64,000 nucleotides of DNA from Gammaproteobacteria bacterium (GTDB taxonomy: Bacteria; Pseudomonadota; Gammaproteobacteria; Eutrophobiales; Eutrophobiaceae): NCBI GenBank assembly GCA_003250975.1, contig QKIY01000026.1, forward strand, positions 1-64,000. Direction: 5' to 3'. The position numbers and the translations under genes are program-made. How positions within the stretch are numbered: the stretch's first letter is position 1; each line of letters starts with the position of its first letter. Below, piece by piece: positions 1 through 64,000 of the stretch. The notes under the pieces were generated by a model, which ran no database searches, was not told the DNA's origin, and saw only the letters and a list, made by a program, of their open reading frames with translations.

Positions 1-17
1 CAGGGTGCACTGCTCCT

Positions 18-93
18 GCGCATCCATGCGCCCGCAGTATTAGTACATCCCTGTACGTTACAGGATTGAACCTACTTCTCCGGTTCAAATCCC
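18..93. repeat. Hairpin chain containing tRNA T-arm fragments
   Basis: Three hairpins follow one another: GCGCAT-CC-ATGCGC (18-31), GTACA-TCCC-TGTAC (43-56), and a longer one in which ggattgaacc (63-72) faces ggttcaaatcc (82-92). The last is a tRNA T-arm sequence present in both orientations. The right part, reading ggttcaaatcccgg then ccatcca, looks like the 3' end of a plus-strand tRNA, but no D-arm or anticodon arm is visible, so I do not call a functional tRNA. The GTACATCCCTGTAC unit recurs exactly at 286-299. Confidence 0.6.
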
Positions 94-110
94 GGCCATC
101 CACTATCAAA

Positions 111-148
111 AATAAAAAAGGCCACTATTTGAAGTGGCCTTTTTTATT
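111..148. terminator. Bidirectional rho-independent terminator
   Basis: A near-perfect inverted repeat (ggccact / agtggcc, loop atttga) is flanked by an A-run on the left and a T-run on the right, so it can end transcripts from either side. It separates the tRNA-like remnant at the window start from tRNA-Pro. Confidence 0.75.
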
Positions 149-153
149 TTGAA

Positions 154-230
154 TGGTCGGGGTGACAGGATTTGAACCTACGACCCCCACGTCCCGAACG
201 TGGTGCTCTACCAGGCTGAGCTACACCCCG
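154..230 (-). tRNA. tRNA-Pro (anticodon CGG)
   Basis: On the minus strand the sequence folds as a standard 77-nt tRNA with encoded CCA: acceptor CGGGGTG, D-arm AGCTCAGCCTGGTAGAGC, anticodon stem CCACG/CGTGG with loop TTCGGGA (anticodon CGG), and T-loop GGTTCAAATCC. All arms pair, so it looks functional, unlike the related broken copy beside it at 269-411. Confidence 0.95.
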
Positions 231-268
231 ACGAAGGTGTGATTAATTTTACTAACATCTTTTAATGA

Positions 269-411
269 GTGACAGGATTTACTCCGTACATCCCTGTACT
301 CCGCCCTTCGGGCTATCATGCTTCGCATGATATTCAATTTCGCTCCCGGCGAAATTGTGAACTCTACGACCCTTGCCTGCGGCAATGCTCCACCAGGCTG
401 AGCTACTATCG
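269..411 (-). pseudogene. tRNA-Pro-like pseudogene split by hairpins
   Basis: The flanks match the intact tRNA-Pro next door: gtgacaggattt (269-280) and then tgaactctacgaccc and ccaggctgagctac. The T-loop is interrupted by about 76 bp made of hairpins, and the anticodon stem-loop is replaced by TTGCC-TGC-GGCAA, a 3-nt loop that cannot hold a normal anticodon loop. The acceptor 5' strand is degenerate as well. It therefore cannot be a working tRNA. I infer a decayed duplicate of tRNA-Pro. Confidence 0.7.
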
Positions 412-463
412 AAAATGTGTTCCCGACATTTTCTACCTCCTGCGTCCCTGCAGTCGCCCCGAC
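286..463. repeat. Chain of eight short perfect hairpins
   Basis: Successive stem-loops are visible: GTACA-TCCC-TGTAC (286-299), GCCC-TTC-GGGC (303-313), TATCATGC-TTC-GCATGATA (314-332), CAATTTCGC-TCCCG-GCGAAATTG (335-357), TTGCC-TGC-GGCAA (373-385), GAAAATGT-GTTCCCG-ACATTTTC (411-433), CTGC-GTCCCT-GCAG (440-453) and GTCG-CCC-CGAC (453-463). Arms are perfect, 4-9 bp long, and the loops are rich in C and T, often TCCC or TTC. Stem sequences differ from one another, so this is not a simple tandem repeat; the shared property is the fold and the loop. No promoter or ORF is supported here. Confidence 0.75.
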
Positions 464-484
464 TTTAATAAACTGAATCTTGTA

Positions 485-856
485 TTATCCCTGTATCTCT
501 TTCACCAGTAACCGGAACTTGTTGGGGTCCGGTATCCCGGACACTTCAAATTCCGGTTCATCGCCCGCCGTATAGACCTTGATGTTGCCTACACCAAATA
601 TCCGGTTAAAGAAGGACTGGTAAACATTCACGCTGCGAATCCTGGCAATATCCACCTCGGTGGTGTCCTTGCTCAACAGTCCCTTCGTTAACACGATGTC
701 GTTACCAATTACTTCCAGCTTGGTGGACAGGCACACGAGATACCACCATAAAAGGATGATTATCCCGATAGCGACCGGCACAAGTAATACCGCCAGCACA
801 AACCCCAGGGGATTACTCTTGAACATCTTCGGATGCTCAGAAAATTTTGTTTCCAT
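485..856 (-). CDS. PH-domain (bPH2, YdbT-type) membrane protein
   Basis: A 123-residue protein. Residues ~16-45 form a strongly hydrophobic segment (one long or two short membrane spans), followed by a soluble part with the bPH2 pattern: STKLEVIGNDIVLTKGLLSK, then ARIRSVNVYQSFFNRIFGVG and IKVYTAGD. This matches the small bacterial PH proteins of the YdbT/YdbS class, whose role is poorly defined but membrane-associated. The C-terminus lies in the cytoplasm if the N-terminus is a simple anchor. It sits 6 bp downstream of ispB on the same strand and is probably cotranscribed. Nothing suggests its ligand. Confidence 0.8.
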   Translation of the reverse strand: METKFSEHPKMFKSNPLGFVLAVLLVPVAIGIIILLWWYLVCLSTKLEVIGNDIVLTKGLLSKDTTEVDIARIRSVNVYQSFFNRIFGVGNIKVYTAGDEPEFEVSGIPDPNKFRLLVKEIQG

Positions 857-862
857 TTAAAT

Positions 863-1867
863 CTAGTAATCCCTTTCTACTGCGAAGCGGGCGAGGTTAC
901 GCATTGCCTCAAGATATATAGACGGTTGCATTCCTTCGATTGCGGCAATGGCGCGATCCGCCTCCTCATGCGCGAGGCGTGAAGTGTATTCAATTGCCCC
1001 CGTGGATTCAATGGCCTGCAGGATGGCCTCTATATTGCCCAGGCCGCCATTGGAGATGGCGTCTTCGATTATCTTCGACTGCTCTTCATCACCATGCCAC
1101 ATGGCATAGAGCAGGGGCAGGGTCGGTTTGCCTTCCGCCAGGTCATCACCGACGTTTTTCCCCAGTGTTTCGCTGCTGGCATTGTAGTCGAGCGCATCGT
1201 CGATGAGTTGAAAGGCCGTGCCCAGGTGCCTGCCGTAACTTGCCATGGCTTCTTCTTCAGCAGCAGGCCGCTCGCAGATCACGGCAGCCAGGCGCCCGGC
1301 TGCTTCAAACAACTTCGCGGTCTTGTGACGTATCACCTCGAGGTAGCTGGCCTTGGTGGTCTCCGGGTCGTGCCGGTTCAGGAGTTGCTGGACTTCACCC
1401 TCGGCGATAATGTTGGTGGTGTCCGAGAGGATCTTCAGTACCTGCATGGAATCGGTCTTCACCATCATCTGGAAGGCGCGCGAATAGACGAAATCACCGA
1501 CCAGCACACTGGCCTCGTTGCCCCAGCGCTGGTTGGCCGTGGCCTGGCCCCTGCGCAGCATGGAGGAATCCACGACATCATCATGCAGCAGGGTGGCGGT
1601 ATGGATGAACTCGATGACAGCGGCGAGATTGATGTGCTGGTCCCCCGTATAGCCAAAATGCCTCGCCACCAGCAGCAGGAGAACCGGCCGCAGCCGCTTC
1701 CCGCCGCTATTCACTATATAATGTCCCAGCTGGTTGATCAGCGCGACCTCCGAGTACAGGGACTGCTGGATCAGCTGGTTGACAGCATTCATGTCCCCGG
1801 ACACCAGTGCCTTTATGCCGTCAATATCGACGGGAGGTGTATCGGGATGCAGGGTCTGTGTTTGCAT
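863..1867 (-). CDS. ispB: Octaprenyl-type polyprenyl diphosphate synthase
   Basis: A trans-polyprenyl synthase of 334 residues, the usual IspB length. It elongates farnesyl diphosphate with isopentenyl diphosphate to give the side chain of ubiquinone. Both aspartate-rich Mg-binding motifs are intact: the first in LLHDDVVDSS and the second in QLIDDALDY; the GGKRLRP substrate-binding element is also present. It is divergent from rplU-rpmA, the arrangement found in E. coli and many gammaproteobacteria. Chain length cannot be read from the sequence, so octaprenyl is by family analogy. Confidence 0.95.
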   Translation of the reverse strand: MQTQTLHPDTPPVDIDGIKALVSGDMNAVNQLIQQSLYSEVALINQLGHYIVNSGGKRLRPVLLLLVARHFGYTGDQHINLAAVIEFIHTATLLHDDVVDSSMLRRGQATANQRWGNEASVLVGDFVYSRAFQMMVKTDSMQVLKILSDTTNIIAEGEVQQLLNRHDPETTKASYLEVIRHKTAKLFEAAGRLAAVICERPAAEEEAMASYGRHLGTAFQLIDDALDYNASSETLGKNVGDDLAEGKPTLPLLYAMWHGDEEQSKIIEDAISNGGLGNIEAILQAIESTGAIEYTSRLAHEEADRAIAAIEGMQPSIYLEAMRNLARFAVERDY

Positions 1868-1963
1868 GGCGTTTCGAACTATAGCCTAAACGGGCCGGAA
1901 GCAGCATTTTGCCAACTCTACGGTGATATTGCCATGTTAAAGCCCTGAATTCGTCATTCAGGC

Positions 1964-1992
1964 TTGTATCCGGGGCCCGAATTCCTTAGAAT
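1964..1992 (+). promoter_or_regulatory. Sigma-70-like promoter for rplU-rpmA
   Basis: TTGTAT (1964-1969), a 17-bp spacer and TAGAAT (1987-1992) lie about 65 bp before the rplU start. A small hairpin GGCCC-GGAA-GGGCC (2019-2032) sits in the leader just before the ribosome-binding region AAGAGGA; it may be a leader element, but this is inference. Confidence 0.5.
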
Positions 1993-2056
1993 CTGCGCCC
2001 TTATCAATCGGCACGCCCGGCCCGGAAGGGCCTGGATTTCAAGAGGATTTCGTAAA

Positions 2057-2371
2057 ATGTATGCGGTAATCAAGACCGGCGGCAAGCAATACAAGGTTCA
2101 GTCCGGTGACAAGGTCAAGGTGGAAAAGCTGGACGCGGAGGAAGGCAAGACCATCAAGATTTCAGATGTATTGATGCTGATCGATGGAGATAACGTTACC
2201 GTGGGTACGCCGTTCGTCAAGGGCAGTACGGTCTCCGCCAAGGTAATCGCCCATGGCCGCGGCCCGAAGGTGAATATCGTGAAATTCCGCAGAAGGAAAC
2301 ACAGCCGCAAGCAGATGGGGCACAGGCAGGCCTATACAGAATTGTCGATTACGAGTATCAAGAGCAAATAA
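2057..2371 (+). CDS. rplU: 50S ribosomal protein L21
   Basis: A 104-residue protein matching L21 from its first residue ([14 protein letters not shown]) to the basic C-terminal signature [17 protein letters not shown]21 binds 23S rRNA with L20 in the large subunit. The ORF track extends 31 codons upstream, but the ATG at 2057 gives the family N-terminus and is preceded by AAGAGGA. It is followed 21 bp later by rpmA, the normal two-gene operon, and is divergent from ispB. Confidence 0.97.
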
Positions 2372-2392
2372 GCAGAACGGGAAGACAAAGCA

Positions 2393-2650
2393 ATGGCACA
2401 TAAAAAAGCAGGCGGCAGTACCAAGAACGGCCGCGATTCACAATCCAAGCGACTGGGCGTAAAACGCTTCGGTGGTGAGCAAGTGACCGCCGGTAGTATT
2501 ATCGTGCGCCAGCGCGGGACCAAGTTTCATGCGGGCACCAATGTCGGCTGCGGTCATGACCATACCCTGTTCGCCAAGGCCGAAGGCAAGGTGGTGTTTG
2601 AAAAGAAGGGCCCGAGGAACCGCACCTTAGTGAGCATAGTGGCGGGCTAG
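2393..2650 (+). CDS. rpmA: 50S ribosomal protein L27
   Basis: An 85-residue L27, full length. The N-terminus [16 protein letters not shown] is the flexible arm reaching the peptidyl-transferase centre, and the [10 protein letters not shown] motif is the family signature. It is second gene of rplU-rpmA and is followed at once by a strong terminator. Confidence 0.98.
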
Positions 2651-2672
2651 GCTCTTTTGCCAATGGAACACG

Positions 2673-2700
2673 AAAAACCCCGCCTCAGGCGGGGTTTTTT
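2673..2700 (+). terminator. Rho-independent terminator of rplU-rpmA
   Basis: CCCCGCC-TCA-GGCGGGG followed by TTTTTT, starting 22 bp after the rpmA stop. It separates the ribosomal protein operon from obgE. Confidence 0.93.
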
Positions 2701-2746
2701 ATTACAGCAATAATTATTCACCAGCAGAAAGTGGTGATGAAAGTAA

Positions 2747-4928
<2,182 letters not shown>

Positions 4929-4944
4929 CCGGACTTGCAGGCAG

Positions 4945-4976
4945 AAAAAAACCGGCCTGATCAGCCGGTTTTTTTT
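4945..4976. terminator. Bidirectional terminator between proB and rpsT
   Basis: AAAAAAACCGGC-CTGATCA-GCCGGTTTTTTTT: A-run, short GC stem and T-run. It ends proB on the plus strand and rpsT on the minus strand, the two genes being convergent. Confidence 0.9.
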
Positions 4977-4998
4977 GAATCGATGGGTCGCCCGCTGA

Positions 4999-5259
4999 TC
5001 AGAGCGAACGTACCAGGTTATTCAACTGTGACTTATGACGCGCGGCCTTGTTCTTGTGGATCAAACCCATCTGGGCCGAGCGATCAAGGGCCGGGACCGC
5101 AGCCTTCAGTGCAGCCATAGCAGCGTCCTTGTCTTTGGCCTGGACAGCCGCGATGACCTTTTTCATGGTGGTGCGCAGCATGGAACGTTTGCTGGCATTA
5201 TGCTCACGCCTGACTTCACTCTGGCGTGCACGCTTTTTTGCTGAGGCGATATTGGCCAA
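4999..5259 (-). CDS. rpsT: 30S ribosomal protein S20, TTG start
   Basis: An 86-residue S20 ([12 protein letters not shown] at the N-terminus, [16 protein letters not shown] near the end), which binds 16S rRNA in the body of the small subunit. The ORF track begins far upstream, but the family N-terminus starts at a TTG (5259-5257) with CAGGAG at good spacing. E. coli rpsT also starts with UUG, where the weak start is part of autogenous control; I infer the same here. It is divergent from murJ, as in many gammaproteobacteria. Confidence 0.95.
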
Positions 5260-5433
5260 TGTCTTGCTCCTGTAATCCTGTGTATATCTTGAAGGCGCGT
5301 AACTATGCTGATATTGAAGGGATTTGTCAATCCCGGGCCGCGAATGTGATATTCTCGCTGCTTTCAACAAGGGCGCTTGCCGATTAGGCGGGATATTCCC
5401 CTTTAAAAACAACATCGATACAGGAAATCCGGC

Positions 5434-6975
5434 TTGTCCAGACGACTCCTTAAGTCAACGCTTGTATTCAGCATCATGACCACTATCTCCCGGGTCTTCG
5501 GCCTGATCCGGGACGTGGTTATTGCGACTGTTTTTGGCGCCAGCGCCGGGACGGACGCCTTTTTCGTGGCCTTCAAGATCCCCAATTACCTGCGCCGCCT
5601 GTTTGCGGAAGGTGGATTTTCACAGGCCTTTGTTCCGATCCTGAGTGAATACAAGAGCCAGCGTTCGGAGGCCGAAACCAGGGACTTGATCAACCACGTC
5701 GCCGGGACCCTCGGCCTGGTTGTGTTTACTGTCTCTGTCATTGGTGTGATCGCCGCGCCGGTACTGATCATGATCTTCGCCCCCGGCTTCATCGGTGATG
5801 AGTCCAAGTACGACCTGGCGGTCGACATGTTGCGTTTCACCTTTCCATACCTGTTCTTTATCTCGCTGACGGCGCTGGCTGGAGGGATCCTTAACACCTG
5901 GGGCAGGTTTGCTGTCCCGGCCTTTACCCCGGTGCTGTTGAACATCTCGCTGATCCTCTGCGCGATTTACCTTTCCCGCTACACGCAGACACCCATCATG
6001 GCGCTGGCATGGGGAGTATTTATTGCGGGCGCTGTACAGTTGCTGTTCCAGTTGCCTTTCCTGATCAAAATCAGGCAACTCCCCATCCCCCGCCCCAACC
6101 GCCGGCATGAAGGGGTGAGGCGTATCGTGACCCTGATGATCCCGACGCTGTTTGCCGTCTCGGTTTCGCAGATCAACCTGATGATAGATTTGTTGATTGC
6201 TTCGTTCCTGCAGACCGGCAGCATTACCTGGTTGTATTACTCCGATCGCCTGATGGAATTCCCCCTGGGTGTCTTCGGCGTGGCACTGGCCACTGTGATC
6301 CTGCCGGACCTGTCACGGGAGTTTGCCAGTGGTGCAGCCGGGCAATTCAGCCGCATGCTCGACTGGGCCCTGCGCTGGACATTATTGATCAGCCTGCCGG
6401 CAGCCCTGGGTTTGGTCTTCCTGGCGGGCCCCTCACTGACTGCTATTTTTCAATACGGCGAGTTCACCCCTCACGATGTCACCATGGCCTCGCGCAGCCT
6501 GGTCGCTTATGCCGTCGGCCTGACCGGGTTTATCCTCATCAAGGTTTTTTCAAGTGGTTACTTTTCCCGCCAGGACACACGTACGCCCGTCAAGATCGCC
6601 GTCGTCGCCATGGTATCCAATATCATCCTGAACCTGCTGCTGGTCTTTCCTCTGGCCCATGCCGGCCTGGCCCTGGCCACCTCACTGGCGGCCTTTATCA
6701 ATGCCGGCCTGTTGTTTTATTTTCTGCGTAAGAAGGGCGTCTATATCGCGCAACGTGGCTGGGGTTATTTTTCCTTCAGGGTCCTGTCTGCCTGTGTGTT
6801 GATGAGCCTGCTCCTGTTCATCCTGGTCCCCGGGGTTGAGACGTGGTTGCAATGGGATATCACGCACAGGGTATCGCAACTTGCTTTCTGGATTGTATTG
6901 GCGATTATTGTCTATTTCGCTGTGCTCTGGGTCTCGGGACTGCGTTTAAGGCACATGACACTGGATAATGAATAA
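5434..6975 (+). CDS. murJ: Lipid II flippase MurJ
   Basis: A 513-residue polytopic membrane protein of the MOP superfamily, predicted with about 14 membrane spans. It moves lipid II across the inner membrane for peptidoglycan synthesis. Signature segments include [19 protein letters not shown] at the N-terminus and [18 protein letters not shown], which lines the cavity and carries essential arginines. The TTG at 5434 gives the expected family N-terminus and has CAGGAA upstream; the next ATG would remove 14 residues of the first helix. It opens the row murJ-ribF-ileS-lspA. Confidence 0.95.
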
Positions 6976-7002
6976 CTATAGAATGACGCCCGTTTTGCAA
7001 AC

Positions 7003-7950
7003 ATGGAATTGATCCGGCACCTACACAATATAAAACCACGACACCGGGGCTGCGTGGTGACGATAGGTAATTTCGACGGGGTGCACCTGGGACATCAGCG
7101 AATCATCACCCAGCTACTCAAGGTAGCAACTGAAACCGGATTACCAGCCGTTGTTGTGACATTCGAGCCGCATCCCCAGGAATTTTTTTTACCCGAGGAT
7201 GCGCCGGCCCGATTGATGCGTCTACGAGAGAAAACCGAATACATGGATAAACTCGGTGTCGATCGCATATTGTGCCTGTATTTCGATCAGCGACTGGCAT
7301 CGTTATCAGCCAAAGATTTTGTTGAAGAGATATTGATTGAAAAACTGGATGTCCGGCATCTTATTATCGGTGAGGATTTCCGTTTTGGTCGTGATCGCCG
7401 TGGCGATGTTGCCATGCTGAAGGAATATGGCCGCAAACACTTATTCGAGATAGAAATTGCCGCTACCTGTGAGCACGGTCAGCGCCGTATCAGCAGTTCC
7501 TGGGTGCGCGAAGTGCTCGCAGCAGGTGATATGGAAACCGCCAGTGAATTACTGGGTCGTCCCTATAGCATGAGTGGTCGGGTGGTGCACGGTGATAAAC
7601 GCGGGCGGGATCTGGGTTATCCAACGCTTAATATAAATTTGCATCGCCGTGTCAGCCCGGTAACAGGGATCTTTGTCAGCGTGGTTTATGGTTTGCAGGA
7701 AGAGGGACTGCCTTCGGTCACGTCCATCGGCACGCGGCCGGTTTTTTCCGGAGAAAATCTCCTGCTGGAGACGCACATCCTGGACTATGACAGGAATATT
7801 TATGGTAGCTATGTCACGGTTGCGCTTCTGCAGAAGTTGAGACCCGAGGAGATGTTCGAGAGCATCGAAGCCCTGCGCAGGCAGATGGAAAATGATATCG
7901 TAGATGCGAAAAACTATTTCAAGAAAAAAAATAAACCCGTATTTAATTAA
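7003..7950 (+). CDS. ribF: Bifunctional riboflavin kinase / FAD synthetase
   Basis: Converts riboflavin to FMN and FMN to FAD. The N-terminal nucleotidyltransferase domain carries [12 protein letters not shown] and [14 protein letters not shown]; the C-terminal flavokinase domain (~residues 185-305) carries [12 protein letters not shown], with PTLN in place of the usual PTAN. Length 315 is normal. It lies 27 bp after murJ and 4 bp before ileS, the conserved order in this class. Confidence 0.97.
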
Positions 7951-7954
7951 CAGT

Positions 7955-10777
7955 ATGACTGATTACAAAACCACCCTGAACCTGCCAAAAACGGATTTCC
8001 CTATGCGCGGAAACCTGGCGCAACGTGAGCCGGAGATGCTGAAGCAATGGCAGGCCGCGGGTCTTTATGAAAAATTGCGCGAAAAGAGGCAGGGTGCAAA
8101 GCGATTCATCCTGCACGACGGCCCGCCTTATGCAAATGGCGACATTCATATTGGTCATGCCGTTAATAAGATATTAAAGGACATAATCATCAAATCGCGC
8201 AGCCTGGATGGACTCGATGCACCTTTCGTGCCGGGGTGGGACTGTCACGGTCTGCCGATCGAGTTGATGGTGGAAAAGAAGATCGGCAAGCCCGGGCAGA
8301 AGGTGGATGCCCGGGCATTCCGTAATGCCTGCCGCGATTACGCGAGCAAACAGGTCGGCAGGCAGCGGGAAGATTTCAAGCGGCTCGGTGTGATGGGTGA
8401 CTGGGAAAGGCCTTACCTGACGATGGATTATGTCACTGAGGCCAATATCATCCGGGCGCTGGGCAGGATGATCGAGGCGGGCCATCTCATCAAGGGATTC
8501 AAGCCGGTTTATTGGTGCCTGGACTGTGCCTCGGCACTGGCCGAGGCGGAGGTTGAATATGATGACAAGACCTCACCCGCCATTGATGTGATCTTTCCTG
8601 TCGCGGAGGAAGAATCATTCTGGTCTGCCATTAACCAGGATAAAACAGGTGAGGGTGAGATCGCGGTGGCGATCTGGACGACTACCCCCTGGACCCTGCC
8701 CGCCAACCAAGCGGTGGCCGTGCACCCCGAATTTGAATATAAACTGGTACAGTGTGATGCCGGTGGCAGGCTGCTGCGCCTGATCGTTGCCAGTGAACTC
8801 CTTGAATCGCTTATGCAACGCGCAGGGATCGAAGATTACAAGGTGTTAACAGTTTTTCGAGGCGAGTTAGTGGAAGGCCTGGCATTACAACATCCGTTCT
8901 ATGATCGGCAGGTCCCCGTGATCCTGGGCAAGCATGTGACACTGGAGACGGGTACCGGCGCCGTCCATACTGCGCCGGGACATGGTATCGATGACTACAT
9001 GGTGGGCCTGCGTTATAACTTGCCGGTCGATAACCCGGTGGGTGGCAATGGTTGTTTTTTGCCTGATACTGAATTGTTTGCCGGCGAACATGTCTTCAAG
9101 GCCAATGATCACGTGATCGAGGTGTTAAAGGAGAAGAATCACCTGCTTGATCACTATTCACTTCAGCATAGTTATCCGCATTGCTGGCGGCACAAGACAC
9201 CGATTATTTTCCGGGCCACGCCGCAATGGTTTATCAGCATGGATAATAATCACTTGCGAGAAAATGCCCTGCGCGAGATCGGCAAGGTCAACTGGATACC
9301 TGATTGGGGCCAGCAACGGATCAAGGGAATGGTCGCAGACCGGCCGGACTGGTGTATCTCGCGCCAGCGCACCTGGGGCGTGCCGATCACGGTGTTCATA
9401 GATAAAAGTGCCGGAGAACTGCACCCGGACACAATCAATCTTATCGAGCTCATTGCCCTGAAGGTTGAACAGGACGGGATCGACGCCTGGTTTGATCTCG
9501 AACCGGCTGAACTACTGGGCAAGAACGCGGACAATTACGACAAGGTCAGCGACACGCTGGATGTCTGGTTTGATTCGGGTGTCACCCATAGCACAGTGTT
9601 GATGGCGGATGAGCGCTTGCAATTTCCCGCGGACATCTACCTGGAAGGTTCGGACCAGCATCGCGGATGGTTCCAGTCATCGCTGTTGACCTCGGTCGGG
9701 ATGAATGACCGCGCGCCTTATGGCACGGTCTTGACTCATGGTTTCACGGTCGATGCAAAGGGCATGAAGATGTCAAAGTCGAAAGGGAATGTCGTTGCCC
9801 CGCAGCAGGTGATGAAGACCCTGGGTGCCGATATCCTCAGGTTGTGGGTAGCGGCAACAGATTATCGTCATGAGATGAGTGTCTCTGACGAGATCCTTAA
9901 GCGCATGTCTGACGCCTATCGACGTTTGCGAAACACGGCGCGTTATCTGCTCTCCAACCTGGATGACTTTGATCCCGCAAAGGACTGCGTCACCTTTACC
10001 GATATGCTGGCGCTGGACCAGTGGGCGGTTCACGAGGCGGCGCAATTACAGAAAGAGATCATCGCCGCCTATGACAATTTCCAGTTTCATCTGATCTATC
10101 AGAAGTTACATAATTTTTGTGTGGTGGAGATGAGCGGCTTTTACCTGGATATCACCAAGGACCGACAATACACCACGCAGGCCAACAGCCTGCCCAGGCG
10201 TTCGGCGCAGACGGCGGTGTTTCATATCATCGAGGCATTGTCCCGCTGGTTTGCGCCCGTGCTGACGTTTACCGCGAATGAGATTTGGCATTATATCCCG
10301 GGCCAGCGCAGCGAATCGGTCCTGCTCGAGGAATGGTACCGCAGTTTCGACGCACTTGAAGGCCTCGGGGAGTTTGATGCTCTAAAATGGGATTCCGTCA
10401 TTGCCGTACGGGATGAAGTCAGCAAGGTGCTGGAGAAACTGCGTGTTGCCGGTGATATCGGCTCTTCACTGGATGCCGAGGTTGATGTTTATTGTCAGAA
10501 GAATTATGCCGAGGCCCTAGGCTGGCTTGAAGATGAACTCCGGTTTGTCTTCATTACCTCCGAGGCACGGGTACACGAGGTAAACGCCCCGCCGGAATCA
10601 GCGAAGGCCTCGGCGCTGGAAGGCGTATGGATTGAGGCTAGGCCATCCAGTCATGCCAAGTGTGTTCGTTGCTGGCATCACCGGGAGGATGTTGGCCAGG
10701 ACAAGGCGCATCCGGAGATCTGTGGCCGCTGTGTTGAAAACGTGGAAGGCCCGGGTGAAGAAAGGCGCTTCGCCTAG
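7955..10777 (+). CDS. ileS: Isoleucyl-tRNA synthetase
   Basis: A class I synthetase of 940 residues that charges tRNA-Ile. It has the HIGH motif ([11 protein letters not shown]), the KMSKS loop ([11 protein letters not shown]), an editing domain between them and a C-terminal zinc finger with two CxxC pairs (CVRCWHH ... CGRCVEN). The track start at 7904 overlaps ribF; the ATG at 7955 ([21 protein letters not shown]) is the family start. Confidence 0.97.
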
Positions 10778-10786
10778 GGGAGGCCG

Positions 10787-11272
10787 GTGACCTCGGGACT
10801 GAAATGGTTGTGGCTGTCCGTACTGGTCATCGTGCTGGACCAGTTCACCAAATCACTGGCCAGCCAATACCTGCAACTGCATGTCCCCGTTCCCCTGATG
10901 CCCGGCCTGAACCTGACACTGGTTCATAATACGGGCGCGGCCTTCAGTTTCCTCAGCCAGGCCGGTGGCTGGCAGCGCTGGTTTTTTGTCGTTCTGGCGC
11001 TGACAGTTAGTGTTGTCCTGATCTTCTGGATGGCACGGTTGCCACAACATTATAAGGGGTGGGTTCCTGCCTCCTTGGCACTTATCATCGGCGGGGCGCT
11101 GGGGAATGTCTGGGACCGGGCTCTTCTTGGTTATGTTATTGATTTTATAGATGTTTATTATCAAGTCTGGCATTGGCCTGCGTTCAATATTGCCGACAGC
11201 GCCATTACCCTGGGTGCAATCATGTTGATCATTGACACAATTTGGTTAAATACAAAGAAGGATTCCGCTTGA
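10787..11272 (+). CDS. lspA: Lipoprotein signal peptidase (SPase II)
   Basis: A 161-residue inner-membrane aspartyl protease that cleaves prolipoprotein signal peptides. Four membrane spans and both catalytic-Asp motifs are visible: GALGNVWDR and VIDFIDVY. It starts with GTG behind GGGGAGG, 9 bp after ileS; ileS-lspA is a conserved pair. A likely substrate in this window is the lipoprotein at 13494-14201. Confidence 0.96.
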   Translation: MTSGLKWLWLSVLVIVLDQFTKSLASQYLQLHVPVPLMPGLNLTLVHNTGAAFSFLSQAGGWQRWFFVVLALTVSVVLIFWMARLPQHYKGWVPASLALIIGGALGNVWDRALLGYVIDFIDVYYQVWHWPAFNIADSAITLGAIMLIIDTIWLNTKKDSA

Positions 11273-11357
11273 GAGCCCGGGGCGGGAGTTGACAGTTGTT
11301 GCAAAGCAACGTAGTTTCCGGGTTCACACACAGAACGGGTAATCCGGAAGGTTAAAA

Positions 11358-12329
11358 ATGCAGATCATACTGGCTAATCCACGTGGTTTTTGTGCCGGGG
11401 TAGACCGGGCGATAGAGATCGTCGAGCGTGCCCTGGAATTGTTTGGTGCACCCGTCTATGTTCGCCATGAAGTCGTGCACAATAAATATGTGGTGGATAC
11501 TCTGCGTGAAAAGGGCGCGGTGTTTGTGGAAGAACTGGATGAAGTCCCGGATGATGCCACGGTAATCTTCAGCGCCCATGGCGTGGCCAAGCAGGTCAGG
11601 GAAGAGGCGGCCCGCCGCAAGCTCCGTGTCTTTGACGCGATTTGTCCGCTGGTGACCAAGGTGCATATGGAGGTTGGTCATTACCAGGACGAAGGCCGTG
11701 AATGTATCCTGATCGGCCACGAAGGCCACCCTGAAGTCGAGGGAACGCTGGGCCAGTATCGTAGCAAGGACGGCAAGGGTGGCATGTACCTGGTCGAATC
11801 CGTTGAGGATGTCTGGAATCTCAAGGTCAAGAATCCTGATTTCCTGGCCTTTGTAACCCAGACCACCCTGTCGATGGACGATACCGCCGAGGTGATTGAT
11901 GCCCTGCGCGAGCGTTTTCCGAATATAGCCGGACCCAAGAAGGAAGACATTTGTTATGCCACACAAAACCGCCAGGATGCTGTCAAGAAACTGACCGATC
12001 AATGCGATTTGATCCTGGTAGTGGGCTCTACCAACAGCTCCAATTCAACCCGCCTGATGGAGATTTCACAGAAGGCCGGTGTTCCTGCCTACCTTATTGA
12101 TAATTCCTCTGGGCTGAAAAAGGAATGGTTTGAAAACAAGACCACTATCGGATTGACTGCCGGGGCATCCGCACCGGAAGTCCTGGTAGAGGATGTCGTC
12201 AAGCAATTAAAGGCATGGGGTGCTGACGTGGTGAATGAGGCGCCGGGCAAACGTGAAAAAGTCGTATTTTCACTCCCCAGGGAACTTATCAAGTCCCAGG
12301 AGGGGGTTGCCAGCAGCAACATCCACTGA
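11358..12329 (+). CDS. ispH: HMBPP reductase IspH (LytB)
   Basis: The last enzyme of the non-mevalonate isoprenoid pathway, an iron-sulfur protein giving IPP and DMAPP. The three cluster cysteines are seen in [21 protein letters not shown] and [10 protein letters not shown], and the substrate-binding [10 protein letters not shown] is present. Length 323 is normal. It follows lspA by 85 bp; the fkpB gene often found between them is absent. Its product feeds IspB. Confidence 0.97.
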
Positions 12330-12342
12330 TACTGCCGAAGTT

Positions 12343-12801
12343 CTACTCTTCCTCTCCCGGTTCAACGTAACCGGCATTACTCAGGGCGGATATTAACTGC
12401 TCCCGGTCATAACCAACGATAGTTGCATCACCGATGACTACCACAGGTACACTCAGTTTTCCAATAAGCCCTTTAAGCTCGTTCTGTAACTCGATATCCT
12501 CACTGACATCGTTATCGACCATATTAATACCCCTGAGTTTGAGAAAATCCCTGACATCTTCACAGGATGCACAATCAGGAATGGTATAAAGGGTTGCGTT
12601 AATATTGGCATTTGAGGAGGAAGAGTCAGCCGCGCTGGGAGAGGAATGCCGCTTCACCGTGGTAGAGCCTTCCGGGCATGACAATTGTTGGTAACTCCGG
12701 ATCCCGTCAGCATCCAGACATTCATAGATATCGGTGGCAAAACCTTGCAAGGGGAAGAGCAGGATGAAAAAAGCTGGTATTACCGGGATTAAATATTTCA
12801 T
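12343..12801 (-). CDS. Secreted DUF4124-glutaredoxin-like protein
   Basis: A 152-residue protein with a signal peptide (hydrophobic residues ~4-20, cleavage near GFA). The mature N-terminus (TDIYECLDADGIRSYQ) resembles the DUF4124 motif, normally KW-x-D-xx-G-x-xxY. After a Ser-rich linker comes a glutaredoxin/thioredoxin-like domain with a CxxC motif (PDCASCEDV) and SVPVVVIGD, where the cis-Pro loop is expected. It is probably a periplasmic thiol-disulfide or metal-related protein; the substrate is unknown. It ends 13 bp from ispH, convergent with it. Confidence 0.7.
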   Translation of the reverse strand: MKYLIPVIPAFFILLFPLQGFATDIYECLDADGIRSYQQLSCPEGSTTVKRHSSPSAADSSSSNANINATLYTIPDCASCEDVRDFLKLRGINMVDNDVSEDIELQNELKGLIGKLSVPVVVIGDATIVGYDREQLISALSNAGYVEPGEEE

Positions 12802-13003
12802 TATCGTCTCAACCTGATATTGAACTAATTAACATACCAAAATCAAATAGAGTATAGCCAGTAAGCTATGTTATACCACTGAGTGGGCTAAAAAAAGTGA
12901 CAGGATACCAATTATGGATGATTTATCTATGGTATTTTGTTCAACTGTGTTTATATTTTTAGTGACCCGGTATCGACTTATTACCGCAAAAAAAGGATAA
13001 CAA

Positions 13004-13477
13004 GTGATGATGCATAAAGTGCGTTTAATAGATATGAATCATGTCTTATTGATCGGATTGCTATCAATATTGATTTTGTTCGCTGGCCAGGGGCATGCGG
13101 AAGTCTATAAATGGAAGGATGCAGAGGGGAATGTGCAATACACCCAACACCCTCCCCCGGTCGGAGCGGATTCCGAGAAACTGAATATTTCCTCAGGGAC
13201 CGTCACTCCGACACCTCCTCCTGCAGCAGAGGAGCCGACAGATGATACAGGCAAGCAGAAAGGCGCGACTCAGGAACCCCAGGCAAAAGAGCTGACGGCT
13301 GAGCAAAAGGCAGAAATTGAACGTAAATGCAACAGCATCCGGACCCGCCTGCAGAGCCTGCAACGGCCAAGGGTGAGTACGGTTGATGAGGAAGGTAACC
13401 GCGTGCGTTTGACGGAAGAAGAGCGTCAGGCCCAGATCAAGGAAGCTACCAGCCTACTCGAGGAGCATTGCAACTGA
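13004..13477 (+). CDS. Secreted DUF4124-domain protein
   Basis: 157 residues. A signal peptide (hydrophobic ~13-30, cleavage near GHA) leads to EVYKWKDAEGNVQYTQHPP, the DUF4124 signature. The rest is Pro-rich linker and a charged, probably coiled-coil C-terminus with a conserved-looking Cys pair (RKCNS ... EEHCN). Function unknown; the domain is widespread in secreted proteins of gammaproteobacteria. Start may be the GTG at 13004 or the ATG at 13007; AAAGGA lies before both. It is divergent from the DUF4124-glutaredoxin gene across 200 bp. Confidence 0.7.
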   Translation: MMMHKVRLIDMNHVLLIGLLSILILFAGQGHAEVYKWKDAEGNVQYTQHPPPVGADSEKLNISSGTVTPTPPPAAEEPTDDTGKQKGATQEPQAKELTAEQKAEIERKCNSIRTRLQSLQRPRVSTVDEEGNRVRLTEEERQAQIKEATSLLEEHCN

Positions 13478-13493
13478 GTGATAGCGGGAGAGT

Positions 13494-14201
13494 TTAACCT
13501 GCTGGTTGTTCAGGCCAGTGATAGGCCTGTCTTAATAGTTCAGTGGCCAGATTGCTTCGGGGGTCTTGGCTGAACTTCTCTTCAATGTAGATCAGGGCAT
13601 CGCGTGCGCGTGGATTATTCATCAGTGAAAGCGCAGTCAACGCCGTCTGCACTACATAAATATTGTCTCCACTGGCCAGTTCCTTCAAATAATCGACATC
13701 AGACGGGTCACCGTTTAATCCCAGGGCAATGGCAACCTGGGCAAGATGAAATTCATGGGTTTCGTTTTTGTGTTCACGTATAAAATTGATGTATTCACGC
13801 GTCTGTCCAATATAGATGCGGTTCAGTGTAGAGGCGAGCGCGAGCCTGGTTGGTGTTTTATCCAGTAAATCCCAGGACAGTTCCGGGTATTCTGATGATT
13901 CCCCTGACCAAAGCGCGCTCAGGAGATAAATCACACCCCGGTGATAGCGCATAGCATAAAGCCCATGGAGTGTATTTGTCAGGGCAGCTATATCCCTGTC
14001 GGTCAGGGCTTCCTTTACCTCTGCCAGTGTCGCCTGGCCCGTGACAATTTTCCGATAAATTTCCTGGTAATAACTGTCCGGTTTTGTTTGTGTGTTTTCT
14101 GTCCCGGAAGGGGTTTGCTCGTTTCCTGATACATCATGAGCATCGTTGCAGGAAGTAAGAATCAGCAGGAAACATGCTGCCGATACAATTATCCTGATCA
14201 T
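13494..14201 (-). CDS. HEAT-like repeat lipoprotein
   Basis: 235 residues from the ATG at 14201. The start was chosen because it gives a lipoprotein signal (MIRIIVSAACFLLILTSC, lipobox LTSC). The mature part is helical with repeats such as HLAQVAIALGLNGDPSDVDYLKEL and VVQTALTALSLMNNPRARDAL, typical of HEAT/Armadillo scaffolds used for protein binding. It follows pilE by about 30 bp on the same strand, so it may be the last gene of the pilus operon. No specific function recognised. Confidence 0.65.
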   Translation of the reverse strand: MIRIIVSAACFLLILTSCNDAHDVSGNEQTPSGTENTQTKPDSYYQEIYRKIVTGQATLAEVKEALTDRDIAALTNTLHGLYAMRYHRGVIYLLSALWSGESSEYPELSWDLLDKTPTRLALASTLNRIYIGQTREYINFIREHKNETHEFHLAQVAIALGLNGDPSDVDYLKELASGDNIYVVQTALTALSLMNNPRARDALIYIEEKFSQDPRSNLATELLRQAYHWPEQPAG

Positions 14202-14233
14202 TGTATACAGAGCTTGTTTTGATACGCGAAGAT

Positions 14234-14638
14234 TTATCTGGCCCAGCAATCCGGAACACTCTTGGTGCCCGAATTACCTTTTACACCGGCATTTGTATAG
14301 GTCAGATTGCCACAACCCGGATCTTGAAAATTCGGCGTGGCAGTCAAGGTGAAGGATTGGTTACCCGCACCTAACGCAACCGAAAGACTATAGTTCCCGT
14401 TTTCACTGTTAGGCTGGATTTGCGCATTGGCCAATGTGTCATACTGGTTAGTATCTGAATAACGGCGCTCTTGTCTAGCGGCGGCATCCAGTAGTGCGGC
14501 GCGGCCTTCTGAGCGTTTGCCGCGCAGAACATATTCTGTATAACTTGGGTAACCGACTGCTGCGAGTATGGCCATAATCGTAATGACGATCATCAGCTCT
14601 ATCAGGGTAAAACCACTTTGTCTCTTCGTTCTCATCAT
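14234..14638 (-). CDS. pilE: Type IV minor pilin PilE
   Basis: About 134 residues from the ATG at 14638. The class III leader is RQSG|FTLIELMIVITIMAILAAVGYPSY: Gly before the PilD cleavage site, Phe+1 and Glu+5. The C-terminal half has two cysteines (DPGCGNL ... VPDCWAR) that would form the disulfide loop of type IV pilins. Position after pilY1 matches PilE, a minor pilin that primes pilus assembly, rather than the major pilin. A strong intergenic hairpin separates it from pilY1. Confidence 0.88.
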   Translation of the reverse strand: MMRTKRQSGFTLIELMIVITIMAILAAVGYPSYTEYVLRGKRSEGRAALLDAAARQERRYSDTNQYDTLANAQIQPNSENGNYSLSVALGAGNQSFTLTATPNFQDPGCGNLTYTNAGVKGNSGTKSVPDCWAR

Positions 14639-14690
14639 GTATACCTGCTCTTGCATTTACCGTTAAGTATCTGCCTTGTTATCAGAATCA

Positions 14691-14720
14691 TCCTGCCGGG
14701 TTTGATGATACCCGGCAGGA
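14691..14720 (-). terminator. 11-bp perfect hairpin between pilY1 and pilE
   Basis: TCCTGCCGGGT - 8 nt - ACCCGGCAGGA is a perfect inverted repeat in the gap between the pilY1 stop and the pilE start. Neither strand has a T-run after it, so it is more likely an RNA-stabilising or attenuating structure than a full terminator. Confidence 0.5.
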
Positions 14721-14747
14721 TGCAACTTAACTATATATTCTAGTTTA

Positions 14748-17700
14748 CTAGAATACTTCTTCGTACCAATAGGTCCTTACCCTGGGCACGCCGGCCAGTT
14801 TACCGACCCTTGCCGCGCCACCCTCAACACCGACGATACCGACAACGCCTTCCTTGGTAAACACAGGGACAACCTCTGACGGTATACCACCACCAAGAGC
14901 CAGTTCCCTGTCGTCGAAATCCTCAACCGTGCCATCGGTATCCCAGTCTAGGAATGCCTTGGAATTGAGGATATTTAAGTTATAGGCAACGCCTGTACCA
15001 ACATTGGCCGAGCAGGGGTCACTCGCACCACCGCCATCCGGCCTGTAGGTCGTAAAGATCACCGTACCGGCAACGACTCGCGCTGCGGCCATGACCTTTT
15101 CGCCCGAGGTGCCGGCAACATCAAAGTCATAGTACCAGCCGTCAGCGGCCCTGTGCGAAGCGTCCGTCGGGTCCAGTATGGTCGCGGTGACATCTATCAA
15201 CGTCGAATTATCGATGGCTCCTGTAACAGACGGATAATCCTCTGCCAGATTATCAGCGTCGGCGTCCGTCATGGGCGAGATGTTCCTGTCGCGGAAGGCA
15301 TAGAAGCGATCGTTAACGCTTGTGCCTAGCGGGTGGGAACGGTCCCCGGTGCCTATCAGGATATAGTCATACTCACCACCGGCGGCATCGGCGTAAGTGG
15401 AATCCTTCACCTGGACGAAGGATGCCTTCTCGAAGAAGCGGCGTTGGTCAGCAACGTTTAATGGATCCGAGATGGCAGCCAGTTTACCCACGATGGTGCT
15501 ACCTTGAGGGCTACCGCCTGAATCGATATCGTTACCCAGGTCGATACGCCATACCTGACCTGCAGTATCTGCAATAAACACGCGGTCATCATCACCGTCA
15601 CCGTCGGTATCTGCGACAGTGGCTTCTGCCGTAATGGAGTAAAGCATATCCGGAACCTCGATGTCCGCACCGGAGCCGGGTCCGCTGATGGAGAAAATCA
15701 GTGAACCATCCGTAGGGTCAACGAAGAAGATCGCATTACCGCTATTGGCCAGGCCACCGGTACCCAGCGTTCCGAAGCTGGTATCAAGGGCAGTATCGTA
15801 ACCACCACCAATTATCATCACGGTGGTGTTAGTACCAGCGGTGGAAAAGTCTGTACCACCGGTCTTGATATTCGCCAGCACTGGGTCCGCCCAACTCTGG
15901 CCCATCCGGGCATAATCACCGGCGACGCCACCTTCGATACGCCAGAGGAAGTCCGGGATCACCTGGCTGGCATTACTGCTCACGGTGGCCGTCAGATCGA
16001 GGGCGTAGTATTTACTGCCGCCGCGGCGCATGCCCTGGATGGCATAGACAAAGTCGCCGTCACTGGGTTCTATGAAGCCGTCAAAATCAACGTCTTCTGC
16101 CCAGAGAGTCGGTGTGCCGTCCATACCATAGAGATGATCATCCTGGGCGTTAGTGAGCAAGAGGTCTTGCTGGCCTAACAGAGCCGAAGGCATGAAGGTC
16201 CATTCTTCCTTACCAGTCTTGCCATTGAACATTCGCACACCGCCCTCGTTGGTGCCTACTACAATCTTGTCCCAGAACTCATCAATAATACCGTCGGGAG
16301 TGGGATCGGTATCGGCACCACCGTATGTTATGACACGGGGGCTGCTGTGCAGTATGTCATTCACTGTCCAGCGGGTATTAACACTGACATCCTCGTCGAT
16401 ATTGGCGTCAGGGGTATTATCGCCCAGGATCCACAACATCAACTCTTCGCAGGCCGAACCGGCACCGAAGGGCGCACCAACACCACAGACCTGGTCGCGA
16501 ATGGGTTGGTTTGCAACTGAAGCCCAGTTTGTGGCATTAAAGAAGAAACCACTGTTGTTCAACGACTTGCCGCTGGCAGGGGGAGCACCAGTCTTGGTTA
16601 CATCCGTATAAATCAACCGGTCATTTAAGTAATCATCCATCTGTGCACCGGCACCGCCTTCCGTCGTCTGCAGGCCATCGATAACCGGCACAGGTGCCGT
16701 GTCTGACCAGATGCTCTGGGAGTTGTCCTTGAACCGGTTGTCGGCATCGGTTGCCACGTTGCCGTTGGCATCCAGTATCTCACCCAGCGTACAGCCCAGA
16801 GAGGTATCAACACAGACTCTGTATTTCTTCAGGTTACCCGGCCAGCGTCTCTCAAACTTGGGAGTAAACAGGCCGAAGTAGACTTCATCCCGGCTCAGTA
16901 GGCGGTTGAAGGAGTTACTGGCCAGAGACGGTGAAACGAACGATGTCGGTATATCCCTCACATCACCCAGGAACTCGGTGAAGGAAGCAAGCAATTCGGC
17001 ATAGCCATTGGCTTCATAGAATTTGCCGCCACCCTGGAAGGCCATGTCTCTCAGGAACGTGTCACTGAAGACGAAACCAACCGTGTTGGTAATCACCGTC
17101 TGATCGTTGGCAAGAGAGGAATTCAGGTCATTATCATTCATATACCTGACAAGGTCGACGCCGCACTCTTCGTCCGAAAAATCAACCGAACTGCCGTCAG
17201 AGAACTTCGTGTCACAGCTCGCACCGCCGAGGTAGCCGTTCCGAATCAGAGCAGCACCCTTGTCGTTATTGTTGGCGGAACCGTCTGTCAGCAGGATCTG
17301 GTAGTTCTTCTGACAGGTCAGGTCCGAAGTAAACGGGCTGATATAGACCGGTTTGTTCGGTACGGGATCGATAACCTGGCCAGCACAATCGGGATGCCCC
17401 ATGTCATCCGGACTACAGCTGCCCGGCCAGGTGATTGTGCCGCCGGTATAGCTATCGGGATGACTTAGGCGGTTGAATTCATCGCCCTGTCGGCTGGCGC
17501 CGAAGACGACATCACGACCTGACCAGTATTGGCCAGCCTCGTACATGACCTCCACAATCGGGGTGTTCTTACCCGCGACGATCGAACTAATGAAGTCAAG
17601 CAGTTCATTACGCGCCGTTCTGACCAGGGCTGCGCCTGAAGTAGCACGGTATGTAATCTCTAGTCTCGCTGCTTTCCCCGGTGAATCGTCATGGGATACG

Positions 17701-19676
17701 GCAGGGCGGTTATCGCTGTTCCGGCCGAAAATGAAGACCATGGCGTTACCCGCGGCCCAGCCAGCCTGATTGACGATCTCTTGCACGATACCGCTCAGAT
17801 CAGGGGTGTCGTAGGGTGAACCCTGGCTAAATTGTGGCATTGCCCAATTGACTCGCACACCGCTACTGGTCTTGGGGCGCGAGGTGATGTCGAAGTTGCC
17901 ACCACCGTCCTTGAATGTCAGGGGATCGGGGCTCAATTCACCATCGATGGTCACCGTGGGGCTACCGCTGGTATTAGTAGCGTCAGCGACCACTGTAATT
18001 CTCGCGCTGAGGATCTGGGCACCCTGCGGGATACCGAGGTCCAGGAAGCGCACGCCTGCAAACTGTTGGGATATATCCAGGTCACCACTGCCGTCATTCA
18101 CATCACCACTGCCGTTTTCCTCGGCATCATCGGAATCGGCGACAACCTGCGCCGACTCTTTCGCCACGTAACAACCAGTAGCGGTGGCCGGATCGTAGGT
18201 CAGTTCAAGCCTGGGCATAATTTCGGTTGAAAAAGATTCCGCGGTGTAAAACGAGCGGCCGGCGTCACCGGAAAAACTCTCCCTTTCCACGAACAGGGTC
18301 AGGTCATTGCCGCCGCACCAGTTGCTATTAGCGGTGATCTGGTTGAGCACAGCGCTGAGGTCAACACTGGAATAACTGTCATTGGTTTTGGTGTTGTTCA
18401 GCGTCCAGGCCACTTTTGTGGTCTTGGGTCTGCCAGTCAGATCCGAGGTCAAACCAGCTGCAAAGGGATCGGAACTGCCATCCACACCGTCCGGGACCTC
18501 ACCGCTGACAAGATAAGTGGTGGTTCCGACAGCGTCGGATGCGGCGGTGAGCACCAGCCTAGCACCCGTGACTTTCGTACCCCGGGGAAGCTGGATATTC
18601 TGGAAACGGAATCCCAGCAGCTTGTCGTTAGTGACTACTGCCGGGGTCGTGTGATCGATGGTCAGTTTTGGAAATAACGCAGCATTGGCCGTTGAATTGG
18701 GTGAATTTGAATAGAAATCGATCAGGCTACCCGCCGAATCATGCATATACAGTGCAATCGGACCCATACCGGCCCAGGTCGTGTCGTTGACCAGTTCATC
18801 GACAACGGCCGTGACATCGGCGTCGATCGTATCGCCGGCAGTTGTATTTGTCAGCGTTTTGAGTACGCCGGTGCTGGTGGTCGGGTTGGCCGTATAACGC
18901 GACTTAAGCTGTCCTACAGCCTGAACGGTGTCGGAGAAGCCAGCGGGCGCGGTGACCTTTTCACCGGTAATAATACCGGTCCCCTGTTCGAATCCCTTGG
19001 ATTTGTTATGGGTCAGGGTCAGCGTGGCGAAATTGATCCGGGAACCCTTCGGGATGTCAGTGCCACGAAACAGCATACCTTCCGTTGTGGTGCTGGATGT
19101 CGCGCCATCCAGGAATAATCCAAATTCATTGGTCGCCATCGTTTGTATTAACAAGAAGCCATTTAAAAACTCATCAGCATCATCAGTGGCATTCTGGATT
19201 GTATACGTCTTGTTCACGGTCGTACCCGGCACGGCAGCCGAGGTAAACAGGGGTGCGTTGTCCAGTACGACGTTACCGGTGGCCAGGTCTTCCTCGGCAT
19301 CATCCGGCCCCTTGGCTACTACCCTGGTGATAGTATTGTCAGTGAGGTCCTTGTCAATGTAGGTAACGGGGTAGCTTACATGGCCGCCGTCGCCACCCTT
19401 GTTGAATATCATTACGCCGAGATTGACGTTTTCCACTTCTTCTACAACCTTCAGCATCACGTCTTTCATGATCTCGATACGGGTCGAACCCTCCAGGGAT
19501 TTTGTCATACTGCTGGAGGTGTCGAGTATCAGCAGGATATTGGGGCGGGCTGCTTCACTGACCGCACCGGCGAAATAGATCTCGGTATCATCTGCGAGCG
19601 CCTGGGTACCACTGCCGATAGTCAGGCACAGTACTGACAGGAAGCATATGAATTTTCTATAGAGAGGGGCAAACAT
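14748..19676 (-). CDS. pilY1: PilY1-like pilus tip adhesin with enlarged insert
   Basis: 1642 residues from the ATG at 19676, which has GAGGAC upstream; the track start is 17 codons earlier. A signal peptide ends near TQALA. A von Willebrand A domain begins at PNILLILDTSSSM (MIDAS DxSxS), is interrupted at about residue 115, and resumes around residue 685. Between these points are three ~150-residue repeats, each with a pattern like FxxLxIPxGxxIxxAxL ... RPKT ... WAxGN. The C-terminal third is the PilY1 beta-propeller (VGTNEGGVRMFNGKTGKEEW) with a calcium loop DTDGDGDDD. PilY1 sits at the pilus tip, promotes extension and mediates adhesion. It is about 480 residues longer than Pseudomonas PilY1, mostly because of the insert. 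Confidence 0.9.
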   Translation of the reverse strand: MFAPLYRKFICFLSVLCLTIGSGTQALADDTEIYFAGAVSEAARPNILLILDTSSSMTKSLEGSTRIEIMKDVMLKVVEEVENVNLGVMIFNKGGDGGHVSYPVTYIDKDLTDNTITRVVAKGPDDAEEDLATGNVVLDNAPLFTSAAVPGTTVNKTYTIQNATDDADEFLNGFLLIQTMATNEFGLFLDGATSSTTTEGMLFRGTDIPKGSRINFATLTLTHNKSKGFEQGTGIITGEKVTAPAGFSDTVQAVGQLKSRYTANPTTSTGVLKTLTNTTAGDTIDADVTAVVDELVNDTTWAGMGPIALYMHDSAGSLIDFYSNSPNSTANAALFPKLTIDHTTPAVVTNDKLLGFRFQNIQLPRGTKVTGARLVLTAASDAVGTTTYLVSGEVPDGVDGSSDPFAAGLTSDLTGRPKTTKVAWTLNNTKTNDSYSSVDLSAVLNQITANSNWCGGNDLTLFVERESFSGDAGRSFYTAESFSTEIMPRLELTYDPATATGCYVAKESAQVVADSDDAEENGSGDVNDGSGDLDISQQFAGVRFLDLGIPQGAQILSARITVVADATNTSGSPTVTIDGELSPDPLTFKDGGGNFDITSRPKTSSGVRVNWAMPQFSQGSPYDTPDLSGIVQEIVNQAGWAAGNAMVFIFGRNSDNRPAVSHDDSPGKAARLEITYRATSGAALVRTARNELLDFISSIVAGKNTPIVEVMYEAGQYWSGRDVVFGASRQGDEFNRLSHPDSYTGGTITWPGSCSPDDMGHPDCAGQVIDPVPNKPVYISPFTSDLTCQKNYQILLTDGSANNNDKGAALIRNGYLGGASCDTKFSDGSSVDFSDEECGVDLVRYMNDNDLNSSLANDQTVITNTVGFVFSDTFLRDMAFQGGGKFYEANGYAELLASFTEFLGDVRDIPTSFVSPSLASNSFNRLLSRDEVYFGLFTPKFERRWPGNLKKYRVCVDTSLGCTLGEILDANGNVATDADNRFKDNSQSIWSDTAPVPVIDGLQTTEGGAGAQMDDYLNDRLIYTDVTKTGAPPASGKSLNNSGFFFNATNWASVANQPIRDQVCGVGAPFGAGSACEELMLWILGDNTPDANIDEDVSVNTRWTVNDILHSSPRVITYGGADTDPTPDGIIDEFWDKIVVGTNEGGVRMFNGKTGKEEWTFMPSALLGQQDLLLTNAQDDHLYGMDGTPTLWAEDVDFDGFIEPSDGDFVYAIQGMRRGGSKYYALDLTATVSSNASQVIPDFLWRIEGGVAGDYARMGQSWADPVLANIKTGGTDFSTAGTNTTVMIIGGGYDTALDTSFGTLGTGGLANSGNAIFFVDPTDGSLIFSISGPGSGADIEVPDMLYSITAEATVADTDGDGDDDRVFIADTAGQVWRIDLGNDIDSGGSPQGSTIVGKLAAISDPLNVADQRRFFEKASFVQVKDSTYADAAGGEYDYILIGTGDRSHPLGTSVNDRFYAFRDRNISPMTDADADNLAEDYPSVTGAIDNSTLIDVTATILDPTDASHRAADGWYYDFDVAGTSGEKVMAAARVVAGTVIFTTYRPDGGGASDPCSANVGTGVAYNLNILNSKAFLDWDTDGTVEDFDDRELALGGGIPSEVVPVFTKEGVVGIVGVEGGAARVGKLAGVPRVRTYWYEEVF

Positions 19677-19748
19677 AGTCTTGTCCTCTATTTTGATATC
19701 TTGGATTGAATGGGTGTTCATAACCATTTCCTCAATTTCAGTGTGCGG

Positions 19749-20108
19749 TTACTTGCAGAGTTCCTTGGCAGCGTCTGCAACGCTCCAGTCGTCTTTGCAC
19801 CGGGTCTTGCCGGAAGCGTCAGTCATGCATATTTCAACCACTGGGCTTACATCATCGTCCGAGGAAGAAATGGCCCTTACCGGTTGCTGGTCCTCGGTAT
19901 TTTCGTCTGAGGACGTACTAATCTCGATGTCCCTCTCCTCGTATATCACGACAACCGTACCTTCCCTGTAGGGATCGTGGCAGGTCACGCGATAATAGTG
20001 TTCATAGCCGTCCATGCCGAGATCGAAGATCTTGTAATCCCCGGCACGGGCAGTGGCATTCAGGCCAAGAATGAGCATTGCAGTGAGGGTCATTTTTACC
20101 ATGTTCAT
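19749..20108 (-). CDS. Small secreted acidic protein of the pilus operon
   Basis: 119 residues from the ATG at 20108 (GGAGAACAGTT before it). A signal peptide is followed by a short domain with three or four cysteines (VTCHDP, EICMTD, TRCKDD, ELCK) separated by an acidic Ser-rich linker (STSSDENTED). It occupies the place between pilX and pilY1, where no gene is expected in Pseudomonas. I do not recognise a family; I infer a periplasmic or pilus-associated accessory protein. Confidence 0.6.
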   Translation of the reverse strand: MNMVKMTLTAMLILGLNATARAGDYKIFDLGMDGYEHYYRVTCHDPYREGTVVVIYEERDIEISTSSDENTEDQQPVRAISSSDDDVSPVVEICMTDASGKTRCKDDWSVADAAKELCK

Positions 20109-20131
20109 AACTGTTCTCCGGTAGACAATCA

Positions 20132-20605
20132 TCATGCATCCGGGCCGACCTGGAAGGCGCCTGAATGTATTGTGGTCTTTGCGCCACTGACAGTACGGCC
20201 GGTGGCTGAAACATCAAAGTGGTAGATTGCAAAGCTGGAATCCCATTTCGAGCCACGTGGGGGCCGGGTCCTCTGAAGGTAAACGGCGTTGTAATCAGCT
20301 TCCGCACCGTAAGTGCCAATCCCTGTCAGGGTCTTGTCATAGGGATCACCCGCCGTGCCGTCCAGTGCCTTGGTGTTACTGGTCCTGAAGGCCGCTTCAT
20401 CGTTCATGGCAATTTCAACGCCGGTCTCGGCAGCCTGAAAGGCCCGGTTGGTTTCCTGGGAATTGGCTGCCATCTTCTCTTCCAGGGTATTGGTACTCAT
20501 GGAAGTTACGGCGAGTATTGTCAGGATAACGAGAAACACCAGTGCCGTGATCAGCACAGCACCTTCCTGTTTGACGCGTAATGGCATTTGTCTGGTAACT
20601 CGCAT
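20132..20605 (-). CDS. pilX: Type IV pilus minor protein PilX
   Basis: 157 residues. The N-terminus has the PilX pattern: EGAVLITALVFLVILTILAVTSM, then EEKMAANSQETNRAFQAAETGVE. As in other PilX proteins the leader has Gly before an Ala rather than Phe. It is a minor pilin of the priming complex with FimT/U, PilV, PilW and PilE. It starts 20 bp after pilW. Confidence 0.85.
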   Translation of the reverse strand: MRVTRQMPLRVKQEGAVLITALVFLVILTILAVTSMSTNTLEEKMAANSQETNRAFQAAETGVEIAMNDEAAFRTSNTKALDGTAGDPYDKTLTGIGTYGAEADYNAVYLQRTRPPRGSKWDSSFAIYHFDVSATGRTVSGAKTTIHSGAFQVGPDA

Positions 20606-20624
20606 GATTTACTCCGTAATTTAG

Positions 20625-21701
20625 TTAAAAGGCCTGGTTTCGGATCTGTACTGTGGAGGTAAAGACACGGCGGCGGCGGTGATCATCTGCAGGGTCGATC
20701 ACCGTCCCCATCAAATTGTAGGTACTGGTATTCATCGAGGCGCTAAAGTCTTCCTTTACGGTCCGCATCAGTATTGATATGCGGGCACTGACGACTTGAT
20801 CCCAGTTAGCGACGGCATCGGCTGTGACATAGGTATCGGCTATCTTGTCATTTCCGGCCGTATCTTCACCGTATAGGATCTGCATGTTCTCAACCCCTTC
20901 GATCACTTCCTGACTGATAAATTCATCCCTATTCCCATCAGCATCAGCATCGATCCTGTCTTGAGCGTATCTGTAGAGGCTGGTCTCGCCGGTGACGGGA
21001 TTGGTCCCGACAAAATAACGCCGGGAGACAAGCTTGGTGACTTCGGAATCTTCTGAGTATGCTTTGCTGAGTACCTGGGTGGAATTACCCGGCGAAGGAT
21101 TGGTGTTCCCGGGGTTATGTTGCATTCTGGTCGGCGCGCTCTGAACTGCTGTGAGTTGCATGATATCTGCGCTGGCACAATCACTGAGGGCAATAATGTC
21201 ACCAACTGCCAGACCCTTGATGCTGGTCACATTTAGATCTGCTGCGGGATTTGGCATTTCACTTTCGATGGAGATCCCGAGGGGCTCAAAAAACTTGACA
21301 CTAATACCATCGCTGCCAGCCAGCATATCTCCCGTTCCCTCTGTGCTGTTGGAGGGGTACCAGTCACTGGCGTTTTCGGAACCTTCGAGGGTATTGCCCA
21401 TGCTCAGGAGGAAATCATCATTGCTGGTGCCATTAACGACGCTATTGAGATCACTGACACGATCCATACAACCGATATAACCCGCCCTGCGGATGTCCCT
21501 GATCAACATTTCCATGGCGAATCTCGCATTTTCCTGCAGGCGCCCCATTTCATTCTGTTCCTTATAGATGCGCTTGTTGCTGATCAGAAGGCTGGCGGTA
21601 CCTGCCAGTAACAGCAGGCCAATGACGATGGCTATCATCAATTCAATCATTGACAGACCCAGCTGGTATCTCTTTTGTATCCGGTTTTTCATAGGCATCA
21701 C
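20625..21701 (-). CDS. pilW: Type IV pilus minor protein PilW
   Basis: 358 residues with the prepilin segment LG|LSMIELMIAIVIGLLLLAGTASLLI and the PilW core RLQENARFAMEMLIRDIRRAGYIGC. It overlaps pilV by 4 bp, so the two are translationally coupled. A clear paralogue lies alone at 25783-26889. Confidence 0.9.
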   Translation of the reverse strand: MMPMKNRIQKRYQLGLSMIELMIAIVIGLLLLAGTASLLISNKRIYKEQNEMGRLQENARFAMEMLIRDIRRAGYIGCMDRVSDLNSVVNGTSNDDFLLSMGNTLEGSENASDWYPSNSTEGTGDMLAGSDGISVKFFEPLGISIESEMPNPAADLNVTSIKGLAVGDIIALSDCASADIMQLTAVQSAPTRMQHNPGNTNPSPGNSTQVLSKAYSEDSEVTKLVSRRYFVGTNPVTGETSLYRYAQDRIDADADGNRDEFISQEVIEGVENMQILYGEDTAGNDKIADTYVTADAVANWDQVVSARISILMRTVKEDFSASMNTSTYNLMGTVIDPADDHRRRRVFTSTVQIRNQAF

Positions 21702-22150
21702 GGCTGAAAAGTGTATTGAACAGAACGTGGGGTGTTTTCACGGTCTGACCAGTTGATAGTGATATCGTACATATTCGGATTGCCCGCATTCACGGCGATT
21801 GCCGCAGTACTATTAGGAGGCAAGCCGTTGTGTAGTTGCACATGCCAGCAGGCCAGGTCGTTTGCAGCATTACTTCCCGTAGCCTCTGTACAGCCGGTAG
21901 GCGTTGTGACCGGTACGGTATAGTTGCTGACATATGCGGCTAGATTACTGCGGTTAAGCCGCATACGGTCTGCGATATCATATGCCAGCATATTGACCTG
22001 GCTACGCATGTAGGCATCCTGGTTATATTGCAGGCCACGCAACTGCATGGCAGCAATGCTGAGCAGCCCGATGGCCAGGATCAGCAGGGTCACCAGGACC
22101 TCAATCAGGGAAAAACCGTTTTCAATCGTATGTAATTTTGGCGTTTTCAT
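21698..22150 (-). CDS. pilV: Type IV pilus minor protein PilV
   Basis: 150 residues with leader NG|FSLIEVLVTLLILAIGLLSIAAMQ and the PilV feature QYNQDAYMRSQVNMLAYDIADRMRLN. It overlaps fimT by 4 bp and pilW by 4 bp. Part of the minor-pilin complex that starts pilus growth and presents PilY1. Confidence 0.88.
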   Translation of the reverse strand: MKTPKLHTIENGFSLIEVLVTLLILAIGLLSIAAMQLRGLQYNQDAYMRSQVNMLAYDIADRMRLNRSNLAAYVSNYTVPVTTPTGCTEATGSNAANDLACWHVQLHNGLPPNSTAAIAVNAGNPNMYDITINWSDRENTPRSVQYTFQP

Positions 22151-22725
22151 GGGCAGACAAAATTCGATTCAGTGTTAATCCGGCCTGTTGAAGTGATTGT
22201 AATCTGGCGGCCTGTTTCTCCGGTTCGGTCATCACACACATTAAAAGTGCCGCGAATATCAATAAAACCGTTGGGTTGATAAACAAAGACGGTCTCATCA
22301 CCCGTCTCATCTATCGTGGTCAGGTTGCAGGTCAGGTCGACTTGCCTGACCAGTGCCGCAGCATCCAATACACCGTTACCGTTGTAGTCCTCGCCAGGAT
22401 CCAGAACAGCGTCACCGTTACGGTCTTCATCCATCGTAACGGTCCAGCCGGTGCCCCACTCATTGGTGGCAGTGACACTGGCCGCCGTAAGGGTAACATT
22501 GGTTTGGCGTTTCACGGCCTCGCTGCGCGCCACATGGAAGCTTGCTACAATAGCGTTGGCATCTGTGGACAGGCAGTTGTTTTTAATCATCACACTGAAA
22601 TTGGGCAGGGCGATAGCCGCAAGGATACCCGCGATGGCTATCACTGCCATTAATTCCAGCAGTGTGAATCCGGTTTGGATTTTCAGAGATATAGTTTTCA
22701 CGCCTGAAAATATAGGACAGCTCAT
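22147..22725 (-). CDS. fimT: FimT/FimU-type minor prepilin (GspH domain)
   Basis: About 192 residues from the ATG at 22725; the track start is a TTG six codons earlier. The prepilin segment is TG|FTLLELMAVIAIAGILAAIALPNF, and the C-terminal part (GTGWTVTMDEDRNG ... GRINTESNFVCP) has GspH/FimT features including the short cysteine-rich end. It is the first gene of the pilus operon; some FimT proteins bind DNA during natural transformation, but nothing here proves that. Confidence 0.85.
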   Translation of the reverse strand: MSCPIFSGVKTISLKIQTGFTLLELMAVIAIAGILAAIALPNFSVMIKNNCLSTDANAIVASFHVARSEAVKRQTNVTLTAASVTATNEWGTGWTVTMDEDRNGDAVLDPGEDYNGNGVLDAAALVRQVDLTCNLTTIDETGDETVFVYQPNGFIDIRGTFNVCDDRTGETGRQITITSTGRINTESNFVCP

Positions 22726-22842
22726 AAAGTGTTTCCCCCTCAAGCAGATAAATGGTCGTTTTCCCCCGATAAACGGTATTGTTAAAATGTCGTACCGGAC
22801 AACAAATGAGAACCAGTTAACATTTAACCAGATCTTTGTACC

Positions 22843-23898
22843 ATGTATGACTGTATTGTAATCGGTGGTGGGATTGCCGGATTGATGTCTGCCCGTGAGC
22901 TTGCTCGTGAGGGTATGTCTGTTGCCCTGGTGGAAAAAGACAAAGCCGGCAGGGCATGTTCCTGGGCCGGCGGCGGGATTCTTTCACCGTTGTATCCCTG
23001 GCAGGAACTGACCGGATTAACAGACATGGTCCACTGGGGTCAGGACCATTACCCTGCACTGGCAGCAGAATTGCTTTCAAGTACGGGGATTGACCCGGAA
23101 TGGATACCATCTGGCCTGATGATTTATAACGTGCCCGACAAGGAGGCAGCCCAAGCCTGGGCGGACAAGACAGGGTTCCGTATCGAGGAGGGCAAGGCAC
23201 GGGACAGCCTCTGGTTGCCAGACATCGCCCAGATAAGAAACCCAAGATTACTTGCTGCATTGACCCGCTATCTTGTGAATTCAGGTGTATCAGTATTTGA
23301 AGATACCGCGGTTCAGCAAATCTGTTTTAAAAATAAAGAGGTTAGCGAGATAAAAACGACGGGGGGAGAAATCAAGGCAGGCTCGGTCGTGATTGCAGCC
23401 GGCGCCTGGAGCAGGAACCTCGTTAAAGATATCCGGGTTAAACCCTTGCGCGGGCAAATGTTGTGTTATCAAGGTATTGCAGGGGTGACAGAAAGGATAT
23501 TACTGGATAATGATGTCTATATCATTCCAAGGCGTGATGGACACTTGCTCGTAGGCAGTACGGTCGAGGATGCTGGGTTCGATGAATCTACTACCAGCGG
23601 CGCCAGGTCCTACCTTTCGGCACAGGCGGAAACGATGCTACCCGGGATCTCTGATTATCCTCTTGTCCGGCAGTGGGCCGGACTCAGGCCGGCAACGGTG
23701 ACGGGTTATCCCTACATCGGGAAATATCCGGGAATCAAAGGGTTATACTTGAATACCGGCCACTTCAGAAATGGTTTGTTACTGGCGCCGGGATCTGCGC
23801 GGTTACTGGCGGATATTATGGCTGAACGTCAGCCTGTTTTCCCGGATCCCGTTTTCAGGGAGCAAATGAAAACACTCGAGCCAGCGTTGCTGGCTTGA
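22843..23898 (+). CDS. thiO: Glycine oxidase ThiO
   Basis: An FAD-dependent amine oxidase of 351 residues. It has the dinucleotide-binding motif IVIGGGIAGLMSAREL, the ThiO-specific CSWAGGGILSPLYPW and the C-terminal AGLRPATVTGYPYIGK. ThiO oxidises glycine to iminoacetate for the thiazole moiety of thiamine. It is divergent from the pilus operon and alone here; thiS/thiG are not in the window. Confidence 0.88.
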   Translation: MYDCIVIGGGIAGLMSARELAREGMSVALVEKDKAGRACSWAGGGILSPLYPWQELTGLTDMVHWGQDHYPALAAELLSSTGIDPEWIPSGLMIYNVPDKEAAQAWADKTGFRIEEGKARDSLWLPDIAQIRNPRLLAALTRYLVNSGVSVFEDTAVQQICFKNKEVSEIKTTGGEIKAGSVVIAAGAWSRNLVKDIRVKPLRGQMLCYQGIAGVTERILLDNDVYIIPRRDGHLLVGSTVEDAGFDESTTSGARSYLSAQAETMLPGISDYPLVRQWAGLRPATVTGYPYIGKYPGIKGLYLNTGHFRNGLLLAPGSARLLADIMAERQPVFPDPVFREQMKTLEPALLA

Positions 23899-23914
23899 AA
23901 ATCCTCTGAACTAC

Positions 23915-23943
23915 TGCAATTTATCGATTAAAGTGGCTATAAT
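23915..23943 (+). promoter_or_regulatory. Possible promoter of the Fur-family gene
   Basis: A consensus TATAAT (23938-23943) 30 bp before the Fur-family ORF, with a weak TGCAAT at 17-bp spacing. Confidence 0.4.
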
Positions 23944-23972
23944 TTCGCAAATAAGCGTCTGGTAATGAAAAA

Positions 23973-24377
23973 ATGCTGGAAGATAACATTAAAAATCAAT
24001 TACTTGAGCACGGCGTGAGGCCAACCTGCCAACGCCTTGATATTGCCAAGGTGTTACTGGCCGAGCACCAGCACCTGTGTGCAGAGGATGTGCTGGCGCG
24101 GGTCAATAAACAGCGCAACCTGGTCTCCAAGGCAACGGTTTACAATACCCTGAACCTGTTTGCTGAAAAGGGTTTGATTCGTCAGGTTATTATTGATTCC
24201 GGTCGCGTCTTCTACGATTCAAACACGATGACCCATCATCATATTTATAATGAAGATACTGGCCAGTTACAGGACATCGATGCCAGTGATGTGGAGCTGG
24301 GTCATATGCCCAGCCTGCCTTCCGGTACGGTTGGAGTCGGGGTTGATGTAATTATCCGTGTCAGGAACAAGCGCTAA
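23973..24377 (+). CDS. Fur-family (PerR/Irr-like) regulator
   Basis: 134 residues. The winged helix comes first (GVRPTCQRLDIAKVLL ... KATVYNTLNLFAEKGLI), then a metal-binding dimerisation domain with TMTHHHIYNEDTG, where an HHH cluster provides ligands. The C-terminal CxxC zinc site of Fur and PerR is absent, so it is closest to Irr or short PerR-like members that sense iron, haem or peroxide. Target genes are unknown; it stands as a single gene before tRNA-Thr. Confidence 0.82.
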   Translation: MLEDNIKNQLLEHGVRPTCQRLDIAKVLLAEHQHLCAEDVLARVNKQRNLVSKATVYNTLNLFAEKGLIRQVIIDSGRVFYDSNTMTHHHIYNEDTGQLQDIDASDVELGHMPSLPSGTVGVGVDVIIRVRNKR

Positions 24378-24417
24378 ATCACAACTCAACCTTCCTTCAG
24401 GTAAAAATTCTATCTTA

Positions 24418-24493
<76 letters not shown>

Positions 24494-24506
24494 GTTCCAT
24501 TTTAAG

Positions 24507-24530
24507 AAACCTGCATGAAGCAGGTTTTTT
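24507..24530 (+). terminator. Terminator after tRNA-Thr
   Basis: AAACCTGC-ATGAA-GCAGGTTTTTT, 13 bp after the tRNA end. Confidence 0.85.
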
Positions 24531-24598
24531 ATATGGTATTTGAGATCCGGAAACGAACTTCAGACCAGTCATTTCAAGATAAATCTTACTGATAAATC

Positions 24599-25153
24599 CT
24601 ATCTGCCCCTGTATTCCCAGGGAGGCGTTGGATTTTCCTCTTGCCACAATCCAATGCCCGCGGATCTGGCATTATTTTCCGATAATACATAGTCGTTGGA
24701 ATAAGCGCGATTTGCCCAGGCATAACCCTCCTCAACCATCTTTCTGTTGATATCGACACCATTGCACCACAGCACGGCTACGGTTCTGCCATAACGGTCA
24801 GTGGTTTTTTTTTCTACGGTGACAGGGTCACACAGTATGCGTTGGAGGAACAGAGTAGATGCCAGTCCATGGAATTGCCAGGTTTCCGGAGCATCTATAC
24901 CAAATAGTATGATTTTGACTTCATCTCCCTGAAATTGCACCTTGATAGAATCACCATCGCTCAAGCCAACTACCGGGGCCTCGAATGAAATGGGAAGAAT
25001 GTCACCTCGAAAAGAATTACTCCAGTCAACTTTTCCCTGATTAATACTGTATTCAAAAATTGCAAAAACAACCGCTGCTATGAGCAACGTACTAATGACT
25101 ATCGGTAGCCAAGGAATTTTTTTCATTCTGAAATCAATAACCTCATAGTTCAT
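24599..25153 (-). CDS. Membrane-anchored thermonuclease (SNase-like)
   Basis: 184 residues. One N-terminal membrane span (PWLPIVISTLLIAAVVFAIF) is followed by an SNase domain: VGLSDGDSIKVQF, LFGIDAPETWQ and KKTTDRYGRTVAVLWCNG hold the calcium-binding and catalytic residues, and MVEEGYAWANRAY closes the fold. It would hydrolyse DNA or RNA on the outer face of the inner membrane or after release. Alone in its neighbourhood. Confidence 0.85.
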   Translation of the reverse strand: MNYEVIDFRMKKIPWLPIVISTLLIAAVVFAIFEYSINQGKVDWSNSFRGDILPISFEAPVVGLSDGDSIKVQFQGDEVKIILFGIDAPETWQFHGLASTLFLQRILCDPVTVEKKTTDRYGRTVAVLWCNGVDINRKMVEEGYAWANRAYSNDYVLSENNARSAGIGLWQEENPTPPWEYRGR

Positions 25154-25782
25154 CTTTTTTTTCCTTTTTCACTTACTTTTTTATATGCGCATTCTTCAGA
25201 TATCAGATCAGGCACCGCTGAAAAAATCGACAAAAAGCATGATTCTTCTGCGGCCTTTAGGATTTTCACGCCCTTATAGGTAAGGATAGTGACTCATTGG
25301 CTGAAAACAATGGGAAATTAGCTGTGATATGAAATAACACTCAGTTTGCCTGTGAGGTATGCATTGAAATATTGCTTTGAATGTTGCCTTAGCATTATTG
25401 GTACTTTTAGGCAGGTATGTATCCAATTATAACGGCTGACTTCCGGTACCAGTTTCAATTTAGGTAGCTTGGTGCACCCGCAGGTTTTATGCGTACTTCT
25501 GTAGCTAACATGAACTGGTTCACAATTACTTTGATGAAAATCAAGACGTATTAAAATGAACCGGATCACATTTTTAGCAATTAATTTAAGTCCCAAAATT
25601 TCTATATTCCTCCCCGGGTTTTTTCTAAGTGGAATCAAGAAGATATTTATACCCCAATAAGGTTAATATTGTTCCTCAATAATCCTTCCTAGGCATGATT
25701 CAGCCCATCAACCTCTCTTCTAATCTTGGTGCAAATGTAATATTTATTGTTGTACAAAAATTATTAAAGAGAGAGAAATCAC
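25154..25782. other. AT-rich gap without a supported gene
   Basis: About 630 bp between the nuclease and the orphan pilW. The track offers a 106-codon minus-strand ORF (25318-25638), but its composition is not protein-like, it has no family signature I know, and there is no convincing ribosome-binding site. I see no tRNA, terminator or repeat. The last ~45 bp hold the leader of the pilW copy (AAAGAGAGAGAAAT before the ATG). Confidence 0.5.
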
Positions 25783-26889
25783 ATGATGAGCCATGCAAAC
25801 CATGCCATCCCTGTAAGTTTGTCAGTACGACACAACGCTAAATATCAGCGAGGCCTGTCAATGATTGAATTGATGATAGCCATCGTCATTGGCCTGCTAT
25901 TACTGTCTGGTACAGCCAGTCTTATGATTAATAACAAGCGTATCTACAGGGAACAGAATGAAATGGCACGCCTGCAGGAGAACGTACGGTTTGCGATGGA
26001 GATCTTGATAAAGGACATTCGCAGGGCGGGTTACGCTGGCTGCATGGACCGTATCCAGAATGTTAATTCTACCGTCAATGGTGGTGGTAATGATACTTTT
26101 CTGATGAATTTCAAAAATCCCGTTGAGGGATCAGAAAGTGCCAGTAACTGGTATCCATCCAATAGCACAGAAGCAACGGTGGATATGCTGCCAGGCAGTG
26201 ATGGCATTACCCTGAAGTTTCTTGAACCAATCGGTGTGACACTCAGGGATGACATGCCATTAGTCTCAGCCGAGTTGAAAGTTTACTCGGTAGGTCCCTT
26301 GGTGGAAGGTGAGATCATCGCACTCACAGACTGTGACAGTGCAGACATCATGCAAATGACCCAGATCCAGGCGGCTTCTATTTCCCTTCAGCATAACCCG
26401 GGTAATACCAATCCCTCGCCGGGTAATTCCACCGCCTCGCTTAGCAAGCGCTATAATGAAGGCGCGGAAGTGGTGCGCTTTGTTGCACGGCGTTATTTCG
26501 TGGGAACGAGTCCAGTCACCGGTGAGACCGGTTTATATCGGTATGCACAGGACCTGCACGATTTTGACAATGATGGTGACAGGGCCGAGTTCATTACCCA
26601 GGAATTGATTGAAGGCGTAGAAAACATGCAAATCCTTTATGGCGAGGATACGGCCGGCAATGACAGTGTGGCTGATACGTTTGTGAGTGCAGATGCAGTA
26701 ACCAACTGGGATGATGTTGTTACCGCACGCATCTCGTTATTGATGCATACCATCAAGGAAGACTTTACAACTCCTTTGAACTCCAACGCATCATATAATT
26801 TGCTGGGTTCCGCGGTGCCGACGGCACAGGACCATCGCCATCGCCGTATATTTTCTTCCACGATAATGATTCGAAACAGGCGTGGTTAA
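25783..26889 (+). CDS. Orphan PilW paralogue
   Basis: 368 residues, closely related to PilW at 20625-21701 along its full length: same prepilin segment RG|LSMIELMIAIVIGLLLL, same GC-MDR region, same HNPGNTNPSPGNST and GVENMQILYGEDTAGND segments. It lies 4 kb away on the opposite strand and has no pilV, pilX or pilY1 beside it. Intact, with ribosome-binding sequence GAGAGAAA. Probably an alternative minor pilin; it could exchange with PilW in the priming complex. Confidence 0.85.
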   Translation: MMSHANHAIPVSLSVRHNAKYQRGLSMIELMIAIVIGLLLLSGTASLMINNKRIYREQNEMARLQENVRFAMEILIKDIRRAGYAGCMDRIQNVNSTVNGGGNDTFLMNFKNPVEGSESASNWYPSNSTEATVDMLPGSDGITLKFLEPIGVTLRDDMPLVSAELKVYSVGPLVEGEIIALTDCDSADIMQMTQIQAASISLQHNPGNTNPSPGNSTASLSKRYNEGAEVVRFVARRYFVGTSPVTGETGLYRYAQDLHDFDNDGDRAEFITQELIEGVENMQILYGEDTAGNDSVADTFVSADAVTNWDDVVTARISLLMHTIKEDFTTPLNSNASYNLLGSAVPTAQDHRHRRIFSSTIMIRNRRG

Positions 26890-26940
26890 TAGAAGTTAAT
26901 GGAGTTCCGTAATACGTCGCTATAATTATCCATAATCGGA

Positions 26941-27558
26941 TTACTTGTCGTAAATCTGCAGAACGCTCCTGATGGTGTTAACGAAGTGGTCAAAATTTCC
27001 ATTCTGTTTCCATATGGATTTATCATGATCTGATTGGTCGAAAAGGCTTTTTCTAAGGCCTTGTGTCATCTCAATCTGCACCCCTTTCCTGCATCTTCCC
27101 CGGTTACAGATATTTGAAAAGCGCTTCCCCTGGCGGGTGGGACTGGGGTCATTGTCAGCGGCAAATCCTCCCTCGTTCAGTTTTAAAATTAATGCATATT
27201 TTAACTCTTCATGCAGTCCGCCAAGATAAACATAGGGTGCTTTCCCGTATGCGCCGTGGATTGTGATAACGATATCGACGCGGTTTACTATTGATAGTGC
27301 ATGTGGCTCGTCAAACCGGTTGCTGCTGATATGCAGGGTGTGGCTTTTTGGCTTCAGGCCTTCAAAGCAATAATAGGCATAATCATCTCCCGCTATCGCA
27401 TCAGCAATCCGGCTTGTGCCACGTTCTATCTTTCCTCCATGGGGAGCGATGATGGCAAACCTTGAGTCCTTTTTCCGGAAATCGATACGAAAATCGATGG
27501 CTTCGCGTTGGCCTGAAGCAAGTTCCCTGAAGCTCTGATATATATCCACCATTTGCAA
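26941..27558 (-). CDS. Poly-gamma-glutamate hydrolase-like protein
   Basis: 205 residues matching the phage-linked PghP/YndL-type family (DUF867): FAIIAPHGGKIERGTSRIAD, YYCFEGLK, LHISSNRFDEP and VDIVITIHGAYGK, with His/Glu residues positioned as zinc ligands of a carboxypeptidase-like fold. Known members hydrolyse poly-gamma-glutamate. No signal peptide is seen. Substrate and role here are unknown; it is a lone gene in accessory DNA. Confidence 0.78.
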   Translation of the reverse strand: MQMVDIYQSFRELASGQREAIDFRIDFRKKDSRFAIIAPHGGKIERGTSRIADAIAGDDYAYYCFEGLKPKSHTLHISSNRFDEPHALSIVNRVDIVITIHGAYGKAPYVYLGGLHEELKYALILKLNEGGFAADNDPSPTRQGKRFSNICNRGRCRKGVQIEMTQGLRKSLFDQSDHDKSIWKQNGNFDHFVNTIRSVLQIYDK

Positions 27559-27598
27559 CTGTTCTTTTTCCGGAGAATTTATATATGGTTAGCTGAGT

Positions 27599-27654
27599 GG
27601 TAGTAACTCCAGGTACTACCGCCCTTGAAATATCTCTAGATGCCACAATCTAGA
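27599..27654. promoter_or_regulatory. Two adjacent perfect inverted repeats
   Basis: GGTAGTA-ACTCCAGG-TACTACC (27599-27620) and TCTAGAT-GCCACA-ATCTAGA (27635-27654), both with 7-bp perfect arms, stand between the PGA-hydrolase-like gene and a small plus-strand ORF starting at 27659. They could be operators or RNA structures. Confidence 0.45.
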
Positions 27655-27658
27655 TTAT

Positions 27659-27838
27659 ATGAAATCAATACCTACAATCCCATGTCCTGTCTGCAAGGCA
27701 CCCGTCTATATCCGATCGGTACAATTGCCCACAGGCGATATATCCCAGATCTATACCGAACCGATGGTCTGGGATGAGCAATTGCTTGCCTTTCACCAGC
27801 ACCAGGCAGCAGATGTCATCATGAAACGTCTGCATTAA
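27659..27838 (+). CDS. Small CPxC-containing protein
   Basis: A 59-residue ORF, too short for the track: starts MKSIPTIPCPVCKAPVYI and ends near ADVIMKRLH. The CPVC pair looks like half of a zinc ribbon; no second CxxC is present. No clear ribosome-binding site precedes the ATG, and two inverted repeats stand just upstream. Composition is protein-like, but the call is tentative. Confidence 0.4.
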   Translation: MKSIPTIPCPVCKAPVYIRSVQLPTGDISQIYTEPMVWDEQLLAFHQHQAADVIMKRLH

Positions 27839-27850
27839 TCTCAGCCATGG

Positions 27851-27879
27851 AAAAAAACGGGCACCGGGGTGGTGCCCGT
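27851..27879 (-). terminator. Terminator of the TonB-receptor gene
   Basis: Read on the minus strand: ACGGGCACC-ACCCC-GGTGCCCGT followed by TTTTTTT, 41 bp after the receptor stop. Confidence 0.85.
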
Positions 27880-27919
27880 AGTGTATCGCCTTGCTTGAAG
27901 AACAAGGCGCTGTGTGGAC

Positions 27920-30217
27920 TCAGATCTCTACTTGTATGCCAATAAAGCCGGAAATGGGTGCGCCGGGGCCGAGAAACCTGGGGTCATCAAATGCCGGCCC
28001 CAGGACCTCATCGGGTTCGCCGAGCAGGCCAAAGGTTTCATAGTCGGTATCAAACAGGTTATTGATACGCGCGAAAACACTGAAGCGATTGCTTATCTGG
28101 TAATTTCCGCGCAGGTTGACCACGGCATAGCCATCAATGGTGTCCAGCAGGTTGGCTTCATCGCCCCGAAGGTACTGGCCCGAGTTATAGACCATATCAC
28201 CCCCCACGCTGAATCTTGAATTAAATGCGTAATCACCTGCAAGTTTCAGGGTATGCTGAGGGATGCCCGGTATGCGATCACCCTCACTAACCTGGATTTC
28301 GTCATTTACGGCAAAGGGATGGTTGGGACTGCTGACTGCAAATGCCGTCTCGAATGTGGCATGTACAAAGGCGTAATTCAGACTCCAGTCGAGTTTGTCC
28401 CAGCGGCCATCTAGTCCCAGTTCCATACCGAGCCTGCGGGTATCACCGATGTTATCGAAGAAACCCTCGTTGGAAGAGACACCACCCGTACTGATGAAGA
28501 GAATATCGTCCTTACTGCGGGTGTGGAAACCACCCACTTGCCAGTTTATCAATGGATTGAGTCGTCCCCTGAATCCAGCCTCCCAGCTTTCTGTTACGAC
28601 CTGTTCCAGTGGCGGGTCAGCCAGAAATGCGTTTGGCAGATTACAGGGCGCATTCGGGTCAGCACAGGCCAATTCTATCGGTGTCGGTGCACGTGAGGAT
28701 TCACTGTAACTGCCATATACCGAAATTTCGGGATGGAACTGCCAGGTAAGGCCGGCCGCCGGGTTAAAGCGCTCATAATCATGTTCGCCGTTCAACTCAG
28801 GCGAAGGATTGTCAAGGTTTCTGTCACCTATCACCACGCTGGTGTTGTTATAACGGCCTGATAATGTCAGGGCCAGATCATCTGTAATATTAAAGGTATC
28901 TGTCAGGTAGATAGCCCAGCTTCTGGTATGCGTCTTGATAACAGTGCTCTCGTCCGGGATAAGGATCCCTGTCCTGGTGGTTTTACGGTTGGCATCCAGG
29001 CTGGCAATCTCGACCTGAGAATTGAAATCAGCGATACCCTGGTTGTAACTGCCGCCGAATATGGCCTGATTTCGATGGCCAATGAGGTTATTCAGGAAGG
29101 TAGTCTGCAAAGTGCCACCAAAACTCTTCTGATCACGGGTACTGAAGTTATTGATGGCGTCAAAGCTGCTGGAGACCTGGTTGCCGTTTTGATCTTCGAT
29201 GGGGGTCGGGTCACCTTCCTCGCAGAGGAAGCCTGCAGGTCCGCCTTCACTGAGACAATCCACGAATTCGGTACCATCACCGTTGAAAGAATCCGCATCA
29301 TTGCTGCGATAAAAGGCATTTCCCGAGACCTGGGTCACGCTGTTCAACCAATGGGTTCCCTGAGTATTAATCATAAAGAGATTGTTCTCGGTAATATCCG
29401 GTGAGGTAAAAACCGTTTCCCTATCGATTTCCAGCAGCTGGATTGGCAAGGGGCCATTCCCCCTGAGTTCGGTATCACCGTGCGACAGGCTGATGTCCAG
29501 AGTGCTATCGATGCTGCGCCAGCTGACATTACCAAATAGATTAAGGGCATCTGATTCTGATTCGGGACGCCAGCCATCTTCCTGAAAGTAGCTGGTAGTA
29601 AAAAAATATCCCCATTGCCCGTTGTTTCCACCGCTCTCGATGGTGGAGACAATGCGCTCAAATGATCCTCCATAGGCCTCGGCTCGATGACCGGGGTTGG
29701 TAAAGCCATTTTTAGTAGTTACGGAAAGGGCGCCACCTAATGTGTTCAGGCCGAACAGGGGGTTTGAACCCCCGATCAGGTTAATGCTGTTTATGGCGGA
29801 TTCAGGGATCAGGTCCCAGTTGATCGTGTCACCGAAAGGTTCATTCACCCGCACACCGTCCTGGTAGACAGCAATGCCCTGAGGCAGACCTAGAAGGGGA
29901 GAGGCTGTGAAACCGCGGTATTGTACATCGGGCTGCAGGGGGTTGTTCTGGGCCTCATTAATATTCACGCTGCCCATTTTACGGTTTATAAAGTCACTGA
30001 GGTCCAGACTCTTGGTCCGATCCAGGTCATCATTGGTAGCCGACTGAACTTCATACGGAATCATCTCTTCCGGGAGTCCAACGCCATGGGTAGGAGTGAT
30101 ACCGATGACCTCAATGGTTTCGCTCTCGATTACCTCTTCTTCCGCATATACATTATTAAAGAGGCCGGAAATGGCCATGCTTCCCCAAACCAGGGGCCTT
30201 AAAATACAGATCTTCAA
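27920..30217 (-). CDS. TonB-dependent outer-membrane receptor
   Basis: About 765 residues from a TTG at 30217 preceded by GGGAGGAG; the track's GTG 19 codons upstream has no ribosome-binding site and would bury the signal peptide (LKICILRPLVWG ... NNVYA). The N-terminal plug (~40-170) contains QYRGFTASPLLGLPQGIAVYQDGVRVNEPFGD and NPLFGLNTLGGALSVTTKNG; the rest is a 22-strand-type beta barrel. The cargo is unknown: no siderophore gene or regulator lies beside it. The C-terminal residue is Ile rather than the usual aromatic. Confidence 0.88.
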   Translation of the reverse strand: MKICILRPLVWGSMAISGLFNNVYAEEEVIESETIEVIGITPTHGVGLPEEMIPYEVQSATNDDLDRTKSLDLSDFINRKMGSVNINEAQNNPLQPDVQYRGFTASPLLGLPQGIAVYQDGVRVNEPFGDTINWDLIPESAINSINLIGGSNPLFGLNTLGGALSVTTKNGFTNPGHRAEAYGGSFERIVSTIESGGNNGQWGYFFTTSYFQEDGWRPESESDALNLFGNVSWRSIDSTLDISLSHGDTELRGNGPLPIQLLEIDRETVFTSPDITENNLFMINTQGTHWLNSVTQVSGNAFYRSNDADSFNGDGTEFVDCLSEGGPAGFLCEEGDPTPIEDQNGNQVSSSFDAINNFSTRDQKSFGGTLQTTFLNNLIGHRNQAIFGGSYNQGIADFNSQVEIASLDANRKTTRTGILIPDESTVIKTHTRSWAIYLTDTFNITDDLALTLSGRYNNTSVVIGDRNLDNPSPELNGEHDYERFNPAAGLTWQFHPEISVYGSYSESSRAPTPIELACADPNAPCNLPNAFLADPPLEQVVTESWEAGFRGRLNPLINWQVGGFHTRSKDDILFISTGGVSSNEGFFDNIGDTRRLGMELGLDGRWDKLDWSLNYAFVHATFETAFAVSSPNHPFAVNDEIQVSEGDRIPGIPQHTLKLAGDYAFNSRFSVGGDMVYNSGQYLRGDEANLLDTIDGYAVVNLRGNYQISNRFSVFARINNLFDTDYETFGLLGEPDEVLGPAFDDPRFLGPGAPISGFIGIQVEI

Positions 30218-30366
30218 AACTCCTCCCGAATCTGCTTTTGTTATTTTATCTAGATTAATGGTGTTACAGGTCACACGAAGAGGGGATATTACAGATTTAA
30301 GTCAGGCACTGGAATGGGAGAACTGAAATAATTCACAGGATATTTTCCTGTTTATAATCAAGGAGT

Positions 30367-31083
30367 TTAGATATAATCCTCAAGAAGATCCCGTTCGCCT
30401 GTCGTAAGCATGGAATTCTTCAAACGATTCTTAATCATTTCTTGCGGCACATATTGCTTGTCTATAAGCAATTTCTTTTCATCTGGCATAATCGATTCCA
30501 TATAAAACAAGTTGCTGGCAGGTATTACACCGGATTCAACCATAGCAACTGATTCATCAGTCAATTTACGGTATTTATAAAGGTCCTTTTTGTTGGCGCG
30601 TTGTTCTGCAAAATCTCTGTCAGCAATACCGGAGGAATAGATGGCATGTATCTCCATTCTGTAACTGATGATATAAGGCGGATCTTCATTTTTATCTATA
30701 TCCGATTCAATATGCGTTAGTCTGGGTATAACAAGACTGCGAAGTGATTCCATTATTCGCATATCCTCCAGCCGTTCCGAATAGATATCCAGTATATTTT
30801 CTATTGAAAGTTGCTGATAGATATCCGTAGTAAACAGTTCATTCTGTCGATATGACAATTGCTTGTAAGAACGGAAGCCCAGCGCTGAATAGATATCCGT
30901 AAGGTCCAGGATATTCTTGTTAAACCCTAATGCGCAAACCAGTTGCGCATGATTTAGCCCAACTTGCTTTGCTATATTGTTAATCCGCTTGATAAAATTA
31001 TCTTCGGGATCGTGTTTGATTTTATAAAAAATCTTGACTAATTCGGTATCGGAGGAAGTTAAAAGTTCGGTAAAGGTAGTCAT
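30367..31083 (-). CDS. Unknown family, tandem paralogue B
   Basis: 238 residues, no signal peptide or membrane span, so probably cytoplasmic and mostly helical. It aligns end to end with the preceding gene: VCALGFNKNILDLTDIYSALGF matches ICAIGFNSYIENLTEVLPLIGY, and IYSSGIADRDFAEQRANK matches IYLDGIANIDFAEKRLNK. I do not recognise the family. It starts 3 bp after its paralogue and is AT-rich relative to neighbours. Confidence 0.65.
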   Translation of the reverse strand: MTTFTELLTSSDTELVKIFYKIKHDPEDNFIKRINNIAKQVGLNHAQLVCALGFNKNILDLTDIYSALGFRSYKQLSYRQNELFTTDIYQQLSIENILDIYSERLEDMRIMESLRSLVIPRLTHIESDIDKNEDPPYIISYRMEIHAIYSSGIADRDFAEQRANKKDLYKYRKLTDESVAMVESGVIPASNLFYMESIMPDEKKLLIDKQYVPQEMIKNRLKNSMLTTGERDLLEDYI

Positions 31084-31086
31084 AAC

Positions 31087-31821
31087 CTAATTATTTTTCT
31101 GCCTGGTAATTTTCAGATAATCCATAAGCATATTTTTTTCCCTTTGTGAAACATCTTCTTCCTGAATACGTGCTTCAATAAGGTCATCCGGAATGAGTCC
31201 CTTGCTAAGGAGTTTCCTTTTTTCTTCTGGCAAGACAGTGTTTCTGAAAAAAATATCACCAGCAGGAATAAGCTTTGTTTCGGTAATAATAACTACTTCA
31301 TTAATTAAGGCACGAAAGCCACTGTCCAATTTGTTAAGGCGTTTTTCAGCAAAATCTATATTGGCAATCCCATCCAGGTAGATGGCTTTCATTTCTTCCT
31401 TGTATTTATCAATTATTGTTGAATTAACTGTAGATTCAATTTTTTCCTCGATATTTGCTAGGCGTTTTTCCATCAAGTCCTGGACTGTTTCCATGGATTC
31501 TGGAAATTGCTTTACATATCCATATAGCGTCAGAATATTATCAAGTGATAACTTTTTGTAGATATCGGATATATAAATTTCATTTCTCTCCTTGAACAGA
31601 TCATTAATGTTGTCATAACCGATCAGGGGAAGTACTTCGGTAAGATTCTCGATATAAGAATTAAAACCAATCGCACATATCAATTGGCCGGATTTCAGCT
31701 TCAATGCCTTCGCAATGGCATTTGTATTTCCATGGGCCTCCTTGTGCCTGGAATGATAGATATAGAAGACCTTTAGCAGCTCTTCTTCATTGCATGACAG
31801 AATTTGTCTGAAACTGGCCAT
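31087..31821 (-). CDS. Unknown family, tandem paralogue A
   Basis: 244 residues, cytoplasmic, helical, lysine- and isoleucine-rich. Shares the motif GFNxxIxxLT, the (T/S)DIY(K/Q)xLSxxNIL segment and FAExRxNK with its downstream neighbour. The low G+C and tandem pair suggest acquired DNA with a later duplication. It may be cotranscribed with the Sel1/SPOR gene 55 bp upstream. Function unknown. Confidence 0.65.
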   Translation of the reverse strand: MASFRQILSCNEEELLKVFYIYHSRHKEAHGNTNAIAKALKLKSGQLICAIGFNSYIENLTEVLPLIGYDNINDLFKERNEIYISDIYKKLSLDNILTLYGYVKQFPESMETVQDLMEKRLANIEEKIESTVNSTIIDKYKEEMKAIYLDGIANIDFAEKRLNKLDSGFRALINEVVIITETKLIPAGDIFFRNTVLPEEKRKLLSKGLIPDDLIEARIQEEDVSQREKNMLMDYLKITRQKNN

Positions 31822-31876
31822 AATTTTCAGGGTATTTTAAAGTGCCCTCTGGTATTGGGGGTTTTCTTCCCTGAAT

Positions 31877-32962
31877 TTATTGCCGGTTTTTTACGATGAG
31901 GTTTTGCAGTAAACCCATGTTCCTGACCCAGGGTTTCTGCTGTTGTAACTCCGTTGGCAAGCTCTTGATGGCATTCTTTGCATTTTCAAAAGAGCTGTAA
32001 TTACCGTAAATCACATTAAACCGAACTACATCATTTATAATAACCCGGATATAGGCTGAATTCGATTCAATATTGTGAGATTGTATGAATTTCAGAGCAT
32101 CCGTTTCCGACAGAAGGCTGGCAAGTTGCAAGGTATAGCTGGTGGCAGGTTGGGAAAGCGCCCAGTCTTCCCGTTTATCTATGCTCGGCATTTCAGTCGC
32201 AGGCAAGCTGGATTTGCCCTCGGCAGGCCTATCTCCTAGTCGGGCCAGTTTCTGCCGTGCTTCAGGCAATCCCTGATCTGCGGCTTTTCTGTACCACTCC
32301 CTGGCTTTTTTCTCATCTTTTTCCAGGGCATAACCGTTTTCATAGAATATGCCCAGATTATACTGGGCCTGGGCAACTCCCTGGTTTGCCGACTTCTGGA
32401 ACCAAGTCAGTGCCTGGGCATAATCTTTTTCAACACCCTGTCCGAAGGCATACATAACTGCAAGGCTGTATTGAGCATGGCTGTGCCCCTGTTCCGCGGC
32501 GTGCTGAAACAGTTCCCTGGCCTCTTGCAGATCTTTTCCGACACCCAGGCCACGGTAGTACATCAGACCGAGGTTAAACTGGGAATCGCTTAGGCCGGCG
32601 TCGGCAGCCATTCTCCACCATTTAGCTGCCTGAAGATAATCCTGCCTTGCACCAATTCCTTTAAAGAATTTTACTCCGACATCGTGCTGGACTACAGGGA
32701 TCCCCTGGCTGGCTGCCTTGATATACCAATCAAGAGCCTTGGAAGGGTCCTTGGCGACACCTTGGCCGTTCTCATACATTATGCCGAGGGTAATCTGGGC
32801 CTGGGAATTACCCTGCTCAGCAAGGGGCAGGAGGATCTCATGGGCCTTCTGATAATCTTTTTCCTGATAAGCGGCCATACCCTCTTCAAAAGTCTGGGCA
32901 GACAGGACTACTGGTATAAATATGGCAGCTACCAGGAAAAGTTTGTTAATTATCCGCAACAA
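31877..32962 (-). CDS. Sel1-repeat protein with C-terminal SPOR domain
   Basis: 361 residues from a TTG start with a signal peptide (LFLVAAIFIPVVLSAQ). Six or so Sel1/TPR-like repeats follow (pattern AQxxLGxMYxxGxGVxKDxxxAxxWxxKAAxQG, ~residues 25-245), then a linker and a SPOR-type domain (YTLQLASLLSETDALKFIQ ... RFNVIYGNYSSFENAK). SPOR domains bind denuded peptidoglycan at division sites; Sel1 repeats mediate protein contacts. Probably a periplasmic scaffold. Confidence 0.82.
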   Translation of the reverse strand: MLRIINKLFLVAAIFIPVVLSAQTFEEGMAAYQEKDYQKAHEILLPLAEQGNSQAQITLGIMYENGQGVAKDPSKALDWYIKAASQGIPVVQHDVGVKFFKGIGARQDYLQAAKWWRMAADAGLSDSQFNLGLMYYRGLGVGKDLQEARELFQHAAEQGHSHAQYSLAVMYAFGQGVEKDYAQALTWFQKSANQGVAQAQYNLGIFYENGYALEKDEKKAREWYRKAADQGLPEARQKLARLGDRPAEGKSSLPATEMPSIDKREDWALSQPATSYTLQLASLLSETDALKFIQSHNIESNSAYIRVIINDVVRFNVIYGNYSSFENAKNAIKSLPTELQQQKPWVRNMGLLQNLIVKNRQ

Positions 32963-33027
32963 TGTCGACAGTGGGTCTTTTCAGACATTCAGGGAATTAA
33001 TAATTGTTGACAATGTTTCGGTAATCC

Positions 33028-33885
33028 TCATGCCATTGTTTTTGCCAGGGCAAATATTTCTTCAGCATCAAAAAGCTGATCGTTGCTTTCGAACAGCTTT
33101 CCAATACAGGCGCGGTGTAATTCCAGTTTCAAGGTGCCAAAACCGATAGCGCCCCAGATAATCTTCCCATTTCGTTCCTTGCCCTTGTCAAACATCTCGG
33201 TTCCGTCAATGCCGAGAGGCGGGGTGGCATTGGCATCGGCCATCATTTCTATGGTGCTGTTGTTTTCCCAGTGCTCCTTATTCAATAACTGCGCGCCGGC
33301 AGCGCCTGTGGAGAAAACGACATGTGCATCAGCAATGACCTTGCCCCTGGCGTCATTATCACGGGCCTCAATTGGCTCGATATCAACACCAAACCTGGCC
33401 TTGATGTCCGCACATGACTTTTCGGCCCGGCTCATTTCCCGCGAGGTGAGAGAGACATTTGCACCTTCATTGGCCAGCATTACTGCTGCACGCATCCCCA
33501 CGGGCCCGGTACCAGCCAGCACAACTGCCCTTTTACCTGAGACGGAACCGGTACTCAGCAGTTTGGCGACACCAGCCGCTGCCGTAGTATTGCTGCCATT
33601 GCTGTCCAGCATGACAGAAACGCGGAAGTCAGCAAAAAAGTTTTTTTGTACTGCTTTAAAGAGCTCTTCCCCGGCGACCATGTTGCTGCCACCGACAAAT
33701 AGTGCGGTAAATTTCTTTTCTTTGGGTGGGCGAGTGAAAATTGCGCCCTCAACGAGGGGGGTAACGTTATCGGGTGCGCAATTGCCATGACCAATTACGT
33801 GATCAGCACCGCCATCATAGGCTACAACCGTATCGAAAACCGCTGGATGGGGATCGGTATCAAGTTGAAATAGGAGTTTTTTCAT
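33028..33885 (-). CDS. mtdA: NADP-dependent methylene-H4F/H4MPT dehydrogenase
   Basis: 285 residues from the ATG at 33885; the track start adds 18 unrelated codons. It follows the MtdA pattern closely: KKLLFQLDTDPHPAVFD, YDGGADHVIGHGN, FRVSVMLDSNGSNTTAAAG and the NADP-binding VVLAGTGPVGMRAAVMLA. MtdA oxidises methylene-tetrahydrofolate (and the methanopterin analogue) with NADP. MtdB differs at the N-terminus, so I prefer MtdA. The divergent gene is fchA, the next enzyme in the same interconversion, which supports this. Confidence 0.88.
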   Translation of the reverse strand: MKKLLFQLDTDPHPAVFDTVVAYDGGADHVIGHGNCAPDNVTPLVEGAIFTRPPKEKKFTALFVGGSNMVAGEELFKAVQKNFFADFRVSVMLDSNGSNTTAAAGVAKLLSTGSVSGKRAVVLAGTGPVGMRAAVMLANEGANVSLTSREMSRAEKSCADIKARFGVDIEPIEARDNDARGKVIADAHVVFSTGAAGAQLLNKEHWENNSTIEMMADANATPPLGIDGTEMFDKGKERNGKIIWGAIGFGTLKLELHRACIGKLFESNDQLFDAEEIFALAKTMA

Positions 33886-34044
33886 TATTTTTCCCTTACG
33901 TTGGATGTAGATGTATTCTTGGAGCCTACCAATAGCCAATTCAGCATCCGGGCTCCGTTTATCAGGTTTTAATAATTATTATTAAGGTGCGATAACTTAA
34001 CCTAAGCCGTGCTGGGCGACAACATTTTACAGGCAAATCATGTT

Positions 34045-34072
34045 TTGGGATGTTTACGATCTCCCCTATAAT
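34045..34072 (+). promoter_or_regulatory. Probable promoter of fchA
   Basis: TTGGGA (34045-34050), 16-bp spacer, TATAAT (34067-34072), about 42 bp before the fchA ATG in the mtdA/fchA divergent region. Confidence 0.55.
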
Positions 34073-34114
34073 CGCCTTGGGGAATAATAAAATCAGAAAA
34101 ATACGAGGAAAATT

Positions 34115-34738
34115 ATGATTAAAGACAAGTCTGTTCAGGTATTTCTGGACGAATTAGCAAGTAAAGCTTCAACTCCTGGAGGAGGCAGTGCCGCCGCCAT
34201 CATGGGTGCCATGGGCGCCGCGCTAATCAGCATGGTGGCGAATTTTACCGTGGGGAAAAAAGGCTATGAAGATGTGGATGCCGAGGCCCAGGATATTCTT
34301 AAGCGATCAGAAGACCTGCGCCAAAAGCTAACCAATATGATCAAGGCCGATGTTGATGTGTTCAATCGGGTCATGGCGTCCTATGGCATGCCCAAAGACA
34401 CGGATGAGGAAAAGGCCGCCCGCTCTGAAGAAATCCAGGCAGCCCTGAAGGAAGCGACGGATGTCCCACTGGCCTGCGCCCGTGTTGCTGCTGATGTGAT
34501 TAAACTCAGCTTGCCGATAGCGGACAAGGGCAACAAGAATGTCATTAGCGATGCCGGAGTCGCAGTTCTGGCTGGGCAGGCCGCACTAAGGAGTGCCGCA
34601 TTGAATGTATATATCAACATCGGTGGTATCAAGGACGAGACATTCCGTAATGACCGTCAGAAGCAGCTGGAAGACATTCTTTCCGGGATGGACAGCCTGA
34701 CAGAGGAAGTCTACGAACTGGTAAAGAGCAAGTTGTAA
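34115..34738 (+). CDS. fchA: Methenyl-H4F cyclohydrolase FchA
   Basis: 207 residues of the cyclodeaminase/cyclohydrolase family: STPGGGSAAAIMGAMGAALISMV, KNTDEEKA-like KDTDEEKAARSEEIQ, ATDVPLACARV and NVISDAGVAVL. It interconverts methenyl- and formyl-tetrahydrofolate. With MtdA it links methylene-H4F to formyl-H4F, replacing FolD in methylotrophs and some sulfur oxidisers. Start has a clear GAGGAAAATT before it. Confidence 0.9.
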   Translation: MIKDKSVQVFLDELASKASTPGGGSAAAIMGAMGAALISMVANFTVGKKGYEDVDAEAQDILKRSEDLRQKLTNMIKADVDVFNRVMASYGMPKDTDEEKAARSEEIQAALKEATDVPLACARVAADVIKLSLPIADKGNKNVISDAGVAVLAGQAALRSAALNVYINIGGIKDETFRNDRQKQLEDILSGMDSLTEEVYELVKSKL

Positions 34739-34745
34739 AACACTA

Positions 34746-35597
34746 TCAGGCGCCAGGGGTTTCCATATTAAATCGCATGGAAAAATCTATAGCGCATATA
34801 TTCTTGGTCAGGGCTCCCATCGAGATATAATCGACTCCGGTCTCAGCTACGGACCGGAGGGAGTCCATATCAATATTGCCGGACGCCTCCAGTGTGGCGC
34901 GCCCCTTGTTGATAGCGACGGCCTTTATCAGTTTTGCAAGGTTAAAATTATCCAGCAGGATATGGTCGACGCCGTTATTCAGCACTTCTTCGAGTTCATG
35001 TAGAAATTCCACCTCAATTTCAACCGGCACGTCTGCATTTTTTGCCTGTTTAATCGCCTCAGCAATCCCGCCAGCCGAGATAATGTGGTTTTCCTTTATT
35101 AGAATAGCGTCATAGAGTCCCATACGGTGGTTCACACCGCCACCACAGGCAACGGCATATTTTTGAGCCGCCCTGAGTCCGGGCAGAGTCTTGCGAGTGT
35201 CTAGCAGTTTTGTCTTCAGACCAGCCAGTAAGGCGACATGCTTGTGGGTCGTTGTGGCCGTTCCGGACAGGGTTTGCAGGTAATTCAGCGCTGTGCGTTC
35301 ACCACTTAATAGGCTTCTCGCCGGACCCTGCAGGTGGCAGATGACCTGGTCTTTGCGGATCTCGTCTGCATCCGCAGCCATCCATTTAATGTTAATGGCG
35401 GAGTCCAATTGCCTGAAGACCTCATCAAACCAGGCTGTGCCGCAGAGCACGGCATCTTCACGGACAACGACGGATGCCGAAGCGCGGGCAGTCTCCGGGA
35501 TCAATGCCGCTGTCAGGTCGCCGGTCCCCAGGTCTTCTGCAAGCGCCAGACGGACATTGTCCTTGATGTTTTCAGGCAGTTTGTTTTTTCTTTTCAA
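34746..35597 (-). CDS. nadC: Quinolinate phosphoribosyltransferase
   Basis: 283 residues. Makes nicotinate mononucleotide from quinolinate and PRPP in NAD synthesis. Features: EDLGTGDLTAALI, LLSGERTALNYLQTLSG, TRKTLPGLRAAQKYAVACGGGVNHR and the C-terminal EASGNIDMDSLRSVAETGVDYISMG. Its start overlaps the end of the symporter gene by 26 bp, so they are likely cotranscribed. Convergent with fchA. Confidence 0.96.
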   Translation of the reverse strand: MKRKNKLPENIKDNVRLALAEDLGTGDLTAALIPETARASASVVVREDAVLCGTAWFDEVFRQLDSAINIKWMAADADEIRKDQVICHLQGPARSLLSGERTALNYLQTLSGTATTTHKHVALLAGLKTKLLDTRKTLPGLRAAQKYAVACGGGVNHRMGLYDAILIKENHIISAGGIAEAIKQAKNADVPVEIEVEFLHELEEVLNNGVDHILLDNFNLAKLIKAVAINKGRATLEASGNIDMDSLRSVAETGVDYISMGALTKNICAIDFSMRFNMETPGA

Positions 35598-36921
35598 GGT
35601 AATCTCTGGTCAGCTTGAATATCACCGGACTGAGCATCAGTAAGGCGATCAGGTTGGGTATGGCCATGAGGCCATTGAGTACGTCGGCAAATGTCCAGAC
35701 GAGCTTGAATTTTTCCTCGGCGCCGTCAGCACCGATATAGATTGCAATGATCCATAACAGGCGATAAGGCAGAATGACCTTGACACCAAACAGGTATTCG
35801 GCACAGCGTTCGCCGTAATAACTCCAGCCCAGTATTGTCGTGAATGCAAAGATCATCAGGCTGAAGCTGACAATATAGGCTCCGGATGCATTCAGGCCAA
35901 TGCTAAAGGCCAGGGAGGACATGGGGGCGCCCTTGATGCCGCTGTCCCACACACCGGTCAGGATAATCACCAGCGCGGTCATGGAACATACTATCAGTGT
36001 ATCGATCAGGGTACCGAGCATGGCAATCATTCCCTGTCTCACCGGGTCGGTAGTCCGTGCCGCAGCATGGGCGATAGGTGCACTACCCAGGCCAGCCTCG
36101 TTAGAGAATATACCCCGGGCCACCCCCCAACGGATCACCAGCCATATACTGCTGCCCGCTACGGCCTGTCCCGTGAAGGCGTCCTTGAAGATAAGCGCAA
36201 ATGCGGCCGGGATACCCTTGATATTCAGGAAGATGATCAATAATCCGGCACAGACATAGGCCAGCGCCATGAAAGGGACCAGTTTTTCCGCCACATTGCC
36301 GATTCTGCGGATACCGCCCAGGATCACCAGACCGGCCAGGGTCGCCAGCAAGAGGCCGCTTACCCAGGAGGGCAGGTGGAAGGTATTTTGTAATTCATGG
36401 GCAACGGAATTGGATTGCACCATATTGCCGATACCAAAGGCGGCCAGCATGCCAAAAAAGGCAAATGCAACTCCCAACCAGGCCCAGCGGGCCCCGAGGC
36501 CATTACGGATATAGTACATGGGGCCGCCGACACTGTGCCCGAGTTCATCGGTTTCCCTGTATCTGACGGCCAGGACGGCCTCGGCGTATTTGGTGGCCAT
36601 GCCGAACAGGGCAATGACCCACATCCAGAAGATGGCCCCCGGCCCGCCAAAATAGATTGCCGTAGCTACACCGACAATATTTCCAGTGCCTATAGTGGCA
36701 GCAAGGGCAGTCATCAGGGCCTGGAAAGGAGGAATGTCGCCCTGTTCGCTTGAAGCCCTACCTTGCCACAGTTGTTTAAAAGCGTAAGGGATATAGCGCC
36801 AGGGCATGGCGCGTAAGCCTATCGTCAGATAGACCCCTACAAGGGCCAGGAGCGGTATAAGGACATATTCACCCCAGATATAATTGCTGAGCGTGTTCAG
36901 CAGGTCCTGTACTCGTTGCAT
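35572..36921 (-). CDS. Sodium:alanine symporter family protein
   Basis: 449 residues with about 11 membrane spans, of the AGCS (AlsT/YaaJ) family. Signature: GDIPPFQALMTALAATIGTGNIVGVATAIYFGGPGAIFWMW and GSAPIAHAAARTTDPVRQG. It imports alanine, glycine or a related amino acid with Na+. First gene of the pair with nadC; substrate preference cannot be read from the sequence. Confidence 0.92.
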   Translation of the reverse strand: MQRVQDLLNTLSNYIWGEYVLIPLLALVGVYLTIGLRAMPWRYIPYAFKQLWQGRASSEQGDIPPFQALMTALAATIGTGNIVGVATAIYFGGPGAIFWMWVIALFGMATKYAEAVLAVRYRETDELGHSVGGPMYYIRNGLGARWAWLGVAFAFFGMLAAFGIGNMVQSNSVAHELQNTFHLPSWVSGLLLATLAGLVILGGIRRIGNVAEKLVPFMALAYVCAGLLIIFLNIKGIPAAFALIFKDAFTGQAVAGSSIWLVIRWGVARGIFSNEAGLGSAPIAHAAARTTDPVRQGMIAMLGTLIDTLIVCSMTALVIILTGVWDSGIKGAPMSSLAFSIGLNASGAYIVSFSLMIFAFTTILGWSYYGERCAEYLFGVKVILPYRLLWIIAIYIGADGAEEKFKLVWTFADVLNGLMAIPNLIALLMLSPVIFKLTRDYLEKKKQTA

Positions 36922-36992
36922 GGATAATCTCTAAACCGGTTCCGTTATTATTAACAGGTAGATGTGGCTTTCAGGCTATGCATTATAGAGAT

Positions 36993-38162
36993 TCAGGGAT
37001 CATATACGAGCCTGAGACCGGCATATATAAACCGTTTGTCCGCCTGGTAATAATTCCGGAAACTGGGTCGTTTTATTATGTCACGGCTGAGACGGCTGCC
37101 GCCTTTCAGGGTGTAATGGGCGCCATCGAAGTAGGGTGCTGAATAGCCGTTGTAGGGAAAGGCCCTGAAACCGGGGTAAGGGAAAAAGTGATTGGCACAC
37201 CATTCCCAGACCTTGCCGGTTGCTTCAAGCAGGCCCAGCCGGTTTGCGGTTTCCCACTCATGTTCATGGGGCAGACGTCCACCAACCCAATTCGCGAAAG
37301 CCCGGGCCTCGTACCAGTTGATACCATACACCGGTTCATCCATATCCAGATCAGCCGGGCCACGCGGTGTAAGTGCATACCAGTAACCTTCGGAATCAGG
37401 GTGCCAGTATTCGGGGCTTTGCTTATTCAGGGTATTGACCCACTGCCAGCCGGCATCACACCAGAAATCTTTTCGCCGGTATCCCCCATCCTCCATAAAT
37501 CCGAGGTATTCGGTATTGCTGACTGGCCGGGCGGCGATGGCTGTTGCGTCAATGTCGACTGTATAGGCGGGGTATTCGTTGTCGTAAGGGCGGTCGGGCA
37601 GATCGGCGCCAACACTATAGCGGCCAGCGGGAATAATTTGGCAAATCTGATTGACGATCGAACCTTCCAGTGGATGGCGGACAAAGAACTCCTGCGCCTC
37701 CACCAATGCCTGTTGCATCGCGATTATCTGCAGGGTCTCAAAATGTTGCGCGTAATGCTGGATCAGGAAATGGATAAGGTAATCGTCCTGCATCAGCCGA
37801 GGTTCCCGCACATGGCCGTTCAGATGGGTAATCAGCTGCCGGTTGATAGCGTGTGATTTCATGGCCCAGGACAACAAAGTTTGCATTGGCGGAATCCGCT
37901 TACCGCGGAGCCGTTTTTCAGAATATTCCGGATTATACAGTCTGGTATGCTTGTCATCGGTGTATTCGATACCCAGCAGGCGTTCTCGCAGCCAGTAGTT
38001 TTCAGTAAAGATACAGTGCCCCAGATGCCAGCCCGGTGGGCTGAGGTCTGGATGTGCCTGCCGATTAATATCTGTGCCCAAAGACTTGCAGAAAGCAAGC
38101 AACCGTCCCTGTTCTTCTTGCAGTGTATTGAGTAGTTCCGGATTGCTTAAAGTGTTGCCCAT
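36993..38162 (-). CDS. egtB: Ergothioneine sulfoxide synthase EgtB-like
   Basis: 389 residues. An N-terminal DinB-like helical domain carries the iron-binding histidines (PGWHLGHCIFTENYW and QHYAQHFETLQ); a C-terminal formylglycine-enzyme-like domain follows (PAGRYSVGAD ... INWYEARAFANWVGGRLPHEHEWE ... LKGGSRLSR). EgtB joins hercynine with a thiol using O2 and Fe. No methyltransferase is fused, so it is not OvoA. It overlaps egtC by 16 bp. egtD and egtE are not visible here. Confidence 0.88.
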   Translation of the reverse strand: MGNTLSNPELLNTLQEEQGRLLAFCKSLGTDINRQAHPDLSPPGWHLGHCIFTENYWLRERLLGIEYTDDKHTRLYNPEYSEKRLRGKRIPPMQTLLSWAMKSHAINRQLITHLNGHVREPRLMQDDYLIHFLIQHYAQHFETLQIIAMQQALVEAQEFFVRHPLEGSIVNQICQIIPAGRYSVGADLPDRPYDNEYPAYTVDIDATAIAARPVSNTEYLGFMEDGGYRRKDFWCDAGWQWVNTLNKQSPEYWHPDSEGYWYALTPRGPADLDMDEPVYGINWYEARAFANWVGGRLPHEHEWETANRLGLLEATGKVWEWCANHFFPYPGFRAFPYNGYSAPYFDGAHYTLKGGSRLSRDIIKRPSFRNYYQADKRFIYAGLRLVYDP

Positions 38163-38923
38163 TGAATCCCGTTATTTTCGGAAAGCGTTAATATCTGATG
38201 ATCTGGAAAGGTTTGCCAGTTGTCATTCTCATTGAGAGGTTCCGATGTCACTATGTTACCGCCATTAAATGTAACGGCCCCATTGGCAAAATACAGACTT
38301 GGGCTTTTTCCGTTAAACGCATGTCTGAGGGCGTGGATAGATGAGCCATCACTGATGATTATGTTCATCAGGACCGGTGTCTCTCCTGCCAGTGTGCCGA
38401 TGGTTGACACGGTTTTACTGAGGGCGGAAACATAATTCTTGCCTGTTTTATCGAGTTGTTGACGGAAAACTGCAAAGATGTATTCCGAATCCGTGTTGCC
38501 ATTGATGCCGGCACGGATTTCGGGCCGAAGGTATTCATTAAAACAGGTCTTGCAGCTTTCACTGAAATCACTGATATAGCCGTTATGCATGAATAACAGA
38601 CTGTCATGTACAAAAGGCTGCGTATTGTTCAACCCGGTCATTTGCCCCGGTGTGGCACTGCGTACACAGGCCATCCATAAATGACTGCTGAGCGATGTTG
38701 CCAAACCGGCAAGATTGATATCTGACCAGATCGGTTGAGTATTCAGGTAGGTGACAGCCTTGTGCTTTTCCGGGTACCAGCCAAACCCGAAGCCGTCCGC
38801 ATTCAGTATGGCCTCCGCCATTTCCCTGGGTGCCCAGGACTGTTTTACTAGGCCGTGTGGTGGATCCAGCAGGAACGTCTGCAATGAAAGTTCTGGTCCT
38901 AGGTAGGCAGCGAGACGGCACAT
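38147..38923 (-). CDS. egtC: EgtC-like class II glutamine amidotransferase
   Basis: 258 residues. The N-terminal Cys nucleophile (MCRLAAYLGP) is followed by NADGFGFGWY and FMHNGYISDF, which match Ntn-hydrolase amidotransferases of the EgtC type. EgtC removes the glutamyl group from the EgtB product in the mycobacterial route. Directly upstream of egtB and overlapping it, so function in ergothioneine synthesis is likely. Confidence 0.85.
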   Translation of the reverse strand: MCRLAAYLGPELSLQTFLLDPPHGLVKQSWAPREMAEAILNADGFGFGWYPEKHKAVTYLNTQPIWSDINLAGLATSLSSHLWMACVRSATPGQMTGLNNTQPFVHDSLLFMHNGYISDFSESCKTCFNEYLRPEIRAGINGNTDSEYIFAVFRQQLDKTGKNYVSALSKTVSTIGTLAGETPVLMNIIISDGSSIHALRHAFNGKSPSLYFANGAVTFNGGNIVTSEPLNENDNWQTFPDHQILTLSENNGIQWATL

Positions 38924-38999
38924 GGTTTTCGATTTACACTATAGTTTGAATTTTGACTGATTCGCTTGCAAGCCTATCATGACGGTGCTTGATTCATAA

Positions 39000-39590
39000 A
39001 TGACTTTACAGGAAAAATTGCTGCTTGATGTAAATACCTCGTGGCTGGAAGGCGTTAGGCAGATCGCTTCGCCCAATTTTGATGCCCGCCCGCCAAATAC
39101 GGAGATAAGCCTCCTGGTGGTACATGCGATCAGCCTTCCTCCGGGAAAATTTGGCGGTGATTATATTGACCGGTTGTTTTGCAATAGACTGGATAAACGT
39201 CTGCATCCTTATTTTGAGGAGATTGCCGATCTGAAAGTCTCTGCCCATGCGTTTATCAATCGTGAGGGTGGGATCACCCAGTATGTTCCGTTTGCGGAAC
39301 GTGCATGGCATGCAGGCGTATCAGAATTTAATGGCAGGCAGTGCTGCAATGATTTTTCGATTGGAATAGAACTGGAGGGCTGTGATGAACAGCCCTATAC
39401 TGATGAGCAATATTTGGCATTGGCAGCAGTGACCCGTATTTTGAGAAACCACTGGCCCGAGATCGTCCGGGAGAATATTGTCGGGCATTGTCATATATCA
39501 CCGGGGCGCAAGACTGATCCGGGTCCATTGTTTGACTGGCAGCGTTTTTATGATGAGCTTGAAAAGCAGAATAAGGGGGCAGGTGCATGA
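39000..39590 (+). CDS. ampD: 1,6-anhydro-N-acetylmuramyl-L-alanine amidase
   Basis: 196 residues, a cytoplasmic zinc amidase that recycles anhydro-muropeptides and in many species keeps AmpC beta-lactamase repressed. Zinc ligands: His42 in LVVHAISLPPG, and His and Asp in GHCHISPGRKTDPG; RAWHAGVSEFNG is the substrate-loop signature. It overlaps ampE by 4 bp. Confidence 0.95.
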   Translation: MTLQEKLLLDVNTSWLEGVRQIASPNFDARPPNTEISLLVVHAISLPPGKFGGDYIDRLFCNRLDKRLHPYFEEIADLKVSAHAFINREGGITQYVPFAERAWHAGVSEFNGRQCCNDFSIGIELEGCDEQPYTDEQYLALAAVTRILRNHWPEIVRENIVGHCHISPGRKTDPGPLFDWQRFYDELEKQNKGAGA

Positions 39591-40447
39591 CACTGATCGT
39601 CGTATTAATCGGGTTGGCAATAGAACACTTTATTGGCGTAACTGATGAAATACGCCGGCTGTCCTGGTTTGATGGCTATATAAATTGGCTGGAAAGGCAG
39701 CTTTCCCGCCAGGTTTACTGGGACGGGCCGCTCGGTGTGATTATCACACTAGCCGTACCCTTGCTGATATTGCTTTTGCTGCAGTGGGTGGTCCTTGCCG
39801 TGTTCCCGCCACTCATGATGTTATTTGCCCTGGCTGTATTATTGTATTGCCTCGGGCCACGCTACCTCAATCCGCAGATTGAGGAATACATTGAAGCCGT
39901 ACAACTAAGCGACTTCACTCAGGCGGAGTACCTGGCTCGGGGGTTTGCCATCATGGAAGATGATCACCCCCGAACACGGCAGGCAGTAATGGAGACCATA
40001 CTCCTGGCCGCCAACCAGCGACTCTTCGGTGTTCTATTCTGGTTTATCGTTCTTGGCCCGTTCGGGGCACTGTTATACCGCCTGAATTGCGTATTATGGC
40101 TGCGTCAGTATGAAATCCATGGTAACTATTCGGACGCGTGCCGGCATCTCTACAATATCCTGAACTGGCCGGTGGCCAGGCTTTTGGCTTTCAGCTATGC
40201 ACTTACCGGAAACATGGTGCAGGCGGTGGAGGCATGGCGAAAGACAGAAACCAATTCATTTCTGGTCAATGAAGAAGTGATGTTGGCCACCGGCCTGGCT
40301 TCTCTGGACCACTTGTCACCTGAAGAAGAAATCACTGAAGAAGAATTTCTCGATGCGTTGCACTCCCTGCAAGGATTACTGAACCGCGCACTGTTATTGT
40401 GGCTGAGCGTACTTGGTATCATGACCCTTTCGGGCTGGCTCGGTTAG
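39587..40447 (+). CDS. ampE: Inner-membrane protein AmpE
   Basis: 286 residues, with four or so membrane spans and the AmpE pattern MTLIVVLIGLAIEH at the start and AIMEDDHPRTRQAVMETILLAANQRLFGVLFWF in the centre. Genetically linked to ampD in many gammaproteobacteria; proposed as a sensory or transport partner of AmpD. It ends 4 bp inside the convergent lpxH gene. Confidence 0.9.
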   Translation: MTLIVVLIGLAIEHFIGVTDEIRRLSWFDGYINWLERQLSRQVYWDGPLGVIITLAVPLLILLLLQWVVLAVFPPLMMLFALAVLLYCLGPRYLNPQIEEYIEAVQLSDFTQAEYLARGFAIMEDDHPRTRQAVMETILLAANQRLFGVLFWFIVLGPFGALLYRLNCVLWLRQYEIHGNYSDACRHLYNILNWPVARLLAFSYALTGNMVQAVEAWRKTETNSFLVNEEVMLATGLASLDHLSPEEEITEEEFLDALHSLQGLLNRALLLWLSVLGIMTLSGWLG

Positions 40448-41193
40448 GTTTTTGCTCGGTACTCGCCCAGGTAATCTTCAATAGACAACATACGCCACGA
40501 CATTTCACTGGCTACCAGCACACAGTCCTTGTCATACCAGTCACCGAGGACATAACGTTTAGCGGCTCCACCATTGAGCACGAAGGTATGAATGGCCTGC
40601 TTATGGGTATGGCCATGAATCAAATCCTGTACGCCGTGTTTTTTCATCACCCGCTCAACAGTGGGTTGATGCACATCCACAATGTAGGGTGATTTGCGTT
40701 GTGTTGAATTCACGGTGAGTTCGCGGAAACCATGCCAGATACGCCGCCGCAGGGAGAACGGTATACGCATGAAAAGTGCAATGGAGATGGGGTTATTCAC
40801 CATTTTCCTGTAAATCTGGTAGGAGATGTCCCTGCTACAAAGTTTGTCACCATGCATCAGCAAGGTCTTTTTGCCATACAGCGAAATTACAGCCGGGTCA
40901 TCGAGTAATCTTGCGCCGGTCTCGCGGGTGAATTGTTTTCCAATCAGGAAATCGCGGTTACCACGCATGAAAAACAGGCATCCGCCGGCTGCCGTATAAT
41001 CCGAGAGCATCCTGATAATCGATTCATGGGGCGGGGTCGTATCATCATCCCCGGCCCAGGCCTCAAACAGGTCCCCCAGGATATACACGGCCTCCGCAGC
41101 CTGCGCCGGGCCCTGCAGGAACTCTTGCAGAAGTTGTAGCTTGTCCGGACGTGCGCTGCAAAGATGCAGGTCGGAGATAAACAGGGTAGCCAT
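40444..41193 (-). CDS. lpxH: UDP-2,3-diacylglucosamine hydrolase LpxH
   Basis: 249 residues, a Mn-dependent calcineurin-like phosphoesterase releasing UMP in lipid A synthesis. Metal-binding motifs: ISDLHL, GDLFEAWAGDD, MRGNRDFLIG, MHGDKLC and HGHTHKQAIH. It is followed upstream (29 bp) by ppiB, a common gammaproteobacterial pair. Confidence 0.95.
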   Translation of the reverse strand: MATLFISDLHLCSARPDKLQLLQEFLQGPAQAAEAVYILGDLFEAWAGDDDTTPPHESIIRMLSDYTAAGGCLFFMRGNRDFLIGKQFTRETGARLLDDPAVISLYGKKTLLMHGDKLCSRDISYQIYRKMVNNPISIALFMRIPFSLRRRIWHGFRELTVNSTQRKSPYIVDVHQPTVERVMKKHGVQDLIHGHTHKQAIHTFVLNGGAAKRYVLGDWYDKDCVLVASEMSWRMLSIEDYLGEYRAKT

Positions 41194-41221
41194 GTGATTA
41201 ACTTCGGGCTGCGGTACCGGT

Positions 41222-41716
41222 TTATATTACCTCTGTTTTTTCAATCAGGATGATATCGACAGGCACATCCATATAACCTTCGCGTGAGGTGGTGTCTGTC
41301 TCTTCAATCAGCCGTACCACATCCATGCCGTCTATGACCCGTCCAAACACACAATAACCCCAGCCATCGTCGGATTCTGTACAAAAATCAAGGAAAGCAT
41401 TGTCGTTGGTGTTGATAAAAAACTGGGCTGTCGCGGAGTGGGGATCTGCTGTGCGGGCCATAGCGATGGTGCCGACTTCATTCCTAAGCCCGTTGTTAGC
41501 CTCATTATTAATCGGGATCCTGGTCGGTTTCGGCTTCATTGAAGCGTCGAGACCTCCTCCCTGGATCATGAATTCCTCAATCACCCGGTGGAAGATAGTG
41601 CCTTCATAATGCCCTGAATTGACATAGCCCAGGAAGTTCTCAACGGTATTGGGGGCCTTCTCAGCATTGAGCTCCAGAGTGATGTCTCCCTGACTGGTAA
41701 CGAATCTGACTTTCAT
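41222..41716 (-). CDS. ppiB: Cytoplasmic cyclophilin PpiB
   Basis: 164 residues, no signal peptide, so the cytoplasmic cyclophilin. Active-site pattern: YEGTIFHRVIEEFMIQGGG and ATAQFFINTNDNAFLDF. Catalyses cis-trans isomerisation of prolyl bonds. Divergent from cysS, as in E. coli, and probably cotranscribed with lpxH. Confidence 0.95.
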   Translation of the reverse strand: MKVRFVTSQGDITLELNAEKAPNTVENFLGYVNSGHYEGTIFHRVIEEFMIQGGGLDASMKPKPTRIPINNEANNGLRNEVGTIAMARTADPHSATAQFFINTNDNAFLDFCTESDDGWGYCVFGRVIDGMDVVRLIEETDTTSREGYMDVPVDIILIEKTEVI

Positions 41717-41737
41717 ATTGAATCTTCTCCTGAATTG

Positions 41738-41774
41738 GTAGGGCGGGATGAACCGGCCAATGGCCGCATCCTAC
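41738..41774. repeat. REP-like palindromic element
   Basis: GTAGGGCGGGATG ... CATCCTAC frames a perfect inner palindrome CGGCCAATGGCCG. Nested inverted repeats of this GTAGG-CATCC form are common dispersed elements in gammaproteobacteria. It lies in the ppiB/cysS divergent region. Confidence 0.5.
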
Positions 41775-41903
41775 AATAATGGCGGAATTAGGTCACTCAG
41801 GGGGCATCCCTTGCAGCAGCAGCGGCGTCCCTGGTATTGATTTTCTTTGAGCAGAAGGGAGGTTTTCGTTAACATGCGCGCTTTTCCATAGATAATTGAA
41901 GCT

Positions 41904-43286
41904 ATGCTGACAATATATAACAGCCTGACAGGAAAGAAGGCGCCATTTACACCCCTTGAAGAAGGCAAGGTGCGCATGTATGTCTGCGGCATGACGGTCT
42001 ACGACTACTGCCATATGGGTCATGCCCGGGTGCTGGTGGTATTTGATATGGTCACCCGTTATTTACGTGCCCGCGGCTATGATGTCACTTATGTACGTAA
42101 TATCACGGATATCGATGACAAGATTATCAAGCGTGCTGCGGAGAATGGCGAGAACATCACGGAGCTTACCAGGCGCTTTACCGAGGCCATGCATGATGAT
42201 GCCGATGCGCTGGGGGTGTTGAGGCCGGATATCGAGCCGAAAGCTACCGAGCACATCGACCAGATTATCGGGATGATACAGCGCCTGATCGATAACAAGC
42301 TAGCCTATGTGGCGACCAATAATGATGTATTTTTTGATGTCAGCGGTTTCGAAGGCTACGGCAAGTTATCCGGCAAGAATATTGATGAGTTGCGCGCCGG
42401 TGAACGGGTTGAGGTGCAGGAAGCCAAGGACGACCCGCTGGACTTTGTATTATGGAAGGCCGCCAAACCGGGTGAACCGAGCTGGGACTCCCCCTGGGGG
42501 CCGGGCCGTCCGGGCTGGCATATCGAATGCTCGGCCATGTCCACGCATTGCCTGGGCGATCATTTTGATATCCATGGCGGGGGACAGGATCTGCAATTCC
42601 CACACCATGAAAATGAGATAGCCCAGTCCGAAGGCGCTACCGGAAAACCCTTTGTAAATGTCTGGATGCATAATGGGTTTGTCCGTATCAACGACGAGAA
42701 GATGTCCAAATCATTGAAAAATTTCTTTACGGTCCGTGAAGTGCTGGGTTCGTTCCTGGCTGAGGAGATCCGGTTTTTCATCCTTTCCAGTCATTATCGC
42801 AGCCCTTTGAACTACTCGCTGGAAAATCTGGGCGAGGCTAGGGCGGCATTGCACCGCCTCTATACGGCCTTGCGTGATGTGCCGCCGGCAGATGGGGCTG
42901 TCCTGGAAGATTACCGCGAAAAATTCAACGCCGTTATGGATGATGACTTTAATACACCCAGAGCCATCGCCGTGCTGCATGAGATCGCCGGTGAGATCAA
43001 CAAGCTCGACAAGCAATCCAGTGAGGCAAGTGCCCTGGCCACGACCCTGAAGCAACTTGCTGGCGTGCTTGGCCTGTTACAGGATTCACCCACCGCCTAT
43101 CTACAGCGTGCAATAGGCGCCGCCGAGGGCCTGTCCAGCGATGAGATTGAAACGTTGATTGCCAAGAGAAACCAGGCACGTAAAGAAAAAGACTTTAAGG
43201 CAGCGGATCGCATCAGGGATCTGCTGAAAGAGCAGGGGATCGCGCTGGAAGATACGGCCGGAGGCACTCTCTGGCGCCGCGAGTGA
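41904..43286 (+). CDS. cysS: Cysteinyl-tRNA synthetase
   Basis: 460 residues, class I. The zinc-site cysteine and HIGH-like motif are in [17 protein letters not shown], further zinc ligands in HIECSAM and [17 protein letters not shown], and the signature KMSKSLKNF. Charges tRNA-Cys. The terminator is not evident; the convergent kinase gene starts 21 bp away at its stop. Confidence 0.97.
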
Positions 43287-43307
43287 ACCCAAATAAAACT
43301 TCCGGGA

Positions 43308-44606
43308 CTATTTAACCCAGTCAATGCCCAGTAATAGGTCCCCGGCACTCTGAAAGCGTTCGTCCGGTTCTTTTGCCAGCAGGCCTTCTATCAAGGGCTG
43401 GTATTTGTTCAATTCACCGCGCAGCATAGGGATCGGGTTGTTCATATGGGCGTAAAGCAGCTGGGAGATAGAACTCGCTGTATAGGGCCGTTTGCCGGTG
43501 AGCATCTGGTAGAAGATCACCCCCAAACTATAGAGATCACTGCGGTTATCAACAGTCAATCCTGCCCCCTGTTCCGGACTGAGGTAATAGGGTGTGCCCA
43601 CTACCATATTATCGACGGTAATATCTCTGGAATCGCCTGATATCGTCTTCGCGACACCAAAATCACTTATAGTCAGGGTACCATCCTCACGAAACAGAAT
43701 ATTGCCGGGTTTCAGGTCACGGTGGATAATATTCAATTCATGCGCAGCCTGTAGACCTGATGCCATTTGCCGCAGGTATTCCAGTGCAGTGTCCGGTGCA
43801 ATACCCTTTTTGATGCGCTTGTTGAGATCGCCTTCAGGTAGATATTCCATGGCAATGTAGGCAAAATCCGCTGCAAAGGCCCGTTCATATATCTTGATAA
43901 TATGTGGGTGGTCGATGTTTGACAGCAGATTATATTCATTGATAAAGCGTTTCAGACCCTCCTTATATTCATCACCCGTCAAATGCATAATTTTGAGGAT
44001 AACCCGATTACCATCCTGTTCGTTTCTGGCCAGCAGTACCTCAGCCATCCCACCCTCCGCAATAAATTCAGTAATCTCGTAGCCGGGGATAATCGGGTAG
44101 ATGTTTTTACCCGCATAGCATTCGAACGTGTGTTCAGGCTTGGTATTCTCGAAATCTTCAAACATATTTTCGTCGGTGAGATCAAGCACGGCCTGATCTG
44201 CTGGGGAATCTAGGTCATGCGGGTTGAGTAACTCGGTGATACTCATAATGAGATTGTGTTTGTCGTTATCTGTGCGAATGATATAACTCACTGCCCCCAT
44301 ACGTAAGGCGTGTTGAGCGGCATGGACGTCCTTGTCATCGAACAGTATCGAGACAGGTGGCGTAAAGGGATACATGCGAATCGTCTGTAACCAGTCAAAT
44401 CCGGTGACCTCTTTATTGCCAAGGTCATAGTTCATCAATATCAAATCATATTCACTCCAGGGAAAATCTTCCGAGGGGATTCCGCTGGCCGTGTCCAGCT
44501 GGGTAATATCCAGATCCGGCATGAAACCGGATAAGAACCGCGCAAAATCTTGGCGTCTCTGCTGTGGATAATCGATTAACAATATTTTATTCATAGCACG
44601 CTGCAA
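43308..44606 (-). CDS. Ser/Thr kinase with degenerate receiver domain
   Basis: 432 residues from a TTG with GAGG upstream (ATG at 44594 also possible). Residues ~5-125 are a receiver-like domain (KILLIDYPQQRRQDF) in which the expected phospho-acceptor position reads LMNYDLG, Asn for Asp, and the conserved Lys is absent. From ~170 on is a Hanks-type kinase: glycine loop IAEGGMAEVLLAR, Lys in VILKIMH, catalytic IIHRDLKPGN, SDFGVAK, GTPYYLSPEQ. No membrane anchor. It is the last gene of the chemosensory operon, 126 bp after the ChpA-like gene, suggesting a signalling output through protein phosphorylation. Confidence 0.85.
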   Translation of the reverse strand: MQRAMNKILLIDYPQQRRQDFARFLSGFMPDLDITQLDTASGIPSEDFPWSEYDLILMNYDLGNKEVTGFDWLQTIRMYPFTPPVSILFDDKDVHAAQHALRMGAVSYIIRTDNDKHNLIMSITELLNPHDLDSPADQAVLDLTDENMFEDFENTKPEHTFECYAGKNIYPIIPGYEITEFIAEGGMAEVLLARNEQDGNRVILKIMHLTGDEYKEGLKRFINEYNLLSNIDHPHIIKIYERAFAADFAYIAMEYLPEGDLNKRIKKGIAPDTALEYLRQMASGLQAAHELNIIHRDLKPGNILFREDGTLTISDFGVAKTISGDSRDITVDNMVVGTPYYLSPEQGAGLTVDNRSDLYSLGVIFYQMLTGKRPYTASSISQLLYAHMNNPIPMLRGELNKYQPLIEGLLAKEPDERFQSAGDLLLGIDWVK

Positions 44607-44731
44607 ATTCTGTCCTCAGCATTATTATTTTTCCTGAATTTACACAGGGTTACAACATTCCTCCTAATGTAAATTCTAGACTATTTACGGCCGGGGATAC
44701 AGAGAATGGGCAAATATGGATTGTATATTAG

Positions 44732-47700
44732 TCAGCGAATAAGAAGATTACTGATGTGGTCGAGCAACACATCATCACTGAAAGGCTTGGTCAGATAAAT
44801 ATTCACTCCTGCTGCGCGGGCCTGTTTGCGATGTTTTTCCGTGGACCGGGAAGTAACCATAATTATAGGTATATCAGCGGTTTCCAGATTGTTACGAATA
44901 TGGGATGACAATTCCATACCATTCATGCGTGGCATTTCAAGATCAACCAGAAGTATATCGGGTATTTTCTTTTTGATGATATCCACCGCTTCAAGCCCGT
45001 CCTTGGCCGTCCTCACATCATACCCGGCATCCTTGATGACCTGTGCCAGAGAGCGGCGGGCACTGAGTGAATCATCCACCACCAGCGCAAAAGGTAACGC
45101 CTCGGGTTCATGACCCGCGGTTTGTTCCATATCCGCAAGATAGTTGCGATCCCCCGTTCTGCGCAGTAGCTCGGGGATATCTAGCACGGGAACGACACTG
45201 CCATCACCGAGGATAGTTGCACCCGGTATACCCGGAATGTGTTTCATATAGGCACCCAGTGGCTTTATTACCAGTTCACGTACATCAAGAATTTCCTGCA
45301 AGAAAACAATACGATTTATGTTTTCATCCTGGACCAGAAGGGCAGGCCGGGTATCCCTGGGAGTAGCGCGGCGATCTATGGGAAGATTGAGCAGATTTTC
45401 GAGGTTCACGGCGTCATAAACATTATCTCCCAGGCGGACCTTCATATCTTCGCCCTCGTTAATAATCTCGCTATCACTGGGATGCAATATCTGAATTACA
45501 CCTCGGTTGGAAACGGCAAGCACCTGATCGCGTTGCCGGATCAATAATGAATGCGAGGATATAAGTGTTATAGGGAGCCTGAGTTCAAACAAGCAACCAC
45601 TTCCCTGTATTGACTCAATATATATGCTGCCCTTGACGGCCTGCAGATGTGAATGAATGATATCCATGCCAATACCACGTCCTGATACCTGTGTTGTTTC
45701 CCTGCGTGTGGAAAATCCAGGTAAAAGAATAAGCCGATCCAATTCATGATCAGGCAATATATCTTCAGGCTCTATGATCCCGCGCTTGATAGCATGTAAT
45801 CGAATAGCCTCACGATTCAGGCCAGCCCCATCATCTCGGCATCGTACAATAACCTGTGTACCTTCACGCAGGAAGGTCAGGTCAATTCGGCCTTCCGGAT
45901 CCTTGTTGTTACGTATCCGGGTTTCCCTGTCCTCAATGCCATGATCGATGGCATTCCTGAGCATGTGCATAAGCGGGTCAAGTAGGTTGTTCAGGACATC
46001 GCTGTCCACCAGTGTATCCGTTCCTTCCAGGTGAAGATTGGCAAATTTACCTGTCGTGCGGCATGTTTGTCTGACACTGCGTTGTAATCGGGGGATGATG
46101 GTTTTGATAGGAACCATACGGGTTTTCATGACCAGTTCCTGTACCTCCCGGTGCAGCCGTGACTGTTCAAATAGCAGTTCATCAAGCTCATGCAAATCGT
46201 GATTTATATTCCTGTTAAGCTCGAAAGAATCAATAGCAGCCTCAGCTAGGCGGTTGGTGATTGTATGCAGCTCGTTATATTGTTCTAGCTCGAGAGGATC
46301 AAATATCTCATTGACTGTTTCACTCTGATTTACGGCACGAAGTTGCTGACCGAATTCGATGCTTCTCGATTCGACCTGTTTTTCCAGCGCGGTAATCAGG
46401 CCCTGCATCAGAGTAAAGTGATTGAACTGGGATTCGGATTCAGTGTTGGAACGGCGAACATTCTCCTGTAACTGGGTAGTAACAATAATTGTCTCGCCAA
46501 GTATACGAATCATGTCATCAATGAGATTGGCCGGAACACGCAATACTGGTGTGGCAGCTTCTTCATCGGTTGCTTTTTCAGCCTGTTCTCCGGCTGTAAT
46601 TTCGCCTGAAGCCGGTGTACCAATTTCGAGATCATTCTCCAGAATTGCTATGCCTTCATTTTCCAGGCGGTTTATCCAGTCAAGAACTTCCTGGAAAACC
46701 TGCAAGGCGTTATCGGGTGATGTCCCTTGTCCGAGAAGCGCTTCACTCATTTCTTCCAGACAATCCGCTGCATTCATGAGGGAAGTAGACAACGCCCTGG
46801 AAGGCAGACGATTATGTTTGTTAAGCAAAATTAGAATATCTTCCAGCTGGTGAGTCAGGTTCGCAATTCCTTTCACCCCAACTGTATTGGCTGCGCCTTT
46901 TACCGTATGGGCAATCCGTTGAGCCTGTTCCATGGCTGTTGCATCTCCACTACCGGTAATCAGGGATTGAATGGCCGAGGAGAAATTCTCTGTTTGAGAA
47001 GGTAGTTCCTGCAGTAAACCGTCCAGAAGTTCCTGGTTGATATCATCGGGGACGGTAATAGAAACATCATCTTCAGTAGCGATCGTCTGTCGCTGTTCCC
47101 TAGCCTCATCTTCCTGTACTGGGAATGGAGCACTTAAGAGATTGGATAATGCCGGTGCAACATCACTAATTAATGGCTTGGGCCAGTTTTCCGATGTGAG
47201 GAATTCAACGATGGCATTGCCTGCATCAGTCTGGCCAAGATTCATCAGATAATTTGTTACCAGATCTGCCCAGCTGGATAATAATTCAGACTGTTGACTG
47301 GTAATAGTGTTGTCATTTAACAGAAATTTGAGGTTTTCATGCAGGACTGAACATGCCTGGTATAATCCTGCAAGCTCTGCAGCCTGGCTGGCACTGCCAA
47401 AGCGTTCAAGCTTGACCATGAATTGTGACAACATATCTTCCCTGATACTGGATTCCATGTCAGGTGATGCCAGTTTGTCAGCTATATCCCGGATATTTTC
47501 ACTGATGGCTTCTGTTTCCGAGATGAGCATATCTACCAGTTCCGTACTGACCGGATGGGGTTTGGCGGGTATATCTACAATACGGTCTTGGGAGGAGATA
47601 TCTTGTGCAGAATCGGCTTTTTCTTCAATGTATTCCGCCGGTATGCCGAGCATCTCGCTTAACAGTATTGCATTATCATCATCCAGCGGAAACAGCCAGT

Positions 47701-48889
47701 TATCATCATGAAGAAAGTCTATGAGTGACTTTGCATAATCAGTATTTCCCGGATCCTGCAGATAATTTCTTGCAAGGGAAGGCCAATGTGTTAATGCCTG
47801 GGATTGCGACTGATTCGGGCTTAATTTGTTATGTAGTGCGTCCTGAATGTTTTCCTGAAGGATAAGGCAGATATCGTGAAAACCAATCAGGCCTTTTTCA
47901 CCTGCTGCCAGCCCCAGCTGTTCTGTTTGATTGGCAATTGTCGCAAGGACAGGGTCGTCTTCACTGCATGCTTTTTCCAGTTCCTGCAGCATGACGTCGT
48001 ATTGCGCAGGAACTGTGACAGGCATGACTTCATCTGTATCTGGTATTTCTTCTTCAAGCACAACACCCAGCATGTCAGCAATGATATTGGCATTCACTTC
48101 AGAAACAGGCACAAGCCAGTCATCATTTTTTAGGTTTTTAATAATGGCGATGGCTGCTTCATCGTCATCAGGATTATCAAGTATACGGGTTAGCAGATTT
48201 GCCCAAGATGCCAACAGGATATTCTGGGTATCATTTAGTTCTCCGCTGGTTTCTTTTAATTTGGAAAGGTTTTCATTTAAATACAGACACAGGTCTTGTA
48301 GCACGAAACGTTCATCCTGTCCCATAAGATCAGCAAGAGTTTCAACGGATTCTGACAGCATGTTTAACTTGTCCTGGGGTTCATCCGTGCCTGTAATTAT
48401 CTTGTTGATGCGTTCCAGTATTACACCATTTTCATCTGTTCCGGATTTTACGATGCCTATATTGCCTATATCGTCCCTTGTTACCTGTGCACTGGTCAGC
48501 AGCATGTCTTTCAATAAGTTGGCATCTTCATTATTCAATGGTGATTGCCAGCTGCTGTCTTTGACCAGGTCGAGAATTTGTTCGGCATAATGAGGATTGT
48601 CCGGCGTGCTAAGGTATTGTTGAATTGATTGTAGACCTGATTTCAGTAGACCAAGTTGTTGGTCGGTGAGCATGAAGCCATCGTCGAGTTGATCCTGGAT
48701 ATTCTGTTGCAACAGAAGGCAAACATCCTGCAGACCGGCAATTTCATATTCTCCGGCCAGATGCGCGGCGCTTTCAAGAAGGCCCAGGAATTCCGGTATT
48801 TTTTCCTCATCACCAGAGAAAAAACTTCCAAGCAATTCTTCCAGTAACTCGAAGTGCTCTTCCAGCGTTGAATTATTTTCTGGATTCAC
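44732..48889 (-). CDS. ChpA-like hybrid histidine kinase
   Basis: 1385 residues. Four related helical repeats of ~120 residues (about 1-135, 158-275, 295-415, 450-588) end in motifs such as NDDWLVPVSEVNANIIADMLG and lack the phosphorylatable His. A true Hpt domain follows (RIAHTVKGAANTVG, His about 661). Then come the CheA dimerisation region, the ATPase (MLRNAIDHGIEDRETR, DDGAGLN, GRGIGMDI), a CheW-like domain (~1110-1245) and a C-terminal receiver (VVDDSLSARR, LLVDLEMPRMNG with Asp about 1316, TKPF). This is the PilL/ChpA architecture that governs twitching motility and cAMP in Pseudomonas, but with fewer Hpts. Confidence 0.9.
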   Translation of the reverse strand: MNPENNSTLEEHFELLEELLGSFFSGDEEKIPEFLGLLESAAHLAGEYEIAGLQDVCLLLQQNIQDQLDDGFMLTDQQLGLLKSGLQSIQQYLSTPDNPHYAEQILDLVKDSSWQSPLNNEDANLLKDMLLTSAQVTRDDIGNIGIVKSGTDENGVILERINKIITGTDEPQDKLNMLSESVETLADLMGQDERFVLQDLCLYLNENLSKLKETSGELNDTQNILLASWANLLTRILDNPDDDEAAIAIIKNLKNDDWLVPVSEVNANIIADMLGVVLEEEIPDTDEVMPVTVPAQYDVMLQELEKACSEDDPVLATIANQTEQLGLAAGEKGLIGFHDICLILQENIQDALHNKLSPNQSQSQALTHWPSLARNYLQDPGNTDYAKSLIDFLHDDNWLFPLDDDNAILLSEMLGIPAEYIEEKADSAQDISSQDRIVDIPAKPHPVSTELVDMLISETEAISENIRDIADKLASPDMESSIREDMLSQFMVKLERFGSASQAAELAGLYQACSVLHENLKFLLNDNTITSQQSELLSSWADLVTNYLMNLGQTDAGNAIVEFLTSENWPKPLISDVAPALSNLLSAPFPVQEDEAREQRQTIATEDDVSITVPDDINQELLDGLLQELPSQTENFSSAIQSLITGSGDATAMEQAQRIAHTVKGAANTVGVKGIANLTHQLEDILILLNKHNRLPSRALSTSLMNAADCLEEMSEALLGQGTSPDNALQVFQEVLDWINRLENEGIAILENDLEIGTPASGEITAGEQAEKATDEEAATPVLRVPANLIDDMIRILGETIIVTTQLQENVRRSNTESESQFNHFTLMQGLITALEKQVESRSIEFGQQLRAVNQSETVNEIFDPLELEQYNELHTITNRLAEAAIDSFELNRNINHDLHELDELLFEQSRLHREVQELVMKTRMVPIKTIIPRLQRSVRQTCRTTGKFANLHLEGTDTLVDSDVLNNLLDPLMHMLRNAIDHGIEDRETRIRNNKDPEGRIDLTFLREGTQVIVRCRDDGAGLNREAIRLHAIKRGIIEPEDILPDHELDRLILLPGFSTRRETTQVSGRGIGMDIIHSHLQAVKGSIYIESIQGSGCLFELRLPITLISSHSLLIRQRDQVLAVSNRGVIQILHPSDSEIINEGEDMKVRLGDNVYDAVNLENLLNLPIDRRATPRDTRPALLVQDENINRIVFLQEILDVRELVIKPLGAYMKHIPGIPGATILGDGSVVPVLDIPELLRRTGDRNYLADMEQTAGHEPEALPFALVVDDSLSARRSLAQVIKDAGYDVRTAKDGLEAVDIIKKKIPDILLVDLEMPRMNGMELSSHIRNNLETADIPIIMVTSRSTEKHRKQARAAGVNIYLTKPFSDDVLLDHISNLLIR

Positions 48890-48951
48890 CGGATTAATCG
48901 TTCAGTCAGGGTTATTGAAATCAGTCAATTCTTTGCACCAGTAATTGATTA

Positions 48952-50355
48952 TCACAGGTTGACGTCGATTTCAGATTCGCCTTCTTCCAGCTTGAAAACA
49001 CCAACCGAAGCTACAAGAGACATGGCCTGTTCCACTAGTTCATCGGTATGTAAGGTCTGCTCCTGCAAGTGACTTCCTGTCTTGCGTACACTTTCCCGGA
49101 TATTATCGGCACGGAGGCGAAGTTGACGGCTGGATTCGGCCTGTACAGAAGCGTTTTCTGAAATTTCCTGCACCATGCTTACAAGGTTGGCGGTAGTGGC
49201 CTGGGTTTCTTTCATTTGTTCACCCGCCTTTTGCGCCAACTGGCTTCCTCCTACAACCTGGCTGATGAGGTCGTTCATCGTTGTTACTGTACTTGCAGTC
49301 TCGGCCTGGATATTGCTTACCAGGGTACCAATCTGTGTTGTCGCTTCGCGGGCGTTTTCCGCCAGACGCTGTACTTCATCAGCCACAACAGCAAATCCAC
49401 GGCCAGCCTCACCAGCAGATGCGGCATGCATACTGGCATTCAGGGCGAGAATGTGGGTTCGTTCAGAAATATTGTTGATAAGATTTACAGCAGTACTGAT
49501 TTCCTGCGAACGCTCACCCAGTCGCTTGATACGTTTTTCAGTTTCACGAATACTGTCGCGAATATTATTGATACTTTCTACAGTATCGGTCACCGTGCTC
49601 ATCGCGTTGAGCGTTGTGCGTATAGCTTCTTCGGCAGCTGTGTTGGATGCAGCAGCTAGTTTTGCAATATTAGCCATGGTTTCGGAGGCTGTTTTAAGCT
49701 CCCGGGCAGCGTTCTCGACTTCCGTTCTTTCCTGGTCAGCGAGAAGCAAAACGTTATCTGCCTGGGTTTTTACCAGGTTAGATGTTTCTGCCACTTCTTC
49801 TGAAATTGACATCACCCTGTTCAACACTCTGGCAGTTTCGGTTGCCATCATGTTAAGGGCGTCAGCTATCGGCCCGGTCATGTCTTCTCCAACCTTGGCG
49901 CGTATGGTCAGGTTTTTCTGGGCAAGTTGTGCCACGGTCTCAAGTAAGGTTACAATTGAATCGTTGAGTTTCTCATTCTCGTCTTCAATAGTCAGTAATG
50001 TTGAAAAACGTTCACCTATTATTTTTTCAATAGAACGACCGATAGTTTCAAATTCATCATCTGTTTTGATCCCTATTCTGGTTTCAAGGTCACCTTCTTC
50101 TATTTTTTTCAACTGGTTTTTAAGTCGATTGATTGTGGAATCAATTGAGGTGGCAAATCTAGTCGCACCGACACCAATAATAATGAGGACTATTACCAGC
50201 CCAGAGATTCCCACCAATATAAGGTTGCCAGGCAGATCAGCACCGGCTGCCTGTTTCAGATAAATGGCAAGTCCGGCAAATAGCAGCACGAAAATAAAAC
50301 AGCCAAGTGCTACAGACTTGAGTATTTTTCGTTTAACAGTGTTTTTTTGCGCCAT
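48952..50355 (-). CDS. PilJ-like chemoreceptor without periplasmic domain
   Basis: 467 residues. Two membrane spans (VALGCFIFVLLFAGLAIYL and LILVGISGLVIVLIIIGVG) are separated by only ~10 residues, so there is no ligand-binding periplasmic domain. HAMP-like linker (GDLETRIGIKTDDEFETIG) and coiled-coil signalling domain follow, with the hairpin tip GEAGRGFAVVADEVQRLAENAREAT that contacts CheA and CheW. It lies between the cheW and chpA genes. Input must come from the membrane, cytoplasm or partner proteins. Confidence 0.9.
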   Translation of the reverse strand: MAQKNTVKRKILKSVALGCFIFVLLFAGLAIYLKQAAGADLPGNLILVGISGLVIVLIIIGVGATRFATSIDSTINRLKNQLKKIEEGDLETRIGIKTDDEFETIGRSIEKIIGERFSTLLTIEDENEKLNDSIVTLLETVAQLAQKNLTIRAKVGEDMTGPIADALNMMATETARVLNRVMSISEEVAETSNLVKTQADNVLLLADQERTEVENAARELKTASETMANIAKLAAASNTAAEEAIRTTLNAMSTVTDTVESINNIRDSIRETEKRIKRLGERSQEISTAVNLINNISERTHILALNASMHAASAGEAGRGFAVVADEVQRLAENAREATTQIGTLVSNIQAETASTVTTMNDLISQVVGGSQLAQKAGEQMKETQATTANLVSMVQEISENASVQAESSRQLRLRADNIRESVRKTGSHLQEQTLHTDELVEQAMSLVASVGVFKLEEGESEIDVNL

Positions 50356-50384
50356 ATTCGTGGACTCACTTTATAGTCAATTAA

Positions 50385-50972
50385 TCAGCTAATATCGTCA
50401 ACATCCGTTGTATTACCGGTTTCGTTTGGGTTAAATGGTCTTGTAATCTTGAGAAATAGACCATTGTGGTCAATTTCATGCCAGATAGTGCCATCAATCA
50501 GGTATGCTTCCCTGGTGAACTCCCTGATTAATTCGGCAGCTTTGTCATTCGGTGATACTTTTTCTGCCTCGGCTTCATCCAGTTCCAGAGAAACCGGTAG
50601 TTCATCAATAAAAGTGGCTATTGCCTTTTCACCACGGTCAATAACCAACAGGGTGTTCCTGCCGGCAGTGTTATCGGGAAACAGCAAATTGTTCAGATCG
50701 ATAACCGGTATCAGGTTGCCACGCAGGTTGATCAAGCCCATTAACCAGACAGGCAGGTTTGGAATCGGATAGATATAGGCATTTGTTACAACTTCACAGA
50801 TAATATTCCTGTTAATCAGGACATTCTGGCCGGCAATCCTGAATCCATGACGAATGTTGCGGAGTTCTTCGGCCGATAATCCATCTGACAGACCTTCGAA
50901 CGGATCAAAATGTTCGAGGTTAGGTGCCAGCCTAAGCCAGTCAGCAGAAGTTATGTTTGTGTCGTCAGCCAT
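50385..50972 (-). CDS. pilI: CheW-domain adaptor (PilI-like)
   Basis: 195 residues. CheW fold: GFRIAGQNVLINRNIICEVV, LPVWLMGLINLRGNLIPVIDLNNLLF and LLVIDRGEKAIATFIDEL. Couples the receptor to the ChpA-like kinase. It overlaps pilH by 8 bp. Confidence 0.88.
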   Translation of the reverse strand: MADDTNITSADWLRLAPNLEHFDPFEGLSDGLSAEELRNIRHGFRIAGQNVLINRNIICEVVTNAYIYPIPNLPVWLMGLINLRGNLIPVIDLNNLLFPDNTAGRNTLLVIDRGEKAIATFIDELPVSLELDEAEAEKVSPNDKAAELIREFTREAYLIDGTIWHEIDHNGLFLKITRPFNPNETGNTTDVDDIS

Positions 50973-51330
50973 ATTGTTTTAACTGGTTAAGTATCTGGTC
51001 TGCAGTATAGGGCTTGGAGATCAATTCCTTGCCTCCCTGCATTTTGGCCCAGACCCGATCCGCTTTCTGTTTTTTACTGCTCACAAAAATTACCGGAATA
51101 GATTTAAGATCACTGTCATTGGTAATGGTACGAGTAGCTTCATAGCCATCTATTTCATCCATGACAATATCCATAAAAATAAGATCTGGTTTTTCGCTTT
51201 TTGCCATGGCAATTGCGTCCTTGCCATTATTGGCACTGATAACCATATAGCCGGATCCCTTGAGAATATTTTCCAGGTTGGCGCGATCAGGTGCCGAATC
51301 GTCAACGATTAAAACTTTGTTAATTGCCAT
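50965..51330 (-). CDS. pilH: PilH-like single-domain response regulator
   Basis: 121 residues, only a receiver: acidic pair VDDS, phospho-acceptor Asp54 in LIFMDIVMDEIDGYEA, Thr/Ser switch in IPVIFVSSKKQ and Lys in LISKPYTADQ. PilH-type proteins modulate retraction of pili or act as a phosphate sink. Overlaps the CheW gene. Confidence 0.88.
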   Translation of the reverse strand: MAINKVLIVDDSAPDRANLENILKGSGYMVISANNGKDAIAMAKSEKPDLIFMDIVMDEIDGYEATRTITNDSDLKSIPVIFVSSKKQKADRVWAKMQGGKELISKPYTADQILNQLKQYG

Positions 51331-51389
51331 TTACTGTCTCCGTCAAAACAAGATCATTAATCCAATCCATTAAAGTTGTGCTGTTTGAT

Positions 51390-52172
51390 TTATGCCATGG
51401 CCGAGGCCGGCAGATACTGGTTCATCACTTCCTGAAATACCAGTTGGCTTACAGGTTTTATCAGATAAGTGTCACAGCCTGCCAGCTTGCCCTTGATTTT
51501 GTCAGCAGGTGAAGAATTGCCGGTCAACATGATTACCGGGGTCTCCCTGGCCTTGCCGTCTTTGATAGTTTTACAAATTTCATATCCGTCCATTCCCGGT
51601 AATACGACATCCAGGAAAATAATGTCGTAATTATTTTGATTAATCAGGTCAAACGCATCCTCACCCGTCTCGGCAAAATCGACTCTTGCGGCAAACGGTT
51701 TCAGGGCCTGATCCATCTGAATCCGTACTGGTAAACTGTCGTCTACAACCAGGGCCGCATATTCTTTTGAACTGGCGGTTTTTGGACGATTGCTGGAAAC
51801 CCCATCTGTTGAAATGGCTACTTCTTTAGCGATCTTTAGTACATTGCTGGCAACCTGATCCAGGATACTGATAGCACGCGAGGCTATCAGTGGCCGCCTC
51901 ACTTGGTAATGGCGTGTATTGAACTCACGGCCCTTAGATACCATGACAGAGTAGGGTTCATTTCCCTCAAGCTTGTTTCGATATGATTGCCATTTAATAA
52001 GTGACGCCGGTTCATCAGCATTAACCATGAGAATCTGCGGGTTATCAAGTAAATCGACTTCCTTGTAAGTGATGTTTCGGGTTTTTGAGTGTTCAAATGC
52101 CGCATTCAGACGTTTCCTTTCGATATCAGGGATACCTATCAGGGCAACATCTATCAGGCTTTTTATGTTCAT
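51390..52172 (-). CDS. Response regulator with degenerate N-terminal domain
   Basis: 260 residues. Residues ~1-115 look like a receiver-type fold without the acidic pocket (VALIGIPDIERKRLNAAF ... QILMVNADEPASL). Residues ~138-255 are a full receiver: VVDDSLPVR, Asp188 in IIFLDVVLPGMDG, LTGNSS and LIKPVS. No DNA-binding or effector domain. By position it is the PilG counterpart, but PilG has only one domain. Confidence 0.82.
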   Translation of the reverse strand: MNIKSLIDVALIGIPDIERKRLNAAFEHSKTRNITYKEVDLLDNPQILMVNADEPASLIKWQSYRNKLEGNEPYSVMVSKGREFNTRHYQVRRPLIASRAISILDQVASNVLKIAKEVAISTDGVSSNRPKTASSKEYAALVVDDSLPVRIQMDQALKPFAARVDFAETGEDAFDLINQNNYDIIFLDVVLPGMDGYEICKTIKDGKARETPVIMLTGNSSPADKIKGKLAGCDTYLIKPVSQLVFQEVMNQYLPASAMA

Positions 52173-52199
52173 AGCGTCATCTGATTGCTGGCATCCACG

Positions 52200-53201
52200 T
52201 CACGCATCATCAATTGTGAGATAAACGAGCGTCTGATTCAGCAATTGGTATGCGATTTCACCAAACGTCATGGGCCCCTTGAAATCTTCTGTTTGTTTTC
52301 CCTCCAGTTCCGAATAGAGGTAATTCAATACACAATTACAACTGAATGCTACATTATCGACTTGTGGTAGGGCTGCCTTGAACTGTGCCACATAATCTCT
52401 CACCGGCGCCGCAAGTTTGTACTCAACCCCATTGAAGACTGGCGCATAAAATGAAACCTTGCCTTCCGCTTCATTTACTTCCTGAATCGACACATTAATC
52501 ATTGCACCAGAGTAATCGGCAACCAGGGGAAGTTGTGTGTCCACGCTATTGTCAATCAGGTACTTGGCAAAATTCTGTTCCACACCATTGACAAGCACCG
52601 AGGTGGCAGAAAAGCCTGAATCAGGAAATTCAAGTGAATCGCCATCACCTTGTTTTTGAATATTGACTATACCGATGTTGGCAACCTTGCCCGGGACAAG
52701 GGTCACGTGCATGGCAAGGGCCTTATCGTAAGAAGCCTCGCCTGTCCCGCCATTGACAACAATAGGTTTGACAGAACCAAGGTCATCAAGATGCAGGCCG
52801 GTTATCCAGCCAGCTATAGGTTTGATGAACATATCTTCATATTCCGGCGCATTGTGCGCGTAATCCATATGTAACTGGGTAAAAGCCGGGATAAGTAGTA
52901 TGGTGAATCCATCATCCGGACATTCCTTGGCGATATTCTGAATAGTGGAGGTATTATAGAATTTCACCTGAATACGCTTGGCCACGGAACGGTCAAGTTC
53001 AGATACATACAATTGCTGTTTAGTAGTAACTCCTCCATTGTCGCCCATGAAATAGGGAATGGAACCCCCTATCCAACGGCCCTTGGGTAGCTGCTTCAGA
53101 AGTTTTTCATCACCCCCAATCCACAATACCCTTCCGGCCTCGATAGCGGCCTTAGCCTCATCGACTGAGACCATTCTTGCATTGATGTCCGAAGTAGCCA
53201 T
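52200..53201 (-). CDS. FIST-like cytoplasmic protein of the operon
   Basis: 333 residues, no signal peptide or membrane span. The N-terminal part has LPKGRWIGGSIPYFMGDNGG, similar to the viGgs-type turn of FIST N domains, and the C-terminal part has FSCNCVLNYLY ... GPMTFGEIAYQLLNQTL, close to the FIST C pattern (Cys-rich turn followed by ...GEIA). FIST domains bind small ligands in signalling proteins. It sits between the five-repeat protein and the PilG-like regulator with 18- and 27-bp gaps. The assignment rests on motif resemblance only. Confidence 0.6.
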   Translation of the reverse strand: MATSDINARMVSVDEAKAAIEAGRVLWIGGDEKLLKQLPKGRWIGGSIPYFMGDNGGVTTKQQLYVSELDRSVAKRIQVKFYNTSTIQNIAKECPDDGFTILLIPAFTQLHMDYAHNAPEYEDMFIKPIAGWITGLHLDDLGSVKPIVVNGGTGEASYDKALAMHVTLVPGKVANIGIVNIQKQGDGDSLEFPDSGFSATSVLVNGVEQNFAKYLIDNSVDTQLPLVADYSGAMINVSIQEVNEAEGKVSFYAPVFNGVEYKLAAPVRDYVAQFKAALPQVDNVAFSCNCVLNYLYSELEGKQTEDFKGPMTFGEIAYQLLNQTLVYLTIDDA

Positions 53202-53218
53202 TGTTAAATCTCCTGTTC

Positions 53219-55048
53219 CTATGCGGCCAGAAGCTGATCTATCTCAGCCCTATGCTTGTTTTGATGTTTAAGAAAATACTGACGTAAAATTTTTGCCCCT
53301 GCCAATCTGGATGCCTCACTGGGGTTGTTACTGATTGAAATACGGATGCGTTCCAACATCATTTTCAGAGCCACCACATCGGTTTTGAGTTCGAGATCCC
53401 CGTTAATCAGACGTTGCCAGCTGGGGTGAGATTCAGGGGGGACAGCGACTTGCCGGGTTTCAGCTGTTTCGATGGGTGTAATGATATCACTGGTATCGCC
53501 GCCTAATTGCGTCAACTCCGCCAACAGACGTGTATGGTGTTTGACGAAGAATTGGCGTAATAACTTGATGCCCGCTGATATGTTTGGTGCGGACGGGTTA
53601 CGTTCGACGGACAGGCGTATTCGTTCCAGCATCATCTGCAATGCCACATTGTCGGTGTTTAGTTGTATCAGGCCATCAATCAACGACTGCCAGCAGAGAT
53701 CATTTTCCGCCGGGATACCGGCTACTCTTGTTATCTTTTGAGTAATTTCCAACTCGCGGGGCTCGATACCCGTTAATTGGGCAATTTCATCATGCAGCCT
53801 GCCCTGGTGTTTCTGGAAAAACTGTCTCAATATCTTGATGCCAGCCTGTTTGGTAGCATCCGACGGGTTGCGCTCGACAGACAGTCGTATCCGTTCCAGC
53901 ATCATCTGCAGGGCGACCATATTGGTATCAATGCCCATTTGACCGTTGATTAACTTCATCCACACTGGATGATTTTCTGCAGGGATTGCCAGAAGTTCCT
54001 GGCCGGCAGCAGGTTCAACAGCTATAACAGCCGGGAGGCTTACACCCATCTGTTCCAATTCATCCCGTAAGCGGTTTTGATGTTTGGTAAAAAACTGGCG
54101 AAGTATCCGGATACCAGCCATACGGGTTGTTTCCGAGGGGTTGCGCTCGACAGACTGGCGCACCCGCTCCAGCATCATCTGCAGACCAACTTCGTTGGTG
54201 GCGATCTTAAATTCACCATCGATTATCTGTTGCCAGCAAGGATCGATCTCGGAAGGTATAGCGCTAGCCGCGGCAATCTCCGTAGTTGCAAAGCCCGCCA
54301 CCGGAGCTATTTCTGCCCCCGTCAACATGGCGATTTCAACCGGATGTTGGGCCTGGTTTTTTATAAAGTACTGGCGCAGTAAACGGGCTGAAGATAAGCG
54401 CGTGACTTCTGAAGGATTATTGGCGATCTGCTGCCTGACGCGTTGCAACAACATTTGCAGACCCACGGCCGAGGACTGGATAGGAATGTCACCGTTAATA
54501 AAGCGCTGCCAGTTCGGATGTGTTTCTACCGGCAGGCTGCTGCTATCCAGCTCAAAAGAACGGGCAGGGTGGTGCTCTACCTCCATTTCAGGTTTCGGCA
54601 TGGGGGTAGATAAAACCGGTCTCTCTTCCTCGTGGAAATCACCGCCGGCCCCGGTACGTTCACTTATTTCACGGGCCTCGGCGGGCGTTATGCCGACCAG
54701 TTTTGCTACCGCTGATACAGAGCGACAGCTGTTAAGAGCATTAACAATATAGGCCTGCATTTCATGGGTGAAGCGGGAGCCGGCAGGCGCCCACAACTTA
54801 TTGGATTCGACGGTGCCCGGCTTGGGGACATGCAGGTAGGTTCTGTAACCGGCGATCGGGAGATGCCGCAGGGCGATATTTACCTGATCCCCCTTGTTGG
54901 CTGACCTTTTGAATAGCGCTCTCTTTTTTGCCGTGCCGAAGCGGATGGTGATATCTAGGCGATGAGACGGCTCGTCCAGTTCTATCGCAGATATAGACCA
55001 CCCATCCTCTAGAGAAAGCAGCTGTTCGCATAACTCGAGGTCTTGCAT
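53219..55048 (-). CDS. ISL3-transposase-like N-terminus with five 72-residue repeats
   Basis: 609 residues. Residues ~1-131 follow the plan of the ISL3 transposase N-terminus: GWSISAIELDEPSHRLDI, then IALRHLPIAGYRTYLHVPKPG, then WAPAGSRFTHEMQAYIVNAL and a helix-turn-helix (SVSAVAKLVGITPAEAREI). The zinc-finger cysteines are missing and there is no DDE domain. Five repeats follow (172-243, 264-335, 355-427, 445-517, 537-609), consensus P-x-E-x-x-P-x-W-(6)-NG then LQMMLERIR, ERNPS, AGIKILRQFF and KHQ. It is the first gene of the chemosensory operon. Function unknown; I infer a domesticated DNA-binding or scaffold protein. Confidence 0.75.
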   Translation of the reverse strand: MQDLELCEQLLSLEDGWSISAIELDEPSHRLDITIRFGTAKKRALFKRSANKGDQVNIALRHLPIAGYRTYLHVPKPGTVESNKLWAPAGSRFTHEMQAYIVNALNSCRSVSAVAKLVGITPAEAREISERTGAGGDFHEEERPVLSTPMPKPEMEVEHHPARSFELDSSSLPVETHPNWQRFINGDIPIQSSAVGLQMLLQRVRQQIANNPSEVTRLSSARLLRQYFIKNQAQHPVEIAMLTGAEIAPVAGFATTEIAAASAIPSEIDPCWQQIIDGEFKIATNEVGLQMMLERVRQSVERNPSETTRMAGIRILRQFFTKHQNRLRDELEQMGVSLPAVIAVEPAAGQELLAIPAENHPVWMKLINGQMGIDTNMVALQMMLERIRLSVERNPSDATKQAGIKILRQFFQKHQGRLHDEIAQLTGIEPRELEITQKITRVAGIPAENDLCWQSLIDGLIQLNTDNVALQMMLERIRLSVERNPSAPNISAGIKLLRQFFVKHHTRLLAELTQLGGDTSDIITPIETAETRQVAVPPESHPSWQRLINGDLELKTDVVALKMMLERIRISISNNPSEASRLAGAKILRQYFLKHQNKHRAEIDQLLAA

Positions 55049-55514
55049 TGTTAATCCCTGTTAAAAAAATCGGCAGCAAAAGTTAAGTTATTATTATACT
55101 CATCCATGGCTTATTATAGTTTATTAATGTGACTTGTTATGTATGCTACAACGTAGCATGAAACTCTACAACTTATGTACTAGTTTAGTCATCCGTTCTC
55201 AGGAAAATTTTGACCCAATTCAAATCCTTACATAATCAGTACCATAATTATGACGCAATGCAGCATAATCAGGTTAGGTTCAAAGTGAGCCAGATCTTGT
55301 GACAATGCCCGGCTATCTCCATCAGGACCGAAATGGCCAGAGCCTGGTTACAGCCTTTTTTTATCGAATATGGCGCTCTGTTGTCTGGTTGCCTGCTTCA
55401 GTTTGACAGCGGTCAGGCAGAAGCCTGAGGCAGTATCAAAATAGGCGAGCTAACAACTGTGCTGGAGGGTTTATCCCAGCATTCACCGCGACGGTAACAA
55501 AGGCTGTGTGGAAA
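55049..55514. other. Gene-free region upstream of the chemosensory operon
   Basis: About 470 bp without a supported ORF. It should hold the promoter of the minus-strand operon: reading leftward, TATAAT occurs about 60 bp before the first start codon, without a strong -35. A perfect 7-bp inverted repeat ATGCTAC-AAC-GTAGCAT (55143-55159) lies further upstream and could be an operator. I see nothing else. Confidence 0.5.
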
Positions 55515-55543
55515 TTGACGAATGGGAGTGCGGCACGTATTAT
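55515..55543 (+). promoter_or_regulatory. Sigma-70 promoter of the tRNA cluster
   Basis: TTGACG (55515-55520), exactly 17 bp, TATTAT (55538-55543), then a GC-rich discriminator CGCCACTCCC of the kind seen at stringently controlled stable-RNA promoters. tRNA-Pro begins 39 bp further on. Confidence 0.8.
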
Positions 55544-55581
55544 CGCCACTCCCTTTAAGCGGGTGATTAGTCTGGATAAAT

Positions 55582-55658
55582 CGGGGCATAGCGCAGTCTG
55601 GTAGCGCATCTGCTTTGGGAGCAGAGGGTCGGGGGTTCGAATCCCTCTGCCCCGACCA
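55582..55658 (+). tRNA. tRNA-Pro (anticodon TGG)
   Basis: 77 nt with encoded CCA; acceptor CGGGGCA/TGCCCCG, anticodon stem CTGCT.../AGCAG with loop TTTGGGA. First of four tRNAs read from the promoter at 55515. Confidence 0.96.
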
Positions 55659-55729
55659 AATCAGCCGCCTGTTAAGAATTTAAAGTGGGAAGTTTTATAC
55701 TTTGTAACTTTCTGCTTTTGGCTAGATTC

Positions 55730-55806
55730 GCGCCTGTAGCTCATTTGGATAGAGCATCGGCCTTCTAAGCCGAGGGTAGCAGGTTCGAATCCTGCCAGGC
55801 GCGCCA
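55730..55806 (+). tRNA. tRNA-Arg (anticodon TCT)
   Basis: 77 nt with CCA; acceptor GCGCCTG/CAGGCGC, anticodon stem CGGCC.../GCCG with loop CTTCTAA, T-arm CAGGTTCGAATCCTG. Confidence 0.96.
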
Positions 55807-55819
55807 AAGTTTTATTTAT

Positions 55820-55896
55820 GGTGACTGTAGCTCAGTTGGTAGAGCCCCGGATTGTGATTCCGGTCGTCGTGGGTTCGAGTCCCATCAGTCACCCCA
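55820..55896 (+). tRNA. tRNA-His (anticodon GTG)
   Basis: Includes the extra 5' G (G-1) typical of tRNA-His, encoded here, facing the discriminator C; loop TTGTGAT gives anticodon GTG; CCA encoded. Confidence 0.96.
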
Positions 55897-55980
55897 ACAT
55901 TTTTGTGAGAGGATTAAAGCGAAAAGTAAAAGGCTTGTTATCTACACCAGGGTAACTTACTTATCACAGTTAAGAGATTT

Positions 55981-56056
55981 GGGCCGTTAGCTCAGTTGGT
56001 AGAGCAGGGGACTCTTAATCCCAAGGTCGTAGGTTCGACCCCTACACGGCCCACCA
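55981..56056 (+). tRNA. tRNA-Lys (anticodon CTT)
   Basis: 76 nt with CCA; acceptor GGGCCGT/ACGGCCC, loop CTCTTAA (anticodon CTT). The outermost pair of the anticodon stem appears as G-A, a mild irregularity. Confidence 0.94.
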
Positions 56057-56066
56057 ATCAATCTTA

Positions 56067-56100
56067 TGCCCTGACCCTTTTCGGATGGTCAGGGCATTTT
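56067..56100 (+). terminator. Terminator of the tRNA cluster
   Basis: TGCCCTGACC - 10 nt - GGTCAGGGCA followed by TTTT, 10 bp after tRNA-Lys. Confidence 0.88.
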
Positions 56101-56130
56101 AGTTTCTGTTTATTAATGTTGCTTGACATA

Positions 56131-56206
<76 letters not shown>

Positions 56207-56390
56207 TTTTAATATCATTCTAGACATCCTTGTTGGCTATTCCAATCGGATTCGATTTACACGTCGAGGAACTCTAACCTACAATTCTCGGGTGCTTTGT
56301 TACAGTTATATTTATTGTTTGGTGGATGAACATTATTGTATTCTTGGGTCTAATAAGTGATCCTGATTTATATGTTACAGACACCTTAAA

Positions 56391-56693
56391 ATGCAAAAGA
56401 CAGCCATAGTTTTAATACTCCTGGTTCTATCCCCCTCCTCACAGGCGATGGGGTACCAGCCTGTAGCCATGGGCCTCTCAGGGTACAATTCCCCCTTGAA
56501 TGAGATATTAACCATTGCGGAAGCCGGTACTGAACAGGATCGGCGGAAAGCGGAGTCTGAGGAAAGGGACAAGAAAGATAAAAAATGCATGACGATATGT
56601 AAAAGATGGGGTGAGGACTGTATTATCAATCCGCGTACGGGCTCTCGGGATTGCAGGCGCACGTGCAAGGAATTCGGGGAAGAGTGCTTTTAA
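56391..56693 (+). CDS. Small secreted Cys-rich protein
   Basis: 100 residues. Signal peptide TAIVLILLVLSPSSQA, then a charged helical stretch (QDRRKAESEERDKKDKK) and a C-terminal tail with two matching units, CMTICKRWGEDC and CRRTCKEFGEEC (pattern C-x3-C-K-x2-G-E-x-C). Six cysteines probably pair into disulfides in the periplasm. No family recognised. It stands alone between tRNA-Ala and tRNA-Leu. Confidence 0.6.
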   Translation: MQKTAIVLILLVLSPSSQAMGYQPVAMGLSGYNSPLNEILTIAEAGTEQDRRKAESEERDKKDKKCMTICKRWGEDCIINPRTGSRDCRRTCKEFGEECF

Positions 56694-56882
56694 TTTCAGG
56701 CAAAAATTAAACTGTTTTTCCAGTCACCAGTCCTGTTTCATCCCGGAACCGGTCACATATTTTCCACATAAATTACATGACAACCCCGCCTCATCCTTCC
56801 ACGTAACGGGGTTACAAACCCAGGGACGGCATTTATAATGCATTGCGCAAAAAATTTTGCGGTATGGAGAGAGACAGGTTAC

Positions 56883-56967
<85 letters not shown>

Positions 56968-57035
56968 CCATTAAATTTCCCCTTGGCTCAAACAAAATCA
57001 GTTATAATTCATAAAGATACATTTGAGGATTTATC

Positions 57036-58358
57036 ATGCAGGTTTCCGTAGAAAATACCGGCCCATTGGAAAGAAAGCTCCATATAGAGGTGCCGGAAGA
57101 AAAGATTGCCGCTGAAGTTCAAAACCGGCTGCAGTCCCTCTCAAGAACATCAAAAATCCAGGGATTCAGGCCGGGCAAGGCCCCGTTAAAAGTTGTCGAG
57201 AAGAAATACGGCAGCAAGGTCAGGCAGGAAGTGATCGGCGAGGTGGTCCAGTCCAGTTTTTTCGAGGCCCTCAACAAGGAAAACCTGCGTCCCGCTAGCC
57301 GCCCGACGATTGATCCCATGAACGCTGAACAGGGCAGGGGATTGGTATATACCGCGACCTTTGAGGTCTATCCGGAGATCCAGCAGGTTTCGGCTGAGAA
57401 ATTGAAGATAGAGAAACCCGTCTGTGAGGTTAGCGATGCTGATGTGGAACAGATGATAGAAACCATCCGTAAACAGAAACGAGATACAGTACCTGTGGAA
57501 CGTGCGGCAAAAGCAGGAGACATTCTGACGGTTGATTTCAAGGGGACCCTGGAGGGCAAGCCATTTGATGGCGGCGAGGCCAGTGATTTCAAGCTGGAAC
57601 TGGGTTCAAACCGTTTTATTGCAGGCTTTGAAGATGGCCTGTTAGGGGCCGAGGCCGGTGAAGATCGCAGCCTGGACCTGACCTTCCCCGAGGACTATCC
57701 GAGGGCCGAACTGGCGGGTAAGTCGGCCAATTTTGCCGTCACTGTGAAAGAGGTGACTGAACCCGTATTGCCCGAGTTAAATGATGAATTTTTCGCTGGT
57801 ATGGGGATAAAGGAAGGTGGCCTGGAGACTTTCAGGGCAGAGATCCGCAGGAACATGGAAAGAGAGGTCGAACAGACTCTACACGCGCGTGCCAAGAGCG
57901 CCGTCTTGGAGAGCATCTACCAGGCCAACAAGGTGGAATTACCCCGGGCCCTGGTCCGGAAAGAGGCGGAACGGCTTAACTCGCAGCTTATGAATAACCT
58001 GAAAATGCGCGGCATTGACCCTGGTGACAGTAACAATGAGGCCGAGATCGAGGCCCTTACCCCCCAGGCCGAAAAGAACGTCAGCCTGCAATTGCTAGTA
58101 GCAGATATCATCAAGACCCAGAAAATCAAGGCGGAACCTTCTCAGGTCCGTGAAATTATTGAAAAAGTTGCTCGGGGTTATGAAGACCCAAATGAGGTAA
58201 TCAACTGGTATTATGGCGATAAGCAGCGTCTAGCCGAGGTCGAAGCCCTGGCCCTGGAGGACGAGGTGGTCAAATGGGTCCTGTCGAGGGCCAAGGTCAC
58301 AGAGAAACAAATCTCATTTGACGATCTGATGAATAAAGTGCAGACTGAAACAAATTAA
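57036..58358 (+). CDS. tig: Trigger factor
   Basis: 440 residues: ribosome-binding domain with the signature SRTSKIQGFRPGKAPLKVVEKKYG, a PPIase (FKBP) domain with DILTVDFKGTLEGKPFDGGEASDF, and a C-terminal helical chaperone body. It meets nascent chains at the exit tunnel. A TATAAT (57003-57008) lies 27 bp upstream. Start of the tig-clpP-clpX-lon block. Confidence 0.97.
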   Translation: MQVSVENTGPLERKLHIEVPEEKIAAEVQNRLQSLSRTSKIQGFRPGKAPLKVVEKKYGSKVRQEVIGEVVQSSFFEALNKENLRPASRPTIDPMNAEQGRGLVYTATFEVYPEIQQVSAEKLKIEKPVCEVSDADVEQMIETIRKQKRDTVPVERAAKAGDILTVDFKGTLEGKPFDGGEASDFKLELGSNRFIAGFEDGLLGAEAGEDRSLDLTFPEDYPRAELAGKSANFAVTVKEVTEPVLPELNDEFFAGMGIKEGGLETFRAEIRRNMEREVEQTLHARAKSAVLESIYQANKVELPRALVRKEAERLNSQLMNNLKMRGIDPGDSNNEAEIEALTPQAEKNVSLQLLVADIIKTQKIKAEPSQVREIIEKVARGYEDPNEVINWYYGDKQRLAEVEALALEDEVVKWVLSRAKVTEKQISFDDLMNKVQTETN

Positions 58359-58388
58359 TTTATTGTCTGAAGGCAGGAAGGCAACTGT

Positions 58389-59027
58389 ATGAATAACAAC
58401 GAGATAAAGGCATTGAATCTTGTCCCCATGGTGGTCGAGCAGACTTCAAGGGGTGAGCGTGCGTATGATATCTATTCCCGGCTGCTCAAGGAGCGTGTGG
58501 TGTTTCTGGTTGGTCCGGTCGAAGACAGTGTCGCCAATCTCATTGTTGCACAGCTCCTGTTTCTTGAATCGGAAAACCCGGACAAGGATATCCATCTTTA
58601 TATCAATTCGCCTGGCGGCTCGGTGTCAGCCGGGCTCGCTATCTATGACACGATACAATTCATCAAACCGGATGTCAGTACCATGTGCGTAGGACAGGCT
58701 GCCAGTATGGGTGCCCTCCTTCTCGCCGGAGGCGCTAAAGAGAAACGCTATTGCCTGCCCCATTCCAGGGTCATGATTCACCAGCCGCTCGGTGGTTTCC
58801 AGGGTCAGGCTTCCGATATCGATATCCATGCCCGAGAAATTCTCAAGGCGCGGGAGCAACTTAACCAGATTCTGGCCAAACACACCGGACAGCCCCTTGA
58901 CAAGATTAAGAATGATACTGAAAGGGATCATTTTTTGAGTTCAGATGAGGCCAAGAAGTATGGTTTAATTGACAATGTCCTGACTGAACGAACCGTAATG
59001 CCTGAAGCACTGTCAAAAATTGAGTAA
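58389..59027 (+). CDS. clpP: ATP-dependent Clp protease proteolytic subunit
   Basis: 212 residues. Catalytic Ser about 106 ([14 protein letters not shown]) and His about 131 ([10 protein letters not shown]); forms the tetradecameric chamber that works with ClpX. Lies 30 bp after tig and 22 bp before clpX. Confidence 0.97.
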
Positions 59028-59049
59028 ACCTATGTTAATGAGGTGATGT

Positions 59050-60330
59050 ATGACTGATAACAAGCAAGGCAAGAACGGTGACAGCGACCGTCTGTTGTAC
59101 TGTTCCTTTTGCGGCAAAAGTCAGCATGAAGTGCGTAAGTTAATTGCGGGTCCTTCTGTCTTTATCTGTGATGAATGTGTCGAGCTTTGCAACGATATCA
59201 TTCGCGAGGAAATACAGGACAAGCCAGCAACAGGCGCCGGCAATTCATTGCCCACACCTCAGGAAATCAGGAAGAGCCTAGATGACTATGTGGTAGGCCA
59301 GGATACCGCCAAGAAGATCCTTTCAGTTGCGGTTTATAACCATTACAAGCGTCTTGATCAAGGTATCAAGAAATCGGATGTTGAGCTTGCCAAGAGTAAC
59401 GTACTTTTGATTGGCCCGACGGGCAGTGGCAAGACATTGCTGGCTGAAACACTAGCTCGTCTGTTGAATGTGCCCTTTACCATTGCCGATGCCACCACGC
59501 TCACAGAGGCCGGTTATGTGGGTGAAGACGTTGAAAACATTATCCAGAAGCTGCTGCAAAAATGCGATTATGACGTGGAAAAGGCGCAGACAGGAATTGT
59601 CTATATTGATGAGATCGACAAGATTTCCCGCAAATCAGACAATCCGTCCATTACCCGTGATGTCTCGGGCGAAGGGGTACAACAGGCCCTGCTGAAATTA
59701 ATCGAGGGCACGGTGGCTTCGGTTCCTCCACAGGGCGGGCGCAAACATCCCCAGCAGGAATTCCTGCAGGTCAATACTGCTAACATCCTGTTTATTTGCG
59801 GCGGGGCCTTCGCCGGCCTGGAAAAGATTATCCGCGAGCGTTCTGAAAAGAGCGGTATCGGTTTTTCCGCCGAGGTGAAAAGCATGACTGACAAGAAGAG
59901 TGTCAGCCAGTTATTACATACGGTAGAACCCGAGGATCTCATCAAGTACGGCCTGATACCCGAGTTTGTCGGCCGTTTGCCGGTTGTAGCGACACTTGAA
60001 GAACTTGATGAGGATCAACTGGTTAAAATCCTACTTGAACCAAAGAACGCTCTTACCAAGCAATACGCCCGCTTATTTGATATGGAAGGCGTGATGATAG
60101 AATTTCGTGAAGACGCCTTGCGTGCATTGGCACGAAAATCCATGGAACGTAAAACAGGTGCCCGTGGCTTACGCTCAATTATGGAGAATGTTCTACTGGA
60201 TACCATGTATGAATTGCCTTCGATGGAGAATGTTTCCAAGGTGGTTATCGATGAGGCCGTAATTTACGGCGAGTCCAAGCCCCTGATGATCTATCAAGGC
60301 AACGAGATGCAGAAGGTCGCCCCCGATTGA
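59050..60330 (+). CDS. clpX: ClpX AAA+ unfoldase
   Basis: 426 residues. N-terminal C4 zinc finger (CSFCGKSQ ... CDECVELC), Walker A GPTGSGKT, Walker [10 protein letters not shown] and the ClpX pore/IGF region [14 protein letters not shown]. Delivers unfolded substrates to ClpP, encoded just upstream. Confidence 0.98.
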
Positions 60331-60384
60331 TTGTCTAAACTGCCATTCAATCGGGAGATGTGATGATGCTTTGTCCGATTGGGG

Positions 60385-60413
60385 GTTGAAATCTGGCCTC
60401 GTCATCCTCATAT
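60385..60413 (+). promoter_or_regulatory. Sigma-32-like heat-shock promoter of lon
   Basis: GTTGAAA, 14-bp spacer, CCTCATAT, very close to the RpoH consensus CTTGAAA-N(11-16)-CCCCATNT. It lies 37 bp before the lon ATG in the clpX-lon gap. No computation was run. Confidence 0.6.
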
Positions 60414-60449
60414 ATTCTGCAATTATCCCTTATTTAAGAGATCAAAAAT

Positions 60450-62882
60450 ATGTCAGAAGACAGCATCAGCCCAGCTACACCGGAAGACAGACTCTACCCA
60501 ACCCTCCCCCTGCGTGACGTAGTGGTTTATCCACACATGGTCATCCCGCTCTTCGTGGGCAGGGAGAAGTCCATTCGTGCCCTGGACCGGGCGATGGATA
60601 GTAACAAGCAAATCCTGCTGGTGGCACAAAAGAGTGCAGCTGATGACGAGCCAGGTCTGGACGATGTTTATACTATTGGAACTCTGGCAAATATCCTACA
60701 GTTGCTTAAATTACCTGACGGCACCATAAAGGTGTTGGTGGAAGGTGCCTCACGAGCTAAGGTCAAGGAGTTCGTCCAGGCAGACAGTTATTTCATGGCA
60801 TCTGCTGACCTAGTTGAGTCCGTTTATTCCGATGAACGGGAAATGGATGTGCTTGTGCGCTCGGCGATAAACCAGTTTGATCAGTACATCAAACTAAACA
60901 AAAAAGTCCCGCCTGAAATAGTTTCCTCGCTCTCTGGCATTGATGAACCGAGCCGTCTTGCTGACACAATAGCAGCACATATGACGATTAAGATCGACCA
61001 GAAGCAGCGAATTCTTGAACTCGTAAACGTTAACGAACGGCTGGAACACATTATCAGCCTGATGGAGGGCGAGATTGATCTCCTGCAGGTGGAAAAGCGC
61101 ATTCGCGGGCGTGTCAAATCACAAATGGAAAAGAGCCAGCGCGAGTACTATCTCAATGAGCAGATGAAGGCCATCCAGAAAGAACTGGGTGACATGGATG
61201 ATGTGCCAAACGAAGTTGAAGAACTGGCCAGGCGGATTGAAAAGGCTCACATGCCGAAGGAGGCTAGAAACAAGGCTGAGACGGAATTGAACAAGCTCCG
61301 CATGATGTCACCTATGTCAGCGGAAGCCACCGTAGTTAGAAATTATATCGAGTGGCTGGTAAATGCACCTTGGAGTAAACGCAGCAGGATTAGTCGTGAC
61401 CTTGAACAAGCCAAGGCCATCTTGGATGAGGACCATTACGGCCTGGAAAAGGTCAAGGAGCGCATCCTTGAGTATCTTGCGGTTCAGCACCGGGTCAAGA
61501 AGCTTAAAGGCCCTATCCTCTGCCTGGTCGGGCCACCGGGCGTCGGCAAAACTTCATTGGGTAAGTCTATCGCCCGCGCCACCAATCGTAAATTTGTGAG
61601 GATGTCGCTGGGTGGTGTCCGTGATGAGGCGGAGATCAGGGGCCATCGGCGCACCTACATTGGTTCAATGCCCGGCAAGATTATTCAGAGCATGGCGAAG
61701 GTGAAGACCAAGAACCCGCTTTTCCTGCTGGACGAAGTGGACAAAATGGCCATGGATTTTCGTGGCGATCCGGCTTCAGCGCTCCTTGAAGTGCTTGATC
61801 CGGAACAAAATAATTCGTTCAACGATCATTACCTTGAAGTCGATTATGATCTCTCGGAGGTGATGTTTGTTACCACGGCCAACAGCCTGAACATTCCTGC
61901 ACCGCTGCTGGACCGTATGGAGGTTATACGCATCTCGGGTTACACCGAGGATGAGAAGGTGAATATCTGTAAGAAATACCTTATTCCCAAACAGCTTGAG
62001 CGCAACGGACTGAAAGGCGATGAGGTTAATATTACTGAAGCCGCCATTCGTGACATCATCCGCCATTACACGCGTGAGGCGGGTGTCCGTAACCTTGAGA
62101 GGGAGATTGCCAATATCTGCCGTAAGGTAGTCAAGCAAATCTTGTTTAAGCCAAAGGAAAACAAGATAACAATCACACCCGCGCGCCTGGAAAAACTCAT
62201 CGGCGTCAAGCGTTTCCGTTTTGGCCGCGCGGAGGAAGAAGATCGAATCGGTCAGGTCACCGGCCTGGCATGGACAGAGGTTGGTGGTGACCTGTTGACC
62301 ATTGAGGCGGCCATTGTTCCGGGCAAAGGCAAAGCGACACGCACCGGTCAGCTTGGTGATGTCATGCAGGAATCCATAGAAGCAGCCATGACCGTGGTCA
62401 GGAGCCGTAGTGATGTTCTGGGAATACCACCGGATTTTTACAAGGATCATGATTTTCATATTCATGTCCCCGAAGGTGCTACACCCAAAGACGGGCCCAG
62501 CGCAGGTGTTGCTATGTGCACCGCCCTGGTTTCTGCCCTGACCGGCATTCCGGTTAAGGCAAATGTTGCCATGACTGGGGAAATCACCCTGCGGGGTGAA
62601 GTACTCCCTATCGGTGGGTTAAAGGAAAAACTCCTAGCAGCTCTGCGTGGCGGAATTGAAATTGTACTGATACCCTCAGAGAACGAGCGTGAACTGAGCG
62701 AGATACCGAAGAACATAAAACAGAACCTCGATATCCGACCGGTAAGGTGGATAGATGAAGTAATGGCTGTTGCCTTGCAGAAAATGCCAACTCCATCTAG
62801 TGATAATAAAAAATCCGGAGAGTTGGTGAAGAACAAGGAAACAACTAAAGATCAAAAAACTGATATGCTTAGACCACATTAA
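60450..62882 (+). CDS. lon: ATP-dependent protease Lon
   Basis: 810 residues. N-terminal substrate-binding domain ([20 protein letters not shown]), AAA+ module with Walker A GPPGVGKT and Walker [10 protein letters not shown], and the proteolytic domain with catalytic Ser in DGPSAGVAM and Lys in [13 protein letters not shown]. Degrades misfolded and regulatory proteins. A long Lys/Thr-rich tail follows the last domain. Confidence 0.97.
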
Positions 62883-62939
62883 TCATGTGGTTTGCAATTT
62901 GATTTCCTTATCGCTACTGGTTTATAGCCCGCGTTCAGC

Positions 62940-62968
62940 TTGACGTTAATCAGGCCAATTGGTATAAA
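62940..62968 (+). promoter_or_regulatory. Sigma-70 promoter of hupB
   Basis: TTGACG (62940-62945), 17 bp, TATAAA (62963-62968), about 105 bp before the hupB start. Confidence 0.75.
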
Positions 62969-63072
62969 ACCCGGCCTGAGAGTAAGCTGTGACCATGAAT
63001 CAAACTGTATTTTCCAAGATTGCATACGTAACTATCTACAATAACTTTAGGGACATTTAGGGGACCAATAAT

Positions 63073-63345
63073 ATGAACAAAGCCGAGTTGATCGACGCGA
63101 TTGCTGAATCCGCAGACCTGTCCAAGGCATCAGCCAGTCGCGCACTAGACAGTGCAATTGATACGATAACCAAAGCCCTGAAAAGGGGTGATACAATAAC
63201 CTTGGTTGGATTTGGCACATTTTCAGTGCGTAATCGTGCGGCTAGAACGGGCCGTAACCCTCGTACCGGAGAAACCATCAGGATCAAGGCATCAAAAGTA
63301 CCTGGATTTAAGGCTGGAAAAGCACTCAAGGATGCCATAAACTAG
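63073..63345 (+). CDS. hupB: DNA-binding protein HU-beta
   Basis: 90 residues, the nucleoid protein that bends DNA as a dimer. Signatures: [41 protein letters not shown] (the DNA-contacting arm) and [15 protein letters not shown]. The lon-hupB-ppiD order is standard. Confidence 0.97.
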
Positions 63346-63356
63346 CGCGCCTCCTT

Positions 63357-63432
63357 GGGTGCTTAGCTCAGCTGGGAGAGCGTCGCCCTTACAAGGCGAA
63401 TGTCGGGGGTTCGAGCCCCTCAGCACCCACCA
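63357..63432 (+). tRNA. tRNA-Val (anticodon TAC)
   Basis: 76 nt with CCA; acceptor GGGTGCT/AGCACCC, anticodon loop CTTACAA, T-arm GGGGGTTCGAGCCCC. It starts 11 bp after hupB and may be read from its transcript. Confidence 0.96.
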
Positions 63433-63441
63433 ATTGCTTCC

Positions 63442-63518
63442 GGAGTGGTAGTTCAGTTGGTTAGAATACCGGCCTGTCACGCCGGGGGTCGCGGGTTCGA
63501 GTCCCGTCCACTCCGCCA
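63442..63518 (+). tRNA. tRNA-Asp (anticodon GTC)
   Basis: 77 nt with CCA; acceptor GGAGTGG/CCACTCC, loop CTGTCAC, T-arm CGGGTTCGAGTCCCG. Nine bp after tRNA-Val. Confidence 0.96.
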
Positions 63519-63530
63519 CTGAAGATATAC

Positions 63531-63560
63531 GGGCGTGCCTTAACAGGGCGCGCCCTTTTT
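63531..63560 (+). terminator. Terminator after the tRNA-Val/tRNA-Asp pair
   Basis: GGGCGTGCC ... GGCGCGCCC with one mismatch, followed by TTTTT. Confidence 0.75.
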
Positions 63561-63580
63561 ATTTGGGATTACGATAGATA

Positions 63581-64000
63581 ATGTTGCAGATTATTCGAGA
63601 CAAGACGACCGGTTGGATAGCGACAGCCATCATGTTGCTGCTGATCATTCCATTCGCGTTCTGGGGCATTAATTACTATTTTGCGGGGGGCAAGGCACCG
63701 GTAGTCGCAACAGTCAATGGTGAAGACATCAAGTTGGCTGAATTCCAGCGTTCCTACACCAATTACAGGCAACAAATGCAGCAATATCTCGGTAAAAACC
63801 TGACCGCAGCTGAGGAAGAGGCCTTGAAGCTCGAAACCCTGAACAAGTTGGTGGAGAGCAAGTTGCTGGATCAGGTAAACGCTTCTTTTGGCCTGCAGAT
63901 AAGTGATCAACAGGTCAAACAGGCCATCAAGGGTATCGAGATATTTCAGTCAGACGGGAAATTTAGTAATGAAATGTACCAATTGGGTTTGATGCAGCTG
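63581..64000 (+). CDS. ppiD: Peptidyl-prolyl isomerase PpiD (3' truncated by window)
   Basis: The first 140 codons of a SurA/PpiD-type periplasmic chaperone. One N-terminal membrane anchor (GWIATAIMLLLIIPFAFWGI) leads to the SurA N-like helical region (ATVNGEDIKLAEFQRSYTNY ... NKLVESKLLDQVNASFGLQIS). The parvulin domains lie beyond the window. Position after hupB and two tRNAs fits PpiD. Confidence 0.92.
   Translation, partial: MLQIIRDKTTGWIATAIMLLLIIPFAFWGINYYFAGGKAPVVATVNGEDIKLAEFQRSYTNYRQQMQQYLGKNLTAAEEEALKLETLNKLVESKLLDQVNASFGLQISDQQVKQAIKGIEIFQSDGKFSNEMYQLGLMQL

Follow-up and report, generated by a model that had tools for sequence, protein, structure and literature searches.

A recurrent four-hairpin element of Gammaproteobacteria occupies the T-loop of a mosaic tRNA-Pro copy

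The window that we analysed is a 64,000-nucleotide stretch (positions 1–64000 of contig C8) of a 2.3-Mb assembly (G000), and its left edge, G000:C8:1, is a contig end lying 268 bp from the array described here. Downstream of ispB the window carries an intact tRNA-Pro, and beside it a second copy that matches tRNA-Pro piece by piece from 463 to 269. This match bears out the initial annotation, which had described a duplicate split in its T-loop with a hairpin in place of its anticodon arm. Hairpins interrupt the copy at three places: the T-loop, the anticodon arm and the junction of the acceptor and D arms. The features are as follows.

154–230, minus strand: intact tRNA-Pro(CGG) downstream of ispB (called by ARAGORN; ispB–tRNA-Pro synteny in relatives)
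269–463, minus strand: second, mosaic tRNA-Pro copy carrying hairpin inserts (piecewise tRNA-Pro match; fold z −3.5)
457–463, minus strand: acceptor 5′ strand of the copy, GTCGGGG
406–456, minus strand: 'B'-type insert at the acceptor/D junction, CTGC-AGGGAC-GCAG, AGGAGGTAG, AAAATGT-CGGGAAC-ACATTTT (assigned from loci L006, L008 and L007, which have this backbone with other stems)
386–405, minus strand: D-arm of the copy, TAGCTCAGCCTGGTGGAGCA (repeat D2)
373–385, minus strand: hairpin TTGCC-GCA-GGCAA replacing the anticodon arm
358–372, minus strand: variable region and 5′ side of the T-arm of the copy, GGGTCGTAGAGTTCA
286–357, minus strand: T-loop insert, core of element A with four hairpins (76.4 bits under model R2)
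335–357, minus strand: H1 of element A, CAATTTCGC-CGGGA-GCGAAATTG
314–332, minus strand: H2, TATCATGC-GAA-GCATGATA
303–313, minus strand: H3, GCCC-GAA-GGGC
286–299, minus strand: H4, GTAC-AGGGAT-GTAC (fits the CsrA consensus RUACARGGAUGU)
280–285, minus strand: 3′ tail of element A, GGAGTA (conserved among copies)
269–279, minus strand: 3′ side of the T-loop and T-stem of the copy, AATCCTGTCAC (tRNA-Pro positions 58–69, immediately after element A)
1–100, minus strand: second, similar but shorter remnant at the contig end, with an inverted T-arm, a T-arm and the GGA-loop hairpins GTACAGGGATGTAC and GCGCATGGATGCGC

The array contains seven hairpins (286–299, 303–313, 314–332, 335–357, 373–385, 411–433 and 440–453), one fewer than the eight first counted, and all of their stems, 4–9 bp long, are perfect, as had been claimed. 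The loops are of TCCC/TTC type on the plus strand, again as annotated, and hence GGGA/GAA on the transcribed strand. With six non-overlapping perfect hairpins of stem ≥5, these are the 200 nt of highest hairpin density in the 64-kb window, most stretches of this size having 0–1, and none of 200 dinucleotide shuffles folds as well as the minus strand (z −3.5). Across the whole window, TCCCTG occurs 71 times versus 37 expected, an excess that the array alone does not explain. The array holds no transposase ORF and is not repeated elsewhere in the assembly, and on these grounds we rejected an ordinary decayed IS, in agreement with the initial annotation, which had suggested inserted hairpin elements. 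An assembly artefact at the contig end could also be ruled out, because the same element A is carried by complete genomes elsewhere.

The arrangement of ispB and tRNA-Pro is common across the family. Arrays lie at the same place in a second genome of the genus (G001) and in two related genera (G008 and G014), and in other genera ispB and tRNA-Pro stand plainly side by side. The relatives' arrays have different stems with the same linkers (GCATGGATGCAGGAGGTAGAG, CGGGAAC and GCCCGAAGGGCGGAGTAC), which indicates a fixed backbone on which the stems vary. One further locus (L002) comes from an assembly titled Bordetella parapertussis, and its ispB–tRNA-Pro region looks gammaproteobacterial; the title looks wrong.

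A 17-nt piece of this backbone used as a query recovered copies beside tRNA-Glu, tRNA-Gln and tRNA-Pro, and within a copy of tRNA-Ser. Their common unit, element A, is about 75 bp long and consists of H1 (loop CNGGA), a GAAC/GGAC linker, H2 and H3 (loops of GNA type) and H4 (loop ANGGAN). Among parsed copies, the H4 loop reads C-A(N)GGAN-G in 78 of 83, and the H1 loop contains GGA in 84 of 91. In 96% of copies position −1 is A, and in 92% position −2 is G or C, so that GA or CA usually precedes H1, at non-tRNA copies too. A search of Rfam returned no family matching element A.

The element is widespread. Model R1 found it in 35 of 53 species of the family, with up to 43 copies per genome. A flank-free model (R2), built from 34 rows, one with a single-base error judged negligible, detected the element in 156 of the 369 gammaproteobacterial species searched and in 121 of their 272 genera; this is more than 40% of the species sampled, E. 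coli among them. The per-genome counts from this class-wide search are lower bounds, no more than 14 candidates having been scored in each genome. Within E. coli it is present in 638 of 5426 genomes. Element A also lies at intergenic sites in complete genomes and inside larger repeats, namely a ~200-bp repeat in genome G297 and, in G173, a dispersed repeat of ~252 bp that has inverted ends of ~23 bp and whose six copies (L180–L185) are 92–96% identical. In G187, at least six copies stand head to tail with a 72-bp period after the end of a gene (L192, 1707–2132).

Comparison of 114 distinct aligned copies showed that the predicted stems are real. Double-sided changes occurred at all 22 of 22 pairs; double-changed cells numbered 527, against 139 ± 14 after shuffling, with 96.8% paired. 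This signal was lost when pairing partners were slid. Mismatches within stems were G·T far more often than A·C (90 versus 27), in the same direction in all four helices, although the alignments were model-fitted, which leans mildly towards G·T, and the copies are related by descent. A strand-blind process predicts equal numbers of the two, so the bias indicates that one strand folds. The structure is thus real and strand-specific, and the folded strand could be either RNA or single-stranded DNA.

Copies of tRNA genes are a strongly preferred, though not exclusive, site of element A. In a collection of 175 copies, which was seeded from tRNA-linked copies and is therefore biased toward tRNA, 62 have an intact tRNA no more than 250 bp away, and 52 of these 62 are on the tRNA strand. 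In 35 of the 175, spanning seven isotypes, the element is followed directly by the 3′ part of a tRNA from the T-loop onwards; in 12 of these 35 the matching 5′ part of the T-loop also stands directly before it. Four further copies have a D-loop junction, all in tRNA-Ser. Of the 30 best-scoring loci when the class was searched with the flank-free model, 12, our window among them, are next to an intact tRNA; by our estimate, tRNA density would lead one to expect about 1%. Usually the intact tRNA is kept and the element sits in a neighbouring full or partial copy; at L056 and L075 nearly full copies are broken exactly at the T-loop. At L084, L090, L068, L074 and L078, an inverted copy of the 5′ half of the T-arm lies upstream of the T-loop insert and makes a palindrome. 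The initial annotation had proposed a process aimed at tRNA genes and had named the same chain at sites without a tRNA as evidence against it. The element does occur at such sites, in ERIC, in YPAL-like repeats and at other intergenic positions, so the claim holds as a preference and fails as an exclusive rule.

Copies of element A a few hundred bases away from csrA were seen in no fewer than eight genomes (G016:C190, G012:C1:953153, G014:C62, G008:C34, G050:C127, G011:C73, G003:C137 and G047:C31). Where this could be checked, these copies were in a tRNA-Ser copy, and the loci that we inspected have a tRNA-Ser after csrA. We therefore rejected csrA as a special neighbour, since proximity to the tRNA accounts for the nearness; this probably reflects csrA–tRNA-Ser synteny, striking as it is given the CsrA-like loops.

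Filled and empty sites showed that element A behaves as a precise unit. In E. coli and Salmonella it lies inside ERIC at GGGGTGAGCGA^ or the equivalent position and adds ~78 bp, and the E. coli yeiS–preT region occurs as three alleles: ERIC with the element, ERIC alone and no ERIC. The copy inside ERIC at E. coli dxs–yajO (L221) is internally shortened, with ~12 bp gone around H3. In Pantoea agglomerans, near-identical copies occupy two loci, each within a YPAL-like hairpin loop. The empty sites, CCCGCGCC-AGGGAC-GGCGCGGG and CACGGGCC-ACGGAT-GGCCCGTG, are clean hairpins with a C-ANGGAN-G loop, and in filled strains the element follows directly after the GGA. Both P. vagans and P. alfalfae lack the element at the first site (the fumA locus), which implies a gain in P. 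agglomerans. At the second, P. vagans C9-1 is filled, so that loss is possible there; near-precise loss instead of gain can explain both this locus and the E. coli alleles. No target duplication was seen at the Pantoea or E. coli filled and empty sites, and filled and empty alleles differ by a further 1–2 bases at the right junction. In one comparison (L204, P. agglomerans CFBP8785, versus L202) the entire YPAL-like host hairpin is missing, and a 5-bp direct repeat, CACGG, is present at the filled site. Together, these observations show a unit with at least one gain, strand-specific folding and a junction that follows GA or CA.

The same observations bear on whether the hairpins could arise in place, through mutational template switching that perfects quasi-palindromes near tRNA genes, so that perfect hairpins are made and remade there. 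The perfect stems and the inverted T-arm copies upstream of several T-loop inserts are what such a process would leave, but it predicts neither the fixed loops, linkers and four-hairpin order found across 121 genera nor near-identical copies at different sites and ~77-bp filled and empty alleles. Being strand-blind, such repair would also yield as many A·C as G·T mismatches, against the 90:27 observed. We regard it as highly improbable. The related suggestion in the initial annotation, templated foldback of local sequence, is rejected because the same four-hairpin order, loops and linkers recur by homology in 156 of 369 species.

We therefore favour, with a probability of roughly 60%, the reading that element A is a non-autonomous insertion element of ~75 bp, made only of hairpins, which is dispersed in Gammaproteobacteria and moves as a folded strand, the T-loop insert in the window being one copy. 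It would move as a folded single strand and join 3′ of a GA or CA dinucleotide, often one exposed in a hairpin or tRNA loop, with no target duplication, using an enzyme presumably supplied in trans. Insertion into a loop spares the host stem and so could be repeated, building up nested hairpin chains such as the tRNA-Pro copy in the window. The stems would stay paired while their sequence drifts because the folded strand is recognized or under selection. The loop or dyad target fits the tRNA loops, both Pantoea sites and a few others. It does not extend to all 166 copies tested, of which 6 lie in a loop closed by ≥6 bp versus 4.3 expected, and we rejected loop insertion as a general rule.

We considered whether the moving enzyme might be a RAYT or IS200-type Y1 transposase, which would make element A a REP-like element. 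Its terminal hairpins, strand-specific folding and insertion without duplication resemble Y1 transposition. However, the foot of the hairpin has no GTAG/GTGG tag, GA or CA standing before H1 instead; no Y1 transposase occurs in genomes with 31 and 11 copies of the element; none of 12 Y1 genes has an adjacent copy; and a correlation of copy numbers disappears once genera g4 and g17 are removed. Mobilization by Y1/RAYT is thus not supported, and we consider it quite improbable.

The conserved GGA loops suggest a different role, in which element A and the related B hairpins would primarily be RNA: CsrA/RsmA-binding modules, or sponges, transcribed with tRNAs or genes and kept to sequester CsrA. 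The H4 and H1 loop counts given above are in keeping with this, as are the preference for G·T over A·C in stems and the placement of 52 of 62 tRNA-linked copies on the tRNA strand; moreover, GTACAGGGATGTAC in the window fits the SELEX consensus for CsrA, RUACARGGAUGU (PMC4347634). On the other hand, folding of single-stranded DNA also accounts for the G·T bias, and copies away from tRNAs show no clear orientation relative to flanking genes, as judged from crude ORF calls. CsrA itself occurs in 47 of 53 family genomes, but six g17 species have csrA and lack element A; being near-universal and kept in those species, its presence is uninformative, and we rejected it as a predictor of the element. 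From sequence, a primarily RNA role seems unlikely. A CsrA-binding function would nevertheless be compatible with mobility, and covariation together with the GGA loops makes a dispersed CsrA-binding RNA a separate, testable candidate idea. A broader proposal, that element A represents a new type of mobile element spread across the class, which would target structured single-stranded loops, move as a folded strand by a novel enzyme and build nested arrays that also serve as CsrA-binding RNA, we hold to be rather unlikely as a whole.

Element A, a single structured element present in two fifths of the sampled Gammaproteobacteria, connects ERIC inserts with YPAL-like repeats and with tRNA copies full of hairpins, and the filled and empty alleles of E. 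coli make the movement of small bacterial hairpin repeats testable in a laboratory species. Sharp in 1997, and Wilson and Sharp in 2006, reportedly described ~70-bp insertions at a specific internal site of ERIC. The copies of element A inside ERIC in E. coli and Salmonella, similar in size and at an internal site, are, we presume, almost certainly these insertions; here, however, the element is seen to be independent and covarying, present in 121 genera and mostly outside ERIC. ERIC (IRU, RU-1) itself is a 127-bp imperfect palindrome inserted at TA, whereas element A is ~75 bp with another structure.

Like YPAL (Yersinia palindromic sequences, RU-2), element A is a short intergenic hairpin element with filled and empty sites. 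YPAL elements are short intergenic hairpin MITEs with known filled and empty sites and targets that span or adjoin dyad symmetry (PMC2229807). They are ~167 bp long with target duplications of 3–26 bp; element A, in contrast, is ~75 bp with four hairpins and no target duplication seen. Its Pantoea host repeat, with GGA loops, resembles by eye an RU-2 sequence in PMC2759123. REP/BIME sequences with RAYT share dispersed hairpins and a single-strand logic, and G·T pairs have been noted in REP stems (PMC3733652), but element A has four linked hairpins, no GTAG/CGTC tag and no RAYT neighbour. Rickettsia palindromic elements are likewise inserted in structured RNA genes (tmRNA and M1 RNA; PMC2229807), although in another taxon and, as described there, as one long stem-loop. 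The several GGA loops of CsrA-binding type recall CsrB/RsmZ-type sRNAs, from which element A differs in being dispersed (up to 43 copies), insertion-polymorphic and without an Rfam match. As a dispersed, non-coding sequence with filled and empty sites it is akin to MITEs, but it has neither the terminal inverted repeats nor the target duplication of a parent IS; the 252-bp G173 repeat that contains it does have ~23-bp inverted ends. What appears to be new here is that the ERIC inserts are part of an element that stands on its own, has covarying stems, occurs across the class and is strongly linked to the tRNA T-loop.
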